Part shown: piece by piece, positions 1-64,000 of the stretch
Position numbering within the stretch: position 1 is the first letter of the stretch
Layout: each line of letters starts with the position of its first letter
NCBI GenBank assembly: GCA_026003475.1
Contig: BPHJ01000001.1
Coordinates: forward strand, 1,177,189 to 1,241,188
Direction: 5' to 3'
DNA from: Candidatus Kapaibacterium sp.
Lineage (GTDB): Bacteria; Bacteroidota; Ignavibacteria; Kapaibacteriales; NICIL-2
Length of the DNA: 64,000 nt
Notes under the pieces: generated by a model
Database searches by the model: none
What the model was told of the DNA's origin: nothing
Seen by the model: only the letters and a program-made list of their open reading frames with translations
Made by a program: the position numbers and the translations under genes

Positions 1-32
1 ACATCCCCTGTGGTGGCAGTGATTGGGAGCCA

Positions 33-1370
33 TCATAGCGCATCCACTTTGACCAAGCGGTAACGTCCTTGGTCGGTAACCTCGAAGGTAAACCGCTTGC
101 GCACAGCGTTGGTGTATTGCCAGACTTCAACGCCAGGTTTGTCTGGTTCAAGCGATGTTTCAATGCGACTCGGCTCCCCGAAAAGAATGAATACTTTTCC
201 GCGTTCGCTAAGGGCGCCATCTGGTTCTTGCGCTGTTGCAAGTTTCGTTCGAGCCGCAAAGGCGCGCCGGAAGTACTCCACCATTGCTTCGTTGTACCGT
301 GTAGCTGGTGTCGGATCGTGCTGCGTCCACCATCGGATGATTGCCGCAGTGCGATTGGAATCGGGCGTGTCGAGCAAGGCGGTGTACTCCTGATCGGTCA
401 ACACGTAGCGCATCACCTCGACTGCATAGCGAGACACGAACAGATGTGGCGGCGGTGCGAACCATTGCACTCGGAACGGAATTTCGAGTGTATCGCTCGT
501 TGCTGGACGAATGAGCAGTAACTCATAATCACCCGGGATGGCACGCCGAAGGTCCAGCTCCATCAAAACCAGCCGATGCTGCTCAGTTAGTAGTTGGTGC
601 ATGCATAACGTGCGCAGTGCTCCTCCACTTTGAACCGACCACACAGGCACAGCGAAGATCGCTCGAGGATCAATGGTCACCAAAATTGTTGCTACAGTGT
701 CGTCCCCGCGGTAAAACGGAAAGTACTGCTCTCGCAGACGGCAGGCAGCAACCAGCTTGTCTCGACCGGACCACTGACGCGGTACAACTAACAGAGCTGC
801 ACTGCGTCGCGTGCCGAAGGGAATAGTTTGTCCCCACAACTGAGCACAGGCGGTATCGCCCCGATCTGCTTGGTCGAGAAACATTAGTGAAGCTGCGGCA
901 ACAGACTGCGGCGAAGGACCAAGGGTGATCGTTGAGTGCCACACCAGTCGCTGCTGCTGCTGTTGGGAGACATCAATACTCACGGTGTATTGCCCATTGG
1001 CAAGTGTTGCAATCTCGACGTTTGCAACAGGAGCACGCACCGTCGGCGGTGGAGGCTGGTCAAGCACCACGCTATCGCGAAACACCGTTGCATACCGGAC
1101 TACGCCGATTGTGTCGCGCATTTCTACCGTCACTACGAAGAGTGCCACATACGTAGGTGGCGACTGCCTCCGCTGGAAGAAGACCAGATCGCCAGCGTTG
1201 AGTTGATATCCCACTATGCAGATGCTCGAATCAGCACCAGCGCGCGGATAGGCGTGGACAATACCAACCAAACTCGAACGGGCAATCGCCCCTGACGGTG
1301 CACGGCGGCTATAGGGCTGCGCACCAAGACTCAGTGCCGCAAGGAGCAAAACGACGGCACTCATCCTCAT
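33..1370 (-). CDS. GWxTD-domain secreted protein
   Basis: This 445-residue protein starts with a hydrophobic signal peptide (about residues 1-18, ending LSLGAQ), so it is probably exported. The last ~110 residues match the GWxTD family in layout: an NEAMVEYFRRA helix, then GKVFILFGEPSRIE and an EVWQY strand. The eponymous GWxTD tetrad is replaced by ALSERG. GWxTD domains occur in Bacteroidota and Acidobacteriota and have no established activity. The start ATG overlaps the ruvX stop in an ATGA, so it is the last gene of the ispF-kinase-ruvX operon. The ~330 residues before the domain look like beta-rich extracytoplasmic sequence that I do not recognise. Confidence 0.75.
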   Translation of the reverse strand: MRMSAVVLLLAALSLGAQPYSRRAPSGAIARSSLVGIVHAYPRAGADSSICIVGYQLNAGDLVFFQRRQSPPTYVALFVVTVEMRDTIGVVRYATVFRDSVVLDQPPPPTVRAPVANVEIATLANGQYTVSIDVSQQQQQRLVWHSTITLGPSPQSVAAASLMFLDQADRGDTACAQLWGQTIPFGTRRSAALLVVPRQWSGRDKLVAACRLREQYFPFYRGDDTVATILVTIDPRAIFAVPVWSVQSGGALRTLCMHQLLTEQHRLVLMELDLRRAIPGDYELLLIRPATSDTLEIPFRVQWFAPPPHLFVSRYAVEVMRYVLTDQEYTALLDTPDSNRTAAIIRWWTQHDPTPATRYNEAMVEYFRRAFAARTKLATAQEPDGALSERGKVFILFGEPSRIETSLEPDKPGVEVWQYTNAVRKRFTFEVTDQGRYRLVKVDAL

Positions 1371-1831
1371 CCGACATCTTCGAGGAAATCGCGCAGGATC
1401 AGTGCGGCAGCAATCTCATCGGTTCGACCACGGCGACGGCGTTCCTGTCGGCGAACACCGATTTCCACCATCGTTGCTACTGCACGCCGCGATGTGTACG
1501 ACTCGTCCACAAGAATCACAGGCAACCCGGAGTAGTCTTCCAGTTGGCGTGCAAAATTGGCAATCTCGAACATCAACGGAGAGACCATCCCATCATCCCG
1601 CAACGGGAGCCCGACCAAGCAAAAGCGAACGCGTTCTTGCTCGAGTGCCTCGAGAATATCCGTCCACAGCGTCGGCGATTGGCGCTGGAAGGTTCCTTTC
1701 GGCGTAATGGTTACGTGATACTCATCGCAGACAGCCCAGCCGATTCGCTTGCGACCGTAGTCGAATGCAGCACCGCGGCATTGCTGGACAATGTCGCGGA
1801 GGGAGCGAGGATCAACGCTGGTGTCGTACAT
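1367..1831 (-). CDS. ruvX: RuvX/YqgF family Holliday junction resolvase-like nuclease
   Basis: This 154-residue cytoplasmic protein has the RNase H-like fold signature of YqgF: AFDYGRKRIGWAV near the start with the first catalytic Asp, LVGLPLRDDG in the middle, VDESYTS with the catalytic Glu, and a C-terminal DEIAAALILRDFL. Family members act in Holliday-junction resolution and pre-16S rRNA 5' end processing. The frame stays open further upstream. I chose the ATG at 1831 because it gives a family-typical length, has an AGGA about 8 bases upstream, and overlaps the preceding kinase gene by only 20 bases. It is translationally coupled to the downstream GWxTD gene by an ATGA. Confidence 0.88.
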   Translation of the reverse strand: MYDTSVDPRSLRDIVQQCRGAAFDYGRKRIGWAVCDEYHVTITPKGTFQRQSPTLWTDILEALEQERVRFCLVGLPLRDDGMVSPLMFEIANFARQLEDYSGLPVILVDESYTSRRAVATMVEIGVRRQERRRRGRTDEIAAALILRDFLEDVG

Positions 1832-3869
1832 AGAGCGTTCCTGGGAGATGAAACAAGATGGTCGTTCCTTTGCCCGGTTCCGAGCGGACCTCGATACGAC
1901 CGCCATGGAGTTCGATCATTCGCTGCATGATCATCGAGCCAAAGCCGTGTCCTTTTGGATTTGTGGTGTACAGGGGCTGCAGGAAACGGGCACGCGTCTC
2001 TGGATCCATGCCGTGACCGGTATCCTCGACAGCGATGACAATGCCACCGCGTTCCAGCTCTGCCCACACTTTGACGGTTCCACTGGCTGGCTCGATTGCA
2101 CGGATTGCATTGGTGAGCGCGTTATGGAGCGCTCGCGCAATGCGGCGGCGATCGAGTCGCACGACCAGCGGTGTAGGACGAACATCGAACGAAATCTGTG
2201 CAGGAACCATAGCGGCAATCTCTCCAACAACATCTTCCAGTAGCTCAGCCAACGAGCATTCTTCCCACTGCATCTGGTCACCGCGCCCGAGTGCAAGGAC
2301 GTCTCGGACGCGATCCAAGAGGATACTGGTCTGGCGCAGGATTCGCACGCGCTGTTGTTCGCGATCTGGTGGAAGGCTGCCCGCAAGCTGCTCGGCTGTG
2401 AGCCGGATTGTCGTTAGGTGTGTCTGCATATCGTGGGCAATCTGTGCCCAGTTGAGCAGGCGCCACTGTTGGTACTGTGCTGTCACATCCACCAGCGACA
2501 CAAGCACACCTTCAAAGTGATTCAAGAGCGTCAGTAGCGGCTCTGCACTAACGATGAATCGTTGTTCTCCATTTGTCGGAAGAGCAATTTCCTCGACCAT
2601 CGGCTGCCGGTGCCGGACCGATTGCTCGATGATCTCCCGCAACCGGATCCACCTGCGACCCGACAAATACTCCTCGATCGGCCGACGGAGTGGAACGCTG
2701 TGGTTGATGCCAAACATTGCGCGCGCAGCGGTATTGAGTCGCCGCAGACGAGAATGCCGATCAACCACCAGGAGTGCACCACCGCTGCCACGATTGAGCA
2801 ATGCACCCACCAATCGCCGATAACGACCAATCCGACTTGCCACGATCACGAACACAGCAACACCAATCACTGCAAGAACGATCCGCACGGCAATCGGTAT
2901 GGCTCGATCAACCCACCACCAGGAATTGTTGCTAAGCTCGATGCGTACAACCGACAAGAGACCACTCAGGAAAATCGCACCATCTCGCCGGAAAGCAACC
3001 AGAATCGTATCGGGCAATTCCCCAAGTCGGCTGCGATATTCCCCGACAACACCATCCGACGTGACAAGCGCCACTCCACTGGCAAAGAGCGCAGCAATCG
3101 TATCACTAACCGATACCAGCAGTCGTGGTTCGTAGTATGCCGGGGGCAAGACAACCGTTCGCTCAGCGACTGCATCACCGCGCAGGTTTCGACCGTACCA
3201 TTCGAGCGCATAAGCGCTATCGTGTCGGATGAGTCCGATGGCCTTCTCCGCCGTGGCAATGGCTTGTTCGATGCGCCCTGCGACGACACACGAAAAGAGT
3301 TTGCGCCCGGTTGAAAGCTCGGTCCCTTCCCAAAGAAGAAGTTGCGGTTCTATGCGATCGAGCACAACAAGGACATCACCATCGAGCACAACGGTTGCAC
3401 CCTCCCGCACAACAACATTCCCGCGACTATATCCGCGTCCCGGTGTAAGCAGGAAGAACTGTGTATTGCTCTGCCACGCAAGCTGTACATCGGCGACTGT
3501 CGGCACAAAGCGTCCCGTGGTAGCGGGAATTGTTCCCAGCAATAGAGCGCCATTGCCGTGCAGTCGGACGAATCGGATGGAATCCCCTTCCCGCAGAGCG
3601 AGAACGTATCCGTTGCGTGTGGGGCGTGCATCGAGGATTGTATCGGAGCTTGCAAAGGAAACCCTCTCTCGGCCAGCACGCTGCTCCACAACTGCACCAC
3701 CGATGGGATCGTATCCTACAAGTTTTTCACTATCGGCCAGCATGGGAACCTGGAGCCGTCCGTGCGTTGATTGCACGGTGACGGAGAGCTTGATTGGATA
3801 CGATGCTTCTTCCCTGCCGATACAACCTGCCATCAAGATGGTAGCAGTAATTAGCACGTACTTCATCAT
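1812..3869 (-). CDS. Sensor histidine kinase with N-terminal lipobox and PAS domain
   Basis: This is a membrane sensor kinase of 685 residues. The N-terminus MMKYVLITATILMAGC reads as a lipoprotein signal with Cys at the cleavage site. A ~300-residue beta-rich, propeller-like sensor region follows, then one transmembrane helix (around IAVRIVLAVIGVAVFVIV). After it come a PAS domain, a HisKA helix with the phosphoacceptor in IAHDMQTHLTTIR, and a HATPase domain with the N-box NALTNAIRAIEP, G1 DTGHGMD and G2 GHGFGSMIM. All catalytic motifs are intact. It overlaps the ispF stop by ATGA and overlaps ruvX by 20 bases. No response regulator is adjacent, so it is an orphan. A lipid-anchored N-terminus plus a later TM helix is unusual for a kinase. 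Confidence 0.85.
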   Translation of the reverse strand: MMKYVLITATILMAGCIGREEASYPIKLSVTVQSTHGRLQVPMLADSEKLVGYDPIGGAVVEQRAGRERVSFASSDTILDARPTRNGYVLALREGDSIRFVRLHGNGALLLGTIPATTGRFVPTVADVQLAWQSNTQFFLLTPGRGYSRGNVVVREGATVVLDGDVLVVLDRIEPQLLLWEGTELSTGRKLFSCVVAGRIEQAIATAEKAIGLIRHDSAYALEWYGRNLRGDAVAERTVVLPPAYYEPRLLVSVSDTIAALFASGVALVTSDGVVGEYRSRLGELPDTILVAFRRDGAIFLSGLLSVVRIELSNNSWWWVDRAIPIAVRIVLAVIGVAVFVIVASRIGRYRRLVGALLNRGSGGALLVVDRHSRLRRLNTAARAMFGINHSVPLRRPIEEYLSGRRWIRLREIIEQSVRHRQPMVEEIALPTNGEQRFIVSAEPLLTLLNHFEGVLVSLVDVTAQYQQWRLLNWAQIAHDMQTHLTTIRLTAEQLAGSLPPDREQQRVRILRQTSILLDRVRDVLALGRGDQMQWEECSLAELLEDVVGEIAAMVPAQISFDVRPTPLVVRLDRRRIARALHNALTNAIRAIEPASGTVKVWAELERGGIVIAVEDTGHGMDPETRARFLQPLYTTNPKGHGFGSMIMQRMIELHGGRIEVRSEPGKGTTILFHLPGTLYVRHQR

Positions 3870-4339
3870 TGCCGCTCGATGGTGCACACACAGTACGCAA
3901 CGATTCCCTCGCTACGTCCGACAAAGCCGATCCCTTCGCTCGTTGTCGCTTTGATCGAAACTGCATCCGGTGGAATTCGACACAATGATGCAATGTTTTC
4001 ACGCATCGCCTGCTTGTAGGACGCCAGCTTTGGTGATTCCAGTAGGATGCTCACATCAACATGGACAACGCGCCAGGAATGTTCTTCCAAGCGTTGGAGC
4101 ACGTGTTCAACAAAGAGCCGGCTTGGCGATTGGTGCCATGCTGGATCCGAATCGGGGAAGTGCTCGCCAATATCGCCTAACGCAGCCGCCCCGAGCAATG
4201 CATCGCAGAGTGCATGCAGCACAACATCCCCATCGCTGTGTGCAACGACTCCGTGCGGAGCTGGAATGCGAATGCCGCCGAGCATCAAATGATCGCCACT
4301 GCCAAAACGATGAACATCCACGCCAAATCCAACACGCAT
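3866..4339 (-). CDS. ispF: 2-C-methyl-D-erythritol 2,4-cyclodiphosphate synthase
   Basis: IspF cyclises CDP-methylerythritol 2-phosphate to methylerythritol cyclodiphosphate in the MEP isoprenoid pathway. The pathway supplies the precursors used by the carotenoid genes elsewhere in this window. The 157-residue length is typical. Metal ligands are visible in GVDVH (Asp8, His10), followed by the family motif HSDGDVVLHALCDALLGA and then LGDIGEHFPD. The C-terminal SIKATTSEGIGFVGRSEG is the conserved CDP-binding region. It is the first gene of a four-gene operon and is divergent from xseA with a ~40-base gap. Confidence 0.96.
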   Translation of the reverse strand: MRVGFGVDVHRFGSGDHLMLGGIRIPAPHGVVAHSDGDVVLHALCDALLGAAALGDIGEHFPDSDPAWHQSPSRLFVEHVLQRLEEHSWRVVHVDVSILLESPKLASYKQAMRENIASLCRIPPDAVSIKATTSEGIGFVGRSEGIVAYCVCTIERQ

Positions 4340-4380
4340 GCTTGAGTGGGAATTGTTTCGTACTACTAATTTGCAAGAGT

Positions 4381-5598
4381 ATGAACGAACATGTGCTCAC
4401 AGTCACAAGCCTGACGCAGGCGATTCGCGAAAAACTGGAAACCGAGTTCCCGATCGTGCACGTCGTCGGCGAGATATCCAACTACAAGCACCACCAGTCG
4501 GGCCACCGTTATTTTACGCTCAAGGATGAAGGAGCGCAAATTCGCTGCGTGATCTGGCGGGGGCGTCAAGTGGACATCGCGCTTCGGGACGGTATGCAAA
4601 TCAAGGTTCGGGGACGACTTTCGGTCTATCCGCTGCAGGGCAACTACCAGATTGACTGCTTCTCGGCAATTCCTGCTGGTGTCGGTGATCTGTACCTTGC
4701 CTTCGAAGAGCTCAAACGTGAGCTTGCAGCTGCTGGATACTTCGATGCATCCCGGAAGCGTCCGATCCCTCGTTTTCCCGACATCATTGGTGTGGCAACA
4801 TCGCCAACGGGTGCAGCGATTCGGGACATTGTCTCGACACTTCAACGCCGAAACCCTGCCGTGACAATCATCGTTCGTCCAACGCTGGTGCAAGGCACCG
4901 ATGCTGCTGCCGACATCGCACGTGCCATTGCAGACTTGGAAGCTGCTGGTTGCGACGTCATCATCGTCGGGCGTGGGGGCGGCTCGATCGAAGACCTCTG
5001 GGCATTCAATACGCGCACTGTTGCCGACGCAATTTTTCACGCACAGGTGCCCATTATTTCTGCCGTTGGTCATGAGACTGATGTTACCATCGCCGATTTT
5101 GTTGCTGATCTCCGTGCTGCGACACCGACCGCCGCAGCCGAGCTCTGCACACCACTTCGCCGTGAGGATATCCTCGAATATCTCGATCAGTGGACCGACG
5201 AAGCCACCAAAGCGCTCAACGGCTGCCTTGAGGATGCCGAGCACATCATCGAAACCTTCCTTTCGCGTTCGACGTTGCATGCGTTGCTGGCTCGGTGCGA
5301 TGCGACAGAGTTTTCGGCACACACACTTGCATTGCACGCAGAGCGCGCGCTCCTTGGCACGTGGCAACAGTTGGCGCATCAAGCCGAGCAGCTCCTGAGC
5401 GCACTTCCGCTTTTGCATCCCCTCGCACCTCTGGAACGTGGATTTGCACTAATCGAACGAAACGGAAAACTTTTATCGTCAGCAGATTTGCTTAGAGCTG
5501 ATGATCGCATTCGACTGCACCGGCGCACTGAAACTGCATCGGCTGTGGTCACCGACGTTGTCTCACCATCCTACGACCCATTCCACCATCATGGCTAA
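4381..5598 (+). CDS. xseA: Exodeoxyribonuclease VII large subunit
   Basis: This is the catalytic subunit of exonuclease VII, which degrades single-stranded DNA from both ends to oligonucleotides. Evidence is the N-terminal OB fold (VTSLTQAIREKLE, then VVGEISNYK and GHRYFTLKD) and the nuclease core with SPTGAAIRDI, VGRGGGSIEDLWAFN and SAVGHETDVTI. At 405 residues it is normal length. The frame is open upstream, but ATG 4381 matches the family N-terminus. A TAATTTG promoter-like element ends only 7 bases before the ATG, so the transcript could be nearly leaderless (inference). It overlaps xseB by 8 bases. Confidence 0.95.
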   Translation: MNEHVLTVTSLTQAIREKLETEFPIVHVVGEISNYKHHQSGHRYFTLKDEGAQIRCVIWRGRQVDIALRDGMQIKVRGRLSVYPLQGNYQIDCFSAIPAGVGDLYLAFEELKRELAAAGYFDASRKRPIPRFPDIIGVATSPTGAAIRDIVSTLQRRNPAVTIIVRPTLVQGTDAAADIARAIADLEAAGCDVIIVGRGGGSIEDLWAFNTRTVADAIFHAQVPIISAVGHETDVTIADFVADLRAATPTAAAELCTPLRREDILEYLDQWTDEATKALNGCLEDAEHIIETFLSRSTLHALLARCDATEFSAHTLALHAERALLGTWQQLAHQAEQLLSALPLLHPLAPLERGFALIERNGKLLSSADLLRADDRIRLHRRTETASAVVTDVVSPSYDPFHHHG

Positions 5599-5821
5599 AA
5601 AGCACCCGACATTGGAAGAACAGTTGCGCCGCCTCGAAGCGATTCGCGCTGAGCTTGAACGCGCCGAACTCCCGATCGAGGACTTAGTCAAGCTCTATGA
5701 GGAAGGCATTGCGATCGCTGAGCACGTGCGCCAGCGCTTGCAGACCGTTCGCCAGCGCATTATCACTGTTGGCAAGCAACTTGGAGCATCCGACCAATCC
5801 TCATCGGAAGAAGACATTTAG
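5591..5821 (+). CDS. xseB: Exodeoxyribonuclease VII small subunit
   Basis: This 76-residue protein has the XseB family pattern: LEEQLRRLEAIRAELE, then LPIEDLVKLYEEGIAI and a helical tail. It is the accessory subunit that binds XseA to form exonuclease VII. The start at 5591 lies inside the last codons of xseA (8-base overlap), indicating translational coupling and balanced synthesis. The stop codon overlaps the convergent gpsA stop. Confidence 0.94.
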   Translation: MAKKHPTLEEQLRRLEAIRAELERAELPIEDLVKLYEEGIAIAEHVRQRLQTVRQRIITVGKQLGASDQSSSEEDI

Positions 5822-6807
5822 TGTTCGCGCTTCATTTGGCGCGTCATGAGTTCGGTGATGGCGCTGCGTGGATTTTTCCCTTCGAAGAGGATGCAATAGA
5901 CTTGCTCAGCAATTGGCATTTCAATGCCGTAGTCGCTGGCAAGCTCGAGCGTGGAAATGGTCGTCGCGATTCCTTCGGCAACCATTGTCATGGAGGCGAT
6001 GATTTCTTCGAGAGTTTCTCCACGCCCGATACGCTCACCGACCAGACGATTCCGTGAATGGCGCGAGGTGCAGGTCACAAACAAGTCCCCCAGTCCACTG
6101 AGTCCACTAAACGTTAGGGGATTGGCTCCCAGCTCAGTGCCAAGCCGGGTAATTTCCGCAAGACCGCGCGTGACCAGCGCTGCTTTGGTGTTATCGCCCA
6201 TTGCAAGGCCGTCAATAATACCGGCAGCAATGGCGATGACATTTTTGAGTGCACCACCAAGTTCGACACCGACAACGTCGAGCGAGCGGTATATGCGAAA
6301 CGTGGGTGTACTCAGCGCGCGCTGGACAATTTCCGCAGCACTTTCGCTGGTTGAGGCAACAACCACCGTCGTGGGAACGCCACGGGCAACTTCCTCGGCG
6401 TGACTTGGACCGCTCAAGACCGCATAGTCATCACTGGGCGTCCCGAGAACCTCGCGCAGGACTTGGGAAATCCGTAGGTGCGTCCCTCGTTCGATTCCTT
6501 TGGCGGCATTGACGATCAATTTCCCCCGAATGGGAAAGCGATTGCGTTCGACAACCACCCGAAGGTACTGGGTTGGGACCGCATTGATCACCAAATCCGC
6601 ATCCTCGATCGCAGCGGGGTCGGTGGTTGCGACTACGCCAGCCGGGATTGCAATGCCGGGAAGGTACACCGGATTGTCCCGGGATTGGTTGATGTGGTGG
6701 GCAACGCTCTCATTGCGCGCCCAGAGGATAACATGATGCCCGTTGGATGCAGCAATACACGCTAAGGCTGTGCCCCATCCACCCGCGCCCAGGATCGCAA
6801 TAGTCAT
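5818..6807 (-). CDS. gpsA: NAD(P)H-dependent glycerol-3-phosphate dehydrogenase
   Basis: GpsA reduces dihydroxyacetone phosphate to sn-glycerol 3-phosphate for phospholipid synthesis. The Rossmann start MTIAILGAGGWGTALA binds the nucleotide. Later come NAAKGIE, VLSGPSHAEEVARG and GALKNVIAIAAGI, which holds the catalytic Lys, followed by GLSGLGDLFVTC and SRNR. Length is 329 residues, as usual. It lies 13 bases downstream of plsY, which uses its product, so the two form a phospholipid-precursor operon. Confidence 0.96.
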   Translation of the reverse strand: MTIAILGAGGWGTALACIAASNGHHVILWARNESVAHHINQSRDNPVYLPGIAIPAGVVATTDPAAIEDADLVINAVPTQYLRVVVERNRFPIRGKLIVNAAKGIERGTHLRISQVLREVLGTPSDDYAVLSGPSHAEEVARGVPTTVVVASTSESAAEIVQRALSTPTFRIYRSLDVVGVELGGALKNVIAIAAGIIDGLAMGDNTKAALVTRGLAEITRLGTELGANPLTFSGLSGLGDLFVTCTSRHSRNRLVGERIGRGETLEEIIASMTMVAEGIATTISTLELASDYGIEMPIAEQVYCILFEGKNPRSAITELMTRQMKREH

Positions 6808-6820
6808 TGAATCGCTCGCA

Positions 6821-7528
6821 TCATTTTCCCTTCACCGCACACCGCAGACGAATAAGCCAGAGCTTATCGAAGCGATTTTCGTTCCCCGCCAGTAGTCGCT
6901 TGATGTTGCTTCGGTGCGCATAGATCACAAGCGCAGAGACGGCAATTGCAAACCAGATGAGGATGTGGTATCCGTTGATCTCGGCTCCACACACGTTGTG
7001 ACGAATAAGCATCGCGCTCGGAAACACAATTGCGGCTGACACCGAACCAAGCGAAATGTACCCACTCAAGGCAACTGCCAGCGCGAACACTCCTACGGCA
7101 ATAGCGATCTCGATTGGCGCGATCCCCACGAGCATTCCAGCAGCCGTGTTGACGCCCTTGCCACCGCGGAAACCAACGAATACGCTGAAGATGTGCCCAA
7201 TCACTGCCGACGTCCCTGCAATCAGCCGAACGACGGTGATGTCCTCGAACGGTGTGTAGTTGGTGAACGGCAATACCTGACCTACCATCAAGTGCGCAAC
7301 CACGGTAACAGCAGCCACACCCTTGAGAACATCAACGATCTGAACGACCAATCCCCACTTCCAGCCCAGCACTCGGAAGGCATTCGTGCTGCCCATATTC
7401 CCACTGCCCCGCATGCGAATATCGAAGCCAAAAAACAGTCGGCTCACAACGACTGCTGTTGGGAATGAACCGAGCAGATAACTCACCAGCGCGACGATGA
7501 GCAATCGCAGTGGCGGATCGAACACCAT
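6821..7528 (-). CDS. plsY: Glycerol-3-phosphate acyltransferase PlsY
   Basis: This integral membrane acyltransferase moves the acyl group from acyl-phosphate to glycerol 3-phosphate, the first step of phosphatidic acid synthesis. The first motif SYLLGSFPTA and the second, MRGSGNMGSTNAFRVLGWK, are clear. The third, GHIFSVFVGFRGGKGVNTAAG, is the acyl-phosphate-binding loop. About five hydrophobic segments are visible in 235 residues. It is paired with gpsA and expressed from a divergent region shared with the ClpB fragment gene. Confidence 0.95.
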   Translation of the reverse strand: MVFDPPLRLLIVALVSYLLGSFPTAVVVSRLFFGFDIRMRGSGNMGSTNAFRVLGWKWGLVVQIVDVLKGVAAVTVVAHLMVGQVLPFTNYTPFEDITVVRLIAGTSAVIGHIFSVFVGFRGGKGVNTAAGMLVGIAPIEIAIAVGVFALAVALSGYISLGSVSAAIVFPSAMLIRHNVCGAEINGYHILIWFAIAVSALVIYAHRSNIKRLLAGNENRFDKLWLIRLRCAVKGK

Positions 7529-7574
7529 GGACGATGATTGCAGAATAGTTCAACAAATCCGGTTTGAGTGCGCG

Positions 7575-7602
7575 CAAAAATACCGTCTCCAGCGACGGAC
7601 AA
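7575..7602 (-). promoter_or_regulatory. Putative promoter of plsY-gpsA (TTG-N17-TATTTTTG)
   Basis: Read on the minus strand, a TTG at 7602-7600 is followed by a 17-base spacer and TATTTTTG at 7582-7575. This fits the Bacteroidota -33/-7 consensus (TTG, then TAnnTTTG). It predicts a transcript start near 7568 and a ~40-base leader before plsY. Confidence 0.45.
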
Positions 7603-7669
7603 TCACATAAAACAGTGCATGCATCGTCATTGCCCCAAGTAAATTGAACCCCATTGAATTGATGGAAGC

Positions 7670-9007
7670 ATGACAGACCCAATGCACGCAACGCGACGCC
7701 GACTGGAAGAAATCGAACGTGAGCTTGCCCAACTCCGCGAAGAACACGCTCGGCTCAAGGCTCGTTGGGAAGAGGAGAAAACCCTCATCAGCCGTATCCG
7801 CGACATCAAGGAGCAGATCGAGCAAACCAAGCTCGAAGCTGCCGAAGCCGAACGCATCGGGGACTATGGTCGTGTCGCCGAACTGCGGTACGGTGCCCTT
7901 CTATCGCTTCAGAAGGAACTCGAGCAACTCAATGGACAGCTTGCACAGCTTCAATCCAGCGGCGCTATGCTGAAAGAGGAAGTTGATGCTGAAGACATCG
8001 CCGAAATCGTCGCCAAGTGGACCGGCATTCCGGTTCAGCGCATGCTGGAGTCCGAGCGGACTAAGCTCCTCAAGATGGAAGAACGACTCCACCAGCGTAT
8101 CGTTGACCAAGACGAAGCCATAACAACGATCGCCAATGCCATTCGTCGTGCCCGCGCTGGACTGTCCGATCCCCACCGCCCCATTGGCTCGTTCATCTTC
8201 CTGGGAACGACAGGAGTCGGGAAAACCGAAATGGCCAAAGCATTAGCCGAATTTCTCTTCGACGATGAAAATGCCATCGTCCGCATTGACATGAGCGAGT
8301 ACATGGAAAAACACTCCGTCTCACGCTTGATTGGTGCGCCACCAGGCTACGTCGGCTACGAAGAAGGCGGCCAATTGACGGAAGCGGTTCGGCGGCGTCC
8401 ATACTCGGTGGTGCTCTTCGACGAAATCGAAAAAGCGCACAACGACGTGTTCAACGTCCTGCTCCAGGTTCTCGACGATGGCCGGCTCACCGACAACAAG
8501 GGACGGACGGTAAACTTCCGCAACACGATCATCATCATGACATCGAATCTTGGCACCGAAGTCCTTCTGGAGCGTCTTCCCCACGTTACCGAAGAGAACC
8601 GCGACGAAATCATGCGCGAAGCGCGCGTGCAAATTGCCAACATTCTCCGTCAGCGATTCCGTCCGGAGTTTCTCAACCGTATTGACGAGATCATCATCTT
8701 CAAGCCGCTGGTTCAGAGCGAAATTCGCCAGATCGTTCGCTTGCAGGTCAGCGCTCTGCAGAAACGTCTCGACGGTATTGGCATTCACTTCGAGCTGAGC
8801 GATGAGGTTGCCGATTGGCTTGGTTCCATCGGCTTCGATCCACAATTCGGAGCACGACCACTCAAGCGGGCGATTCAGCGGTACATTGCCGATCCGCTCG
8901 CTCTCCGCGTTTTGGCAGGTGATTTCGCTGCTGGCGATCGAGTCGTCGCACGGCTTGACGAACGGGGACTCCCCGACTTCTACAAAGAGAACACTGCTGC
9001 ATCATAA
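7670..9007 (+). CDS. ClpB C-terminal half (partial M domain plus second AAA+ module)
   Basis: These 445 residues match only the C-terminal half of the ClpB disaggregase. Residues 1-105 are the coiled-coil middle domain, starting part-way through its first long helix. They are followed by EDIAEIVAKWTGIPVQRM, Walker A GTTGVGKT (179-186), the pore loop GYVG (226-229), Walker B VVLFDE (247-252), sensor 1 MTSNLG, the Arg finger in FRPEFLNRIDE and sensor 2 GARPLKR. The N-domain and first AAA+ ring (about 400 residues) are absent. The upstream 141 bases lead straight into the divergent plsY promoter, so no missing half lies there. The frame is closed by a stop just before the start, and the start overlaps a three-codon mini-frame (7662-7673) as ATGA. 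No catalytic residue of NBD2 is lost. Confidence 0.85.
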   Translation: MTDPMHATRRRLEEIERELAQLREEHARLKARWEEEKTLISRIRDIKEQIEQTKLEAAEAERIGDYGRVAELRYGALLSLQKELEQLNGQLAQLQSSGAMLKEEVDAEDIAEIVAKWTGIPVQRMLESERTKLLKMEERLHQRIVDQDEAITTIANAIRRARAGLSDPHRPIGSFIFLGTTGVGKTEMAKALAEFLFDDENAIVRIDMSEYMEKHSVSRLIGAPPGYVGYEEGGQLTEAVRRRPYSVVLFDEIEKAHNDVFNVLLQVLDDGRLTDNKGRTVNFRNTIIIMTSNLGTEVLLERLPHVTEENRDEIMREARVQIANILRQRFRPEFLNRIDEIIIFKPLVQSEIRQIVRLQVSALQKRLDGIGIHFELSDEVADWLGSIGFDPQFGARPLKRAIQRYIADPLALRVLAGDFAAGDRVVARLDERGLPDFYKENTAAS

Positions 9008-10038
9008 ACTTGGTGTTTACCTGCACCATGGCGATGGATGCGCCAGGGTGTAGGGTCAATCTCAAAATCAAGCTTGCGATAAATGGCTGGACCGTGAAGT
9101 TCAAGCTTGATGTGGGCAACCAAGCCGATCATTGCTGCATTGTCGAGGACGTACTGCCGATCCGGCACAACCACAGGAATGCCCAGTTGCTCGGCGCGTT
9201 GGCGCATCATGTGCTGTAACGCTCGATTTGCTGCAACTCCACCAGCGATAACCATGCTCTTGGCCGCAAAGTGAGCAGCAGCACGGATAGTTTTGGCGAC
9301 CAACACCTCGACAATGGCTTGCTGAACCGATGCTGCGATATCGGCTCGGAGCTGCTCATCCACAGTTGGTTGCGATGCCAGTAAGCGGCGAACTGCTGTC
9401 TTGAGACCGCTGAAACTGAACTCGTAGCTTGGGTCGTGGAGCAACGGTCGAGGTAACTCGAACCGCACGTTGCCTGCCGCAGCAAGCTGTTCCACTGCCG
9501 GCCCGCCTGGATACCCTAACCCAAGGAGTGTTGCAATCTTGTCGAATGCCTCTCCGGCTGCATCGTCTCGCGTTGAGCCGATCAACCGATACTGGGACGT
9601 ACTCTCGAGCAAGAAAAGCAGCGTGTGACCGCCACTGGCAACCAAGACAACCGACGGTAAGGGCAACTTCGGATCAGCTAAAAAACCCGAGAGCAAATGC
9701 CCCTCTAAGTGGTGGATGGGGACACAGGGCAAGTGCCAGCGAACAGCAATACCTTTCGCAAACGATGAACCAACCACAAGCGAACCGGCAAGACCAGGTC
9801 GCACCGTGCAGGCAACGGCATCGAGCGCCGATGGATGCATCTGGGCTTCAGCCAACGCAGCAGCCACAACACCGCTTATTCGCTCAACATGCGCACGGGA
9901 TGCGAGTTCTGGTACGATACCGCCCCACGTGTGGTGCACGTGTTGGGAGGCTATGATGTTGCTGATAACGTGCCGATCGGCAATGATTGCTGCTGCCGTC
10001 TCGTCGCACGATGTTTCTATTGCTAACACGCGGGGCAT
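8980..10038 (-). CDS. tsaD: tRNA N6-adenosine threonylcarbamoyltransferase
   Basis: TsaD transfers the threonylcarbamoyl group to A37 of ANN-decoding tRNAs, working with TsaB (also in this window, at 41.7 kb) and TsaE. The ASKHA-fold N-terminus VLAIETSCDETAAAI, the metal-binding HHLEGHLLSGF and the SGGHT loop are present. The phosphate-binding GLGYPGGPAVE and C-terminal VIAGGVAANRAL are also visible. Length (352) is slightly above average. Its 3' end overlaps the convergent ClpB-fragment gene by 28 bases. It closes the transketolase operon, 10 bases after the DUF4139-like gene. Confidence 0.95.
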   Translation of the reverse strand: MPRVLAIETSCDETAAAIIADRHVISNIIASQHVHHTWGGIVPELASRAHVERISGVVAAALAEAQMHPSALDAVACTVRPGLAGSLVVGSSFAKGIAVRWHLPCVPIHHLEGHLLSGFLADPKLPLPSVVLVASGGHTLLFLLESTSQYRLIGSTRDDAAGEAFDKIATLLGLGYPGGPAVEQLAAAGNVRFELPRPLLHDPSYEFSFSGLKTAVRRLLASQPTVDEQLRADIAASVQQAIVEVLVAKTIRAAAHFAAKSMVIAGGVAANRALQHMMRQRAEQLGIPVVVPDRQYVLDNAAMIGLVAHIKLELHGPAIYRKLDFEIDPTPWRIHRHGAGKHQVYDAAVFSL

Positions 10039-10048
10039 ACTCTCCCCT

Positions 10049-11470
10049 CTACCAACGATGCTGCACCGTATAGCGGAGCATCACCACCTGGCCTGCTGCA
10101 GCAGAGACAACAAATTCGACTTGACGTGCGGATCGCTTCGTGTACGGCAATGTGCTCGCGGTGATCTCCCAATCACCAGCAAATGATTCGAGCACGCTGA
10201 CCTGTGCAGGGCTGTTTTTGCGATTGCGGATTGTGTACTCGACGGTGTACTGTGCCGCGCGTTCGGCAAGACGCTTGTAGTCAATTTCGCGCCGCGATGC
10301 TTTCACGTCGAACGATTCGCCAATTGTAAGCGTCACCTTCTCATTCGATGGTGTGTGGGCAATGTTATCCTCCCCAAGGAACTGCAGCGCACCTTGCCGA
10401 TCCTGCTGCCAAACACGCACCGATCCAGCCGGTAGTGGCTCACTTCCAGCATTGGAAAATTCGACAACGGTGGCAACGGGAACCTGCGATTCCTGATCGT
10501 CGTGTCCATAGCCACCGTAGTAATATCGGCCGCGGACGACTAATCGCTGGTTGTAGGAGAGCGTGACAGGTCCGCCGAGTAAGAGTGTCGTCACGGAGTT
10601 CGGAAGGATCGTTGCTCCCGATGGGACCGTGTAGATGTGGTACTCGTCGAGTGTTTCTTGCGTCGGAAGCTCGGCATCGGTTGAAGCGCTTGCCATACGG
10701 AGCTCGGCAGTGCCGGTTTTGTAGCGCTGTGACGAACGTTGGATGTTGACCGATCCGGCAACCAGTTGCAGCGGATTGCAGCGAAACGTTGTGCGAGTTG
10801 TATTGCTCACATTGATGTACCCAACTAGTTCCAACGTTCGATTGTCCATGAGCGTTGCACTATACGTCGCTTGCCACTGCAGCCCATCGCACTGGTAGAG
10901 TAGCTCCAACGGCTTTGGTGAGGCAGACTGTGCACTAAGCACTGTACGAATGCGCGGTGCTATGGTCACTGGTGGTGATGGCGGAGGCAGCACCAGTTCC
11001 CCGCATGGTGAAAGGAGTAGTTCACCTGTACTTGTTCGGAGGATGGCACCGTTGTAACAAGGCTCGGTTCCCCCAACGATCGAAGTCGGTGGTGTCAGGA
11101 GTTGGCCTTCGATAACCCCGCTGCGTTGGCGGAGGGTGACCGTTCTCCCAGCATACGCCTGCAGAATGTCAATGCTCGATGTAACGGTTGGCTCGAACGA
11201 AACCAATGTGACCGATACTCCTCCACTACGGGGACGGAGCACCAGAGAATTTGGAGCGATGAACTCTGGGAGTCGTTCGATAGAAACCAGGTTTTCGCCT
11301 TTTTCCAAGGGTAGCTGGAATTGCTGGCGAACAATCGCTGCATTCGAGTAGATGGTCGCTGATGTTTGCAAGGCTGAGTCTGCCTGCAGAACGATCGGCT
11401 GTTGTGACCACGCTGCTGAGATTGCGACAAGACTGAGTGCAGCACTACAGGGCAGAATGCGCATTCGCAT
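10049..11470 (-). CDS. DUF4139-like secreted protein
   Basis: This is a predicted exported protein of about 473 residues. The signal peptide MRMRILPCSAALSLVAISAA supports a start near 11470, although in-frame ATGs at 11464, 11476 and 11479 are also possible. The body resembles DUF4139 proteins: an N-terminal NAAIVRQQFQLPLEKGENLV region, then LQWQATYSATLMDNRTLELVG and a C-terminal beta-rich half with TVEYTIRNRKNSPAQVSVLE. No enzymatic motif is evident. It lies between transketolase (about 26-base overlap with the tktC stop region) and tsaD, an arrangement that says little about function. Confidence 0.6.
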   Translation of the reverse strand: MRMRILPCSAALSLVAISAAWSQQPIVLQADSALQTSATIYSNAAIVRQQFQLPLEKGENLVSIERLPEFIAPNSLVLRPRSGGVSVTLVSFEPTVTSSIDILQAYAGRTVTLRQRSGVIEGQLLTPPTSIVGGTEPCYNGAILRTSTGELLLSPCGELVLPPPSPPVTIAPRIRTVLSAQSASPKPLELLYQCDGLQWQATYSATLMDNRTLELVGYINVSNTTRTTFRCNPLQLVAGSVNIQRSSQRYKTGTAELRMASASTDAELPTQETLDEYHIYTVPSGATILPNSVTTLLLGGPVTLSYNQRLVVRGRYYYGGYGHDDQESQVPVATVVEFSNAGSEPLPAGSVRVWQQDRQGALQFLGEDNIAHTPSNEKVTLTIGESFDVKASRREIDYKRLAERAAQYTVEYTIRNRKNSPAQVSVLESFAGDWEITASTLPYTKRSARQVEFVVSAAAGQVVMLRYTVQHRW

Positions 11471-12482
11471 GAACATCATCGTAACGGGGAACATCCTTGA
11501 CCATCCGATAACTAATGAAGCCGCGGTCCCGTCGCTCGATTGCGACAAGTGCCGCAGCATAAATTTCTTTCCACGTCAAGCCAAATTTTTCCATAAGTTC
11601 TTCCGGCTCACCGCTGCCGCCGAAGCTATCCTTGACGCCAACGAACTCGATGGGGACGGGATAGTTTTTCGCAACAACTTCGGCAACGGCACCGCCCAAT
11701 CCGGCATGGACTTGATGTTCTTCTGCGGTCACGATTGCACCACACTCGCGTGCTGCGTCCACAACAGTTTCGACGTCGAACGGTTTGATGGTAGAAACGT
11801 TGATCACTCTGGCTTGGATACCGCGCTGGCTGAGCTTATCAGCGGCAAGGAGCGCTTCCCACACCATCGCGCCACATGCGATGAGTGCAACGTCGGTTCC
11901 GTCGCGGAACACCTGCGCTTTGCCGATTTGGAATGGTGTGTCGTCGCTAGTGAAAAACGGTATCGCTGCGCGCCCAAAACGGATGTAGGCAGGTCCAACC
12001 ATTTCTCCCATTGCAATGGTCGCTTTTTTTGCTTCCAAATAATCGCATGGCACCAAGAGTGTCATGTGCGGGAGTGTACGGAGATAAGCAATTTCCTCGA
12101 GAACCTGATGCGTTGCACCATCAGGTCCAACGCTGATGCCAGCGTGCCCCCCGCCGATTTTGACATTGACCTCGTTGTAGCAGACGCTGATGCGAAGCTG
12201 ATCAGCGTTGCGCAGTGCACAGAACGCTCCGTACGACGCAAAGAAGGGAATCTTACCGCTCAAGGCCAAACCTGCGGCAATGGTTGTGGCGTTCTGCTCT
12301 GCAACACCGATCGAGAAGAAGCGATCGGGAAAACGCTCCTTGAATAGCGAGGTCATGACTGAACCGGTGATATCGCCACCAAGGACGACAACATTATCAT
12401 AGCGTTCTCCGAGGACAACTAGTCCCTCGCCGAAACCTTGGCGGGTTGGTTTGGATCCACGGAGTTGAAACGGAATGCTCAT
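11445..12482 (-). CDS. Transketolase, C-terminal subunit
   Basis: This is the pyrimidine-binding plus C-terminal half of transketolase, encoded separately (345 residues). Key features are VVVLGGDITGS, FFSIGVAEQNATTIAAGLA with the conserved Glu that activates thiamine diphosphate, and the GGGHAGISVGPDGATHQ loop. The C-terminal domain shows VINVSTIKPFD and ALGGAVAEV-like strands (GLGGAVAEVVA). The partner half is immediately upstream, with a 24-base gap. Together they make an alpha2beta2-type transketolase for the non-oxidative pentose phosphate pathway. The start at 12482 (MSIPFQLRGS) is preferred over an upstream ATG. Confidence 0.9.
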   Translation of the reverse strand: MSIPFQLRGSKPTRQGFGEGLVVLGERYDNVVVLGGDITGSVMTSLFKERFPDRFFSIGVAEQNATTIAAGLALSGKIPFFASYGAFCALRNADQLRISVCYNEVNVKIGGGHAGISVGPDGATHQVLEEIAYLRTLPHMTLLVPCDYLEAKKATIAMGEMVGPAYIRFGRAAIPFFTSDDTPFQIGKAQVFRDGTDVALIACGAMVWEALLAADKLSQRGIQARVINVSTIKPFDVETVVDAARECGAIVTAEEHQVHAGLGGAVAEVVAKNYPVPIEFVGVKDSFGGSGEPEELMEKFGLTWKEIYAAALVAIERRDRGFISYRMVKDVPRYDDVHANAHSAL

Positions 12483-12506
12483 GAACGGCAACAATGAGTG
12501 ATATGA

Positions 12507-13415
12507 CTACACAGTGACTGGTTCGGGGATGTCTTCACCCAATTCGCGAAGCGCGAGGCGGGCTTGTTCCCATGTGGGCGGCTTGCCATGCCATTCGTAC
12601 CGGTCTTCCATGAAGGAAACGCCTTTGCCCATGAGTGTCTTTGCAATGATGGCAGTTGGCTTGCCGCACTCTTGCTGGCTATTAGTGACGAAGCGATCGA
12701 AGGCGCTGCAGAGTTCGTGATAGTTGTGGCCGTCAACAGTGACAACATCGAAGCCGAACGCGCGACACTTATCCTCGAGCGGATAGATGCTCATCACATC
12801 GTGGACGCGCCCATCAATTTGGCAATCATTGTTGTCAATAATCCAGCAGAAGTTGTCGAGCTTGAAATTCGAGGCTGCCATTGCAGCTTCCCATACACTT
12901 CCTTCTTGCAACTCTCCATCACCGGTGAGAGTGAAAACCCGATACCCATTCCGATCGAGCAGTTTATCTGCCATGGCCATACCGACGGCAATGGAGATAC
13001 CCTGTCCGAGTGAGCCTGTCGACGTCTCAACGCCTGGAAGTCCCATGTCCCGCCCAGGGTGTCCTTGCAATCGAGAGTTGTACTTGCGAAGGGTGCCAAG
13101 CTCTTCCTTGGGAAAGGCGCCAGTATTTGCCAGTGTTGCATAGAGTACCGGGCACATATGCCCCGCACTCAAGACGAACCGATCACGTGGAGTCCACCAA
13201 TCCTGTGGGTTGTACCGCATGTAACCGCCGAAGTAGAGCACCGCAAAAATGTCTGCGGAGCCAAGCGGGCCACCACTATGGCCTGAGCCCGCAAGGACCA
13301 ACGACTTGATGATGTCACGACGAATCATGCGGGCAATCTCGGCGAATTCGTCGGGTTGGCGGCGACGGTTGTCGAAGGTTCGCATCTCGAAGACGACAGG
13401 AAATTCAGCGCTCAT
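12507..13415 (-). CDS. Transketolase, N-terminal subunit
   Basis: This is the thiamine diphosphate-binding half of a split transketolase (about 302 residues). Landmarks are LVLAGSGHSGGPLGSADI, FVLSAGHMCPVLYA, the GSLGQGISIAVGMA stretch and the diphosphate/metal motif beginning GDGELQEGSVWEAA and ending in IDNNDCQIDG. The start is either ATG 13415 or ATG 13421; frame extension beyond that to 13526 is unconvincing. A TATTTTTG element 33 bases upstream supports these starts. The gene leads the operon tktN-tktC-DUF4139-tsaD. Confidence 0.9.
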   Translation of the reverse strand: MSAEFPVVFEMRTFDNRRRQPDEFAEIARMIRRDIIKSLVLAGSGHSGGPLGSADIFAVLYFGGYMRYNPQDWWTPRDRFVLSAGHMCPVLYATLANTGAFPKEELGTLRKYNSRLQGHPGRDMGLPGVETSTGSLGQGISIAVGMAMADKLLDRNGYRVFTLTGDGELQEGSVWEAAMAASNFKLDNFCWIIDNNDCQIDGRVHDVMSIYPLEDKCRAFGFDVVTVDGHNYHELCSAFDRFVTNSQQECGKPTAIIAKTLMGKGVSFMEDRYEWHGKPPTWEQARLALRELGEDIPEPVTV

Positions 13416-13447
13416 CAGCATAGAGAACGATTCATGCAAACACAGTG

Positions 13448-13455
13448 CAAAAATA
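13448..13455 (-). promoter_or_regulatory. Putative -7 promoter element of the transketolase operon
   Basis: TATTTTTG followed by C is found on the minus strand, identical to the elements before plsY, tRNA-Pro and gyrA. It predicts a transcript start near 13441 and a 20-26 base leader. No TTG is seen at the -33 position; a GTG lies about 19 bases upstream. Confidence 0.35.
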
Positions 13456-13573
13456 GGTGTGCGTTCGATTCCCCCACGCGGCGATGCTGAAGCTACTCCG
13501 TACGATGAACACGTAACCTCTTGCATGATTTAGGATGTATGCCGAGATCATCAATGAGAAGCCACATTCCCTG

Positions 13574-13604
13574 TTGGATATTACAAAAATGTTGATTATT
13601 TTCG
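13574..13604 (+). promoter_or_regulatory. Putative promoter of the large T9SS surface protein
   Basis: TTG (13574-13576), a 20-base spacer and TATTTTCG (13597-13604) lie in a noticeably AT-rich stretch. The predicted transcript start is near 13611, leaving a ~33-base leader that contains a strong GGAGGAGG ribosome binding site (13633-13640), exceptional in this window. Confidence 0.4.
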
Positions 13605-13643
13605 TTTGCAATTATTTGATCGTCACTGTATCGGAGGAGGTAC

Positions 13644-16600
13644 ATGAATCGCTTTATTTCCCAATGCGTGAGTGCACTGCTATTGAGTGCACTAAGTGCG
13701 ATAACGACACAGGCCCAGTACATGGGTGCACCCCGTTTCGCAGGTCGGGTGCCTACCGCTGCTGAGCTGCTCACCAATGGTTCACAGGGACGCGAGTTCG
13801 TCTTCTGTTTCCCACTCAACGATAGTCCCATTCAACCAATCACTGCGCGAGAAATCTACGTCACCTCGTCGCGGAACACCAAGTTCAAGTATGAGCTGCC
13901 GGGGTTGGGGTTTACGAAAGTGTTCACTGTTCAAGCAATGCGGGTAACAGTGCTCACGCTGCGTGATGTCCCGATGCCAGAAGCTGAAGAAAGCGAAGTT
14001 CCTCTTGACCTTGCGGCCCGTATCACCGCCGATGACCCGATATCGGTGTATGTGTACAATGGCAAGCAAGTCTCCTCGGATGGCTACCTGGCGATCCCCG
14101 TTCAGTCGTGGGGCACTGAATACATACACTTAGGCTGGCCTGATTTCCGCGAGTTCAGGAATTGGAAGGGCGGATTCGCAATTGTTGCAGCGTACCCTGA
14201 CACACGCATCACGATTCAACTACGGAAACCCAATATCGGCGACTACGGGATTACCTCAGCACGTACGGAAAAAGGGCGCCGATATGGTACTGTCTGGAAT
14301 GTCACACTCCAACCAGGGCAATGTTACCTCGTCCAGGGCGATGGTACGACACGCGGTGAATTCGATCTTTCAGGAAGCATCATCCAATCGAACAAACCTA
14401 TTGGATTCATCCCCTACCATCAACGCACGATGGTTCCCTGCTTCGATATCTTCAACGGTCGTGACCATATGATTGAAATGGTTCCGCCGACCTCTATGTG
14501 GGGACGTTCGTATGTCAGCGTAGAATACGAGCGTGGCGGTTATGGGGACTTCTTCCGTGTCGTTGCTCTCCAGGATGGGACAAACATCGTGTGTACTTCG
14601 TACGACTTCAAGACCAAGCAAAAGCTCGAAGAAGTGATTATGGCCGGTCTCAAGCGTGGTGAGGTACGCTCGATACCGGATGTGAGTTTGGTCGTCACCG
14701 GTCCTGGCCAAGCAACCGGTGTCCGCGGTATGTCGGTTTGGAGAAGCAACAAGCCATTTTTCTTGATGCAATATTCACCCTCAGCCGAATGGGACAACAA
14801 CAATTTGTTCGATCCATTCATGATCTACATCGTACCGGTCGAGCAATACACCAAGTCCACAATCTTCCAATCGCCATCCAACCCTGCGTATACCCGGCAC
14901 CGGTTCAATCTGATAGTTGCAGCAAACATCAACGACCCCGAGCAAAAGGATATCCGTTCCATCAAGCTCGATGGACAACCAATTACAACCGTAGCACCAG
15001 ATATTCTCGGTAATCGCATTCCGGGAACAAATTTCCACTATGCGCGGATTTTTATCAACAATGGTCCGCATTTGATCGAAGGGGATGCGCCCTTTGGCGC
15101 ATACGTGTATGGATGGGGTAGCTTCGATTCCTACGGGTGGCCAGCAGCAACAGCGTACCGGAAACTCGACGAGTTCGACACCATCCCACCGCCGTTGAGC
15201 AGAGAAAGCGAGTGTGGTGACTACCTTTACACCGCCGTTGAGACCGGACAGGACTTCCCCATCAACGATACGCTCCGCCATGTCGGAACGGGAATCAATG
15301 CGATTGACTTTGTCGAGGGGAAACCATCGTTCAACTATGCAATCGAAATTCTGGAAGCCGATGGCAATCCTGTGATCAATAATCTTCTGCCACACGATCA
15401 GAAAAACAGTATTGTCAAATTCCGTCTACGCGTCATCGACAAAACCAAAGATGCACAGGCATACTTCTACGTCGGTGATCGTGCGCTCAACTTCAGCTAC
15501 GACAGTGTCTTTTGGGTTGCTCCCAAAATCACAGTCACTCCCAATCCAATTGATGCGGGCAAGGTGCGTGTGGGGCGTTCTGGGGATATTACCGCAACAA
15601 TCACCAACAATGCAGATTCAACGTACCTGATAACTGATTTGCGCATGCAGAATGGCAGTGTCTTCACCATTATCGAGCCAACGATCCCGACGGGTGGAAT
15701 TGCCCTCTTACCGCGTCAGAGTATCCAAGTGCGCCTACGCTACAGCCCACAAACTGAGCACATCCGCGACAATGAACGCGATGCCGATTCGCTCCTCATC
15801 ATCGAACAGTGTACACCAATCTCGGTCCTCGTGATCGGGAGGGGTGTTCTTCCCCATATCGTTGTTGATGATTGGGATGCCGGCACCATCTCTGCTGGCC
15901 AAACGCGTTGCCACAGCCAACAACTTAGCCGCGGGCTCCGTGTTCGTAACCCCGGAACTGATGTGCTGACGATCACAGCAATTGACCGTTCAACAATCGT
16001 TCCACCGTTCTCGCTGACGGACCCAACCGATCCACCGCTTCCCATCACCATTCCACCTGGTGGTGAGGTTTACCTCAAGGAGATGTGCTTCTCGCCAGCG
16101 GTTGAAGACACCTTCTCGATCACTGTCCGCTTCGAAAGCGATGCTGCTGGCACAGGCGGAGATAAGCCGTGGTCCGTCTGGCGTGGGCAATCTATCTCAC
16201 CCGGCCCAATCGTGATCGGGAACAATTGGGGGCGTGTCCGTCTGGGCACAACTCGCATCCTCAATGGCCTCATCCGAAACGATGGGCGCGACCAGGTTGA
16301 ATGCAGCGCAGTCTATCTGCCTACCGGCGAGCAGAACTTCCGCATCGTCGGCATGGACCGTAACCCTCCGTTCACCGTCTTTCCCAGCGGGCAGGATGTG
16401 ATCAACGTGCGCATTGCATGTACCCCGCAAGCTGAGTTCGATCTTACCAGCCGCCTCAATGGAGACTTTACTGGCGTTGGAACCCGATCGGACGCACTGA
16501 CCGCTTTTGGTTACCTGGAAAAAATCGAAGCAACCGGCGCCATTTTCCGGACACCTCTTCTGGTTGGAACAACAACTCAAAGCCAAGCCGGCAACACTGA

Positions 16601-18005
16601 GCAGTTCGTCACGGTGACCAACACCAGCCAATCTGCAGAACTCAAGGTGTATTCGGTCGAAATTCTCCCAACACGCGACCCAACCCAGAACATCTATCCG
16701 GAAGATTTCCGTTTGCTCAACACCCTCCAAGATGTCACCATTCCGATTGGTGCTGCACCGGAATTGTTGGCTGTCGAGTTTCGTCCCTCTGGCGCTGGTC
16801 AGCGCAAGGCACTTGTCCGCATTCTCCACAATGCTGAGCCGCCGGTGCCCGAGCCAACAGGTCAGGCAGAAACCATCGTTGAGATCATCGGTTTTGGTTA
16901 CACCGTCCACGAACCAACACTTACGGGCCACGATTTTGGTTCTGTCACTACCTGCGACGAACCCATTGGCGCAGCGACAGTGACCAATACCGCTCCGGCA
17001 GGCACACCTGCATCTGACGTTGAAGTTATTGGAGCGCAGATCTTCGGTCCCGATGCAGCATACTTCACGCTCGTTGCTCCACCGACCCCAACAAGTCCGC
17101 TCCTTGTCCCTGCAGGAGAATCCCGCCCAATCGAGGTTCGGTTTAGTCCCGACATGCCTCGCGGCTACCGCGCATTCATTCGCGTTGAGTATCGCGGCGG
17201 AGACGCCGATACAGCAGAGTTAGTCGGGGCAGGTTTCGTTATCCCGATCGAAGTGCACACAACGTTCGCTTCGCCCCTGTTCAACTTCCGCAGTGGCACC
17301 CAAACCACTGAAGATCTGTCTGTTCGCTCGCTCAATTGGGGCGCTGCTGCTGTATCTGGATTCGATATGCGTCTTCGGTACTCGGCAAAGCAGCTCCTCT
17401 ATGTGCCCAATAGTATCGAGCGTCTCGGTGGTGGGCTCGATCAATCCTGGCAGTTGGATGCACAGGAAACCGTAGATCCAACAACAAACATCGCAGAGCT
17501 CCATATCCGAGGGCGCGGACAAACCCCCATCAATGCAAACGGCGCAATAATCCGCCTGCACTACACCGTGCTCATGTCCGATATGCCCGAGCAGCGTTTC
17601 GCACGAACTGATCTGGATGAATTTGTTCCCTACGGTAGCACGGGTAATCCTCGACGCTGCGTGGTTGCGACGCTCCTTCCCGATAGCTTACTGCCGACGA
17701 CGTGCTTCATTGATGGGCGGTTTGTCAGGATCTCGGCAACAACGTTCTCACTGATGGACGTTAGTCCCCATCCCGTCAGCGGAAATACGATCTCCATTCG
17801 TTTCAGCGTTGGGTTCGAAGCTCCGACCAGCATTCGCATCTACGATGCGCTCGGTACGCCAATCCGCACTGTACTTGACGGCACTTTACCTGCTGGAGGA
17901 TACGAGATTGAAGTGCCAGTTTCGTCACTCAGCAGTGGACTCTACTTTGTGCGATACGAAAGCGCCCACGTTCAGCACACCAAGCAACTCCTCATTGTCC
18001 GTTAG
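13644..18005 (+). CDS. Giant T9SS-exported surface protein with IgGFc-binding-like and choice-of-anchor D domains
   Basis: This is a 1453-residue secreted protein. A signal peptide (residues 1-24, ending ITTQAQ) is followed by an IgGFc-binding-protein-like region (about 60-520, with VYNGKQVSSDGYLAIPVQSW and GFIPYHQRTMVP). Next come about five ASPM-SPD2-Hydin/choice-of-anchor D type beta-sandwich repeats (about 640-1190). A cohesin-like segment (about 1195-1330, with VSGFDMRLRYSAKQLLYVP) and a C-terminal Por sorting domain (about 1365-1453; VSPHPVSGNTISIRF, then SSGLYFVRYES) complete it. The sorting domain predicts export by the type IX system and cell-surface attachment. An unusually strong SD (GGAGGAGG) and a following terminator suggest a highly expressed, monocistronic gene. 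Confidence 0.85.
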   Translation: MNRFISQCVSALLLSALSAITTQAQYMGAPRFAGRVPTAAELLTNGSQGREFVFCFPLNDSPIQPITAREIYVTSSRNTKFKYELPGLGFTKVFTVQAMRVTVLTLRDVPMPEAEESEVPLDLAARITADDPISVYVYNGKQVSSDGYLAIPVQSWGTEYIHLGWPDFREFRNWKGGFAIVAAYPDTRITIQLRKPNIGDYGITSARTEKGRRYGTVWNVTLQPGQCYLVQGDGTTRGEFDLSGSIIQSNKPIGFIPYHQRTMVPCFDIFNGRDHMIEMVPPTSMWGRSYVSVEYERGGYGDFFRVVALQDGTNIVCTSYDFKTKQKLEEVIMAGLKRGEVRSIPDVSLVVTGPGQATGVRGMSVWRSNKPFFLMQYSPSAEWDNNNLFDPFMIYIVPVEQYTKSTIFQSPSNPAYTRHRFNLIVAANINDPEQKDIRSIKLDGQPITTVAPDILGNRIPGTNFHYARIFINNGPHLIEGDAPFGAYVYGWGSFDSYGWPAATAYRKLDEFDTIPPPLSRESECGDYLYTAVETGQDFPINDTLRHVGTGINAIDFVEGKPSFNYAIEILEADGNPVINNLLPHDQKNSIVKFRLRVIDKTKDAQAYFYVGDRALNFSYDSVFWVAPKITVTPNPIDAGKVRVGRSGDITATITNNADSTYLITDLRMQNGSVFTIIEPTIPTGGIALLPRQSIQVRLRYSPQTEHIRDNERDADSLLIIEQCTPISVLVIGRGVLPHIVVDDWDAGTISAGQTRCHSQQLSRGLRVRNPGTDVLTITAIDRSTIVPPFSLTDPTDPPLPITIPPGGEVYLKEMCFSPAVEDTFSITVRFESDAAGTGGDKPWSVWRGQSISPGPIVIGNNWGRVRLGTTRILNGLIRNDGRDQVECSAVYLPTGEQNFRIVGMDRNPPFTVFPSGQDVINVRIACTPQAEFDLTSRLNGDFTGVGTRSDALTAFGYLEKIEATGAIFRTPLLVGTTTQSQAGNTEQFVTVTNTSQSAELKVYSVEILPTRDPTQNIYPEDFRLLNTLQDVTIPIGAAPELLAVEFRPSGAGQRKALVRILHNAEPPVPEPTGQAETIVEIIGFGYTVHEPTLTGHDFGSVTTCDEPIGAATVTNTAPAGTPASDVEVIGAQIFGPDAAYFTLVAPPTPTSPLLVPAGESRPIEVRFSPDMPRGYRAFIRVEYRGGDADTAELVGAGFVIPIEVHTTFASPLFNFRSGTQTTEDLSVRSLNWGAAAVSGFDMRLRYSAKQLLYVPNSIERLGGGLDQSWQLDAQETVDPTTNIAELHIRGRGQTPINANGAIIRLHYTVLMSDMPEQRFARTDLDEFVPYGSTGNPRRCVVATLLPDSLLPTTCFIDGRFVRISATTFSLMDVSPHPVSGNTISIRFSVGFEAPTSIRIYDALGTPIRTVLDGTLPAGGYEIEVPVSSLSSGLYFVRYESAHVQHTKQLLIVR

Positions 18006-18046
18006 CAAGTCGTGCTGCGCACTGTGTGAGGTATCCAATCCTTTGA

Positions 18047-18084
18047 CCAAGGCACTCTCGCACCGAGGGTGCCTTAGGTTTTTT
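18047..18084. terminator. Rho-independent terminator, possibly bidirectional
   Basis: AAGGCACTCT (18049-18058) pairs with AGGGTGCCTT (18066-18075) with one G-T wobble. It is followed on the plus strand by AGG and six T (18079-18084). It lies 43 bases after the surface-protein stop and abuts the convergent kinase-like gene. Confidence 0.75.
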
Positions 18085-20227
18085 AAGACACTGCCAGCGG
18101 CAGAGTAATCAGCGCAACGTTTCCTCCGTCGTCACCGAGCGATTCGACGCTAACCGTTCCGCCCATTCGACGGATCTGCGTAGCAACCAACCCCAACCGG
18201 AAGAGAATGTCATTCTGGTCATCAGCTAACGCCTCAACAAGGTTTCGTTGATGCCGGTTGTAGAGCTGGATCATCTCGGCAACATGCTTGGCATAGGGCG
18301 CAAGAATCTGCACTTCGAGGACTTGTTCTTGGGTGTTGACGATAGTTGTTACTTCGATTGATCCGGTCTGGAGCTGCGTTGTGAGCGCTGCAAAAAGGTG
18401 TGTCAATGCTTGTACTGCGGTCTGCTCTTCGACGTTGAGGAGCGCACTACCAGCGACGCTTCGCTCGATGAATGAACACATGCCATCGGTAGCTCGATAA
18501 CGGTGTTGCGCCTGGCGCAGAATAGCTTCCAATTGGACGGCATGTTCTGTTCCGTTCAGCTCATCATGGGCAGCATCGAGTAAGTCACTGACGATTGCAA
18601 AGAGCCGATCGGAACTCTCGTTGGCAAGTTTGACGAACTGAAGCTGGCGATTGTCGCTTGCGTCCATGCTCATCACCATTTGGTGCATGCCTTCCAGTGT
18701 CGTTACCAGCGACGAACGCAAATACCGCGTCAAGCGTCGGATGAACGAAGACTTCGAGGCATTTGCTTCCAGTGCCAATTGTTCTGCCAGTTGAACTTGT
18801 CGTGTGCGAAGCTCCAGTTCAGCTTGCGCCTCACGCTCGAGTGTGATATCACGCCCAACGACGTACGCAATCTGCTCATCAGCCGCAATGGAGAGTTTCC
18901 AGCTAATCCAGCGTAGCGTTCCGTCGGCTGCGAGCATGGGAAGATTCACGTGATTGCTGACATCTCTCTTGGAAAGGGCGCTGAGGAATTGAATTCGCGC
19001 TTGTTCATTGGCGATGTGTTGCGTCACAAGCGATCCGATCACGCTCTCGGGCAAATACCCCAGAACTCCTTCGATTGCCGGGTTCACTGATTGCCACTTG
19101 CCATCGAGTGTAATGGTACCAATGATGTCGCGCGATGCCTCCAAGATTCGACGGTTACCCTCGGTGATTCGATCGGCAAGCGCAAGCGCACGTTGGTGCC
19201 CGCTGAGCACCGACAATATAAATCCGCACAGAATGAGGGTTGTTGCTATCCCACCGAGCAAAGCAAAAAGACCAAAGTAGTTCTCGATTCCTGATGTAAA
19301 ATCGGGTGCACTTTGGAATTCGAGCTTGAACCGGCGATCTGCTATTGTCAATAGCTTTTCTGCTTTCAACGCCTCGGGACGGCTCCCAAACGATGCTCCT
19401 GCTGGTGCAAAGGTGGCGATGACACTCGGCGAACGCTCCGACCAATGATCCAATACCCGGAATTCGATATTGCGATCAGACGCAACGCTATCACCAAGGG
19501 AACGGCGGAGAAATTCCTTCATGTCAATTTCGACGAAGAGCACACCATCGAACCTGGAATGTGCGGTAGGCAGGAGCACTTCATCGGTGCGCTGCTTGTG
19601 CTGCGTGGCGATCATCAGAAAAAGGCTCGACGTATCACGCCGAAAGGGGAACACTTCCGTTGCAACTGCGGATCGCAACTGTTGGGCGCGTGTTATTACT
19701 TCCGCAAACTCAGGTCGGCTCAGAAGGTCATACCCAACCATTGCACTCTGCTTAGGGTACGGCACCAGATACAGCACCGGTGCATAGAGCGCTCGCTTAC
19801 CTTCGGGATGGATGCGGTAGTTGTAGTACCGTTCCGACCGTGCGTAAAAAACAAACTCCCCCAGCTCTGCCTCTGAAACAAGGTTTGCATAGCCAATACT
19901 GCGGATGGCAGGGTTCGACTCTGCCGGAACGGTTGAGTACAGCTCGAACACATCGCGGACAACTTGGACACTGTTTCGGTAGAGTGCGTCAAGGTTGTGG
20001 AGGACGTTTTCGTACGTGGTAGTTCCCTGCTCTAACCGCGCGACGACCGAATTGACTGCCTTATCGAACTCCATCTGACGTTTGGCATGGAGCGAGTCGT
20101 CGAGCAACCGCATTACCCCATAGCTGATGGCAAAACCAACCAGCGCAATTGCGGTAACCTGAAGATACTTCGACCGGGGAAGACGAACCGTCGAGGGCGC
20201 GGCTGTAACGGTGCTTGCTGTGTACAT
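18083..20227 (-). CDS. CHASE-PAS sensor protein with degenerate histidine-kinase module
   Basis: This 714-residue membrane sensor has TM1 at about 25-42 and a ~270-residue periplasmic CHASE-like region (NPAIRSIGYANLV, then VLFVEIDMKEFLRRSLG). TM2 lies near GLFALLGGIATTLILCGFIL, followed by a PAS/PAC pair (GTITLDGKWQSVNPAIEGVLGY and YVVGRDITLEREAQAELE) and a dimerisation helix. Where kinases have SHELRTPL, this protein has TRYLRSSL: the phosphoacceptor His is Arg501 (codon CGG at 18727-18725) and the next Glu is Tyr502. The C-terminal ATPase-like domain has no clear N-box or G1 and ends in a remnant of the G2 region. It therefore looks like a pseudokinase sensor. It ends the surface locus whose first gene is a response regulator. 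Confidence 0.8.
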   Translation of the reverse strand: MYTASTVTAAPSTVRLPRSKYLQVTAIALVGFAISYGVMRLLDDSLHAKRQMEFDKAVNSVVARLEQGTTTYENVLHNLDALYRNSVQVVRDVFELYSTVPAESNPAIRSIGYANLVSEAELGEFVFYARSERYYNYRIHPEGKRALYAPVLYLVPYPKQSAMVGYDLLSRPEFAEVITRAQQLRSAVATEVFPFRRDTSSLFLMIATQHKQRTDEVLLPTAHSRFDGVLFVEIDMKEFLRRSLGDSVASDRNIEFRVLDHWSERSPSVIATFAPAGASFGSRPEALKAEKLLTIADRRFKLEFQSAPDFTSGIENYFGLFALLGGIATTLILCGFILSVLSGHQRALALADRITEGNRRILEASRDIIGTITLDGKWQSVNPAIEGVLGYLPESVIGSLVTQHIANEQARIQFLSALSKRDVSNHVNLPMLAADGTLRWISWKLSIAADEQIAYVVGRDITLEREAQAELELRTRQVQLAEQLALEANASKSSFIRRLTRYLRSSLVTTLEGMHQMVMSMDASDNRQLQFVKLANESSDRLFAIVSDLLDAAHDELNGTEHAVQLEAILRQAQHRYRATDGMCSFIERSVAGSALLNVEEQTAVQALTHLFAALTTQLQTGSIEVTTIVNTQEQVLEVQILAPYAKHVAEMIQLYNRHQRNLVEALADDQNDILFRLGLVATQIRRMGGTVSVESLGDDGGNVALITLPLAVS

Positions 20228-20333
20228 GCCGTTCTAACCTGTAAGCATACTGACGGTTAGTGTATCGGCACTTGTCAGAAAAAGTGTAGCTGCCCTCGGC
20301 CGCCCTTGTGGCGCGACGTAGCCCCGCCTCCTC

Positions 20334-21695
20334 CTACTGAACGACAGTGATTTCGACGCGGCGATTGGCCAAGCGGCCTTGCGGCGTACGATTGCTCTGA
20401 ATCGGGCTCCGAGCGCCCATCCCGGATGCGAGGAGTCGTTCACGTGGGATTCCTTTGCTCAAGAGGTAGCGAACCACCTGGAGCGCTCGTTCGTCGGATG
20501 CACGCTGGGTTGCTGCAGGCGTGCCACCGAAGTTGTCCGAGTGTCCGACGATCCGTACTTCGGCGCGTGGATTCTGCTTGAGATACTCAGCCAGTGCATC
20601 CAAGTAGCGGCGCAGCTCATCAGTCAGTGCTGTGTCGGTTGGGTTTCGGTAGCCAGTGAAGATTTGGAGTTGATTGGGCACAACCCGCGGCAGTGGTGGC
20701 GCAGGAGTCGCTGTCGGTGCTGGCGGTGGAGCAATATCCACTGGTGCAACGGTCGGTAGCAGCGTCGCAATGTAGAGGCCCTGCGTTGGTTGGACGGGGA
20801 GGCTCAACTGTTGCGACGACGCAGCCGCAATCGGTGGTGGTGCTGCCTGCGGTACCGTCGGATCACGAGGCAGAATCATCTCCGTGATGACGTCATGTCC
20901 GAAGGTCAAGCTTGCACCACCGCGGAGATAGGCGCTGTTCCAGTTCGAACCGTTCTTCGAGTAGCTCGTTGTTCCAACGTGCAGCGTCACAAACGGCGTG
21001 AGCGTCATGCGCCAATTGCCAATCAAGCCAGCAAACAAGTCCCAACCAGCACCAATATGCCCGCCAACTCGCAAATAGTTCGGCTGGAAACCAACCCGCC
21101 GTTGCACATCAATGCGCTCATCGTTGTAGTGAACATCGGTCCGCTGGAGTGTTTTTGTTGTGAGCACGTCAACATCCAACCCAGCCAGAAAATGCAGCCC
21201 GGGGTAGTCGCTGTAGTTGTAGCGAGCTTGTGGCATGAACGTGATGTAGGTGAGCGTGTTTTGTGCAACGATGGTGTTATCCAGTTCGAAGGATGGATTC
21301 ACGGGCATATCAGGCAGGCGTGTCACCGATGTTGTCTGCCGAATATCAACGATGCTGACCATAAACGAAACGCCCCACTTCGATCCTTGTGGGTGGAAAA
21401 CATACTGTCCACCAATGCCAAGACCACCACCACCAACACCCCCACTGTTCAGGAGTAAATAGCCATCGGTGGGACAGACCAAATTAGCAGGGATAATCAG
21501 CTTCCCAAAGTGCATGTGATATGTACCCGAGATCATCGGTCCTACGCGCCAATCACCAGGCGACCGCATCAGAACGACAGTATCGCCATCGTCGCGAACA
21601 TAGCGCAGCCCGAGCGTATCAATCCCAGCCACCTGTGACCACAGAGACACGCTCACTATTATCAACACACCGAAACATACACGCAGGCTTCGCAT
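20334..21695 (-). CDS. Outer-membrane protein with C-terminal OmpA peptidoglycan-binding domain
   Basis: This protein has 453 residues with a signal peptide (about 1-23). The N-terminal ~270 residues look like an outer-membrane beta-barrel or beta-sandwich (alternating aromatic strands, for example YLRVGGHIGAGWDLFAGLIG). A Pro/Ala-rich linker (about 280-340) follows, then an OmpA domain (about 345-453) with VRIVGHSDNFGG, SDERALQVVRYLLSKGI and GARSPIQSN...NRRVEITVV. It probably ties the outer membrane to peptidoglycan. It lies 5 bases downstream of the sorting-domain protein gene in the surface locus. Confidence 0.85.
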   Translation of the reverse strand: MRSLRVCFGVLIIVSVSLWSQVAGIDTLGLRYVRDDGDTVVLMRSPGDWRVGPMISGTYHMHFGKLIIPANLVCPTDGYLLLNSGGVGGGGLGIGGQYVFHPQGSKWGVSFMVSIVDIRQTTSVTRLPDMPVNPSFELDNTIVAQNTLTYITFMPQARYNYSDYPGLHFLAGLDVDVLTTKTLQRTDVHYNDERIDVQRRVGFQPNYLRVGGHIGAGWDLFAGLIGNWRMTLTPFVTLHVGTTSYSKNGSNWNSAYLRGGASLTFGHDVITEMILPRDPTVPQAAPPPIAAASSQQLSLPVQPTQGLYIATLLPTVAPVDIAPPPAPTATPAPPLPRVVPNQLQIFTGYRNPTDTALTDELRRYLDALAEYLKQNPRAEVRIVGHSDNFGGTPAATQRASDERALQVVRYLLSKGIPRERLLASGMGARSPIQSNRTPQGRLANRRVEITVVQ

Positions 21696-21700
21696 GGCAA

Positions 21701-23035
21701 TTAGCGCAGTAGTTGAATCTTCAGTATCGCACGCGAAAGCTCGATGGTTGGGTCATCAACCGGCCGAGCAATGAGGACGACGGTGTAGAGTCCTTGCGAT
21801 GCTTGATCTGGTGCATTCCAGATAATCGTGTTCACCGTTCCTGGCTGCGATCGAGGCACAATTTCATTGTCGAGGAGCAGTGCCAATTCCTTGCCTGTGA
21901 CATCATACACTTTCGCTGACAGGCGGACGCGATCCTCGACCGTGTAGCGGATGGTTGCTTGGGTTGTTGTCGGATTCGGAAAGACCGTTGCCGATGAGAT
22001 GATGCTGTTGGGAATGCGAATGGAAGTTGTATCCAAAAAGCGTCGGCTGCCATCGTACATGATTGCCGATAGCTCGTATTCATATTCCAGGTCCCGAAGG
22101 TTCACCGTGTCCGGCGTTGACATAGTGTAGTCGAACCCAACGGTGGTTGTGCCTTTCGAGAAGAGTGCTGTGTCGAACGGAATACCGAATCGGCGTACTT
22201 CGCGGAACTCGGTCTCGCTTGGTGGCAGTGTTGAACAGAGGCAGCGCCGACGGATGATAAACCCCCGCACACCCTGTTCGCACAAGGTTGACCAGTACAG
22301 TTGCACAAGACGATCGCCAAGGTACTCTGCTCGGAAACTATCGGTCTTGAGAGTCAAGCACGGCTCGGGTGCCGGTGCAACTCTGAATGAATCGGTACGC
22401 ACGATCACATTCTGTACCGAATCATCCACACGCGGATAGTTTCGCATCTCGATGTTATCGTCGGCTCGATACCAACGCACACCATAGGCAATGCTGTCAA
22501 CCTCGAGTTTGTACGCGTTGGCTTGGTAGTAATCGAGCGGTTCCATCCACGCGACAGCAGTTCCGATGCGTCCGCCATCGGTCATTGTCACCCGAAAGCG
22601 TCCCAATCGGAGCGCTGAATCGAGCGGGAAATACTTCGCATCGCGGAACTGATCGGGACCATAGATGAACACCGAGATCCACCCTTCGTGCTGGGTGATG
22701 CAGTAGCTATAGGCAGAGAGCGGAGCGTTCGCGTAAGCAGCAATTGGCAGGTCTGATGTGTTTGGCAAGAGCTCAACTCGCATGGCGGAAGGATCGTACC
22801 GACCACTGGAGACACCAACAAGTTGGAACTGGAAGGTTCCATTGGCCCACCGTTCCCAGACTGAGGATGTGCGTTTGAGCGTGAGTGTAAACTCCAGCGT
22901 CTGCGGATCAACAACGGCAACGTTTTCGATCGAGACAATCGAGAGAATATCGCGCTGGACTTGCTGTGCTGGAGCGGTCAGCACGCAGGCGACGCCAACA
23001 AGAAGTCGAGCTACTATCGTAATGATTCGTCTCAT
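21701..23035 (-). CDS. T9SS sorting-domain surface protein
   Basis: This 444-residue protein has a signal peptide (ending LTAPAQ) and a C-terminal Por secretion sorting domain (about 355-444): ATVFPNPTTTQATIRYTV, then LSAKVYDVTGKELALL and GLYTVVL. The middle has a fibronectin-like segment with LVQLYWSTLCEQGVRGFIIRR and a DLEYEYELSAI strand pattern. It is predicted to be secreted and surface attached. Its ATG overlaps the stop of the dockerin-like protein gene (ATGA), so it is translationally coupled in the surface locus. No enzymatic motif is seen. Confidence 0.75.
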   Translation of the reverse strand: MRRIITIVARLLVGVACVLTAPAQQVQRDILSIVSIENVAVVDPQTLEFTLTLKRTSSVWERWANGTFQFQLVGVSSGRYDPSAMRVELLPNTSDLPIAAYANAPLSAYSYCITQHEGWISVFIYGPDQFRDAKYFPLDSALRLGRFRVTMTDGGRIGTAVAWMEPLDYYQANAYKLEVDSIAYGVRWYRADDNIEMRNYPRVDDSVQNVIVRTDSFRVAPAPEPCLTLKTDSFRAEYLGDRLVQLYWSTLCEQGVRGFIIRRRCLCSTLPPSETEFREVRRFGIPFDTALFSKGTTTVGFDYTMSTPDTVNLRDLEYEYELSAIMYDGSRRFLDTTSIRIPNSIISSATVFPNPTTTQATIRYTVEDRVRLSAKVYDVTGKELALLLDNEIVPRSQPGTVNTIIWNAPDQASQGLYTVVLIARPVDDPTIELSRAILKIQLLR

Positions 23036-25167
23036 CGTGGCACGTTCGTTGTTCGACCGCGGTTATTCCAGGTTTTATTTGCATCGCGCGTAGTCACGAT
23101 GCCGCTGAGATCGGTATCGCGATTGAGATATCCTTCCTGCACACAACCATTCCAGATTGCATCGTAGTCAGTACGGTCGGCTGCATCAATACTGCCGTCG
23201 CCATTGACGTCCCCGGCGACCATCCCGAACACAACACCATCGGTGGGGCTGTAATCAATCGGTTTGAGTGCTACCGCGCCACCGAAAACAGCCGTTGGTG
23301 CGCTGAGGAGCTGTACATGAGCAGGTTGGTCATCGCTTGCCAAGCGAATCGGTGCTGCAGTCATGATGGCAAGGTGCGTCCGGTGGTGAATCGCAACGTA
23401 ATAGGTAATGCTATCCACTGTTGGATCGAAGCAGAGCCGCGAGCTCCCATCCACATCAACAATCACACCATCGGCACGCAGAAGTGCAGTGCGATAAACC
23501 CGCTGCTGGTTTGATGGGCTCCCCGGTCGCAGCTCGACGAGCACCCAATCAACGATGCTCGAATCAATTGTCCGCGCATTGATTGCAGTCCGGTTGGGAT
23601 CGCGGTTGTAGGGGTAGATGTTCGGTGGCGTTGAGGGAATGAGTCGGCGGCGTGCAAGATCGGTCGCCATGGCGCCATTACGGTATGGACCTTCGAGGAG
23701 GACCCGTGCATCCAAGCAAACTTGCACCGGCACTGGATACCCTATCGCAAATGGACCGAGCACCGACAGAGTATCGGCAAGCGAGTAGGCCCAGCCACTG
23801 GAATCGAGAGTAGCTGGTATCCGCGATGAACGTACATTCCGCCACCGCGCACCATTCCAGTGAAGGAGGATGACCTTTGTTCGATCAAGACCATTGGATT
23901 CGTCGGTTGCTGGTTCGGACGGCGTATCGAGCCACCCATAGCCGAACGTGTATGGCATGGATGCAAGGAGCGCTCCCTGTCGATCGGTTGCGTCCACAAA
24001 GAATGCGCGGCGTGCCTTGCTCGTACCATCGGGATATGGGGGAAACGTCGCCGGAAGTGTTCTAACTGTTACAGCACCGGGAAGGCTGCTTGATGGCACG
24101 CGAAGCGCAAGCCAGGTGAAACGATTCGTGTAGAGTTGCTGCGTGCTGTCCCCCCGCAAGCCTGTTCGCCGCAACGATCCCACAACCTCCGACCGTGGGT
24201 GGGAATAGATCGGGTCCAGCAATGCTGGAGTGTAGGTCAGGATATACCGCTCGACGGAATCACGCTCAGTGACAAGGAACGTCGGATAGGTCTGTGTGCC
24301 AACAACGAGCGAATCGTTGACCGTCACGTGACGATCGAGCTGCACTCCTCCGCGTGCATAGACCACCAACGATTGCAGCACAGTATCCGACGGAGGCACT
24401 TCATTTCCCGTCAGAATCCGTCCTACTCCTTCGTACCGAATCGAGTAGCCATCGGTCCAACGCAGGAATGCAGCCACTGACGCAGAATCTGTTCGAATAA
24501 CCAGCGATCGTGGTAGCATGATCACGTTGTTCGTGTCTGAATTCCGAAGTTCGCCACGATGGAGAAACAAGGTATGCCGGAGTGCGATCGCTGCAGAATC
24601 GCTCATGGTTGCACCGGCAGCATTATCGAGCTCAAGTGCACTCATTCTGCCGCGTCCGCTGAGCAATTGTTCGGTTGCCCCTTGGAGAATGACTGCTCCC
24701 CAGCTTCCATCATCGTTTACCGAGCCATCGTGATGCACTCGTCCCTGAGCGATGAGAGGATATGCTTGGGAAATTTTAAGTTGACTCGGCTGTTCGACGA
24801 CAAGCGTATCGCGGCTCACCAGCGAGCGCCCAGACGATGAATCAAGTTGCTTAATGCTTCGACCGCGGAAGTACAGGACCGCGTAGGTAATCTGTGGTAC
24901 GCGTTGGGATGCATTGATTGTATCACCGAGGAATTCGGTACGCCCATCCAACACCGGCTGCTCAATCTGTGCATCACCGGTAATGGTGATCACTCCTCTA
25001 CCGTTGCTGACCGTCGCACCTGAATGGCTCTGCAAATGCCCCCGTACCTCAATGCGACCGGCGTTGACGATTCGTCCGCAGGCCGAATTGTCGAGCACTT
25101 GCTGTGCGTGGATAGACACCACAGCCAGCCAGAAGATAGCAACAATTGAAGCGAGCACTCTATTCAT
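23032..25167 (-). CDS. Secreted surface protein with C-terminal dockerin-like calcium loops
   Basis: This protein has about 711 residues from ATG 25167, chosen because a clean signal peptide follows (MNRVLASIVAIFWLAVVSIH, then AQQ) and because it overlaps the upstream stop by 8 bases. The frame runs open further upstream but without a signal. The mature N-terminus SACGRIVNAGRIEVRG is related to that of the upstream gene (DACGRINNTGTIRLRT), so the two are paralogous there. The last ~60 residues contain two EF-hand-like loops, DVNGDGSIDAAD and DTDLSGIVTTRD, typical of type I dockerins. No sorting domain is evident. The function is unknown; a structural or adhesive surface role is an inference from the neighbours. 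Confidence 0.65.
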   Translation of the reverse strand: MNRVLASIVAIFWLAVVSIHAQQVLDNSACGRIVNAGRIEVRGHLQSHSGATVSNGRGVITITGDAQIEQPVLDGRTEFLGDTINASQRVPQITYAVLYFRGRSIKQLDSSSGRSLVSRDTLVVEQPSQLKISQAYPLIAQGRVHHDGSVNDDGSWGAVILQGATEQLLSGRGRMSALELDNAAGATMSDSAAIALRHTLFLHRGELRNSDTNNVIMLPRSLVIRTDSASVAAFLRWTDGYSIRYEGVGRILTGNEVPPSDTVLQSLVVYARGGVQLDRHVTVNDSLVVGTQTYPTFLVTERDSVERYILTYTPALLDPIYSHPRSEVVGSLRRTGLRGDSTQQLYTNRFTWLALRVPSSSLPGAVTVRTLPATFPPYPDGTSKARRAFFVDATDRQGALLASMPYTFGYGWLDTPSEPATDESNGLDRTKVILLHWNGARWRNVRSSRIPATLDSSGWAYSLADTLSVLGPFAIGYPVPVQVCLDARVLLEGPYRNGAMATDLARRRLIPSTPPNIYPYNRDPNRTAINARTIDSSIVDWVLVELRPGSPSNQQRVYRTALLRADGVIVDVDGSSRLCFDPTVDSITYYVAIHHRTHLAIMTAAPIRLASDDQPAHVQLLSAPTAVFGGAVALKPIDYSPTDGVVFGMVAGDVNGDGSIDAADRTDYDAIWNGCVQEGYLNRDTDLSGIVTTRDANKTWNNRGRTTNVPR

Positions 25168-27367
25168 CGCCAACTTGCAGTCGTCCTGCATTTTGTATCC
25201 AGCCAGTGTTACGAAGAGTGTTGACCCGGACCGTTGGGCGTGGCTCCGATGCGAAGATGACCAAGCCACGTTCCTTCGGTTGAGCCGATGTGGTTCGAAT
25301 CGCAAACTGTTCGAAATCTCCTGCCGAGAGGTTCTCGCGAGGCGTTGCTGTTGTGTCGCAGCCAGTGATGACGAGTTCGCCGTTGCGCCCAATCGTCGAG
25401 GACAGGTAATCGTTGGCACCACCAATGATGAACAAGCCGCCCGTTGCCGGTGCTGTCGAATCGGTTCCGAAGATCAAGGCTGCGGTGCTGGTCGAATGGT
25501 CAACGATTACGCGTGCTGCCATTGCAAGCGGATATGCTTCTGGCACTGAATAGCCATCCCAACCATTAGCAGCCGGACGAGTAAACCCAACCCATACGTT
25601 ATGCAGCACCAACGCAGTGTCGTACGGCAGTGGTTCGCTTTGGTCCATCCACGTCTGCGGGTTCGACCACCGACCATCACGCACGCTGATCACACGCGAA
25701 GGTGCGGCCCGTAAGAGCAGGTCGCTCCCATCGAGCAAACCATTTGCTCCACTCGATGCAATCGAACGCGCTTCGATCCAAAGAAACTGACAGTTTGTAT
25801 CGAGGCTGCGTGTGTATGCCGTACCAATGCGGTTCGGCAGACTTGAGCGCGGTGCATTGTAGGTCCGCAGCCCTCGAATGGATGCCAAACCGGAGAGCTG
25901 ACGTGCTTCGTCGAGTCGAAATGCCGCACGCACACGCGCTACCCACGCAGCCGGACCACTGCTTGTGCCATATCCGATGGTAATCTTTCGTCGGACGTCG
26001 GTAGTTGCATTGTAACTATTTGGCGCGGTCGAAGGCAGAACGCTCAGCGTGATGCTCGACGGCATTCCGCTTGTATCACTAAACACGAGCGTTGTAAACC
26101 GATTGTTGAAGACCAGAGGCTGCGTGCCAACGGTGGTGCTGTGCAATCCTTCGTGGCGCAATCGTCCGATCACTTCTGAGCTGGATTGGCAGTCGCTGAG
26201 TTGCGTATCGTAGGCAATTGGTGTCAGTGAGGAATCGCTATGATGGATGGTGAGCGTGTAGTCTTCCATCCTGATTGCATGAGGCGTTGGACCGGTGTTC
26301 ACCACTAACCCACACCCGACATGGACATCGCCGTTTGCCACTTTGGATCCCCCTTGAGTTTCCAGCTTTCCATAGCGATGATCGGGTTCAGCAGCGGTTG
26401 CTTGAAGCGTCTGCCCATCCACACTGCTCAGGTATCGAACGGTTGTTCCACATTCGTAGGTAGCATTGAGCAGTGAGGGTGCCGTATTGAGGTAGGTACC
26501 AACGACATCCATTGCTGCTGTACCAAGCAACGAGAAACGCCCAGCGATCCCGCTTGCGTTGATGCGGAAGATCGAACCTGAGTCAATGACAATTGCAGCA
26601 GGTTGTTGGGTGCTCGAGACAAGCACGTGTCCACTGTTATCGGCAGTCAAGCGCGAGGAGTTGGTCACCCGAAGCCATGCGGTCGGTACCTGCAACAGTA
26701 CGGCACTACCGGTTCCGACAACCGCCATCGGAGCTGCCGTTTCCGAGCGTCCACGCAAATCGAGAACACCGGCACTGTTGACACTAAAGCCGCCAGCATT
26801 CGAAGCATGATTGATGAAGAAACCACGCACGGTTGCCGTGTCGGTGGATAAGAGCTTGCCTTGGCCACTTGCGCCATTGAGCAGGACAAGGTTTTGGTAG
26901 GCGTTACCCCCTTTTTCCGGGACGACGCGTTGTTGCTGCATGCCATCGTAGTAGAACGTTCCCTCGTAGGTACGGATACCGGTCAGCGGTGCGATGCGAT
27001 ACTCTGCACCAACGAACACCGAATCACTAACTGCTTTTGAGCCACCGCTGAGGTGCAAATTTGTGTACCACCGCGACTGCACACGTTGGGCATTGTCGGT
27101 TGCCGACCAGAGCACAATGCCACCGATTCGACGCGATTGAGTTGATCCGAGCGCAACGCTACCAGTGAACCGATTCCCAATGGCAGCCATTTCGATCGTG
27201 CCGGCATTGGTGACTTGGGAAATCGGAGCTTCGTTTTGGAAGACAGCATTGACGGTCCGGAGGCGGATTGTTCCAGTGTTGTTGATTCGGCCACAGGCGT
27301 CATTGACGACGTTCTGCGCAGAGGCTGCAACGAACCCAAGCAGGAAAAGCAATAGTGGAGCAATCAT
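25160..27367 (-). CDS. Secreted surface protein of unknown function (ACGRI family)
   Basis: This 735-residue protein begins with a signal peptide (MIAPLLLFLLGFVAASAQ). The body is rich in short beta repeats with Thr, Ser, Val and Gly (for example TIEMAAIGNRFTGSVALGS and LTSTD-like strands), suggesting a beta-helix or stacked beta-sandwich. The mature N-terminus NDACGRINNTGTIRLRT resembles that of the next gene downstream. The ATG overlaps the preceding 155-residue gene in an ATGA. I do not recognise a named domain. Confidence 0.6.
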   Translation of the reverse strand: MIAPLLLFLLGFVAASAQNVVNDACGRINNTGTIRLRTVNAVFQNEAPISQVTNAGTIEMAAIGNRFTGSVALGSTQSRRIGGIVLWSATDNAQRVQSRWYTNLHLSGGSKAVSDSVFVGAEYRIAPLTGIRTYEGTFYYDGMQQQRVVPEKGGNAYQNLVLLNGASGQGKLLSTDTATVRGFFINHASNAGGFSVNSAGVLDLRGRSETAAPMAVVGTGSAVLLQVPTAWLRVTNSSRLTADNSGHVLVSSTQQPAAIVIDSGSIFRINASGIAGRFSLLGTAAMDVVGTYLNTAPSLLNATYECGTTVRYLSSVDGQTLQATAAEPDHRYGKLETQGGSKVANGDVHVGCGLVVNTGPTPHAIRMEDYTLTIHHSDSSLTPIAYDTQLSDCQSSSEVIGRLRHEGLHSTTVGTQPLVFNNRFTTLVFSDTSGMPSSITLSVLPSTAPNSYNATTDVRRKITIGYGTSSGPAAWVARVRAAFRLDEARQLSGLASIRGLRTYNAPRSSLPNRIGTAYTRSLDTNCQFLWIEARSIASSGANGLLDGSDLLLRAAPSRVISVRDGRWSNPQTWMDQSEPLPYDTALVLHNVWVGFTRPAANGWDGYSVPEAYPLAMAARVIVDHSTSTAALIFGTDSTAPATGGLFIIGGANDYLSSTIGRNGELVITGCDTTATPRENLSAGDFEQFAIRTTSAQPKERGLVIFASEPRPTVRVNTLRNTGWIQNAGRLQVGDE

Positions 27368-27831
27368 GGCTGTCCGACCTCGATAGTTCCACTGTTGGTA
27401 AGTGTGCCCCGATTGACGAAGTCGCGCCAGACAACTATCGTCGCACTATTCTGGATTTCACCTTCGCTGGTAAGTCCACCTTTGATCGTCAGTGTTCCTG
27501 TTCCAGCGCGGACCAGAAAGCCATACGCAACCGTGCATGGTACCCCACCTGTGGTCAGATTACTATCCACCACCGCAATCGATCGCCCGTTGAATGTAGC
27601 CCGACCAGAGGTTACGTGCATCGAACCAGTAACACTCAACGATGCGCTATCCTCGGCGGTGAGCTGACCGTTGGCTACACTTGTGTAGGTACCGCTTACC
27701 TGCATGACTGCTCGGGGTGAAAGGTAAACGGTGCCGCCATTGTTGGTCATAATCTGTGCCTCTGCAGCCAGACTGCTTAGTGCCAACATCAAACCAACGC
27801 TCAGGATCACACGCACTGCTGCCATTTTCAT
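27364..27831 (-). CDS. Small secreted beta-repeat protein
   Basis: This is an exported protein of about 155 residues. The start MKMAAVRVILSVGLMLALSS at 27831 gives a clean signal peptide; ATGs at 27846 and 27864 are alternatives. The mature part is a run of short beta motifs (GTVYLSPRAVMQVSGTYTSV, GRATFNGRSIAVVDS, GTLTNSGTIEV). The NxGTIxV pattern is shared with the two larger proteins downstream, so it may be a short paralogue or co-assembling subunit. It is coupled to the 735-residue gene by ATGA. Confidence 0.55.
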   Translation of the reverse strand: MKMAAVRVILSVGLMLALSSLAAEAQIMTNNGGTVYLSPRAVMQVSGTYTSVANGQLTAEDSASLSVTGSMHVTSGRATFNGRSIAVVDSNLTTGGVPCTVAYGFLVRAGTGTLTIKGGLTSEGEIQNSATIVVWRDFVNRGTLTNSGTIEVGQP

Positions 27832-27891
27832 CAGAGTGGTTATCATCACATCAAGTATCGGCATCGCAACAAGAGGCTTTACTACGAGGAA

Positions 27892-30800
27892 TTACTGAAT
27901 TCGCGTAAACTTCAGATACGAGCTTGTGCGAGCAGTCGTTGGGGTAGCATCTGCAGTGTTCTGTGCCCACTGCAGCCGCACAGTGCCGCTACCACTGCCC
28001 ATGATGACAATACCGCGGACGAAGACAACAGCAGAGCCACCAGCAGGAATCTCAACCGATGCACTGCCGCTACTGAGTACGCCAGCCCGGAAACCTGTTG
28101 GCGAGCCATCGTTGCTATGGTAACTGAGCTTGAATGTCGCACCCGAGGGTACGCTCAACCCGAACGCAACATCAGGTGTTGTCGACGATGAGCTAAAATC
28201 GAGCATCCCTTCGACTTCCCACACTTCACCTGCACCGAGCGTTGCAAACAAGTGGTCATCATCCTGCAGTGCATTCGAATTGCTAACACTTTCATCACTG
28301 GTTTTGTAGCGCGTTACAATGGTTGAATTAGCAGAAACGGTACTGATGAGCGGTAACCACCGCGTACCGTCATAGTACCAGTAGCCTTCCTGCGATGTCG
28401 TGGTTACGTAGACAATCAACCCTTCTGCTGGCGAGGCAATCGCATCACGTTCGGTTGCTGTCATACGTGGAGGCAAAAATCCTCTGGTTGTGCTACTGAT
28501 TTCAACAGCGGCGGAGCTTTGCGGTGCGTTCGTACCGATGCCGATACGCCCGTCAGCCGTGATACGAAGCCGCTCTTGGTTGTTGGTCATGAGCGGAAGT
28601 GCAACGTTATCTTTGGAGCCGAACGCTTGCTCTGTACCGAGAGTATTCCCCCCAAGCAGCCAGGTCGTCCCACCGAATACGCTTGTCGGCGATGCCCATT
28701 GCGGAGCTGCCGATAGCCCCTGTGAGATAAGAACTTGACCTGGAGAACCTGCTCCGAAGCCACCACCCTGAAGCGATGCCACCAGCTCTCCAGAAATGTT
28801 GAGGTGATGGACGTAGGTGCGGTTGGGATTTCCGTTGGGCAAAAGTGTATTCCGAAGCGGTGTGGGAGTCAGTGAGTCCACATGTCCCAAATACACGTTC
28901 CCACCGGCACCGGAAACAAGTGCGTAGTTGTTCGTTCCTCCAGCAGCAACAAGATACCCGCCGACGTTGAGGTACGAGGTCGCTTGCTTGGATGCCGAGA
29001 ATGCCATCGTCACCGTGCTCGCAGCATCCGAACCAGGAACGCTTCCGATCGAATACACTGCAAGCGCACTGTAGTTGGCTTGGGTTGTATTGTCCGAGAT
29101 TTGGACGGTTCCGAAAGCGTTGCTGGCTGTTGAACTTGTCCCGATGCCGAGCGCAATTTTGCCATCAGCTTTGATTCGCATGCGTTCGGTGTTGTTGGTG
29201 CGAATTGCCAATGCCCGGTTATCCGTCGTACCAAGGAAATTGAATTGGGGGGCGTCGGGATTGGTGCCACTATTACCGAGAATCGTCCATGCTCCCAGGG
29301 ATGCCGCTGTGATTGTTTGCCAGCTCGGTGCAGCCGACCCATTTGAAATGAGTACTTGTCCAGGCGAACCGGTACTGGTGAATGCAAGGGTTATCCCATT
29401 GGAATATGCAATGGAGCCTGCAGAGCCGATGGTGCTGATACCAGTGCCACCTTTGTTTATGGGTAGCACACCAGCAACTTCCTGCGTTCCAAGGTCCACC
29501 GCCGTTGTCAACGAACCAAGCCCAACGAACTGATTTGCTTGCACAATGCCCGTTCCACCGGGCAATAGCACCGAACCACTCCCCACTGTGAGCGTTTGGT
29601 TGGTATTGACCCCAGTCTTGATCGAGTCGAAGGGTACCGAAATATTAATCGGCTTGGTTATGATGAGTGAGTCTGTCCGGAGAATAGAGACCGACAGCGT
29701 ATCAATCCGGCCGTCCCGAACGTACAGCGTGTCGAACCGTCCAAAACGTCCAATCAAACTGTCTATACGCGCAATCTGGCTCCACAGCGTATCAATCCGC
29801 CCATCACGCGAATAAATCGTGTCGGCTCGGCCTACCTGCGTGTAAAGCGTATCAATCCGGCCATCCCGAACGTACAGCGTGTCGAACCGTCCAAAGCGCC
29901 CAATCAAACTGTCTATACGCGCAATCTGGCTCCACAGCGTATCAATCCGCCCATCACGCGAATAAATCGTGTCGGCTCGGCCTACCTGCGTGTAAAGCGT
30001 ATCAATCCGGCCATCCCGAACGTACAGCGTGTCGAACCGTCCAAAGCGCCCAATCAAACTGTCTATACGCGCAATCTGGCTCCACAGCGTATCAATCCGC
30101 CCATCACGCGAGTAAATCGTGTCGGCTCGGCCTACCTGCGTGTAAAGCGTATCAATCCGGCCGTCCCGAACGTACAGCGTGTCGAACCGTCCAAAACGTC
30201 CAATCAAACTGTCTATACGCGCAATCTGGCTCCACAGCGTATCAATCCGCCCATCACGCGAATAAATCGTGTCGGCTCGGCCTATGCGCGTGTAAAGAGT
30301 ATCAATCCGGCCCGCACGTGCATAGAGTGTATCCGTTGCCAACTGTTGGAGTATCAGACGGCGCACATGGAGGGAATCGAGTGTTTTTGTCCATTGCGGC
30401 TGGGACGCTGGACCATTGCTTACCAACAAGTCACCAGGTTGCCCAGCATTTCCGCTCAGTTGGAGCAATGCACTTGGTCCTTGCAAGTTGAGCCCTGCAG
30501 CGGTAATCTGACCTCCTGCGTTGACTTGGAACTGCGAAGCGTTCCCAACCGACAGCAGTGATAGCGGATTGTTTGTCCCAATCCCAACATTGCCCGATGG
30601 AGTAATCCGAAGACGTTCTTGACCGTTTGTCTTCAAAATCAGCGGTTGAGCATCGGTCGTTCCAAGAAAATTCATCGTGGGATCAATACCGGTATTCCCC
30701 TGCAGGCTCCAAAAACTTCCACTTCCCGTCGCGAACGGTACCCAGTTAGGCTCCGTGGGCGTGCCCTCGTTGTACTCAAAGCGGTTAGTGGTTGAATTGA

Positions 30801-31026
30801 AGATCAAAAGGCTTTTCGCTGGAAGCACGATGGTATTCCGTTGCGTAGTTGTCAAGCGGGGAATAAGCAGCCCTTGGCGCTGGGAGCGTAGTTCCAGCAA
30901 CGCCGACGTATCCGGCGTCGTGGTGCCGATACCAACGTTTCCGTCTGCCCAGAGACGGGTAGTTGTGGCTCCCACAAGCAAGACAACTGCTGCACTACAG
31001 ATTCGGAGAAAGGATCGCTGTCGCAT
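27892..31026 (-). CDS. Fibre-like secreted protein with decapeptide repeats
   Basis: This protein has about 1044 residues from ATG 31026, where a signal peptide begins (MRQRSFLRICSAAVVLLVGA). The mature N-terminus DGNVGIGTTTPDTSALLELR and several later copies (GNVGIGTNNPLS, GRIGIGTNAPQSSAAVEI) are typical of tail-fibre-like and trimeric surface proteins of Bacteroidota. Residues about 243-442 are four 50-residue repeats, each made of five decapeptides of the form xxxR[IFA]D[TS][LI]xx. Longer paralogous blocks (FLGTTDAQPLILKTNGQERL and FLGTTDNRALAIRTNNTERM) flank it. The C-terminus is a beta-rich domain ending YLKFTRIQ, with no clear sorting signal. It is the first structural gene of the locus. 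Confidence 0.7.
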   Translation of the reverse strand: MRQRSFLRICSAAVVLLVGATTTRLWADGNVGIGTTTPDTSALLELRSQRQGLLIPRLTTTQRNTIVLPAKSLLIFNSTTNRFEYNEGTPTEPNWVPFATGSGSFWSLQGNTGIDPTMNFLGTTDAQPLILKTNGQERLRITPSGNVGIGTNNPLSLLSVGNASQFQVNAGGQITAAGLNLQGPSALLQLSGNAGQPGDLLVSNGPASQPQWTKTLDSLHVRRLILQQLATDTLYARAGRIDTLYTRIGRADTIYSRDGRIDTLWSQIARIDSLIGRFGRFDTLYVRDGRIDTLYTQVGRADTIYSRDGRIDTLWSQIARIDSLIGRFGRFDTLYVRDGRIDTLYTQVGRADTIYSRDGRIDTLWSQIARIDSLIGRFGRFDTLYVRDGRIDTLYTQVGRADTIYSRDGRIDTLWSQIARIDSLIGRFGRFDTLYVRDGRIDTLSVSILRTDSLIITKPINISVPFDSIKTGVNTNQTLTVGSGSVLLPGGTGIVQANQFVGLGSLTTAVDLGTQEVAGVLPINKGGTGISTIGSAGSIAYSNGITLAFTSTGSPGQVLISNGSAAPSWQTITAASLGAWTILGNSGTNPDAPQFNFLGTTDNRALAIRTNNTERMRIKADGKIALGIGTSSTASNAFGTVQISDNTTQANYSALAVYSIGSVPGSDAASTVTMAFSASKQATSYLNVGGYLVAAGGTNNYALVSGAGGNVYLGHVDSLTPTPLRNTLLPNGNPNRTYVHHLNISGELVASLQGGGFGAGSPGQVLISQGLSAAPQWASPTSVFGGTTWLLGGNTLGTEQAFGSKDNVALPLMTNNQERLRITADGRIGIGTNAPQSSAAVEISSTTRGFLPPRMTATERDAIASPAEGLIVYVTTTSQEGYWYYDGTRWLPLISTVSANSTIVTRYKTSDESVSNSNALQDDDHLFATLGAGEVWEVEGMLDFSSSSTTPDVAFGLSVPSGATFKLSYHSNDGSPTGFRAGVLSSGSASVEIPAGGSAVVFVRGIVIMGSGSGTVRLQWAQNTADATPTTARTSSYLKFTRIQ
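29699..30298 (-). repeat. Four tandem 150-bp in-frame repeats (each five 30-bp units)
   Basis: Copies start at 29699, 29849, 29999 and 30149. They differ at only a few positions. The outer copies share one variant (CCGTCCC, AAAACGTCC on the plus strand) and the two inner copies share another (CCATCCC, AAAGCGCCC); these changes are synonymous. Each copy encodes RDGRIDTLWS, QIARIDSLIG, RFGRFDTLYV, RDGRIDTLYT, QVGRADTIYS. Partial units flank the array on both sides. Confidence 0.95.
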
Positions 31027-31122
31027 CGTCGGAACCTGATTCGGTTGTGGTACTATTGCCGCTGTCAATGAGATTCTGCGTACCGCTACAGTGCGAGTGT
31101 AATGCTCGTCGCGATACAAGTG

Positions 31123-31168
31123 CAAATTAGAACTCCCTTTTACCGGCAGCAATACGTACTACTACGTA
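31123..31168 (-). promoter_or_regulatory. Putative promoter and operator region of the fibre gene
   Basis: On the minus strand a TAATTTG element (31129-31123) predicts a transcript start near 31116. Two TACGTA palindromes (31153-31158 and 31163-31168) are spaced exactly 10 bases apart, one helical turn. They sit about 37-52 bases upstream of that start, where activators usually bind. An alternative sigma-70-like reading, TTGCAC (31125-31120) with an 18-base spacer and TACACT (31101-31096), overlaps it. Confidence 0.3.
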
Positions 31169-31198
31169 ATTTCACCCGAAGCAGGTAGAGACCAACTC

Positions 31199-31900
31199 TT
31201 AGGTATTGCTGGGATCTTTGCTGCGGTGAGGAACAAAAAACATCGAGTGCATGAGGGCGTACCGCACAAGCGAGGCTGCATTTTTTGCACCAAGTTTCTC
31301 CATCAAGTGGGCGCGGTGCGTCTCAACCGTGCGTGGGCTGATGAAGAGCCTGTCGGCAATTTCGTTGCTGGTTAGGCCTTGAGCAACCAGTTCGAGAATT
31401 TCCTCCTCTCGTTTGGTCAGCGTCACGGGCGGTAGCGGGTCGCGCGGGGAGTCATGCGAACCGTGCATGAGCGCCAAGACTGAGCGCGAAAACACCCGCT
31501 CTCCTTTAAGCACCGACCGGAGAGCATCGAGCAGCTCTTGTCGCGTGACGTCTTTCGATAGATACCCATCGGCACCGATCGCTAATGCCTGTTCGAGGTA
31601 GTACCGATCCTCAAAGGTTGTCAACATGATAATGTATGGCCGCCCAGCTGGAATTTGCTCCCGTAATGCACGAACAGTTTCTAAACCATTTTTCCGTGGC
31701 ATGAGGATATCAAGCAAGAGAACATCCGGCTTGAGCGACTCGACTAAAGCAAGTGCCTGCTCACCATCACTGGCTTCCCCAACAACCTCAACTTCAGTAT
31801 CAGCAGCAAGAATACGATACAGCCCGACGCGTGCCAGTTCATGATCGTCAGCAATCACCACACGAATTGTGCTTCGCGCAGTAAGTGGCATTCGTCCCAT
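31199..31900 (-). CDS. NarL/LuxR-family response regulator
   Basis: This is a 233-residue two-component response regulator. The receiver domain has the acidic pair in VVIADDHELARVGL, the phosphoacceptor Asp in VLLDILMPRKNG, Thr in IMLTTFED and Lys in GYLSKD. The C-terminal LuxR HTH reads LTKREEEILELVAQGLTSNE, then SPRTVETHRAHLMEKL. The start at 31900 is supported by GAGGTG 6-8 bases upstream; ATG 31891 is possible. It precedes the fibre and surface genes on the same strand and is a good candidate for their regulator. No intact kinase is adjacent; the CHASE-PAS protein at the other end of the locus lacks its phosphoacceptor. Confidence 0.92.
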   Translation of the reverse strand: MGRMPLTARSTIRVVIADDHELARVGLYRILAADTEVEVVGEASDGEQALALVESLKPDVLLLDILMPRKNGLETVRALREQIPAGRPYIIMLTTFEDRYYLEQALAIGADGYLSKDVTRQELLDALRSVLKGERVFSRSVLALMHGSHDSPRDPLPPVTLTKREEEILELVAQGLTSNEIADRLFISPRTVETHRAHLMEKLGAKNAASLVRYALMHSMFFVPHRSKDPSNT

Positions 31901-31930
31901 CAAGCACCTCATTGAAAACAACCTTGACTA

Positions 31931-31959
31931 CATTGTCGGTCAGGACAATGGAAAATTTA
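31931..31959. promoter_or_regulatory. Dyad and -7-like element upstream of the response regulator
   Basis: CATTGTC (31931-31937) and GACAATG (31944-31950) form a perfect 7-base inverted repeat with a 6-base centre. On the minus strand it lies directly after a TAAATTTT element (31959-31952), so it would overlap the transcript start of the response regulator gene, an operator-like position. It could also be a weak terminator for nadE. Confidence 0.3.
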
Positions 31960-31988
31960 TTTCACCCCCCGCACCCACAGATTCAAAT

Positions 31989-33920
31989 TTACGATATGAG
32001 CGTTTTCCAGAGTGCGTCGGAGGCATCGCTGGGCATACGCCAATCAGCGCGCGGAGACAGTGCAACCGTTCCTACTTTGGGACCATCGGGGAGGCAGGAA
32101 CGCTTGAACTGATTAGCGAAAAAGCGCTCGATGAACACTCGGAGCCACTGTGCCAGTTCCGCACGGCTGTATCTGCCATCGAATGCCCACTGTGCCAAAT
32201 GCAGCATTTTCGATGGCGAATCTCCCCACCGGAGGAATGCATAGAGATAAAAATCATGAACTGCGTAGGGTCCGAGGACATCTTCAGTACGTTGGCTGAT
32301 GGTGCCATCGGTGTTCGGTGGTAGTAATTCGGGACTGATCGGCGTCGAAAGAATCGCTGCCAGCGCCTGACGGGCATCACCGTCGGGAATGCTTGCAGCC
32401 AACCATTCGATGATGTACCGAACAAGCGTTTTCGGTACTCCAGCATTGACGCCATACATGCTCATGTGGTCGCCAGCATAGGTGGTCCACCCCAACGCAA
32501 GTTCCGATAAATCACTGGTACCAACCATCAAGGCATGAAACCGATTGCATAGATCCATCAGAATTTGGGTTCGCTCTCTGGCTTGGGCATTCTCGAAGAG
32601 GAGGTCGTGTTCCCCCGAATGCCCCACATCATCAAGGTGCTGGCGGAGAGCATTCTCGATGGGAATGATCAAAACGTCTGTTTTCAGTGCACGAGCCAGT
32701 GCTTCGGCTTGTTTGCGGGTTTGCTCGCTCGTCCCCGGTCCGGGCATGATGACTGCGTGAATGCGGTTGCGTTCATACCCAAGCTGATCGAACGCTCCAA
32801 CACACACTAACAGCGCCAGTGCGGAATCAAGCCCACCCGACACGCCAATCACTACATCCCTAATGCCAGTGTGTAATAGTCGTTTTGCGAGTGCTATCTG
32901 CTGAATTGTGACGATCTCCTGACAACGCTCGGTGCGCTCAGTCTCCCCTGTGGGCACAAACGGAAACGCCGGAATCCAGCGACGAGGGCGATCCCCATCC
33001 AGATGCGATATCTCAATCCGGAGACGCCGATAGTTGGGCGACTGATGCTGACCAAATGTTGCAATCCTGCGCCGATCAAACGCGAGCCGCTCACAGTCGA
33101 GATCAGCAACGACCCACCGCGTCTGGAATGAAAACGCACGATCTTCCGCAAGGATTACACCGTTTTCTGCGATGATGCAGTGCCCGCTGAAGATAGTATC
33201 GGTTGTGGATTCACCGGCACCCGCCGATGCATACACATACCCAGCAATGCATCGTGCCGATTGCATGCGCACCAGGTCCCGACGGTATTCTGCCTTGAGC
33301 AACAATTCGTTGCTGGCTGATGGGTTGAGCACAATCTCTGCCCCACCCAGCGCCAATGTCTCGCTCGGCGGTTGGACTGCCCATAAATCCTCGCACAACT
33401 CAATGCCGACTGTTGCAGCATGACGCTCATCAACGATGCATTCGAAAAGAAGATCTGTCCCGAATGGGACCTCCGCACTGCCGAGCCAAAGTGTGGGAAT
33501 CAGCGCTCGATCGGCTCGGCTGAACCAGCGCTGTTCGTAGTACTCGCCATAGTTCGGAATGAATTGTTTGGGTACAATGCCGCTGATACCTGTTCGGCCA
33601 ATGACGACAGCACAATTGTAGAGCCTCCCCATGGCACGCACCGGCGCACCGACAACCAACACGCCACCTTCGACACGAACAAGCTCGGCAAGCTCACCGA
33701 GAGCACGATCGGATGAGTCCAGCAGTTGTGCTTGGAGAAGAAGGTCGCCAGACGAATATCCCACCGTTGCAAGCTCGGGGAAGAGCGCAATCTGCACTCC
33801 TTCCCGACGAAGATGTTGATATGCTTCGACAATCGCTGCAACGTTGAATTCAACATCGGCAACGCGGACCGATGGACTACATGCCGCAACGCGCAAATAA
33901 CCGAATTCTGAAAGCTTCAC
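31989..33920 (-). CDS. nadE: Glutamine-dependent NAD+ synthetase
   Basis: This two-domain enzyme of about 643 residues amidates deamido-NAD to NAD. The N-terminal nitrilase-type glutaminase has the Glu in LFPELATVGY, Lys in GIVPKQFIPNYGEYYEQRWF and Cys in VGIELCEDLWA. The C-terminal synthetase has the ATP loop IGVSGGLDSALALLV, then GTSDLSELALGWTTY and the GVPKTLV region. The frame runs up through the tRNA gene to 34043, so the true start must be downstream. GTG 33920 (VKLSEFGYLRV) fits the family N-terminus, has an AGG upstream, and lies ~23 bases after a predicted transcript start. Confidence 0.94.
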   Translation of the reverse strand: MKLSEFGYLRVAACSPSVRVADVEFNVAAIVEAYQHLRREGVQIALFPELATVGYSSGDLLLQAQLLDSSDRALGELAELVRVEGGVLVVGAPVRAMGRLYNCAVVIGRTGISGIVPKQFIPNYGEYYEQRWFSRADRALIPTLWLGSAEVPFGTDLLFECIVDERHAATVGIELCEDLWAVQPPSETLALGGAEIVLNPSASNELLLKAEYRRDLVRMQSARCIAGYVYASAGAGESTTDTIFSGHCIIAENGVILAEDRAFSFQTRWVVADLDCERLAFDRRRIATFGQHQSPNYRRLRIEISHLDGDRPRRWIPAFPFVPTGETERTERCQEIVTIQQIALAKRLLHTGIRDVVIGVSGGLDSALALLVCVGAFDQLGYERNRIHAVIMPGPGTSEQTRKQAEALARALKTDVLIIPIENALRQHLDDVGHSGEHDLLFENAQARERTQILMDLCNRFHALMVGTSDLSELALGWTTYAGDHMSMYGVNAGVPKTLVRYIIEWLAASIPDGDARQALAAILSTPISPELLPPNTDGTISQRTEDVLGPYAVHDFYLYAFLRWGDSPSKMLHLAQWAFDGRYSRAELAQWLRVFIERFFANQFKRSCLPDGPKVGTVALSPRADWRMPSDASDALWKTLIS

Positions 33921-33949
33921 CGTTCGAACACCTAAGCAACATTTCGAAG

Positions 33950-33957
33950 CAAAGTTA
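33950..33957 (-). promoter_or_regulatory. Putative -7 promoter element of nadE
   Basis: TAACTTTG is an exact match to TAnnTTTG on the minus strand. It lies between the tRNA-Pro terminator and the GTG start and predicts a transcript start near 33943. No TTG is found at the expected -33 distance. Confidence 0.35.
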
Positions 33958-33971
33958 GCGATCGCAACGCA

Positions 33972-34002
33972 AAAGGCGCCTGCAGAAATCACAGGCGCCT
34001 TT
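33972..34002 (-). terminator. Rho-independent terminator of tRNA-Pro
   Basis: On the minus strand AAAGGCGCCTG and CAGGCGCCTTT form a perfect 11-bp stem (34002-33992 with 33982-33972) around a 9-base loop. It ends in TTTTG and starts 4 bases after the tRNA 3' end. Confidence 0.85.
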
Positions 34003-34006
34003 GCTG

Positions 34007-34080
34007 TCGGAGTGGCGGGATTTGAACCCGCGACCACACCCACCCCAAAGGTGTGCGCTACCGGGCTGCGCTACACTCCG
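34007..34080 (-). tRNA. tRNA-Pro(GGG)
   Basis: A complete 74-nt cloverleaf folds on the minus strand: acceptor CGGAGTG/CACTCCG, D stem GCGC/GCGC, anticodon stem CACCT/GGGTG with loop TTGGGGT (anticodon GGG), and T stem GCGGG/CCCGC with TTCAAAT loop. The discriminator is A, and CCA is not encoded. The D-arm AGCCCGGTA and the acceptor closely follow bacterial tRNA-Pro. It has its own promoter-like element 7 bases upstream and a strong terminator. Confidence 0.95.
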
Positions 34081-34087
34081 AGCGTTG

Positions 34088-34095
34088 CAAAAATA
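34088..34095 (-). promoter_or_regulatory. Putative -7 promoter element of tRNA-Pro
   Basis: TATTTTTG ends 7 bases before the mature tRNA 5' end, so transcription would begin almost at the tRNA itself. The position next to an unambiguous RNA gene is the best anchor for this motif being a real promoter element. It overlaps the intergenic end of the MFS gene region. Confidence 0.45.
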
Positions 34096-34105
34096 CTCAG
34101 TCGGG

Positions 34106-35323
34106 CTAGTTCACTCCGGCGGGAGCTGGATGTGACCCTGCGCGCTGTCGCCGTACCCACCATAGCAGCACGGGTATGCATCCAACACACAAGGCTGCAG
34201 CTACGAACATCCATCGCATACTCCACTGCGCAGCAACCCATCCACCGATTGGCGGCGCAATCAAATTCCCCAGCAGCATCGCACTCGAAGCCAACGACAT
34301 CATCCCACTCTGCCGCCCTTCCGGTATTCGCGTGCTCAAGAACGCATTCAGCGCCGGCACCAACCCACTGAGCGCCATACCAAGCATTGCACGAGCAACC
34401 AATATCGTCCAGAGCGACGAAGTTACTCCCTGCAGCAAGAGCATCACACTTGCAACCACTGCACTTGTGAGAACAACCGTTCGAGCACCACGACGATCAA
34501 CTTGCTTGCCGATCATTGGGGCACTGACTAACGTACTCAATCCTGTAATCCCGACGACAATACCAGTGACCAGTTGAAGGTGACTTGTCGGCACCCCAAT
34601 GTGCTCGAGGAAAAAGGGCATCTGCGGACTCGGCATCACCGTCCCCATTTGGGAAAGCACGATACACAACAGTGCGATGCCAAAGCTCGGGATTGTGAGC
34701 GCCTCGCGAAGATTATCCATCGCAGAGACACGCTTTGCAGAACGAAGACCAGATGCATTCGATTCTCTCACTGTTGCCACAACAACGATGCCGCTGACCA
34801 GGCTCAATCCACTCATCACCCAAAACACGGGCCGCATTCCTGCATACTGTGAGATTACGCCCCCAACGAACGGACCAACAACCGCGCCGACCGATTGCGA
34901 CGTCTGAAGAATCCCAATCGCATATCCCCGATGATTCGGAGGGGTTTCGGCAGCAACAAATCCAAGCGCAGCAGCAATAAAGCCACTGATGGCACCCTGC
35001 AACAATCGCCATACGAACAACTCTTCCACGGTCCGAGAAAACCCCATCAGCAATAAAGCAATGGCAATTCCACCAACGGCACGGACGACCATCGTTTTGC
35101 GGCTGTATCGGTCAGCCAGCGCACCCCAAATTGGCTGTGCGATGATTGCCGTCAAAAACGGTGCTGAGAAAATGTACCCGCTCCAGTGGTGTGCTCCGAC
35201 TGCATCGCTGACTCCCAGTTCACGAATAAACAGCGGCAGGAAGGGCACTACTGCGCTCATACCAATCATTGCGAGCACCTGCGCTGCCCATAGTGACCAT
35301 AGGTTTCGGCGCCACAGCTCCAT
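34106..35323 (-). CDS. MFS-family drug-type exporter
   Basis: This 405-residue protein has about 12 hydrophobic segments. The major facilitator signature is in the loop after helix 2: IWGALADRYSRKTMVVRAVG (family pattern GxLaDRyGRKxvl). Motif C, typical of drug/H+ antiporters, appears as GAVVGPFVGG after SQSV. The second-half repeat IGKQVDRRGARTVVL is also visible. It is therefore likely a proton-driven efflux pump; the substrate cannot be told. It follows trxB by 6 bases and probably shares a transcript with gyrA-trxB. Confidence 0.85.
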   Translation of the reverse strand: MELWRRNLWSLWAAQVLAMIGMSAVVPFLPLFIRELGVSDAVGAHHWSGYIFSAPFLTAIIAQPIWGALADRYSRKTMVVRAVGGIAIALLLMGFSRTVEELFVWRLLQGAISGFIAAALGFVAAETPPNHRGYAIGILQTSQSVGAVVGPFVGGVISQYAGMRPVFWVMSGLSLVSGIVVVATVRESNASGLRSAKRVSAMDNLREALTIPSFGIALLCIVLSQMGTVMPSPQMPFFLEHIGVPTSHLQLVTGIVVGITGLSTLVSAPMIGKQVDRRGARTVVLTSAVVASVMLLLQGVTSSLWTILVARAMLGMALSGLVPALNAFLSTRIPEGRQSGMMSLASSAMLLGNLIAPPIGGWVAAQWSMRWMFVAAALCVGCIPVLLWWVRRQRAGSHPAPAGVN

Positions 35324-35329
35324 AATGAG

Positions 35330-36310
35330 CTATACCGAGACCCCCGTATTTTGTTGGTGCCGGACAGTCTCCAACCAGCGTGTTGCATCAATTGCTGCCA
35401 TGCATCCACTCCCCGCGGCTGTAATCGCTTGACGATACACATGATCTTGAACATCGCCACAGGCAAAGACCCCTTCGACGGAGGTCCGTGTTGACTTGCA
35501 CTCGGTCAGCAAGTAGCCATTGGCATCCATGGCAAGTTTTCCCTGAAACAAATCCGTGTTCGGTTGATGACCGATCGCGACAAAAGCACCATCGAATGGT
35601 TCGGTCCATTGCTGCCCTGTTGCGGTATTTCGGAGACGGAGAGCCGTAAGTTTCCGGACTCCTGTCGGGAGCGTCTCGCCAATGAACTCTTCAACGACTG
35701 TCGAAGTTATCCAACGAATTTTTTCATGCTGCCGGGCACGATCAAGCATGATCTTCGATGCACGGAACTCCTCCCGGCGATGGATAATGACAACCTCCGA
35801 TGCGAAACGTGTCAGATAGAGCGCCTCTTCCATCGCAGTATCACCCCCACCGATAACTGCCACACGCTGGTTCCGGAAGAAAAAGCCATCACAGGTTGCA
35901 CAGGCGGAAACACCATAGCCCATGTAATCTGCTTCGCCTGGTACGCCGAGCATCTTGGCGCTGGCACCCGTTGCGACGATCAGTGCATCGGCACTGTAAT
36001 GGCGATTGCGATCGGTTGTAAGGACAAACGGGTGTGCATCGAGGGCAACATCGGTCACATGCTCAAAGAGGGACACCGCACCGAAGCGCTGCGCTTGCTT
36101 CCGCATGATGTCCATCAACTCTGGTCCCATGATACCGTGTTCGAATCCAGGATAATTTTCGACCTCAGTAGTAATGGTCAATTGACCGCCAGGTTGATTG
36201 CCCTCGAAGATCAGTACACGCTGTTGGGCCCGTGCCGCATAGAGTGCAGCTGTCAACCCTGCCGGACCTGAACCAAGAACAGCAATGTCAGTGTGCTGAA
36301 GAATTTCCAT
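35330..36310 (-). CDS. trxB: Thioredoxin-disulfide reductase
   Basis: This 326-residue flavoenzyme reduces thioredoxin with NADPH. The FAD site VLGSGPAGLTAALYAARAQQ is followed by ENYPGF, the redox-active CATC in SACATCDGFFF, the NADPH loop VIGGGDTAMEEALYLTRF, and a C-terminal GVFACGDVQDHVYRQAITA. The usual residue after CATCDG is Ala or Phe, so this is ordinary. ATG 36310 (MEILQHTD) is preferred over an upstream TTG. It sits 53 bases after gyrA. Confidence 0.95.
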   Translation of the reverse strand: MEILQHTDIAVLGSGPAGLTAALYAARAQQRVLIFEGNQPGGQLTITTEVENYPGFEHGIMGPELMDIMRKQAQRFGAVSLFEHVTDVALDAHPFVLTTDRNRHYSADALIVATGASAKMLGVPGEADYMGYGVSACATCDGFFFRNQRVAVIGGGDTAMEEALYLTRFASEVVIIHRREEFRASKIMLDRARQHEKIRWITSTVVEEFIGETLPTGVRKLTALRLRNTATGQQWTEPFDGAFVAIGHQPNTDLFQGKLAMDANGYLLTECKSTRTSVEGVFACGDVQDHVYRQAITAAGSGCMAAIDATRWLETVRHQQNTGVSV

Positions 36311-36363
36311 CGCATTCAAACTCGTTGTGCTACGCCATCAGATGCATCACCACTGGGAACGAT

Positions 36364-38877
36364 TCAGTTGAGCTGATGGAGTGGTAACCCATCGGCACTG
36401 GGAGCATCGGCCGGTTCAGTGTCATCGCCGTTGGATTCCTCGTTCTCGTCTTGAGGTGCAACGGCGATGTCAGCAATTTCTTCGTCTTCTTCCAAGCGGA
36501 TCAAGCGCACTCCTTGTGTGTTGCGCCCGATGAGACGAATGTCTCGTGCTGGCTGACGAATAAGCCGACCAGATTTGGTGATAACAACCAGATCATCGTC
36601 ATCGGTGATTTCCAGGAGCGCAACGACATTCCCCGTTTTTTCGGTGATGTTCATCGAGATCACGCCTTTTGCACCGCGTCGTGTCAGTCGGAAGTCTTGG
36701 TAACGCGTCCGTTTGCCGTACCCTTTTTCTCCAACAACGACCACTTGTGTCTCGGGATGCTTGATGGCAACCATCGAAACCACATAGTCGTCGTCTTCGA
36801 GCTTGATCCCGCGAACACCGGCAGCATTTCGTCCCATCGGGCGCACATCGCTTTCTCGGAACCGGCATGCCATACCGTGATGCGTACCAATGATGATGTC
36901 GTAGCTGCCATCGGTCAACCGCGCGTCGAGCAGAATATCACCCTCGGACAAGGTAATGGCAATTTTTCCGCTCGAGCGCACACTCTCGAATTCCGAGAGC
37001 ACCGTTTTCTTGACCGTTCCCTGCCGCGTGCACATGAAGATGTACTTATCGTCGGAGAACTCCCCTTGGACGAGCAAATACGCAGTGACACGCTCACCAG
37101 ACTCGACGCTGATGATATTGGCGATCGAGCGTCCTTTCGCCGTTCGTCCCCCTTCGGGAATATCGTACACTTTCACGCGGAAAACGCGCCCGCGGTCGGT
37201 GAAAAAGAGTAGGTAGTCGTGCGTGGAAGCACGGAGCAGGTGTTGGACAAAGTCGTCGTCGTAGGTGCTGGCACCGCTGAGTCCTTTGCCGCCACGTCCC
37301 TGACGACGGAAACTGGCAAGAGGTGTGCGTTTGATCATCCCTTTGCGGGAGATGGTCACGATCACATCCTCGTTGGCGATCATGTCCTCGATGGTGAATT
37401 CACGTGCGTTGTAAACGATGTCGGTGCGCCGTTCATCGCCGAATTTGGTTGCCAGCGCTGTCAGCTCCTCGTTGATCACCTGGAGTTGGAGTTCTTTGCT
37501 GGCAAGGATTGCACGGAGCCGCTCGATGGTCTTGAGAAGTTCCCGGTATTCGTGCTGGATTTTCTCTCGCTCCAGTCCTGTCAAGCGTTGCAGACGCATA
37601 TCAAGAATCGCTTTGGCTTGAATCTCACTCAAGCCGAACCGCTCTTGGAGCCGCACCGACGCAATCTCGGGCGTTTCGGATTTCTTGATCGTCTCGATAA
37701 CAGCATCGATGTTATCGAGCGCGATGATGAATCCCTCCAAGATGTGTGCACGGCGTTCGGCTTGATCGAGCTCGAACTGTGTTCGTCGAACAACAACCTC
37801 GTTGCGGAATTCAAGGAAATGTTCCAACAATTGCCGGAGCGTGAGCAAGCGCGGGCGTCCACCGACAAGCGCAATCATGTTTGCGGCGAAGGTGGTCTGG
37901 AGCTGCGTCTTCTTGTACAAGTTGTTGAGAACAACCCGCGGTATTGCATCGCGCCGCAATTCCAGGACGATACGGATTCCATCACGATCGGACTCGTCGC
38001 GGATGTCCGTGATGCCATCGAGTGATTTGCTCCGGACCAAATCGGCGATTTTCTCGATGAGAGCAGACTTGGTTACGCCGTAGGGAATCTCAGTGACAAC
38101 GATAGATTCTTTGCCCGACTTTGCGATTTCGATACTTGCCCGTGCGCGCACCTGTATCGAACCATGACCGGTCAAGTATGTCTCGCGCACACCTTCGTAC
38201 CCATAAATGATACCACCGGTCGGGAAGTCCGGCGCTTTGACGTACTGGAGCAACTCTTCATCACTGATTGCTGGATTGGCAATGAGTGCTTGAAGTGCGA
38301 CGACAATTTCGCGGAGGTTGTGGGGGGGAATCTTGGTGCTCATCCCGACGGCAATGCCTTCAGCACCATTGACCAACAGCAGCGGAACAGCCGTAGGAAG
38401 AACTTTGGGCTCTTGAAGGGATTCGTCGAAATTGGGGCGGAAATCAACCGTATTTTTTTCGATATCGCGCAGTACTTCGAGTGCGATCGAGGCTAAGCGC
38501 GCCTCGGTGTACCGCATTGCTGCCGGCGCATCATTGTCAATCGAGCCAAAATTCCCTTGACCATCAACCAGAGGATAGCGCAAGGACCACTCCTGCGCCA
38601 TACGGACCATCGCATCGTAAACCGATGAATCGCCGTGTGGATGGTACTTACCGAGCACCTCCCCGACCAACCGTGCCGACTTGCGGTACGGACGATTCGG
38701 TAGCAATCCAAGCTCGTTCATCGCGTAGAGAATTCGGCGCTGCACTGGCTTGAGCCCATCCCGAACGTCGGGAAGTGCCCGTGCAACGATGACCGACATT
38801 GCATAGTCGAGATACGCCGAACGCATCTCATCTTCAAAGAGCACAGGGACAATATGCCCGGAGCGTGAAATATCCAT
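36364..38877 (-). CDS. gyrA: DNA gyrase subunit A
   Basis: This is the 837-residue breakage-reunion subunit of DNA gyrase. The catalytic Tyr is Y123 in AMRYTEARL. The quinolone-resistance region [13 protein letters not shown] keeps the wild-type Ser and Asp at the positions equivalent to E. coli 83 and 87. The C-terminal beta-pinwheel contains the GyrA box as QGRGGKG, which separates it from ParC. The acidic tail is typical. It leads an apparent gyrA-trxB-MFS operon and is divergent from a GNAT gene. Confidence 0.97.
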
Positions 38878-38920
38878 ATCAGCCAGGTACGTGCATCAAA
38901 AAATAGTTTCGGTCGCACTG

Positions 38921-38928
38921 CAAAAATA
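38921..38928 (-). promoter_or_regulatory. Putative -7 promoter element of gyrA
   Basis: TATTTTTG followed by C lies 44 bases upstream of the gyrA ATG on the minus strand. A second, one-base-longer version (TATTTTTTG, 38905-38897) is closer to the start and is an alternative. Confidence 0.35.
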
Positions 38929-39021
38929 CCGAATCCCATTGCGGCTACTTGTCGGCCAGCTTGTAACTGCTGTCCACAGTCGTGCGTAGGTGCACATCAA
39001 CAAACCAACCCGGTTTTTTCG

Positions 39022-39411
39022 ATGGAAATTGTGCAACGACCGCTCACCGCCAATCAATACATCGCGCTCTGTCGCGATAGTGGGTTGCGCAGACCCATTG
39101 ATCAACCCGATCGAATCGTCCGTATGATTGGCGAAGCGAATATCTTCTTGAGCTGTTGGTTCCGTGGTCAGCCCATCGCAATGCTCCGTGCTTGGAGCGA
39201 TTGGGTGTATGTTTGTTACATAGCCGATCTTGCTGTGGCGCGCCCGCATCAGCGACAAGGCATTGGTCGTGCGTTGATCGAACATCTGCGTGCACTTCTG
39301 GGCCAGACAGTGCAATTGGTGGTGGTCGCTGCAGCGGAAGCAACTTCCTTTTATCACCATCTCGGCTTCGAAAAGTCGCAGTGTACATTTCTTGTACGGA
39401 GGAAGCAGTGA
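39022..39411 (+). CDS. GNAT-family N-acetyltransferase
   Basis: This is a small single-domain acetyltransferase of 129 residues. The acetyl-CoA loop is in HQRQGIGRALIEHLRALLG (pattern Q/RxxGxG/A), preceded by VCYIADLAVA and followed by the C-terminal ATSFYHHLGFEKS strand-turn typical of the family. The substrate is unknown. Its stop overlaps the start of the small membrane protein gene (TGATG). Confidence 0.88.
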   Translation: MEIVQRPLTANQYIALCRDSGLRRPIDQPDRIVRMIGEANIFLSCWFRGQPIAMLRAWSDWVYVCYIADLAVARPHQRQGIGRALIEHLRALLGQTVQLVVVAAAEATSFYHHLGFEKSQCTFLVRRKQ

Positions 39412-39599
39412 TGCAACGACGAACTGCATTGGGTACATCGCTCATCCTGCTCGGACTGGCGCTGCTCGGACTGTTGAGCGTTGCACTCCTGTCGTTTGAT
39501 CATCCAGTCCGGATCATCGTCCAAGCGATTGCAAACGTGCTGGTCATGCTTGCCGCGATTTTGATCTACAGCATATTTCGGAAAGAAAAGCATCGGTAG
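39411..39599 (+). CDS. Small two-helix membrane protein
   Basis: This 62-residue protein has two hydrophobic stretches (TSLILLGLALLGLLSVALLS and VQAIANVLVMLAAILIYSIF) and a basic tail FRKEKHR. It starts one base inside the GNAT stop (TGATG) with GGAGG at 39398-39402, a good ribosome binding site, so it is likely real and translationally coupled. No family is recognised. Confidence 0.65.
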   Translation: MQRRTALGTSLILLGLALLGLLSVALLSFDHPVRIIVQAIANVLVMLAAILIYSIFRKEKHR

Positions 39600-39644
39600 C
39601 CACAGGCTGTAGCTTTGCGGCACGAACTCACGTGCAATCGCTCC

Positions 39645-40517
39645 ATGCCACGTTCCCGACTGACCGTGACGATCTACGAACTCATCCTTCTCCTTGCAGG
39701 TGTGCTCTCGGCAAGTGTCGGTTTGCGAGGGTTCCTGCTTCCTGTGGGATTCATTGACGGTGGCGTTACCGGGAGCTCGCTTCTTCTGACTGCTGTCACC
39801 GGCATTCCACTGTCGGCTTGGCTGTTGCTCCTGAACACGCCGTTTATCGTGCTTGCCTATCGCAACCAGGGAATGCACTTTGCCCTCCGCACGCTTGCAG
39901 CAATCGCACTCCTTTCAGGAATGGTCGCTGTGCTACCGGTGAACGCTATCACGCAGGATAAATTCCTCGACGCAATCTTTGGTGGCATCTTCTTAGGTGC
40001 AGGCATTGGTTTAGCTATCCGCGGCGGTGCGGTCCTCGATGGGACTGAAATCTTGGCAGTAATGATCAGCCGCCACACAATTCTCAGCATCGGTGACGTG
40101 ATCTTGCTGTTCAACATTGCCCTCTTCAGCATTGCTGCATTTGTGCTGTCAGTCGAAGTTGCACTCTACGCGATCATCACCTATGCCGTAGCGTCGAAAG
40201 CAGTGGACTTCATCGTTGATGGCATCGAAGAGTATATCGCCGTCCTGATTATTTCCGATCAGAGCGATGCGATTCGTCGTGCGATTATTACTCAGCTCGG
40301 GCATGGCTGCACCGTGATCGAAGGAAAACGTGGCTATTCGCTCGAGCATGGTGCGTTGCGACGAACCGAGATTCTCTACAGCATCATCACGCGGCTCGAG
40401 GTAACCAAATTTTTGAGCACCGTCCGCGGACTCGATCCGGATGCATTCATTGTCATGACAACGGCAAAAGACCTCCGAGGGGGCTGGGTACGAAAACGCC
40501 GGCTCGTCCATACTTGA
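39645..40517 (+). CDS. YitT-family (DUF161/DUF2179) membrane protein
   Basis: This protein has about 290 residues with five to six TM helices in the first ~190 (LILLLAGVLSASVGLRGFLL, then GFIDGGVTGSSLLL and FLGAGIGLAIRGGAVLDGTE), followed by a cytoplasmic DUF2179-like domain (VLIISDQSDAIRRAIITQL, then GCTVIEGKRGYS). This is the standard YitT layout. The family has no firmly established activity. ATG 39645 is preferred to an upstream TTG. Confidence 0.85.
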   Translation: MPRSRLTVTIYELILLLAGVLSASVGLRGFLLPVGFIDGGVTGSSLLLTAVTGIPLSAWLLLLNTPFIVLAYRNQGMHFALRTLAAIALLSGMVAVLPVNAITQDKFLDAIFGGIFLGAGIGLAIRGGAVLDGTEILAVMISRHTILSIGDVILLFNIALFSIAAFVLSVEVALYAIITYAVASKAVDFIVDGIEEYIAVLIISDQSDAIRRAIITQLGHGCTVIEGKRGYSLEHGALRRTEILYSIITRLEVTKFLSTVRGLDPDAFIVMTTAKDLRGGWVRKRRLVHT

Positions 40518-40531
40518 GCCCATGGCAGCAC

Positions 40532-40539
40532 TATCTTCG
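40532..40539 (+). promoter_or_regulatory. Putative -7 promoter element of the Cys/Met enzyme gene
   Basis: TATCTTCG followed by CA, 36 bases before the ATG at 40575; the same 10 bases occur before purB. A TTG lies only 15 bases upstream, shorter than the usual spacer. Confidence 0.28.
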
Positions 40540-40574
40540 CAAGTCGTTTTTCCACCATTGCAGCACTGAGTGTT

Positions 40575-41720
40575 ATGCCATTGGGTTTTGCAACGAAGGC
40601 AATACACATCGGCCAAGAACCTGATGCCCTCACGGGAAGTGTCACCGTTCCGCTCTACCAAACCTCGACCTTTGCACAAGAGGCCATCGGAGTCCACAAG
40701 GGTTTCGAATACGCGCGGACGCAGAATCCGACGCGCACAGCATGGGAGCGGAATATTGCCGCTCTCGAAAATGGTAGTCATGCTATTGCTTTTGCCAGCG
40801 GGATGGCTGCAATTGATGCTATCGCACGGCTCTTCGATGCCGGCGACCACCTTCTCCTGGCAGAGGACATGTACGGGGGAACATTTCGCCTCTTCGACAC
40901 CGTGCTACGACGCCATGGCGTGCTCTTCGATACCGTGGACATGCGCGACCTGCGCGCCGTCCGCGCTGCACTGCGTCCAACGACGCGGCTCCTGTTTACC
41001 GAAACGCCGACCAATCCATTGATGAACCTCAGCGACATTGCAGCATTGGCAGATATTGCTCACTCTGCCGGTGCGCTGCTGGCCGTTGACAACACCTTTG
41101 CATCGCCTTACTTCCAACAACCCCTTCGATGGGGCGCCGACATCGTCGTCCACTCAGCGACCAAGTATCTCGGTGGTCATTCTGACCTTGTGCATGGCGT
41201 AGTGATCGTCCACTCTTCGGAGCTTGCCGAACGGCTCTACTTCCTGCAGAATGCTGCTGGTGCCGTGCCTGGACCATTTGACTGTTGGCTGCTGCTGCGC
41301 TCGGTCAAAACCTTGGCGCTCCGAATGGAGCAGCATCAGCGGAACGCGCAGGTGATTGCAGAACTGTGTAGCACCCATCCTGCCGTTGCGCGTGTGCACT
41401 ACCCTGGCTTGCCTTCGCATCCCCAGCACGAACTGGCACTCCGGCAGATGAGCGGATTCTCGGGCATGGTCTCGATTGACCTGGGTTCGCGAGAAAAGGC
41501 AGACCGCTTCATCGCGGGCTTGCGCATCATCACACTGGCAGAATCGCTCGGTGGTGTGGAGTCGCTGGTATGCCACCCAGCAACAATGACCCACGCAAGC
41601 ATTCCTGAAGCGCAACGCCGTGCACGTGGCATCACCGATGGGCTTGTGCGATTGAGTATTGGCATCGAGGATACCAACGACCTTCGCGACGATGTTCGCC
41701 ATGCCCTCGACCAGTGCTGA
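40575..41720 (+). CDS. Cystathionine gamma-synthase/lyase-type PLP enzyme
   Basis: This 381-residue fold-type I PLP enzyme belongs to the Cys/Met metabolism family. The PLP-binding Lys is in HSATKYLGGHSD. Also present are YARTQNPTRTAWERNIAALE, ASGMAAI, AEDMYGGTFRLFD, ETPTNPLMNLSDI, AVDNTFASPYFQQPL and the C-terminal ESLGGVESLVCHPATMTHAS. Whether it makes cystathionine (MetB) or cleaves it (MetC or CGL) cannot be settled from motifs. It precedes tsaB with a ~20-base overlap. Confidence 0.92.
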   Translation: MPLGFATKAIHIGQEPDALTGSVTVPLYQTSTFAQEAIGVHKGFEYARTQNPTRTAWERNIAALENGSHAIAFASGMAAIDAIARLFDAGDHLLLAEDMYGGTFRLFDTVLRRHGVLFDTVDMRDLRAVRAALRPTTRLLFTETPTNPLMNLSDIAALADIAHSAGALLAVDNTFASPYFQQPLRWGADIVVHSATKYLGGHSDLVHGVVIVHSSELAERLYFLQNAAGAVPGPFDCWLLLRSVKTLALRMEQHQRNAQVIAELCSTHPAVARVHYPGLPSHPQHELALRQMSGFSGMVSIDLGSREKADRFIAGLRIITLAESLGGVESLVCHPATMTHASIPEAQRRARGITDGLVRLSIGIEDTNDLRDDVRHALDQC

Positions 41721-42399
41721 TTTGGGTATCCATCTGTTGGCAATCGAAACCAGCGGAAGTGTCTGCTCGGTGTGCCTTCTGCGCGATAATCGGATGCTTG
41801 CCGAGTACACCCTCGATGAGCCGAACGTTCACGATCGCATGCTTGCGACATTGGTCGAGCGAGTACTGAGCGAAACTTCCAGCCGAGCGGATCTGCTCAG
41901 TGCTATTGCAGTCAGTGCTGGACCTGGATCGTTTACGGGCTTGCGGATTGGTTTCGCGTTCGCAAAAGGAATGTGCTTGGCAAGCAACATTGCCTTCATC
42001 CCTGTACCAACTCTCGAAGCTTGTGCTGGTGCTGCTGTTCCGATTGCTCGTATGCTGCATGATTGCGACATCGCGGCAGTCATCCACGCACGCGACGATC
42101 GCTGGTATGCACAGCATTTTTCTGCCGAGGGCCAACCCTTGACGGAACCATACCTTACCGACAGCACGTCTCTTCAGCAGCGCATCTTGACCCAAACACT
42201 CCTCTGCGGCCCAGGAGCTGCAGCATTCCGACAAGGCCTGCACGTGCCAGGCTTGGAGCGACTGACAGCACGATTCATCGCACGTCAAGCGCTCGAATAC
42301 TTCCGGCAGGGCAGATTCGCCGACCCCTCAACAGCAACGCCCCTCTACCTCGAAGAATTCGTCCCCCGCAGGACTGCGGTGATACACCCGCCGCTCTAA
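41701..42399 (+). CDS. tsaB: tRNA threonylcarbamoyladenosine biosynthesis protein TsaB
   Basis: TsaB is the catalytically silent ASKHA partner that binds TsaD (encoded at 9.0-10.0 kb) for t6A modification. The N-terminus LLAIETSGSVCSVCLL and the conserved AVSAGPGSFTGLRIGFAFAKG are diagnostic. Length is about 232 residues. The start is ATG 41701 or 41692, both inside the preceding gene. No tsaE is seen in the window. Confidence 0.92.
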   Translation: MPSTSADLGIHLLAIETSGSVCSVCLLRDNRMLAEYTLDEPNVHDRMLATLVERVLSETSSRADLLSAIAVSAGPGSFTGLRIGFAFAKGMCLASNIAFIPVPTLEACAGAAVPIARMLHDCDIAAVIHARDDRWYAQHFSAEGQPLTEPYLTDSTSLQQRILTQTLLCGPGAAAFRQGLHVPGLERLTARFIARQALEYFRQGRFADPSTATPLYLEEFVPRRTAVIHPPL

Positions 42400-42407
42400 C
42401 GCTGCCC

Positions 42408-42415
42408 TATCTTCG
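42408..42415 (+). promoter_or_regulatory. Putative -7 promoter element of purB
   Basis: TATCTTCG followed by CA, 55 bases before the purB ATG and 9 bases after the tsaB stop. It has the same sequence as the element upstream of the Cys/Met enzyme gene. Confidence 0.28.
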
Positions 42416-42469
42416 CAGCGACATTGTTCTGAAACGAACCATTTCGTCCGAGTATCGGAATTCTGTGCA

Positions 42470-43768
42470 ATGATCGAACGCTACACCCGCCCGGAGATGG
42501 GCGCCATTTGGAGTGATGAAAACAAATTCCGCATCTGGCTTGAAATCGAACTGCTGGCGGTCGAAGCGCACGTCAAGCTCGGCGTCGTTCCTGCCAGCGA
42601 CTACGAAGAGCTTCGAGCAAAAGCTGGGTTTTCGGTTGAACGAATCGCCGAAATTGAACAGCAGACAAAGCACGATGTGATCGCCTTCCTGACCTGTGTT
42701 GCCGAAAAGGTCGGCTCGCCCGCCTCGCGCTGGCTGCACCTGGGCATGACCAGCAGTGATGTGCTCGATACGTGCTTAGCCGTGCAGCTCAAGCAAGCCG
42801 GCGAACTTTTGCTCGGCGATCTGGAGCAGTTGCGCACAGCACTGGCAGCAAAAGCGCTCGCGCATCGCTCCACAATCTGCGTCGGACGCACCCATGGCAT
42901 CCATGCCGAGCCGATGGTCTTTGGACTCAAATTTCTGCTCTACCATCAAGAATGCCAGCGAAACATTGAACGGATGCAACGCGCAATCGAGACGATCGCT
43001 GTTGGCAAGCTCAGCGGTGCAATCGGAACGTTCGAACATCTCGATCCCCGCGTCGAAGAGTACGTCTGCGCTCGACTGGGGCTGCGACCCGATCCCATTA
43101 CAACGCAGATCATTCAGCGCGATCGTCACGCGGAGTTTTTAACCACACTGGCAATCATCGCCAGCTCCTTGGAGAAAATCGCGCTCGAAGTGCGCCACTT
43201 GCAGCGCACTGAGGTGCGCGAAGCAGAAGAGCACTTCAGCCGTGGGCAGAAGGGTTCCTCCGCGATGCCACACAAGCGTAATCCAATCGTCAGTGAACGC
43301 ATCTGTGGACTGGCCCGGCTGCTCCGAAGTAACGCCATGGCAGCACTCGAAAACAACGCACTCTGGCATGAGCGTGACATCTCGCATAGCAGTGTCGAAC
43401 GCGTCATTTGTCCCGATTCGACCATTGCGCTCGACTACATGCTCGCACTGACAACCGAGCTAGTCGAAACATTGGTGGTGTATCCCGAACGCATGCTCGA
43501 GACAATCGAACGATCGCACGGCGTGATTTATTCCCAGGCAGTGTTACTCGAGCTTGTGCGCCGAGGGTTAACGCGCGAGGATGCTTATGCCATTGTGCAA
43601 TCGGCGGCTATGCGGTCGTGGGAGTCGGGGATCCATCTTCGCCAAACGATCGGAGAAGATCCGCGTATTCGTCAATACCTTCAGCCTGAAGAACTCGACG
43701 CGATCTTTCGCGGCGAGCATTCCCTTGTCAACATTCCGTACCTATACAAACGATGTGGCTTCGAGTAG
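42470..43768 (+). CDS. purB: Adenylosuccinate lyase
   Basis: PurB carries out two fumarate-releasing steps of purine synthesis (SAICAR to AICAR and adenylosuccinate to AMP). The family signature GSSAMPHKRNPI carries the flexible catalytic loop Ser. Also visible are MTSSDVLDTCLA, GRTHGIHAEPMVFGLK and KLSGAIGTF. Length is 432 residues, normal. Its 3' end overlaps the next gene by 16 bases. Confidence 0.97.
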   Translation: MIERYTRPEMGAIWSDENKFRIWLEIELLAVEAHVKLGVVPASDYEELRAKAGFSVERIAEIEQQTKHDVIAFLTCVAEKVGSPASRWLHLGMTSSDVLDTCLAVQLKQAGELLLGDLEQLRTALAAKALAHRSTICVGRTHGIHAEPMVFGLKFLLYHQECQRNIERMQRAIETIAVGKLSGAIGTFEHLDPRVEEYVCARLGLRPDPITTQIIQRDRHAEFLTTLAIIASSLEKIALEVRHLQRTEVREAEEHFSRGQKGSSAMPHKRNPIVSERICGLARLLRSNAMAALENNALWHERDISHSSVERVICPDSTIALDYMLALTTELVETLVVYPERMLETIERSHGVIYSQAVLLELVRRGLTREDAYAIVQSAAMRSWESGIHLRQTIGEDPRIRQYLQPEELDAIFRGEHSLVNIPYLYKRCGFE

Positions 43769-44979
43769 GTTCTCTGTTCATGCTGACGGTTGTCGTCTGC
43801 TCTGCGACCGATGGCGATCTGCCAACCATCAATCGCAAGTGGCGCATACCGGGTGATGTCAACGCCCATCAGCCAGTTGTGGCACCTGTCCTTTCGCCAG
43901 ATGGCAGCATTCTGTACTTTTCACGCAAGTACTACCCAGGTAACGTCGGCGGCTCGCGCGATCCCGACGACATCTGGTATGCACATCGCACCAGCGACTC
44001 GACCTGGAGCACACCCCGGCGACTCGATGCGCTCAACACGCCCAACAGCGATGTGCTTTTTGGTTTTGCTGCCGATGGTAAAACAGCGCTCATTCAACGC
44101 GGTAGCGGTAACGGGGAAACCGAACAGTTTGCCTTAGCACGCCAAGTCGGTAGTCAGTGGACCTTCGATCCCATCACCATCGAAGGCTACACGAACCGTT
44201 CCAGCTACTACTACGCATTCCTTTCGCCGGACATGCGAACACTGCTGCTTTCTATCGAAGGACCCGACTCTCGCGGCGGGCTCGACCTCTACGTGAGTCA
44301 TCGGATCGGGGACTCTCTGCACTGGTCATCCCCGCGCAATCTTGGCAGTACGGTCAATTCGAACGGTATGGAGACATCACCATTTTTAGCACGCGATGGT
44401 CGCACGCTCTACTATGCCTCGAGCGGCTTTCAATCGAACGGCAAGTACGACATCTACCTGACCCGGCGCCTCGACGATTCGTGGGAACGATGGTCAGAGC
44501 CGGTTCGACTCCCCGAACCCATCAACACCGACGAAATGGACCTTTGCTGGTGGCTGTTTCCAACTGGTGATACAGCGATCTACATTTCCACCGACGACGG
44601 TGCGCAGCGAATGGGCATTTACCTTGCAACGCTGGCACAGCAATACCAACCGCTGCCTCAGCGACTTTGGAGTGTTCGCTTTGCCTTCAATAGCAGCACT
44701 CTCCCGCCACAAGCAGTTCCCGACAGCATCCTTGTGCGGCTGGGACGCGCACGACACATACAACTCGATGGTCACACCGATTCACTCGGAAGCGACGCCT
44801 ACAACGAGCATCTTGCGCTTGCCCGAGCGCGTGCCGTCGAAGCCTACCTTCGCAGGCACGGCATTCCATCAGAACGTATCAGCGTTCGCGGACACGGTCG
44901 CACAAGCCCTATCGCCCCCAACGACACCGAAGCGAACCGCGCCCTCAACCGTCGCGTGGAAATTCGCTGGGAGGAGTAG
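43753..44979 (+). CDS. WD40-like (PD40) propeller protein with OmpA domain
   Basis: This is a 408-residue envelope protein. A short hydrophobic signal (about 1-20) is followed by several PD40 blades (VVAPVLSPDGSILYFSRK, ETSPFLARDGRTLYYASSGF, MRTLLLSIEGPDSRGGLDL). A C-terminal OmpA domain (about 300-408) follows with IQLDGHTDSLGSDAYN, ALARARAVEAYLRRHGI and NRRVEIRWEE. This pairing is common in Bacteroidota outer-membrane or periplasmic proteins, including Por-associated ones such as PorE, but equivalence is not shown. It overlaps purB by 16 bases and the convergent GH57 gene by 35 bases. Confidence 0.82.
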   Translation: MWLRVGSLFMLTVVVCSATDGDLPTINRKWRIPGDVNAHQPVVAPVLSPDGSILYFSRKYYPGNVGGSRDPDDIWYAHRTSDSTWSTPRRLDALNTPNSDVLFGFAADGKTALIQRGSGNGETEQFALARQVGSQWTFDPITIEGYTNRSSYYYAFLSPDMRTLLLSIEGPDSRGGLDLYVSHRIGDSLHWSSPRNLGSTVNSNGMETSPFLARDGRTLYYASSGFQSNGKYDIYLTRRLDDSWERWSEPVRLPEPINTDEMDLCWWLFPTGDTAIYISTDDGAQRMGIYLATLAQQYQPLPQRLWSVRFAFNSSTLPPQAVPDSILVRLGRARHIQLDGHTDSLGSDAYNEHLALARARAVEAYLRRHGIPSERISVRGHGRTSPIAPNDTEANRALNRRVEIRWEE

Positions 44980-46630
44980 CCGGATGCATTGCTCCAAAGT
45001 GTTCGCCAGAGGTTGAATCCCTCGTCATGATCGGAACAGTGAGCTCGGCGGGCACAGGCACCCCCATTGCTCGATACGCCTCTGCAAGATGAAAACGGAA
45101 GAGCCCATCAAAAGCGGAGCGATATGCTGCCCGGTGGTCATCGCCAAACCACCAGAACCAATCGCTCCCTTCAGCGGTGAGCAAATGTCGGTACGCCGTT
45201 TCTCGGGCATCCTCGCTTAGGAACGACTCCCGCTCGGCAAAGCACACTCGAGCATCCCGAAGTAATTCCCACGCACGGCGATCTTCTCGATGGCCAATCC
45301 AAATCCGGAAACTCCCCTCGATCCACGAGCCGGGAACGACATGACGCAACACAGGTGTGGCAGGGCTGGTGGCCGCTTGTGCTGCCACCTGGCCAAAGGT
45401 AACTGTTTGGATCTGCTCGTCGGTTGTCAAGGCATCGTAGAGTGCCCGTAGAAACGGGGCGCCGTTGTGCCGATAGTATTCCCAACAGTTTTCCCCATCG
45501 AGGATAATCGGCACAACCGCTGTTTCCAGAAATGCCTCACCATGCTCGGCGATCAATACCGCACGAATGCTCCGGAGCCGTTCCAGAAAATCACGCACTG
45601 CCTGGCGTTCGTCCCACGAGCTGTACACAAACCCGATTGCATCGCTGAGCGCGTGATCACGGAAGAACACGATAATCTGCTTTCCACCTGCTTCTTTCCA
45701 CCGGTACGGGCGATAGTGGAGCGTTGGTGCATCGCTGCCGAGAGTGCGTACCAGAATTGTGCGATCGCTGGCTGTCCACTGGACGCCACACTCAGCAAGT
45801 ACCGAGAGTGCATCATCGCTGATACCTCCTTCGGCAAGCCACATCCCAAGCGGTGTCGGTGTGCGGTATGGCTCGATTTGTGCAATAGCGCGCTCGACCT
45901 GTGCGATCGCATCCTCCCGCCAAGCAAACGATGGCGAAAGTTTCTCCATGCCAGGATCGGACTCAGCAACCACGTCGGTCGAACACAGCAGCGGCAGTAT
46001 CGGGTGGTGGTAGGGCGAGACCGCCAACTCGGCCAAGCCGCATCGCTCCAGTCCACGAAGCCGCGGGAGCATCACCTCCAGAAGCTCAGCTTCCGTCGAA
46101 CAGAGAACAGCAAGATCATCACCGGAGAAATGCTTGCCCTTCCGCACGAGTCTGTCAATAGCCTCGGTTTGGCGAACGGTTTCCCCAAGCCACGCAAGCC
46201 GCATCCAGACCGATACATCCAGCCACTCCGTGTCGCTCCAGGTGTGAACGTTTCCCGCTTGGTACTGCTCATACAGCTCGCGGTAACGTTCGAAGGGCGC
46301 AATCATACGCTCGGCATTGCCCACGAATGCCCATTCGAGCAACTGTCGGCGTTCCACGGGTGAAAGCCGCCGCTGAGGCCAGTTCGATAGCTTGGCATGT
46401 TCATCACCGATGCTACCGTGCCTGTAGCATTCGATTTGCTCAAGGAGAATGGGGCTGAGATTGTAGGTCAAGCGCAACCGTGGGAATTCACGGTGAAGCG
46501 CGGGCAACTCGATGTAGTCCTTCGTCGCGTGCAAGCGCGCCCATGGAAGAATGGCACGTTCTCCTCTGCGGTAATCGGGTTGGTGAAAATGCCACAGAAT
46601 CGCAACACGGAGGACTGCTGCTGTGCTCAT
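44945..46630 (-). CDS. Glycoside hydrolase family 57 protein
   Basis: This is a 561-residue GH57 enzyme. Motif 1 is ILWHFHQPDYR near the N-terminus; the nucleophile region is GMWLAEGGISDDALSVLAEC; the acid/base region is PIILDGENCWEYYRHNG. GH57 includes alpha-amylases, branching enzymes and 4-alpha-glucanotransferases of alpha-glucan and glycogen metabolism, and the exact activity is not clear. No signal peptide is present, so it is cytoplasmic. It is the last gene of a ten-gene same-strand run, 5 bases after the M1 peptidase gene. Confidence 0.88.
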   Translation of the reverse strand: MSTAAVLRVAILWHFHQPDYRRGERAILPWARLHATKDYIELPALHREFPRLRLTYNLSPILLEQIECYRHGSIGDEHAKLSNWPQRRLSPVERRQLLEWAFVGNAERMIAPFERYRELYEQYQAGNVHTWSDTEWLDVSVWMRLAWLGETVRQTEAIDRLVRKGKHFSGDDLAVLCSTEAELLEVMLPRLRGLERCGLAELAVSPYHHPILPLLCSTDVVAESDPGMEKLSPSFAWREDAIAQVERAIAQIEPYRTPTPLGMWLAEGGISDDALSVLAECGVQWTASDRTILVRTLGSDAPTLHYRPYRWKEAGGKQIIVFFRDHALSDAIGFVYSSWDERQAVRDFLERLRSIRAVLIAEHGEAFLETAVVPIILDGENCWEYYRHNGAPFLRALYDALTTDEQIQTVTFGQVAAQAATSPATPVLRHVVPGSWIEGSFRIWIGHREDRRAWELLRDARVCFAERESFLSEDARETAYRHLLTAEGSDWFWWFGDDHRAAYRSAFDGLFRFHLAEAYRAMGVPVPAELTVPIMTRDSTSGEHFGAMHPATPPSEFPRDG

Positions 46631-46635
46631 CGCGA

Positions 46636-48612
46636 TCAGTGCACCACAACAAATGGCACCATGAATTGCTGCTTGTTCGTGTGTGCGACGGCATAGTAGA
46701 TTCCTGCAGGCATGTCCGTCGTTGGCAGGAGAGTCGCGCGCATCTGACTCACTGTCTGCACAAGCACGCCACGCGCATCATAGATGGCAATGGGTGCATC
46801 CAGCGGCCGCGTCATAATGATCAACACTCGCTCACTGGCAGGACTGGGATAGATGACAAGTGGCTTCTGCTCTGTTTCGACGGCCGTTTCGCTGACAACA
46901 GGATTGCTCGATAGGAGTACCAGTGAACGAACGCGCCGACCGATGTTGACAGCAAGTGTGGAGAATGCGTTGAGCGAATCAAGCTCGATGGTTTGCTCGC
47001 GCGCAGTGAGGACAACTGTGCGGTGGACAGTATCTTTCCCCACAAAGCTCAATTCCACGGGGAGGGTCGTGTAGATTCCCAGTGAGTCCGGCTGCACTTG
47101 GGTAACCGATAAAACTGCTTTCCATCCGTGTGGCGATTCTAAGCGTACTGCTTCGATGCGCAACACTGCCCATCCCTTGCCGCGAACCCACTCATTGAAG
47201 AATGTTGGCACCATCCCAGCCATTGACACAAACGCTGAGGCAGATTGCTCGAGAGAGTCAATCGAGATATTCCCGAAGCGGTACCGTTGCATCAGGTAGC
47301 GACACCAACCAAAGAATGCACTATCACCCATCAGCCAACGGAGCATACCCAAGACTGCTGCACCTTTTTCGTAAATCACGTGGGGGTAATTCGATGCTGG
47401 CGGCGTGCGGTCGAAATCGTACATCGTCAGCACACCTTCGAACGCAGGATTGCCCGGCTTTGCATACTGGTTGAGGTAAGCGTTGATTTTTCGTTGCTGC
47501 TCGTCGAGGTAAGCACTGTAGCCGCCTAATTCTTCCCGCCAGAGCGACTCGCTGAACGTGGCAAAGCTTTCGTTGAACCATGCATCGCGAAAATCATAGG
47601 GCGTGACGCAGTCGCCAAACCACTGGTGCGCCAGCTCATGCGCTGCGACCAGGTTCACCGTATCACCACTGCGAGCCAGCGAGGTTGGGTACGAAATCAT
47701 CGTCTGGTGTTCCATCGCACCTTTCTGGGTCATCACATAGCCGACCTTCTCGAACGGATACGGACCGTAGAGGCGTTGGTAGGTCTGCACCATTCTGGGG
47801 AGTAAGCGGAAGCTCCGGACAGTCGCGAGGGAATCACTCCTCCGCGCGTAGAGCACAATCGGCACGGGAAGCGAAGTGGTATCGCGTAGTGTGGTCACAA
47901 CGCTCTGTGGCAACGCAGCAAAGGTCAATAGGTAGGTTGCAATCGGGTGCTCGCTTTGGAAGGTAAACACTTGCCAACCAGCACCAAGGGTCGGCGGCAG
48001 TTCTTCACCGTTGGAAGCGACCACATACGAAGCCGGCACCCGAAAGCGAAGTCGGAATGTTGCTTTATCCGATGGGTGGTCGTAGCATGCCAGCCAGTGC
48101 TGCGTAGCGGAAACGTAGTTATTGTAGAACCCAACGCCGAGAGCATAGACTATGCTCCCCTCCTGCTGGACACCACCCCAGGAAAACCCGTTGCGTGTTG
48201 GTTCACCGGTCATTGTACCGCGGTACGTTATGCGCAGCACAATCGTATCGCCCCTTCGATGCGAGGGGAGTGCGGGAACGGCATAGTGGAACGTTGCATC
48301 GTTAGGGGTACCACGCGCATACCACTCAGCAGGATAGGCATTGACGCCATCGAGGTATTCCACTTGCTCGACCGACAGCGAGCGCAGGTGAAAACGAATA
48401 GTATCGGGATCGCGCCGCCACCAGACTTGCCAGGTGCACACGCTGGTACTCAGAACCGGCCGAGGCAGTGAATCCAGTGCGAGCATTGCATCATAGTGGA
48501 GCACATCAAACGATTGCTCGCGATAGAGCGTCGGGGAAGAGATTTCCTGCCCACAGAGGATGCTCGGCCAGAGCATAAGCCAACACAGAGCCACACACGT
48601 ACGCGTATTCAT
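46636..48612 (-). CDS. M1-family metallopeptidase with T9SS sorting domain
   Basis: This secreted zinc aminopeptidase-like protein has about 658 residues from ATG 48612, with a signal peptide (MNTRTCVALCWLMLWPSILC). The zinc site is HELAHQWFGD, with the second Glu in NESFATFSESLW; upstream QKGAMEHQTMISYP corresponds to the GAMEN region with AMEH. The C-terminal ~75 residues are a Por sorting domain (VIYPSPASERVLIIM, then IAIYDARGVLVQTV and GIYYAV), so it should be exported by the type IX system. The ATG overlaps the cruF stop (ATGA), so the two are coupled. Confidence 0.9.
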   Translation of the reverse strand: MNTRTCVALCWLMLWPSILCGQEISSPTLYREQSFDVLHYDAMLALDSLPRPVLSTSVCTWQVWWRRDPDTIRFHLRSLSVEQVEYLDGVNAYPAEWYARGTPNDATFHYAVPALPSHRRGDTIVLRITYRGTMTGEPTRNGFSWGGVQQEGSIVYALGVGFYNNYVSATQHWLACYDHPSDKATFRLRFRVPASYVVASNGEELPPTLGAGWQVFTFQSEHPIATYLLTFAALPQSVVTTLRDTTSLPVPIVLYARRSDSLATVRSFRLLPRMVQTYQRLYGPYPFEKVGYVMTQKGAMEHQTMISYPTSLARSGDTVNLVAAHELAHQWFGDCVTPYDFRDAWFNESFATFSESLWREELGGYSAYLDEQQRKINAYLNQYAKPGNPAFEGVLTMYDFDRTPPASNYPHVIYEKGAAVLGMLRWLMGDSAFFGWCRYLMQRYRFGNISIDSLEQSASAFVSMAGMVPTFFNEWVRGKGWAVLRIEAVRLESPHGWKAVLSVTQVQPDSLGIYTTLPVELSFVGKDTVHRTVVLTAREQTIELDSLNAFSTLAVNIGRRVRSLVLLSSNPVVSETAVETEQKPLVIYPSPASERVLIIMTRPLDAPIAIYDARGVLVQTVSQMRATLLPTTDMPAGIYYAVAHTNKQQFMVPFVVVH

Positions 48613-49361
48613 TGCTTCGAGCGGAGGGCAGATAGTGGTTTCCAGGTTACAAAATACTGCATCCACCAGCACCAACACACCCAAACATCCATAGCAAGCA
48701 GACCGATACCAACCAATGCTGCAACAATCAACTCGCTACGAATGGCGTGGATCGTGAAAAATGTGATGATGGCAAACCCGACAAGATGCGATGCAGGATG
48801 CTGCTTGCGTTGACCAGACAACGGTACCAGCGCTATCCAACTAACCACGAACCACCCAGCAAAGTTGACGAGCGGAACACCATAATAACTCCCACTCTGA
48901 TCCCATGTCCAGAGGTGCAGTGGTCCAATCGCAACAGGATCGATCAGCAAGTCGAAAGCAGTCATGATCAGTGCAGCCACCCACCGACAGTAGCTTGCGC
49001 GGACAGTTATTACTGATGCCAAACTCCATGCGTACGCTAACAGCACCATCCATGCAGCAAGCATAACAACCGGAACACCTGCGATTGCAAAGCCAAGAGT
49101 GTCGGTGTAATGGTAGTAGCCGAATGGAAGACCAGTCGTGACACCAAGCACCTCGCTCAGGAAGCCAATCATTGCACCCATGAACAGAGAAGCAACCCCA
49201 GTCGGTGTGTGCACCAGAACAACAGCAGCAGCAATCCACAGAAAGAGCATTTCACCGGAGCGCCGCAGCACCGACAGATCGCTTTCTGCCGAGTTTGTCA
49301 CCACTCCACCCACACTGAGCACAACAAAGAGTCCAACCAAAACCTTACGAATCCACTTCAT
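48609..49361 (-). CDS. cruF: Carotenoid 1,2-hydratase CruF-like protein
   Basis: This 250-residue integral membrane protein has about seven hydrophobic segments and belongs to the CruF/carotenoid synthesis family (DUF422 type). Typical features are the early FMGAMIGFLSEVLGVTTGLP followed by FGYYHYTD and, later, MTAFDLLIDPVAIGPLHLW with WTWDQSGSYYGVPLVNFAGW. CruF hydrates the 1,2 double bond of acyclic or monocyclic carotenoid psi ends, giving the tertiary hydroxyl that is later glycosylated. The start at 49361 (MKWIRKVLVG) overlaps the crtD-like stop by 17 bases. The operon context strongly supports the call. Confidence 0.88.
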   Translation of the reverse strand: MKWIRKVLVGLFVVLSVGGVVTNSAESDLSVLRRSGEMLFLWIAAAVVLVHTPTGVASLFMGAMIGFLSEVLGVTTGLPFGYYHYTDTLGFAIAGVPVVMLAAWMVLLAYAWSLASVITVRASYCRWVAALIMTAFDLLIDPVAIGPLHLWTWDQSGSYYGVPLVNFAGWFVVSWIALVPLSGQRKQHPASHLVGFAIITFFTIHAIRSELIVAALVGIGLLAMDVWVCWCWWMQYFVTWKPLSALRSKQ

Positions 49362-50820
49362 ACCGCAGGATGAGATTGTAGGCCAGCTTTGAGGAAAGAA
49401 TAACCATTGGCGTACCACCCCCAGGATGCGTACTACCACCGACGAAGTACAAACCCTTGATACGGCGATGACGCATGGTGGGACGCAGGAATGCTGTGCG
49501 GTACGAATGCGAAGCAAGACCATAGATCGCACCACCTGGCATCGCATAGGTGCGCTCGAATCGTTCCGGTGTCCATACTGAGCGAACCACAACGTCACTT
49601 TCGGCAATCGTAATTCCGCGGCGCTCCAACACGCCATTGATGCGTTCCCATAGCATTGACATTTCTTGCTCCCACCGCTTGCCCTCCACAGCCGGAGCAT
49701 TAGCCATCACGAACACTGTCTCACACCCTTGCGGTGCTGTCGTTGGATCGGTCTTGCTTGTGACGTTGACGTACACCGTCGGTTCGTCCGGAAATTGCCG
49801 CTGTTCGAATATCTGGTCGAACTCACGCCGGTAGTCGGACGAAAATGCGATCGTATGATGGTGGACGTCTGTGGGCAAGCGACGTCGCAGCCCGAGCAAA
49901 TAAATCACCCCTGACATCGAGCGTTCAGCTTTGTTAGGCTGCGCAGGCATACCCAACAACGCGTTGACCGTCGTGGCATCGCCGTTGAACACGACAACAT
50001 CGCCTTCAAGGACATCGCCGGTTGCAAGGCGCACCCCCTCTACTTTTCCATTGCGATGTAGGATTGCTGTCACGGGGGCCGATGTGTACGTCCTCACGCC
50101 TCGTTGCTCGAGTGCAGCTACAATTGTTTCCACGATTCGATACAAGCCGCCCTCGACATACCACCCACCGAATGCAGCTTCCAGATATGGAATAACCAGG
50201 AATGTTGCTGGCGCACGGTACGGCGATGACCCCACATAGGTTGGGTACCGATAGAAAATTTGTCGCAACTGGGGACTAGTGATGTGCCGATCGACTGTAC
50301 GGGCATAGTTGCCCCACGCATTCCGCAATGGCAGCCACCGCAACGAGTGCAGCAACATTTGCACTTGCTCCCTGCTGGGTATTTCTGTCGGCACACTTTC
50401 AAAGAACGTCCGACTGGAAAGCTCGAATAGTTTTGCTGCTGTTGCCATGAGCTGCCAGTAGCCACGTCCCCGGTCTGCTTCTATGCGTTCCAGCAGAGCA
50501 GCAGTTGCTGGCAGCGTATCCGGATACGTGATCTGTTCATCATTGGCAAAGCGATACTGCGTCAAGGGTACAAGGTGGCGAAAGCGAAGATGCTCGTGCT
50601 CGACGCCACACTGCTCAAAGAGCTCGGCAAATACCTGGGGCAATGTTATCAGCGATGGTCCCGTATCGAAGCGAAATCCATTCTGTTCGAAGATGTTCAG
50701 CTTTCCGCCAAGAGTATCGTTACGTTCAAGGATGCTGACTTCCCAGTCGTTGCTTGAAGCCCGCAACGCAAGCGACAAACCACCGAGGCCAGAACCAACA
50801 ATAATCAGACGTTTCTTCAT
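49345..50820 (-). CDS. crtD: CrtD-like carotenoid 3,4-desaturase (CrtI family)
   Basis: This 491-residue FAD-dependent desaturase has the N-terminal dinucleotide fold IIVGSGLGGLSLALRA, then GGKLNIFEQNGFRFDTGPS and a C-terminal GLYFVGGSTHPGGGTPMVI. The middle contains RYPTYVGSSPYRAPATFLVI and GGWYVEGGLYRIVE, which resemble CrtD-type enzymes more than phytoene desaturases. It is a paralogue of crtI in the same cluster. The likely role is 3,4-desaturation of a 1-hydroxylated carotenoid after CruF. The assignment between CrtD and a second CrtI is an inference. It is coupled to the GT2 gene by ATGA. Confidence 0.75.
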   Translation of the reverse strand: MKKRLIIVGSGLGGLSLALRASSNDWEVSILERNDTLGGKLNIFEQNGFRFDTGPSLITLPQVFAELFEQCGVEHEHLRFRHLVPLTQYRFANDEQITYPDTLPATAALLERIEADRGRGYWQLMATAAKLFELSSRTFFESVPTEIPSREQVQMLLHSLRWLPLRNAWGNYARTVDRHITSPQLRQIFYRYPTYVGSSPYRAPATFLVIPYLEAAFGGWYVEGGLYRIVETIVAALEQRGVRTYTSAPVTAILHRNGKVEGVRLATGDVLEGDVVVFNGDATTVNALLGMPAQPNKAERSMSGVIYLLGLRRRLPTDVHHHTIAFSSDYRREFDQIFEQRQFPDEPTVYVNVTSKTDPTTAPQGCETVFVMANAPAVEGKRWEQEMSMLWERINGVLERRGITIAESDVVVRSVWTPERFERTYAMPGGAIYGLASHSYRTAFLRPTMRHRRIKGLYFVGGSTHPGGGTPMVILSSKLAYNLILRYEVDS

Positions 50821-51935
50821 CGCACAGACTTGACTATTCGACCTATCGCGTATTGCCGCTGCTTCCACTCAATGCCATGCCCACGACTGAATTGCCACCA
50901 CGAACGTATTCCGAGGGCGATCAAAAACAGTTCCGCCGGTGGATGTGCAAGGACGGACCAAAGAGGATGCCTGAATCGAACAGCAAGAACGACGCGTGCC
51001 ACCACTACACTACTGAGAGCAACAAAAGCTGGAACGTTCGGCGATGCCACGAACACAAAAAATGGCGCAGCAAACACCACTGCGTGCAGAGCAAGTACCA
51101 TTGGGAACAGCCATTTTTTGCGAAAGCCTGGATAGAAATTTTTTTGGAAACCACGCCAGATGTCGCCAATGGTACGATACATACGCACGCGCACGATTCC
51201 ACCTCCATCGCAACAGAGAGAGCGTTCTTTCCTCCGGCGCCAGTGGCGCGCCAGTGCAGTATCCTCAAACAATTCTGTGCGCACCAACCTATGCCCGCCT
51301 ATTCGGAGATACACATCCCGCCTGCTCAGAATACAAGCACCATGCGCAAGAGCATAGCGTTGGTGTATCGAGAATAGTTGTAATGGCGAGGGAAAGAGCG
51401 TCATCACGTAGAAAGTGAGCATTGGCATCAGAAGTTGCTCTGCTGGTGTATGCATTTCGATGGCTGGCCAAGCCGATAGCAGTGATGCATTGTGTTCCTG
51501 GGCAGTTGCCAGAAGCTGCTCAATGGCACCTGCTTCTAAGCGCGCATCCGCATCAAGAAAAAGCAGCCACCGACTGCGTGCTGCCATTGCCAAACGGTAG
51601 CAGGCATGCGGCTTCCCCAACCATCCTTCCGGCAATGGTACAGTCTCGAGCAAGCGAACACGCCGATCACGACGTGACCATTCTCTGCTGACTTGTGGGG
51701 TTGCATCATCGGATTGGTCATCGTAGATCAGGACTTCGGCGACACTGTCTCCCTGCCGAAGAACGCTTTCGATACATCCATCCAAGTTCGATTCTTCGTT
51801 ACGAGCGGGAATCAGAACGCTGACTTGCGCATCGAATGAGCCTCTGCTGTGTCGGGCTCGCAAGAACACTATTGCGTTGACCACCGCCAGCCCAGAGAAC
51901 ACTGCAGCAAGTCCAGCAATTGCCCATTCGATCAT
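50817..51935 (-). CDS. GT2-family glycosyltransferase, CruG-like
   Basis: This is a membrane-bound family 2 glycosyltransferase of 372 residues. An N-terminal TM helix is followed by the GT-A domain: VSVLIPARNEESNLDGCIES, IYDDQSDDATP, the DxD-type LLFLDADARLE and a GGHRLVRTELFEDTALARHW acceptor segment. Two or three C-terminal TM helices follow (KWLFPMVLALHAVVFAAPFF). This layout matches carotenoid glycosyltransferases of the CruG type, which attach a sugar to the 1'-hydroxyl made by CruF. The gene starts at the last base of the preceding stop (TAATG) and overlaps crtD by ATGA. Confidence 0.8.
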   Translation of the reverse strand: MIEWAIAGLAAVFSGLAVVNAIVFLRARHSRGSFDAQVSVLIPARNEESNLDGCIESVLRQGDSVAEVLIYDDQSDDATPQVSREWSRRDRRVRLLETVPLPEGWLGKPHACYRLAMAARSRWLLFLDADARLEAGAIEQLLATAQEHNASLLSAWPAIEMHTPAEQLLMPMLTFYVMTLFPSPLQLFSIHQRYALAHGACILSRRDVYLRIGGHRLVRTELFEDTALARHWRRRKERSLCCDGGGIVRVRMYRTIGDIWRGFQKNFYPGFRKKWLFPMVLALHAVVFAAPFFVFVASPNVPAFVALSSVVVARVVLAVRFRHPLWSVLAHPPAELFLIALGIRSWWQFSRGHGIEWKQRQYAIGRIVKSVR

Positions 51936-52669
51936 TACTCACCGAAAATCAATGGTGCAACCTTTTCGGGTGCTTCATCCAAGAGCAGGTGACCAGCTCC
52001 CCCAATACAGCATGCCTTTGCATTGCGCAAGTACTGACGCCAAATCGCAACCGACCGACGGACAGCAGCAAAAGTCCGTTCGCCCCACACCAAAGTTACA
52101 GGTATATTCAGGGTCGCATATCGTTGAGGTCCCGGTAGCAAGGATAGGGCTTTCAAATATGCACGAGTCACGGCGTGATCCTTATCGGAAAAGGACTCCA
52201 TCAAATTGGATTGTTGCGTTCTGCGTGATTGCAATGCAGCATTGACGATCGCTCGACCGATCCGGGAGGCAAATGTTAGCCGATAGGCAATGGATCCGAC
52301 AGGCTCAGTCACAAAGAAGCGGAAATACCACGGCATGTATGCAAACAAGTCAAGTGCAACAATTCGCTGTATGTGGTTCGGGACAAGCAGTGCTGTTTCC
52401 AATCCGAGGAGAGCACCACTGCACGACCCAACAATAACCACCTCCTTCCCACGCTGCGCTTCGATAAGCAACGCCAGGGACTTGGCGACCTTCTCAATCT
52501 CCAGCGGCATCGGGAGCGGCGATCGTCCATACCCAGGTAGGTCTGGAGCGATGATCGTCCAGTCATATGGAATCCAACGCTGGAGCGGTGCGAAGGTTCG
52601 GTGATCCCCGCCCCACCCATGAATACCAAGCACGACCTTCCGACCCGAACCATACTCAGCCACAAACAT
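51935..52669 (-). CDS. Alpha/beta-hydrolase-fold protein with Cys nucleophile elbow, candidate carotenoid acyltransferase
   Basis: This is a 244-residue soluble alpha/beta-hydrolase-fold protein. The fold is clear: LGIHGWGGDHRTF oxyanion loop, IIAPDLPGYGRS, nucleophile elbow VIVGSCSGALLG, and the terminal His in IGGAGHLLLDEAPE. The central residue of the GxSxG box is Cys83 (codon TGC at 52423-52421), giving G-S-C-S-G as in PHA synthases and dienelactone hydrolases, not the usual Ser. The Asp normally found after strand 7 (WGExD) is replaced: WGERTFA. It lies between crtI (14-base overlap) and the GT2 gene (TAATG), so a role in acylating or processing the carotenoid glycoside is the best inference; it has not been shown. 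ATG 52669 is used because the upstream in-frame codon is TTG. Confidence 0.75.
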   Translation of the reverse strand: MFVAEYGSGRKVVLGIHGWGGDHRTFAPLQRWIPYDWTIIAPDLPGYGRSPLPMPLEIEKVAKSLALLIEAQRGKEVVIVGSCSGALLGLETALLVPNHIQRIVALDLFAYMPWYFRFFVTEPVGSIAYRLTFASRIGRAIVNAALQSRRTQQSNLMESFSDKDHAVTRAYLKALSLLPGPQRYATLNIPVTLVWGERTFAAVRRSVAIWRQYLRNAKACCIGGAGHLLLDEAPEKVAPLIFGE

Positions 52670-54125
52670 TAGCAGCAATCATATCTGCAACCATCTTTCC
52701 GCTAAGGGTAACCATTGGTAGCCCTGTACCTGGTGTTGTACTTGCTCCAACGTAGTAGAGCCCTTGATACTTTCGGTCTCGTGGGTGCCAGCGGAGGGGT
52801 CCAATGTTCGTCAGTGTATGCACAGCACCGAATGCAGAGCCATCGTGGAGTCCAAAGTGCTTTCGCCATTGGTGTGGGGTCCAAACATGTTCAACCACGA
52901 TGTCGCTTGGCGTGATGCTAAACCCATGGTGTTCAAGGCGCCGCAGCACCTCGAATCGAGCCTGCTCAACCGCCTTCTCCCAATCGAAAGCAGTGCCAGC
53001 AGCGCTGAGCGTCGGCACTGGAACGAGAACGAAAGCAGTACTGCTGCCCGGCGGTGCAACGCTTGGATCGCTTCTCGATGGCATGCTCAGATAGAAGGGC
53101 AGATCATCGGGTAGTTGCCGCTGCAATTGCCGATAGGCACGGCGCGGTACATCCGGCAAAAAAATGCAGTGATGGTGCATGGTGCTTGATTGCCCGCGAA
53201 TACCCCAATAGAACGTGATGACGCCAGGAGTCATCCGCCAGCGACGTTGGGGATACGACTGCCCAAGGAGCAATTCATGCGTTGTAGGGACATCCACGTT
53301 CGAGATAACAATGCTGGCTTCGATGACCCGACCGTCGGCAAGCTCAATTCCATTGACACAAGAACCATCTACCCAAATTGCTCGGACCGGGCAATTGCTG
53401 TGAATTCGAACACCGATCTCCTCAGCACGTCGGCAGACTGCTTCAACCAGTGAATAAATGCCACCCTCAGGATACCACAAGCCATAGTAAAGCTCGCCAA
53501 ATGGTAAGATGCTAAACGTGCCGGGCAACTCGTAGGGCGACCCTCCAAGATACATTGCATACGAACCGAGCGCAGCTCGCAGCCGTTCGGATCGGAAATA
53601 TCGAGCAAGCTCACGATCGAGCGAGCGATGCAAACCAAGCCTTACCAATTCACCCTTGGGTGCCGGTGCTATCCATTCCAGAATTGTTCGGGCATTCGAT
53701 GTCACCAAATGCCTGAACAGGTAGTGGAATCGCCGCTGGGTTTCTGCCAGGAACAGAGTCAGCTTCGCATGTGCTCCATCTTCGAACCGCTCCAGCTCTG
53801 CAGCCAACGTTTGGAAATCAGCACTGAGTGCTAAGCGATCACCATCACGCCAGAAGAACACAACCGAGGGATCGAGCGGCTTGAGCGTTAGATAGCGATG
53901 CATATCGGCTCCACTGGCAGCAAACAGCTCCTCAAACACCCACGGATAATTGATCAGCGACGGACCGGTATCGAAGGAAAATCCATCCGTGCTGATCCGA
54001 TTTGCGCGTCCACCGGGTAAAGGATTCTGCTCATACAGCTCAACCTTGAATCCTTTTGCTCGGAGATGAATTGCTGCGCTCAAGCCGCCAAGTCCAGCAC
54101 CAATGATAACAATCGGTTTGCTCAT
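52656..54125 (-). CDS. crtI: Phytoene desaturase CrtI-like
   Basis: This is a 489-residue FAD-dependent desaturase. N-terminal VIIGAGLGGLSAAIHLRAKG is followed by YEQNPLPGGRANRISTDGFS, FDTGPSLINYPWVFEELF and C-terminal GLYYVGASTTPGTGLPMV with SGKMVADMI. This is the expected layout for CrtI, converting phytoene to a neurosporene- or lycopene-level product. It directly follows crtB (ATGA overlap), as in many crtI-crtB pairs. The number of desaturation steps cannot be read from sequence. Confidence 0.9.
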   Translation of the reverse strand: MSKPIVIIGAGLGGLSAAIHLRAKGFKVELYEQNPLPGGRANRISTDGFSFDTGPSLINYPWVFEELFAASGADMHRYLTLKPLDPSVVFFWRDGDRLALSADFQTLAAELERFEDGAHAKLTLFLAETQRRFHYLFRHLVTSNARTILEWIAPAPKGELVRLGLHRSLDRELARYFRSERLRAALGSYAMYLGGSPYELPGTFSILPFGELYYGLWYPEGGIYSLVEAVCRRAEEIGVRIHSNCPVRAIWVDGSCVNGIELADGRVIEASIVISNVDVPTTHELLLGQSYPQRRWRMTPGVITFYWGIRGQSSTMHHHCIFLPDVPRRAYRQLQRQLPDDLPFYLSMPSRSDPSVAPPGSSTAFVLVPVPTLSAAGTAFDWEKAVEQARFEVLRRLEHHGFSITPSDIVVEHVWTPHQWRKHFGLHDGSAFGAVHTLTNIGPLRWHPRDRKYQGLYYVGASTTPGTGLPMVTLSGKMVADMIAANVCG

Positions 54126-55129
54126 TTGCCATACTCTGGTGTGATGAGTGCAAGCGGCAGCACCCAGTACTTCGATCGTGGCAGTGCTGCAAGTTTTCGC
54201 CGCCAGGGCACGCTTGCTCGGCGCTCAGCATCCCACGAGTGCTCCAGGATTGCAGTCAGCTCACTATACACCTTGATGCACGCATCAATTGCAGCAATAC
54301 AATCGTGCGAGAACACACCGAGCATTTGCTCTGCGCGGCGATAGTATTTCCATGCAGTTTGAGCATATCGCCGGACAACGTACGCGGTTGCTTGTTGGTT
54401 GGTTGTTCCGATAAATTCAGGATAGCTTATTCCCGCACCGAGCATAAGCTCGTGAGGCACATAACAACGGCTGCGGTGGTGATCTTCCCCTACATCGCGC
54501 AAGAAGTTGGTTAGCTGTAGTGCAATACCAAGCGCACGACTTGCTTCGAGCGCTTCCGCCATCGTATGCCCCGGGGCAACGCCATACACGTATGCTAAAA
54601 AATATCCGACCACAATGGCACTGCCATAGACGTAGCCTTCGATGAGGTCCTCGAAGGTGTCGAATGTGCGGGGCTGGATGTCGCATTCCATGGCATCAAG
54701 AAATGCGTGGTAGTACTCAGCAGGAATGCCATAGCGCCGCACAAGGTCAGCAAAACCAGCAACAAATGGATTACAGCCACGCCGAACGCTATCGAGCAAC
54801 GTTGGCTGCTCCAGAGCGGAACAGTACTGCTGCCGCCATTGATTAATCAGGCGGTATTTCTCCTGCGCATCTAATGGGAAAGTATCAACAACCTCATCGG
54901 GGTAGCGCACAGCCGCATAAATAATTTCCACGTCCCGCCGTTTGACACGAGGGAGAAAGCGCGTCACGATGAAAAAGCTCGTACTGTAGCGGCGTATCAC
55001 TTGCCAGGATGCATCTGCGATCAGTCTGCGGGCTTGAGTATCGGTTTGAACGCAATCAAGACGTCGTCGCAGCACATCGTAAAATTCCAGCCATTGATCC
55101 AACGACCAGCTTGGTGCACCAATGCGCAT
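54122..55129 (-). CDS. crtB: Phytoene synthase
   Basis: CrtB condenses two GGPP molecules to 15-cis-phytoene, the first committed carotenoid step. The two Asp-rich motifs are present: YAAVRYPDEVVDT (DxxxD) and LQLTNFLRDVGEDHHRSRCY. YSTSFFIVTRFLP at the N-terminus and the GYVYGSAIVVGYFLAYVYG helix are typical. It has 335 residues. It opens the carotenoid block, 63 bases after the double amidohydrolase gene, with no clear promoter in that gap, so it may be read from the ligA promoter. Confidence 0.95.
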   Translation of the reverse strand: MRIGAPSWSLDQWLEFYDVLRRRLDCVQTDTQARRLIADASWQVIRRYSTSFFIVTRFLPRVKRRDVEIIYAAVRYPDEVVDTFPLDAQEKYRLINQWRQQYCSALEQPTLLDSVRRGCNPFVAGFADLVRRYGIPAEYYHAFLDAMECDIQPRTFDTFEDLIEGYVYGSAIVVGYFLAYVYGVAPGHTMAEALEASRALGIALQLTNFLRDVGEDHHRSRCYVPHELMLGAGISYPEFIGTTNQQATAYVVRRYAQTAWKYYRRAEQMLGVFSHDCIAAIDACIKVYSELTAILEHSWDAERRASVPWRRKLAALPRSKYWVLPLALITPEYGK

Positions 55130-55192
55130 GAAGAGCTATCGGCAATTGAACCGAGAGCACCAACACAGAATCCGGAACAGGAAGTTCCACCT

Positions 55193-60868
<5,676 letters not shown>

Positions 60869-60871
60869 GCA

Positions 60872-62527
60872 ATGGGACGCTTCTTGCTTTTGAGCGTCGG
60901 CATGCACATTGGGCTTTGGGCGCAGGTTGTCATCAACGAACTGCAGCCAGTACCACCCACTGGTGAGCCGGAATGGGTTGAGCTCTTCAATCGCAGTGAT
61001 ACCGCCGTTGATCTGAGCGGTTTCTACATCTACGACCGCACATCTCGGGCAAGTCTTGCGGGTGTTCAAATTCGGCCACGAGGATTTGCCATCCTGACGC
61101 GGGACACCGATGACCTGAAGCTCTTACGCCGAATTCCTCCGATCGCGCGACTTTACCAAGTTGCCCTCCCAACGCTCAACAATACGACCGAGAATGTATT
61201 CCTGGCCACGCGTGATACCCTCGTCATGGATTCGGTGTACTACGACATGCGTTGGGGTATTCGCGGCAGAACCCTGGAACGAATAGACCCATTCCAACCG
61301 GGACATGTGCGGGAAAATATTGGTGTCTGCATTGCACCGGATTCAGCAACGTGTGGATATGACAACTCGCTCAGTTTAGTCGAGCGGGACGCGCAGCTTC
61401 GCTCCGTCGCGGTTGATTCGGCACAGGTCATCAGGATCGAGCTGGTCAATCGCGGTCGGACTGCATTCGAGCGTATCAGCATACGACTTCAAGCACGGCA
61501 TGGGCGTAACCCTTCCTGGAGCGAACTTGGGCAGTGGGTTGCCGAGTACCTTCCCCCATCGGCAACCTCGAACCTGGCAATTCCGCTCACCGAACTTGCA
61601 GGCACCGTAGCACTCCGCCCGGGACAGTATGTACTGCGTGCCTTCTTGGAGAACACCGACGAGCGCGCCTGGAACGACACTGCTTCGACGAGCATGTTCC
61701 TTCCCTTCTTGCCTGGGAGCATCGGCATCAACGAAATCATGTTTGATCCCACCGACGGCAAGAGCGAATATGTCGAGTTGGTCAATCGTAGCGGCGACAC
61801 CGTCGAGCTTGGCGACTTGCTTCTTGGTGATGGAATCCCGCCGCAGAGCAGCTTACCAGCTGTTTCATTGGCAGCAGGCGAATATGCTGTCGTTGCGCTC
61901 GACACTGGAATTTGGAACACCTTTCCGGAGATCCGCGGCGATCCGCGTGGCATCATCCTCAAAGCATCTTGGACGCTCAGCAACAGCGGTGACGTTATAC
62001 GCCTTGCTAATCCGGACGGTCGCATCATTGACTCGGTGCATTACCTACCTTCATGGCATTTCTGGGGACTTCGCATCACGAAGGGACGCGCACTCGAAAA
62101 ACTGCAGCCCTCGCTTCCATCGGATGATCCGCGGTCATGGTCAAGTTCGACCGACCCTCGCGGCGGCACGCCAGCAAAGCCCAACAGTATCCTTGCCTCG
62201 GCGGAACGAGATACCCGACTGAGCGCTTCTCCCAATCCCTTCTCGCCAACCAGTACGGATGCACGGCTGCAGCAAACCACTATCACGTACCGTCTGCCCT
62301 GGCAAAGCGCACGGATCACGCTTCGCATCTTCGATGCATCGGGAATTCCTATTCGAGAGCTTGCCAATGGTCAATACTCCGCCGCCGAGGGTGCCTTGCT
62401 CTGGGATGGTCGGAACAACGCTGGGTTTGCCGTAGGTGCTGGCGCGTATGTCCTTCTCTTGGAAGCCAGTGATGCACTTTCCAGGGAAAGCATTCGTGAG
62501 CAACTGGTGATCGTGATCGGCAACTAA
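60872..62527 (+). CDS. Secreted lamin-tail-domain protein with FlgD-like C-terminus
   Basis: This 551-residue exported protein has a signal peptide (about 1-18) that runs into the first lamin-tail domain: VVINELQPVPPTGEPEWVEL, FNRSDTAVDLSGFYIYD and FAILTRDTDDL. A middle segment with CARDB-like or Ig-like strands follows. A second lamin-tail domain (about 285-430) has INEIMFDPTDGKSEYVELVN and GEYAVVALDTGIW. The C-terminal ~90 residues resemble FlgD Ig-like/sorting domains (SASPNPFSPTSTD, ITLRIFDASGIPIREL, LLWDGRNNAGFAVGAGAYVL). This layout is common among surface proteins of FCB bacteria. No catalytic domain is present. Confidence 0.85.
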   Translation: MGRFLLLSVGMHIGLWAQVVINELQPVPPTGEPEWVELFNRSDTAVDLSGFYIYDRTSRASLAGVQIRPRGFAILTRDTDDLKLLRRIPPIARLYQVALPTLNNTTENVFLATRDTLVMDSVYYDMRWGIRGRTLERIDPFQPGHVRENIGVCIAPDSATCGYDNSLSLVERDAQLRSVAVDSAQVIRIELVNRGRTAFERISIRLQARHGRNPSWSELGQWVAEYLPPSATSNLAIPLTELAGTVALRPGQYVLRAFLENTDERAWNDTASTSMFLPFLPGSIGINEIMFDPTDGKSEYVELVNRSGDTVELGDLLLGDGIPPQSSLPAVSLAAGEYAVVALDTGIWNTFPEIRGDPRGIILKASWTLSNSGDVIRLANPDGRIIDSVHYLPSWHFWGLRITKGRALEKLQPSLPSDDPRSWSSSTDPRGGTPAKPNSILASAERDTRLSASPNPFSPTSTDARLQQTTITYRLPWQSARITLRIFDASGIPIRELANGQYSAAEGALLWDGRNNAGFAVGAGAYVLLLEASDALSRESIREQLVIVIGN

Positions 62528-62613
62528 ATCGCTCCTTACGACCAGGAAAGAATCACAATCGCTTTCTCAAGCAACAGGCACTCTCTCAAGCAGCACTGTG
62601 ACACAACCAAGCC

Positions 62614-63231
62614 TCAACGTGGAATATTGGCTTGCTGCTCGGAGCGCCACCGAATGAGCTGTTCCACATACTTGGCCAGGATGTCGAATTCAAGGTTGAC
62701 AGAATCCCCCGAGCGGCGATACTGCAGCGTTGTCTGCTCCCACGTGTGCGGAATGATTGCAACCATAAACAGTTCCCCATCCGTTCGGGCAATGGTCAGA
62801 CTGATGCCATCAAGCGCAATCGATCCAAGAGGAACGAGGTAGCGCTGAAACTCCGGCGGAGTCGTAACCCAGAGTTCCCGGCTTGTTCCCACAGGCTCCA
62901 GCGATACAATCCGGCCGACTGTTTCGACGTGTCCCTGGACGATGTGTCCTCCCAATCGTTTTGTTGGCAGCAGCGCGCGCTCCAAATTCACCGGTTCGCC
63001 CTCACCGAGCATTCCCAGCGTTGTCTTCCGGAGCGTTTCCTCGACGGCAACTACCCGAAACCATCCCTGACCGCGCTCGACCACGGTTTGGCACACGCCC
63101 TGTACGGCAATGGAGTCGCCAATCGAAAGGTCCTCCATCACTACCTCTGCTTCGATGGTAAGCACCCGCCCACCATCCCGTATCTGGGACGAACGAAGAA
63201 TGCCGATTTCCTCAACCAAACCTGTGAACAT
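62614..63231 (-). CDS. ribE: Riboflavin synthase alpha chain
   Basis: RibE disproportionates two 6,7-dimethyl-8-ribityllumazines to riboflavin. The 205 residues show the internal duplication of the family: first half MFTGLVEEIGILRS with SIGDSIAVQGVCQTVV and LPTKRLGGHIVQGHVETVG; second half GSIALDGISLTIA, with VAIIPHTWEQTTL and VNLEFDILAKYVEQ. It stands alone and is divergent from the AddB-like gene. Confidence 0.95.
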   Translation of the reverse strand: MFTGLVEEIGILRSSQIRDGGRVLTIEAEVVMEDLSIGDSIAVQGVCQTVVERGQGWFRVVAVEETLRKTTLGMLGEGEPVNLERALLPTKRLGGHIVQGHVETVGRIVSLEPVGTSRELWVTTPPEFQRYLVPLGSIALDGISLTIARTDGELFMVAIIPHTWEQTTLQYRRSGDSVNLEFDILAKYVEQLIRWRSEQQANIPR

Positions 63232-63286
63232 TGTTGACCTGTAATTTGGTGGCAGATGAGTGCTATTCTGCGAGCACGGTGAACCA

Positions 63287-64000
63287 ATGCCCTACATTCT
63301 GGCAAATAGCGCGGCTGGCGAGCTGGCACGGCAAATCGAACCCTACGTTGGCGCGGATGGACTCGACAGCCTTTCGTTCTTAGTGCATCATTGCTCGGTG
63401 CACCAGCCAGTATCGCTCCGGTACGTCGTTCCAACGGGACGGCGTGTCCGCTGGCTTCTGCGCGAAATTACTCGGCGTGTAGCAGAGCAAACAGGTCGTC
63501 CCCTGATTGGGTTTTCGATCCTCAACCTGGCACAGTTGGGTGCCCTGCTACACCAACAACTGTTTCCCGACGACAATGCATTGCCACTGTCGGACTCGTT
63601 GCGACTTGCCCTCTTCGAACAAGCCATTGCCGAACTTGCATCCGACCACCGGCTCCCCTTCTACGCTCCAAACGGCAAACCATCATGGGGAATCATCGAG
63701 CGGCTGGCAGAAGTCATCAGCGGTTTGCGCGATGATGGCATCACACCAGACGATCTACGACACGATTTGGACACAGCAACCGACCCTTACGCACTCGACC
63801 GCGCCCGACTGACGGATATTCTCTCCATCTACGAGCGATACCTGGAGCTCATCGCTGAGCGCTTCCGCGACGACACCGCCATCTTCGACCGCACAAGTGC
63901 TGGGCTGCGCAACTCCACCAGCACGATCGAGCAGCGACCAATCCTCATCGAAGGCTTCACCGAGTTCCGCGTTCCTGAACTGCGGCTGCTCGGCACGCTG
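63287..64000 (+). CDS. AddB/RexB-like helicase-nuclease subunit, N-terminal part (truncated by window edge)
   Basis: An open frame of 238 codons from ATG 63287 (MPYILANSAAGELARQIEPY) runs to the last base with no stop. The layout resembles N-termini of AddB-type PD-(D/E)XK nuclease-helicase proteins: VVPTGRRVRWLLREITRRVA, then a long helical part and LIEGFTEFRVPELRLL, which matches the position of the family FxEF-type motif in helicase domain 1. No complete catalytic motif lies inside the window. A TAATTTGG element (about 63251) precedes it. The assignment is moderate. Confidence 0.55.
   Translation, partial: MPYILANSAAGELARQIEPYVGADGLDSLSFLVHHCSVHQPVSLRYVVPTGRRVRWLLREITRRVAEQTGRPLIGFSILNLAQLGALLHQQLFPDDNALPLSDSLRLALFEQAIAELASDHRLPFYAPNGKPSWGIIERLAEVISGLRDDGITPDDLRHDLDTATDPYALDRARLTDILSIYERYLELIAERFRDDTAIFDRTSAGLRNSTSTIEQRPILIEGFTEFRVPELRLLGTL

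Follow-up and report, generated by a model that had tools for sequence, protein, structure and literature searches.

That the number of repeats can adjust the length of a fibre is a published principle (PMC6116203), and rods built in this way follow at least two designs. In the beta-helical design (PMC4576200), represented by the triple-stranded beta-helix of T4 gp5 and VgrG, a short regular octad of the form VxGxxxxx sets the length of the rod by its number. In the other design (PMC6116203), the rod of the R-pyocin fibre and the stem of the phi29 head fibre are trimeric and assembled from repeated short helix-plus-turn units. Here we analysed a window of DNA of 64,000 nt (the whole stretch under study, to which all plain coordinates refer) from a Kapabacteria genus, in which one gene on the minus strand carries a long array of ten-residue units. 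This array probably forms the rod, a stalk or spacer, of an exported, modular surface protein that resembles phage tail fibres.

The gene (27892-31026, minus strand) encodes an exported fibre-like protein of 1044 residues. Its reading frame is open to 31152 (27892-31152); translation probably begins at the ATG at 31026, consistent with the aligned orthologues and with a signal-peptide-like N-terminus, MRQRSFLRICSAAVVLLVGATTTRLWADG. Reading of the translation points to a Sec signal peptide at 30943-31026 (minus), at which no lipobox cysteine was seen. Downstream of it, all on the same strand, lie N-terminal fibre modules of the GNVGIGTTTP... and QERLRI types (30388-30942), which every intact congener and two family-level orthologues (L077, L078) have kept, then a length-variable region of 250 residues (29638-30387) and a C-terminal body of 581 residues (27895-29637), which has the same length in three other full-length orthologues. 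A head-like domain occupies the C-terminal end of this body (27895-28314, minus). The fibre protein itself showed no type IX sorting tail, and in full length it had no Pfam match to a YadA-type C-terminal anchor.

Its kinship with phage fibres was indicated by two sets of matches. The N-terminal and central modules matched PHROG tail-fibre families 9942 (E 8.6e-15) and 18345 (E 3.5e-13), including a match to residues 132-177. The C-terminal domain of 140 residues resembled minor tail proteins of actinophages (Streptomyces phages Stigma and Beuffert, Gordonia phage Frokostdame), at about 30-34% identity over 97% and a best E of 7e-14; a low-confidence model gave weak jelly-roll-like matches here. 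These likenesses support, at the level of sequence, the name "fibre protein" that a preliminary description of the locus had used. There are also differences. The actinophage genes adjoin phage structural genes whereas the gene in the window sits in a bacterial operon of exported proteins, and no phage structural genes were seen beside it, its neighbours being a regulator, exported proteins, an OmpA-family protein and a histidine kinase. Modular tail fibres of phage and Bacteroidota type (PHROGs 9942, 18345 and 22284) share similar N-terminal and central modules and a repeat-bearing modular layout, but they match only partially, and the long, strict decapeptide array is the window protein's own. 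No relatives were found on viral contigs in scans with the whole protein or with the stalk, nor did a search of the phage collection reveal any decapeptide array. Pfam, NCBIfam and PHROGs have no curated entry for the repeat, and a literature search for decapeptide repeats as a beta-helix or trimeric fibre returned nothing relevant.

The fibre gene heads a row of six closely spaced genes, all on one strand and all for exported proteins, which are separated by gaps of 27 and 5 nt or overlap by 4-8 nt. The second, 27 nt downstream, encodes 166 residues (27364-27864) and the third, overlapping it by 4 nt, 735 residues (25160-27367); both are exported proteins of no known function. They are followed by a gene for an exported protein with a weak dockerin-like C-terminus (23032-25167; PF00404, E 0.065, below the cut-off; likely start near 25167, frame open to 25425), one for a 444-residue protein with a weak type IX secretion C-terminal sorting domain (21701-23035; PF18962, E 0.002, below the cut-off) and, last, one for an OmpA-family outer-membrane protein (20334-21695; PF00691, E 2.7e-17). 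The block is opened by a LuxR-type response regulator (31199-31921; PF00072, PF00196) and closed by a CHASE-PAS sensor histidine kinase (18083-20227; PF03924, E 5.5e-22; HisKA weak), also on the minus strand. The whole stretch from 18083 to 31921 may thus be a surface operon under two-component control. The same gene order was found in the congeners, as far as the compared flanks extend.

The array itself is real. At 29696-30312, Tandem Repeats Finder reported a 150-bp unit in 4.1 copies, with 97% matches, no indels and a score of 1157. When the window was shuffled 20 times under a first-order Markov model, the top score was 55, which rules out a chance origin. In-frame translation yielded 22 tandem decapeptides (29680-30339, minus) with the consensus R-[IVF]-D-[TS]-L-[YFW]-[ST]-R-x-G, 20 of which make up four 150-bp blocks (29710-30309, minus) of five decapeptides each. 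The preliminary description had reported these four copies of five ten-residue units, as we find, and had placed them at 29699-30298, a span that holds the repeats but falls short of the full array on both sides. Pooling the window with its orthologues gave 36 distinct units, whose consensus is R-[I/V/F]-D-[T/S]-L-[Y/F/W]-[S/T]-R-x-[G/A]; D3 never varies among them and L5 hardly does.

Codon alignment of the four blocks showed that copies 1 and 4 have the opposite state to copies 2 and 3 at coding positions 111, 114 and 147 of the block, all three sites being synonymous and linked; the A-B-B-A order of alleles, with an outer and an inner pair, had been described before and is borne out here. 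Copy 2 carries one further private synonymous site, and blocks 2 and 3 differ by this single base. In the N-terminal edge copy (about 30280-30298) three base differences lead to two residue changes, R-I versus Q-V, alongside one extra synonymous T/G change. The earlier statement that the differences between copies are synonymous therefore applies to most sites but not to this edge copy, which lies within the range it covered. If single changes fell at random in the block, about 26% of them would be synonymous, and an excess of silent changes is visible among the copies, though the sites are few and linked.

Between species, dN was 0.04-0.27 in the stalk (stalk ends) and 0.08-0.16 in the body of the protein, with dS at or beyond saturation. 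By these estimates the stalk is under purifying selection, no stronger than that on the rest of the protein. The preliminary description had spoken of strong protein-level constraint; constraint is apparent between species, but four near-identical copies cannot show it, and it does not exceed that of the remainder of the protein.

Decapeptides are carried by five of the six genomes of the genus. Orthologues of the fibre gene are present in four congeneric metagenome-assembled genomes (MAGs), labelled Chlorobiota or Candidatus Kapaibacterium, and the gene is intact in three of them, where only the repeat region differs in length (166, 130 and 196 residues, against 250 in the window). The flanks are constant in the window and these three orthologues, with 213-214 residues before the repeat region and 581 after it. 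The 22 decapeptides of the window compare with 10, 14 and 17 in the full-length orthologues (L034, L033 and L035, respectively), as expected if length varies with copy number, which the preliminary description had proposed. The stalk changes in ten-residue steps between species, with the exception of one six-residue unit. This shortened unit (RFDTLV or RFDTLF before VRDTL, at about 5928-5945) is common to L033 and L035; because it breaks the ten-residue period in two species, the structure evidently tolerates the loss of four residues.

The fourth orthologue (L036 with L014) is interrupted by contig ends within its array. In L036 a 90-bp block of three units has been amplified (3.0 copies, 93% alike), in contrast to the 150-bp block of five units in the window; L033 and L035 have an older 90-bp structure. 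That the sister lineage amplified a different block supports the recent expansion or homogenisation of the array suggested earlier. It could be argued that the exact number of four blocks is an artefact of assembly, given that blocks 2 and 3 are separated by one base and that a congeneric MAG is broken within this very array. The block boundaries are in frame, however, the four copies can be told apart, and orthologous assemblies independently hold long arrays of the same decapeptide units, and we regard an artefact as improbable.

Outside the genus, the two genomes from other genera of the family (L077, L078) keep both ends of the protein at about 55-60% identity, while unrelated modules replace the decapeptides in the middle. 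A scan of 395 genomes of the phylum detected four D-[ST]-L motifs spaced exactly ten residues apart in three genomes of this genus and three others; the latter had one or two matches each, and at least two of them look like simple or unrelated repeats. The arrays thus occur essentially only in this genus. Since the older ends are kept in the family, the decapeptide rod is most likely an innovation of the genus inside an older protein, as far as the compared sequences indicate. Weak matches in other families of the order included true leucine-rich repeat (LRR) and pentapeptide proteins and were set aside as repeat noise. A modular fibre-like protein with tandem NQMGA-TGQILKWNGT modules (L017, G035:C7), unrelated to the present one, was observed in a different genus of the order.

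The sixth congener (L079, G005:C1:972000-982000), a single-contig genome, has a near-complete deletion bounded by the response-regulator and histidine-kinase genes. All that is left of the fibre gene is an N-terminal stub, and two genes downstream of it survive as fragments; the exported-protein operon is missing as if lost as one unit. With one congener lacking most of it, the fibre gene must be dispensable.

A giant paralogue (L009) is found in the same genome as the window, at about 35-44 kb of C1 (G000:C1:33500-44500). It consists of alternating modules of 345 bp and 408-411 bp, each with 3-6 decapeptides and then a PFDSVKSG module, which also follows the array in the window. The two proteins share the module order QTPEWTW-decapeptides-PFDSVKSG and the period of ten but differ in what has been amplified, namely whole modules in the paralogue (345 and 408-411 bp) and decapeptides in the window protein. 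The frame of L009 is broken up, so that three ORFs of 644, 468 and 2248 residues overlap, through either a sequencing error or a true frameshift, and its array periods of 346 versus 345 bp suggest single-base shifts.

Which fold the decapeptides adopt was considered from structure models and residue periodicity. An AlphaFold2 model of the whole protein had a pLDDT of 35 and was uninformative for the stalk. A model of 15 units (with 18 rows) was all-beta, with one strand per decapeptide and no helix, at a pLDDT of 48 and a pTM of 0.37. This second model superposed on MfpA without gaps (Z 14.3, rmsd 2.6 over 146 residues), although its pLDDT is only 48, and, at Z 12-14, on further pentapeptide proteins and on synthetic solenoids. 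In the superposition, positions 2 and 7 would correspond to the central buried residues in MfpA numbering, and positions 5 and 10 to the second buried ones.

Such a fit would suggest that the decapeptides form a monomeric, four-sided beta-helix like the right-handed one of the pentapeptide repeat proteins, with two units per coil and a sequence code unlike theirs. The low-confidence model shares with these proteins (PF00805; MfpA, Qnr, HetL) the four-sided coil of 20 residues and the inward pattern at 3-2-3-2 spacing, and in the orthologues and the paralogue hydrophobic or small residues predominate at positions 2, 5, 7 and 10, which have this spacing, as such a core would need. Pentapeptide repeats are defined by at least eight contiguous repeats of the consensus [STAV][DN][LF][STR]G (PMC8145042). 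The window array lacks this motif and has a period of ten with two unlike halves, and searches with the full protein, its stalk, an orthologous stalk and a paralogous module gave no PF00805 match even with an E limit of 1. Foldseek searches of the stalk model against the PDB and viral models gave nothing below E 0.001 (E 0.06 or worse in the PDB). Paralogue modules have only 3-6 units, few coils for a free-standing solenoid. Because AlphaFold2 over-predicts beta-solenoids for near-perfect repeats (PMC11795689), the four-sided model was not taken at face value. Taken together with its low pLDDT and pTM, this makes the four-sided helix unlikely, at perhaps one chance in a few. The "novel solenoid or trimeric stalk" proposed in the preliminary description is not established by the two monomer models (pLDDT 35 and 48). 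The second of them is regular and all-beta rather than the unpacked disorder that the description had named as a refutation, but it has low confidence and is of a kind that AlphaFold2 tends to invent for repeats.

An intertwined trimeric rod is a more serious candidate, if still somewhat short of an even chance. It could be a triple-stranded beta-helix or prism of the phage-spike kind, or be built from short helices and turns in the manner of the R-pyocin and phi29 fibres. The remainder of the protein resembles phage fibre proteins, and a turn could be marked by the Gly or Ala of position 10 and the Asp of position 3. T4 gp5 and VgrG likewise have a short regular repeat, but theirs is an octad; the window has the decad R-phi-D-[TS]-L and no VxG octads, and there was no sequence match to any solved fibre, including those of R-pyocin and phi29. 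Helix was not predicted for the window decapeptides, which also sets them apart from the helix-plus-turn rods. A sequence search of the PDB with a stalk profile gave nothing significant, nor did one with the C-terminal domain.

Periodicity also bears on whether the decapeptides are a trimeric alpha-helical coiled coil with a decad repeat (10/3), as in the stalks of trimeric autotransporters. The window stalk has hydrophobic power at both 3.33 and 2.5, the former in keeping with a decad, and positions 2, 5 and 9 are often hydrophobic. The RxD motif is also reminiscent of right-handed autotransporter stalks. The stalk has no power at 3.5, 3.6 or 3.67, however, and thus no heptad or hendecad periodicity. 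The paralogous modules (L009 and congener L028) lack the 3.33 signal, with hydrophobic power of 9.5-9.6 at 2.5 but 1.4-1.5 at 3.33 and 0.3-1.7 at 3.5-3.67. Most units have Gly at position 10, and neither AlphaFold2 model has helix in the decapeptides. A continuous ten-residue coiled coil is further disfavoured because 10/3 is regarded as the lower limit of coiled-coil periodicity, seen only locally as stammers with 3-10 helix (PMC4786415). We therefore consider this fold very improbable.

Several database matches of the stalk were rejected. The isolated stalk (29650-30339) matched Cas3-like_C_2 (PF22590) at 37.2 against a cut-off of 27 bits, but the score sums short matches to 26 of 106 model positions, and the whole protein was below the cut-off; this is a false positive that automatic annotation could adopt. 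The NCBIfam cas3_core match likewise summed short matches to a stretch of 25-26 residues, as did those to Proteasome_A_N and PhoU. LRR-like signals were seen with phmmer (stalk versus Leptospira LRR proteins, E 3.9e-6) and tblastn (an LRR protein of Leptospira phage LE1). An LRR identity was rejected since the period is 10, not that of the 20-24-residue LRR motif, and no Pfam LRR match was found; LRR-like matches of the full-length AlphaFold2 model fell in a part with a pLDDT of 25-33.

The reading of the array as an adjustable stalk draws on the fixed ends, the variable repeat region, the lineage-specific amplification of 150-bp or 90-bp blocks and purifying selection. The rod would set the distance between the N-terminal base and a C-terminal head that may bind a receptor or matrix, and gain or loss of blocks by unequal crossing-over or slippage would tune its reach, leaving both ends undisturbed. 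Less certainly, each decapeptide might be one beta element of an elongated helical rod in which positions 2, 5, 7 and 10 point inward and R1, D3, T/S4 and R8 outward. By analogy with phage fibres, a trimeric state is plausible. Against a surface stalk stand the low-confidence structure models, the dispensability of the gene in one congener and the missing type IX sorting tail and lipobox, which leave the anchoring unexplained; against a beta rod, the 3.33 periodicity and the i/i+3/i+7 spacing also fit a short-helix-plus-turn rod.

We tentatively suggest, as an idea with the odds against it, that R-phi-D-[TS]-L-x5 is a new rod-forming repeat, beta-helical or intertwined trimeric, whose ten-residue code alternates between two unlike halves and which arose in one genus and is length-tuned by block amplification. 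The general principle would be unchanged, repeat-tuned fibres being already well known; the repeat itself is tidy and uncatalogued, and it could serve as an engineering rod if its fold is regular. If the stalk reading is right, this locus would be a clean natural case of a fibre whose length is tuned by repeat number between two fixed ends, amplification having happened independently at least twice in the genus, where a paralogue grows by entire modules instead.
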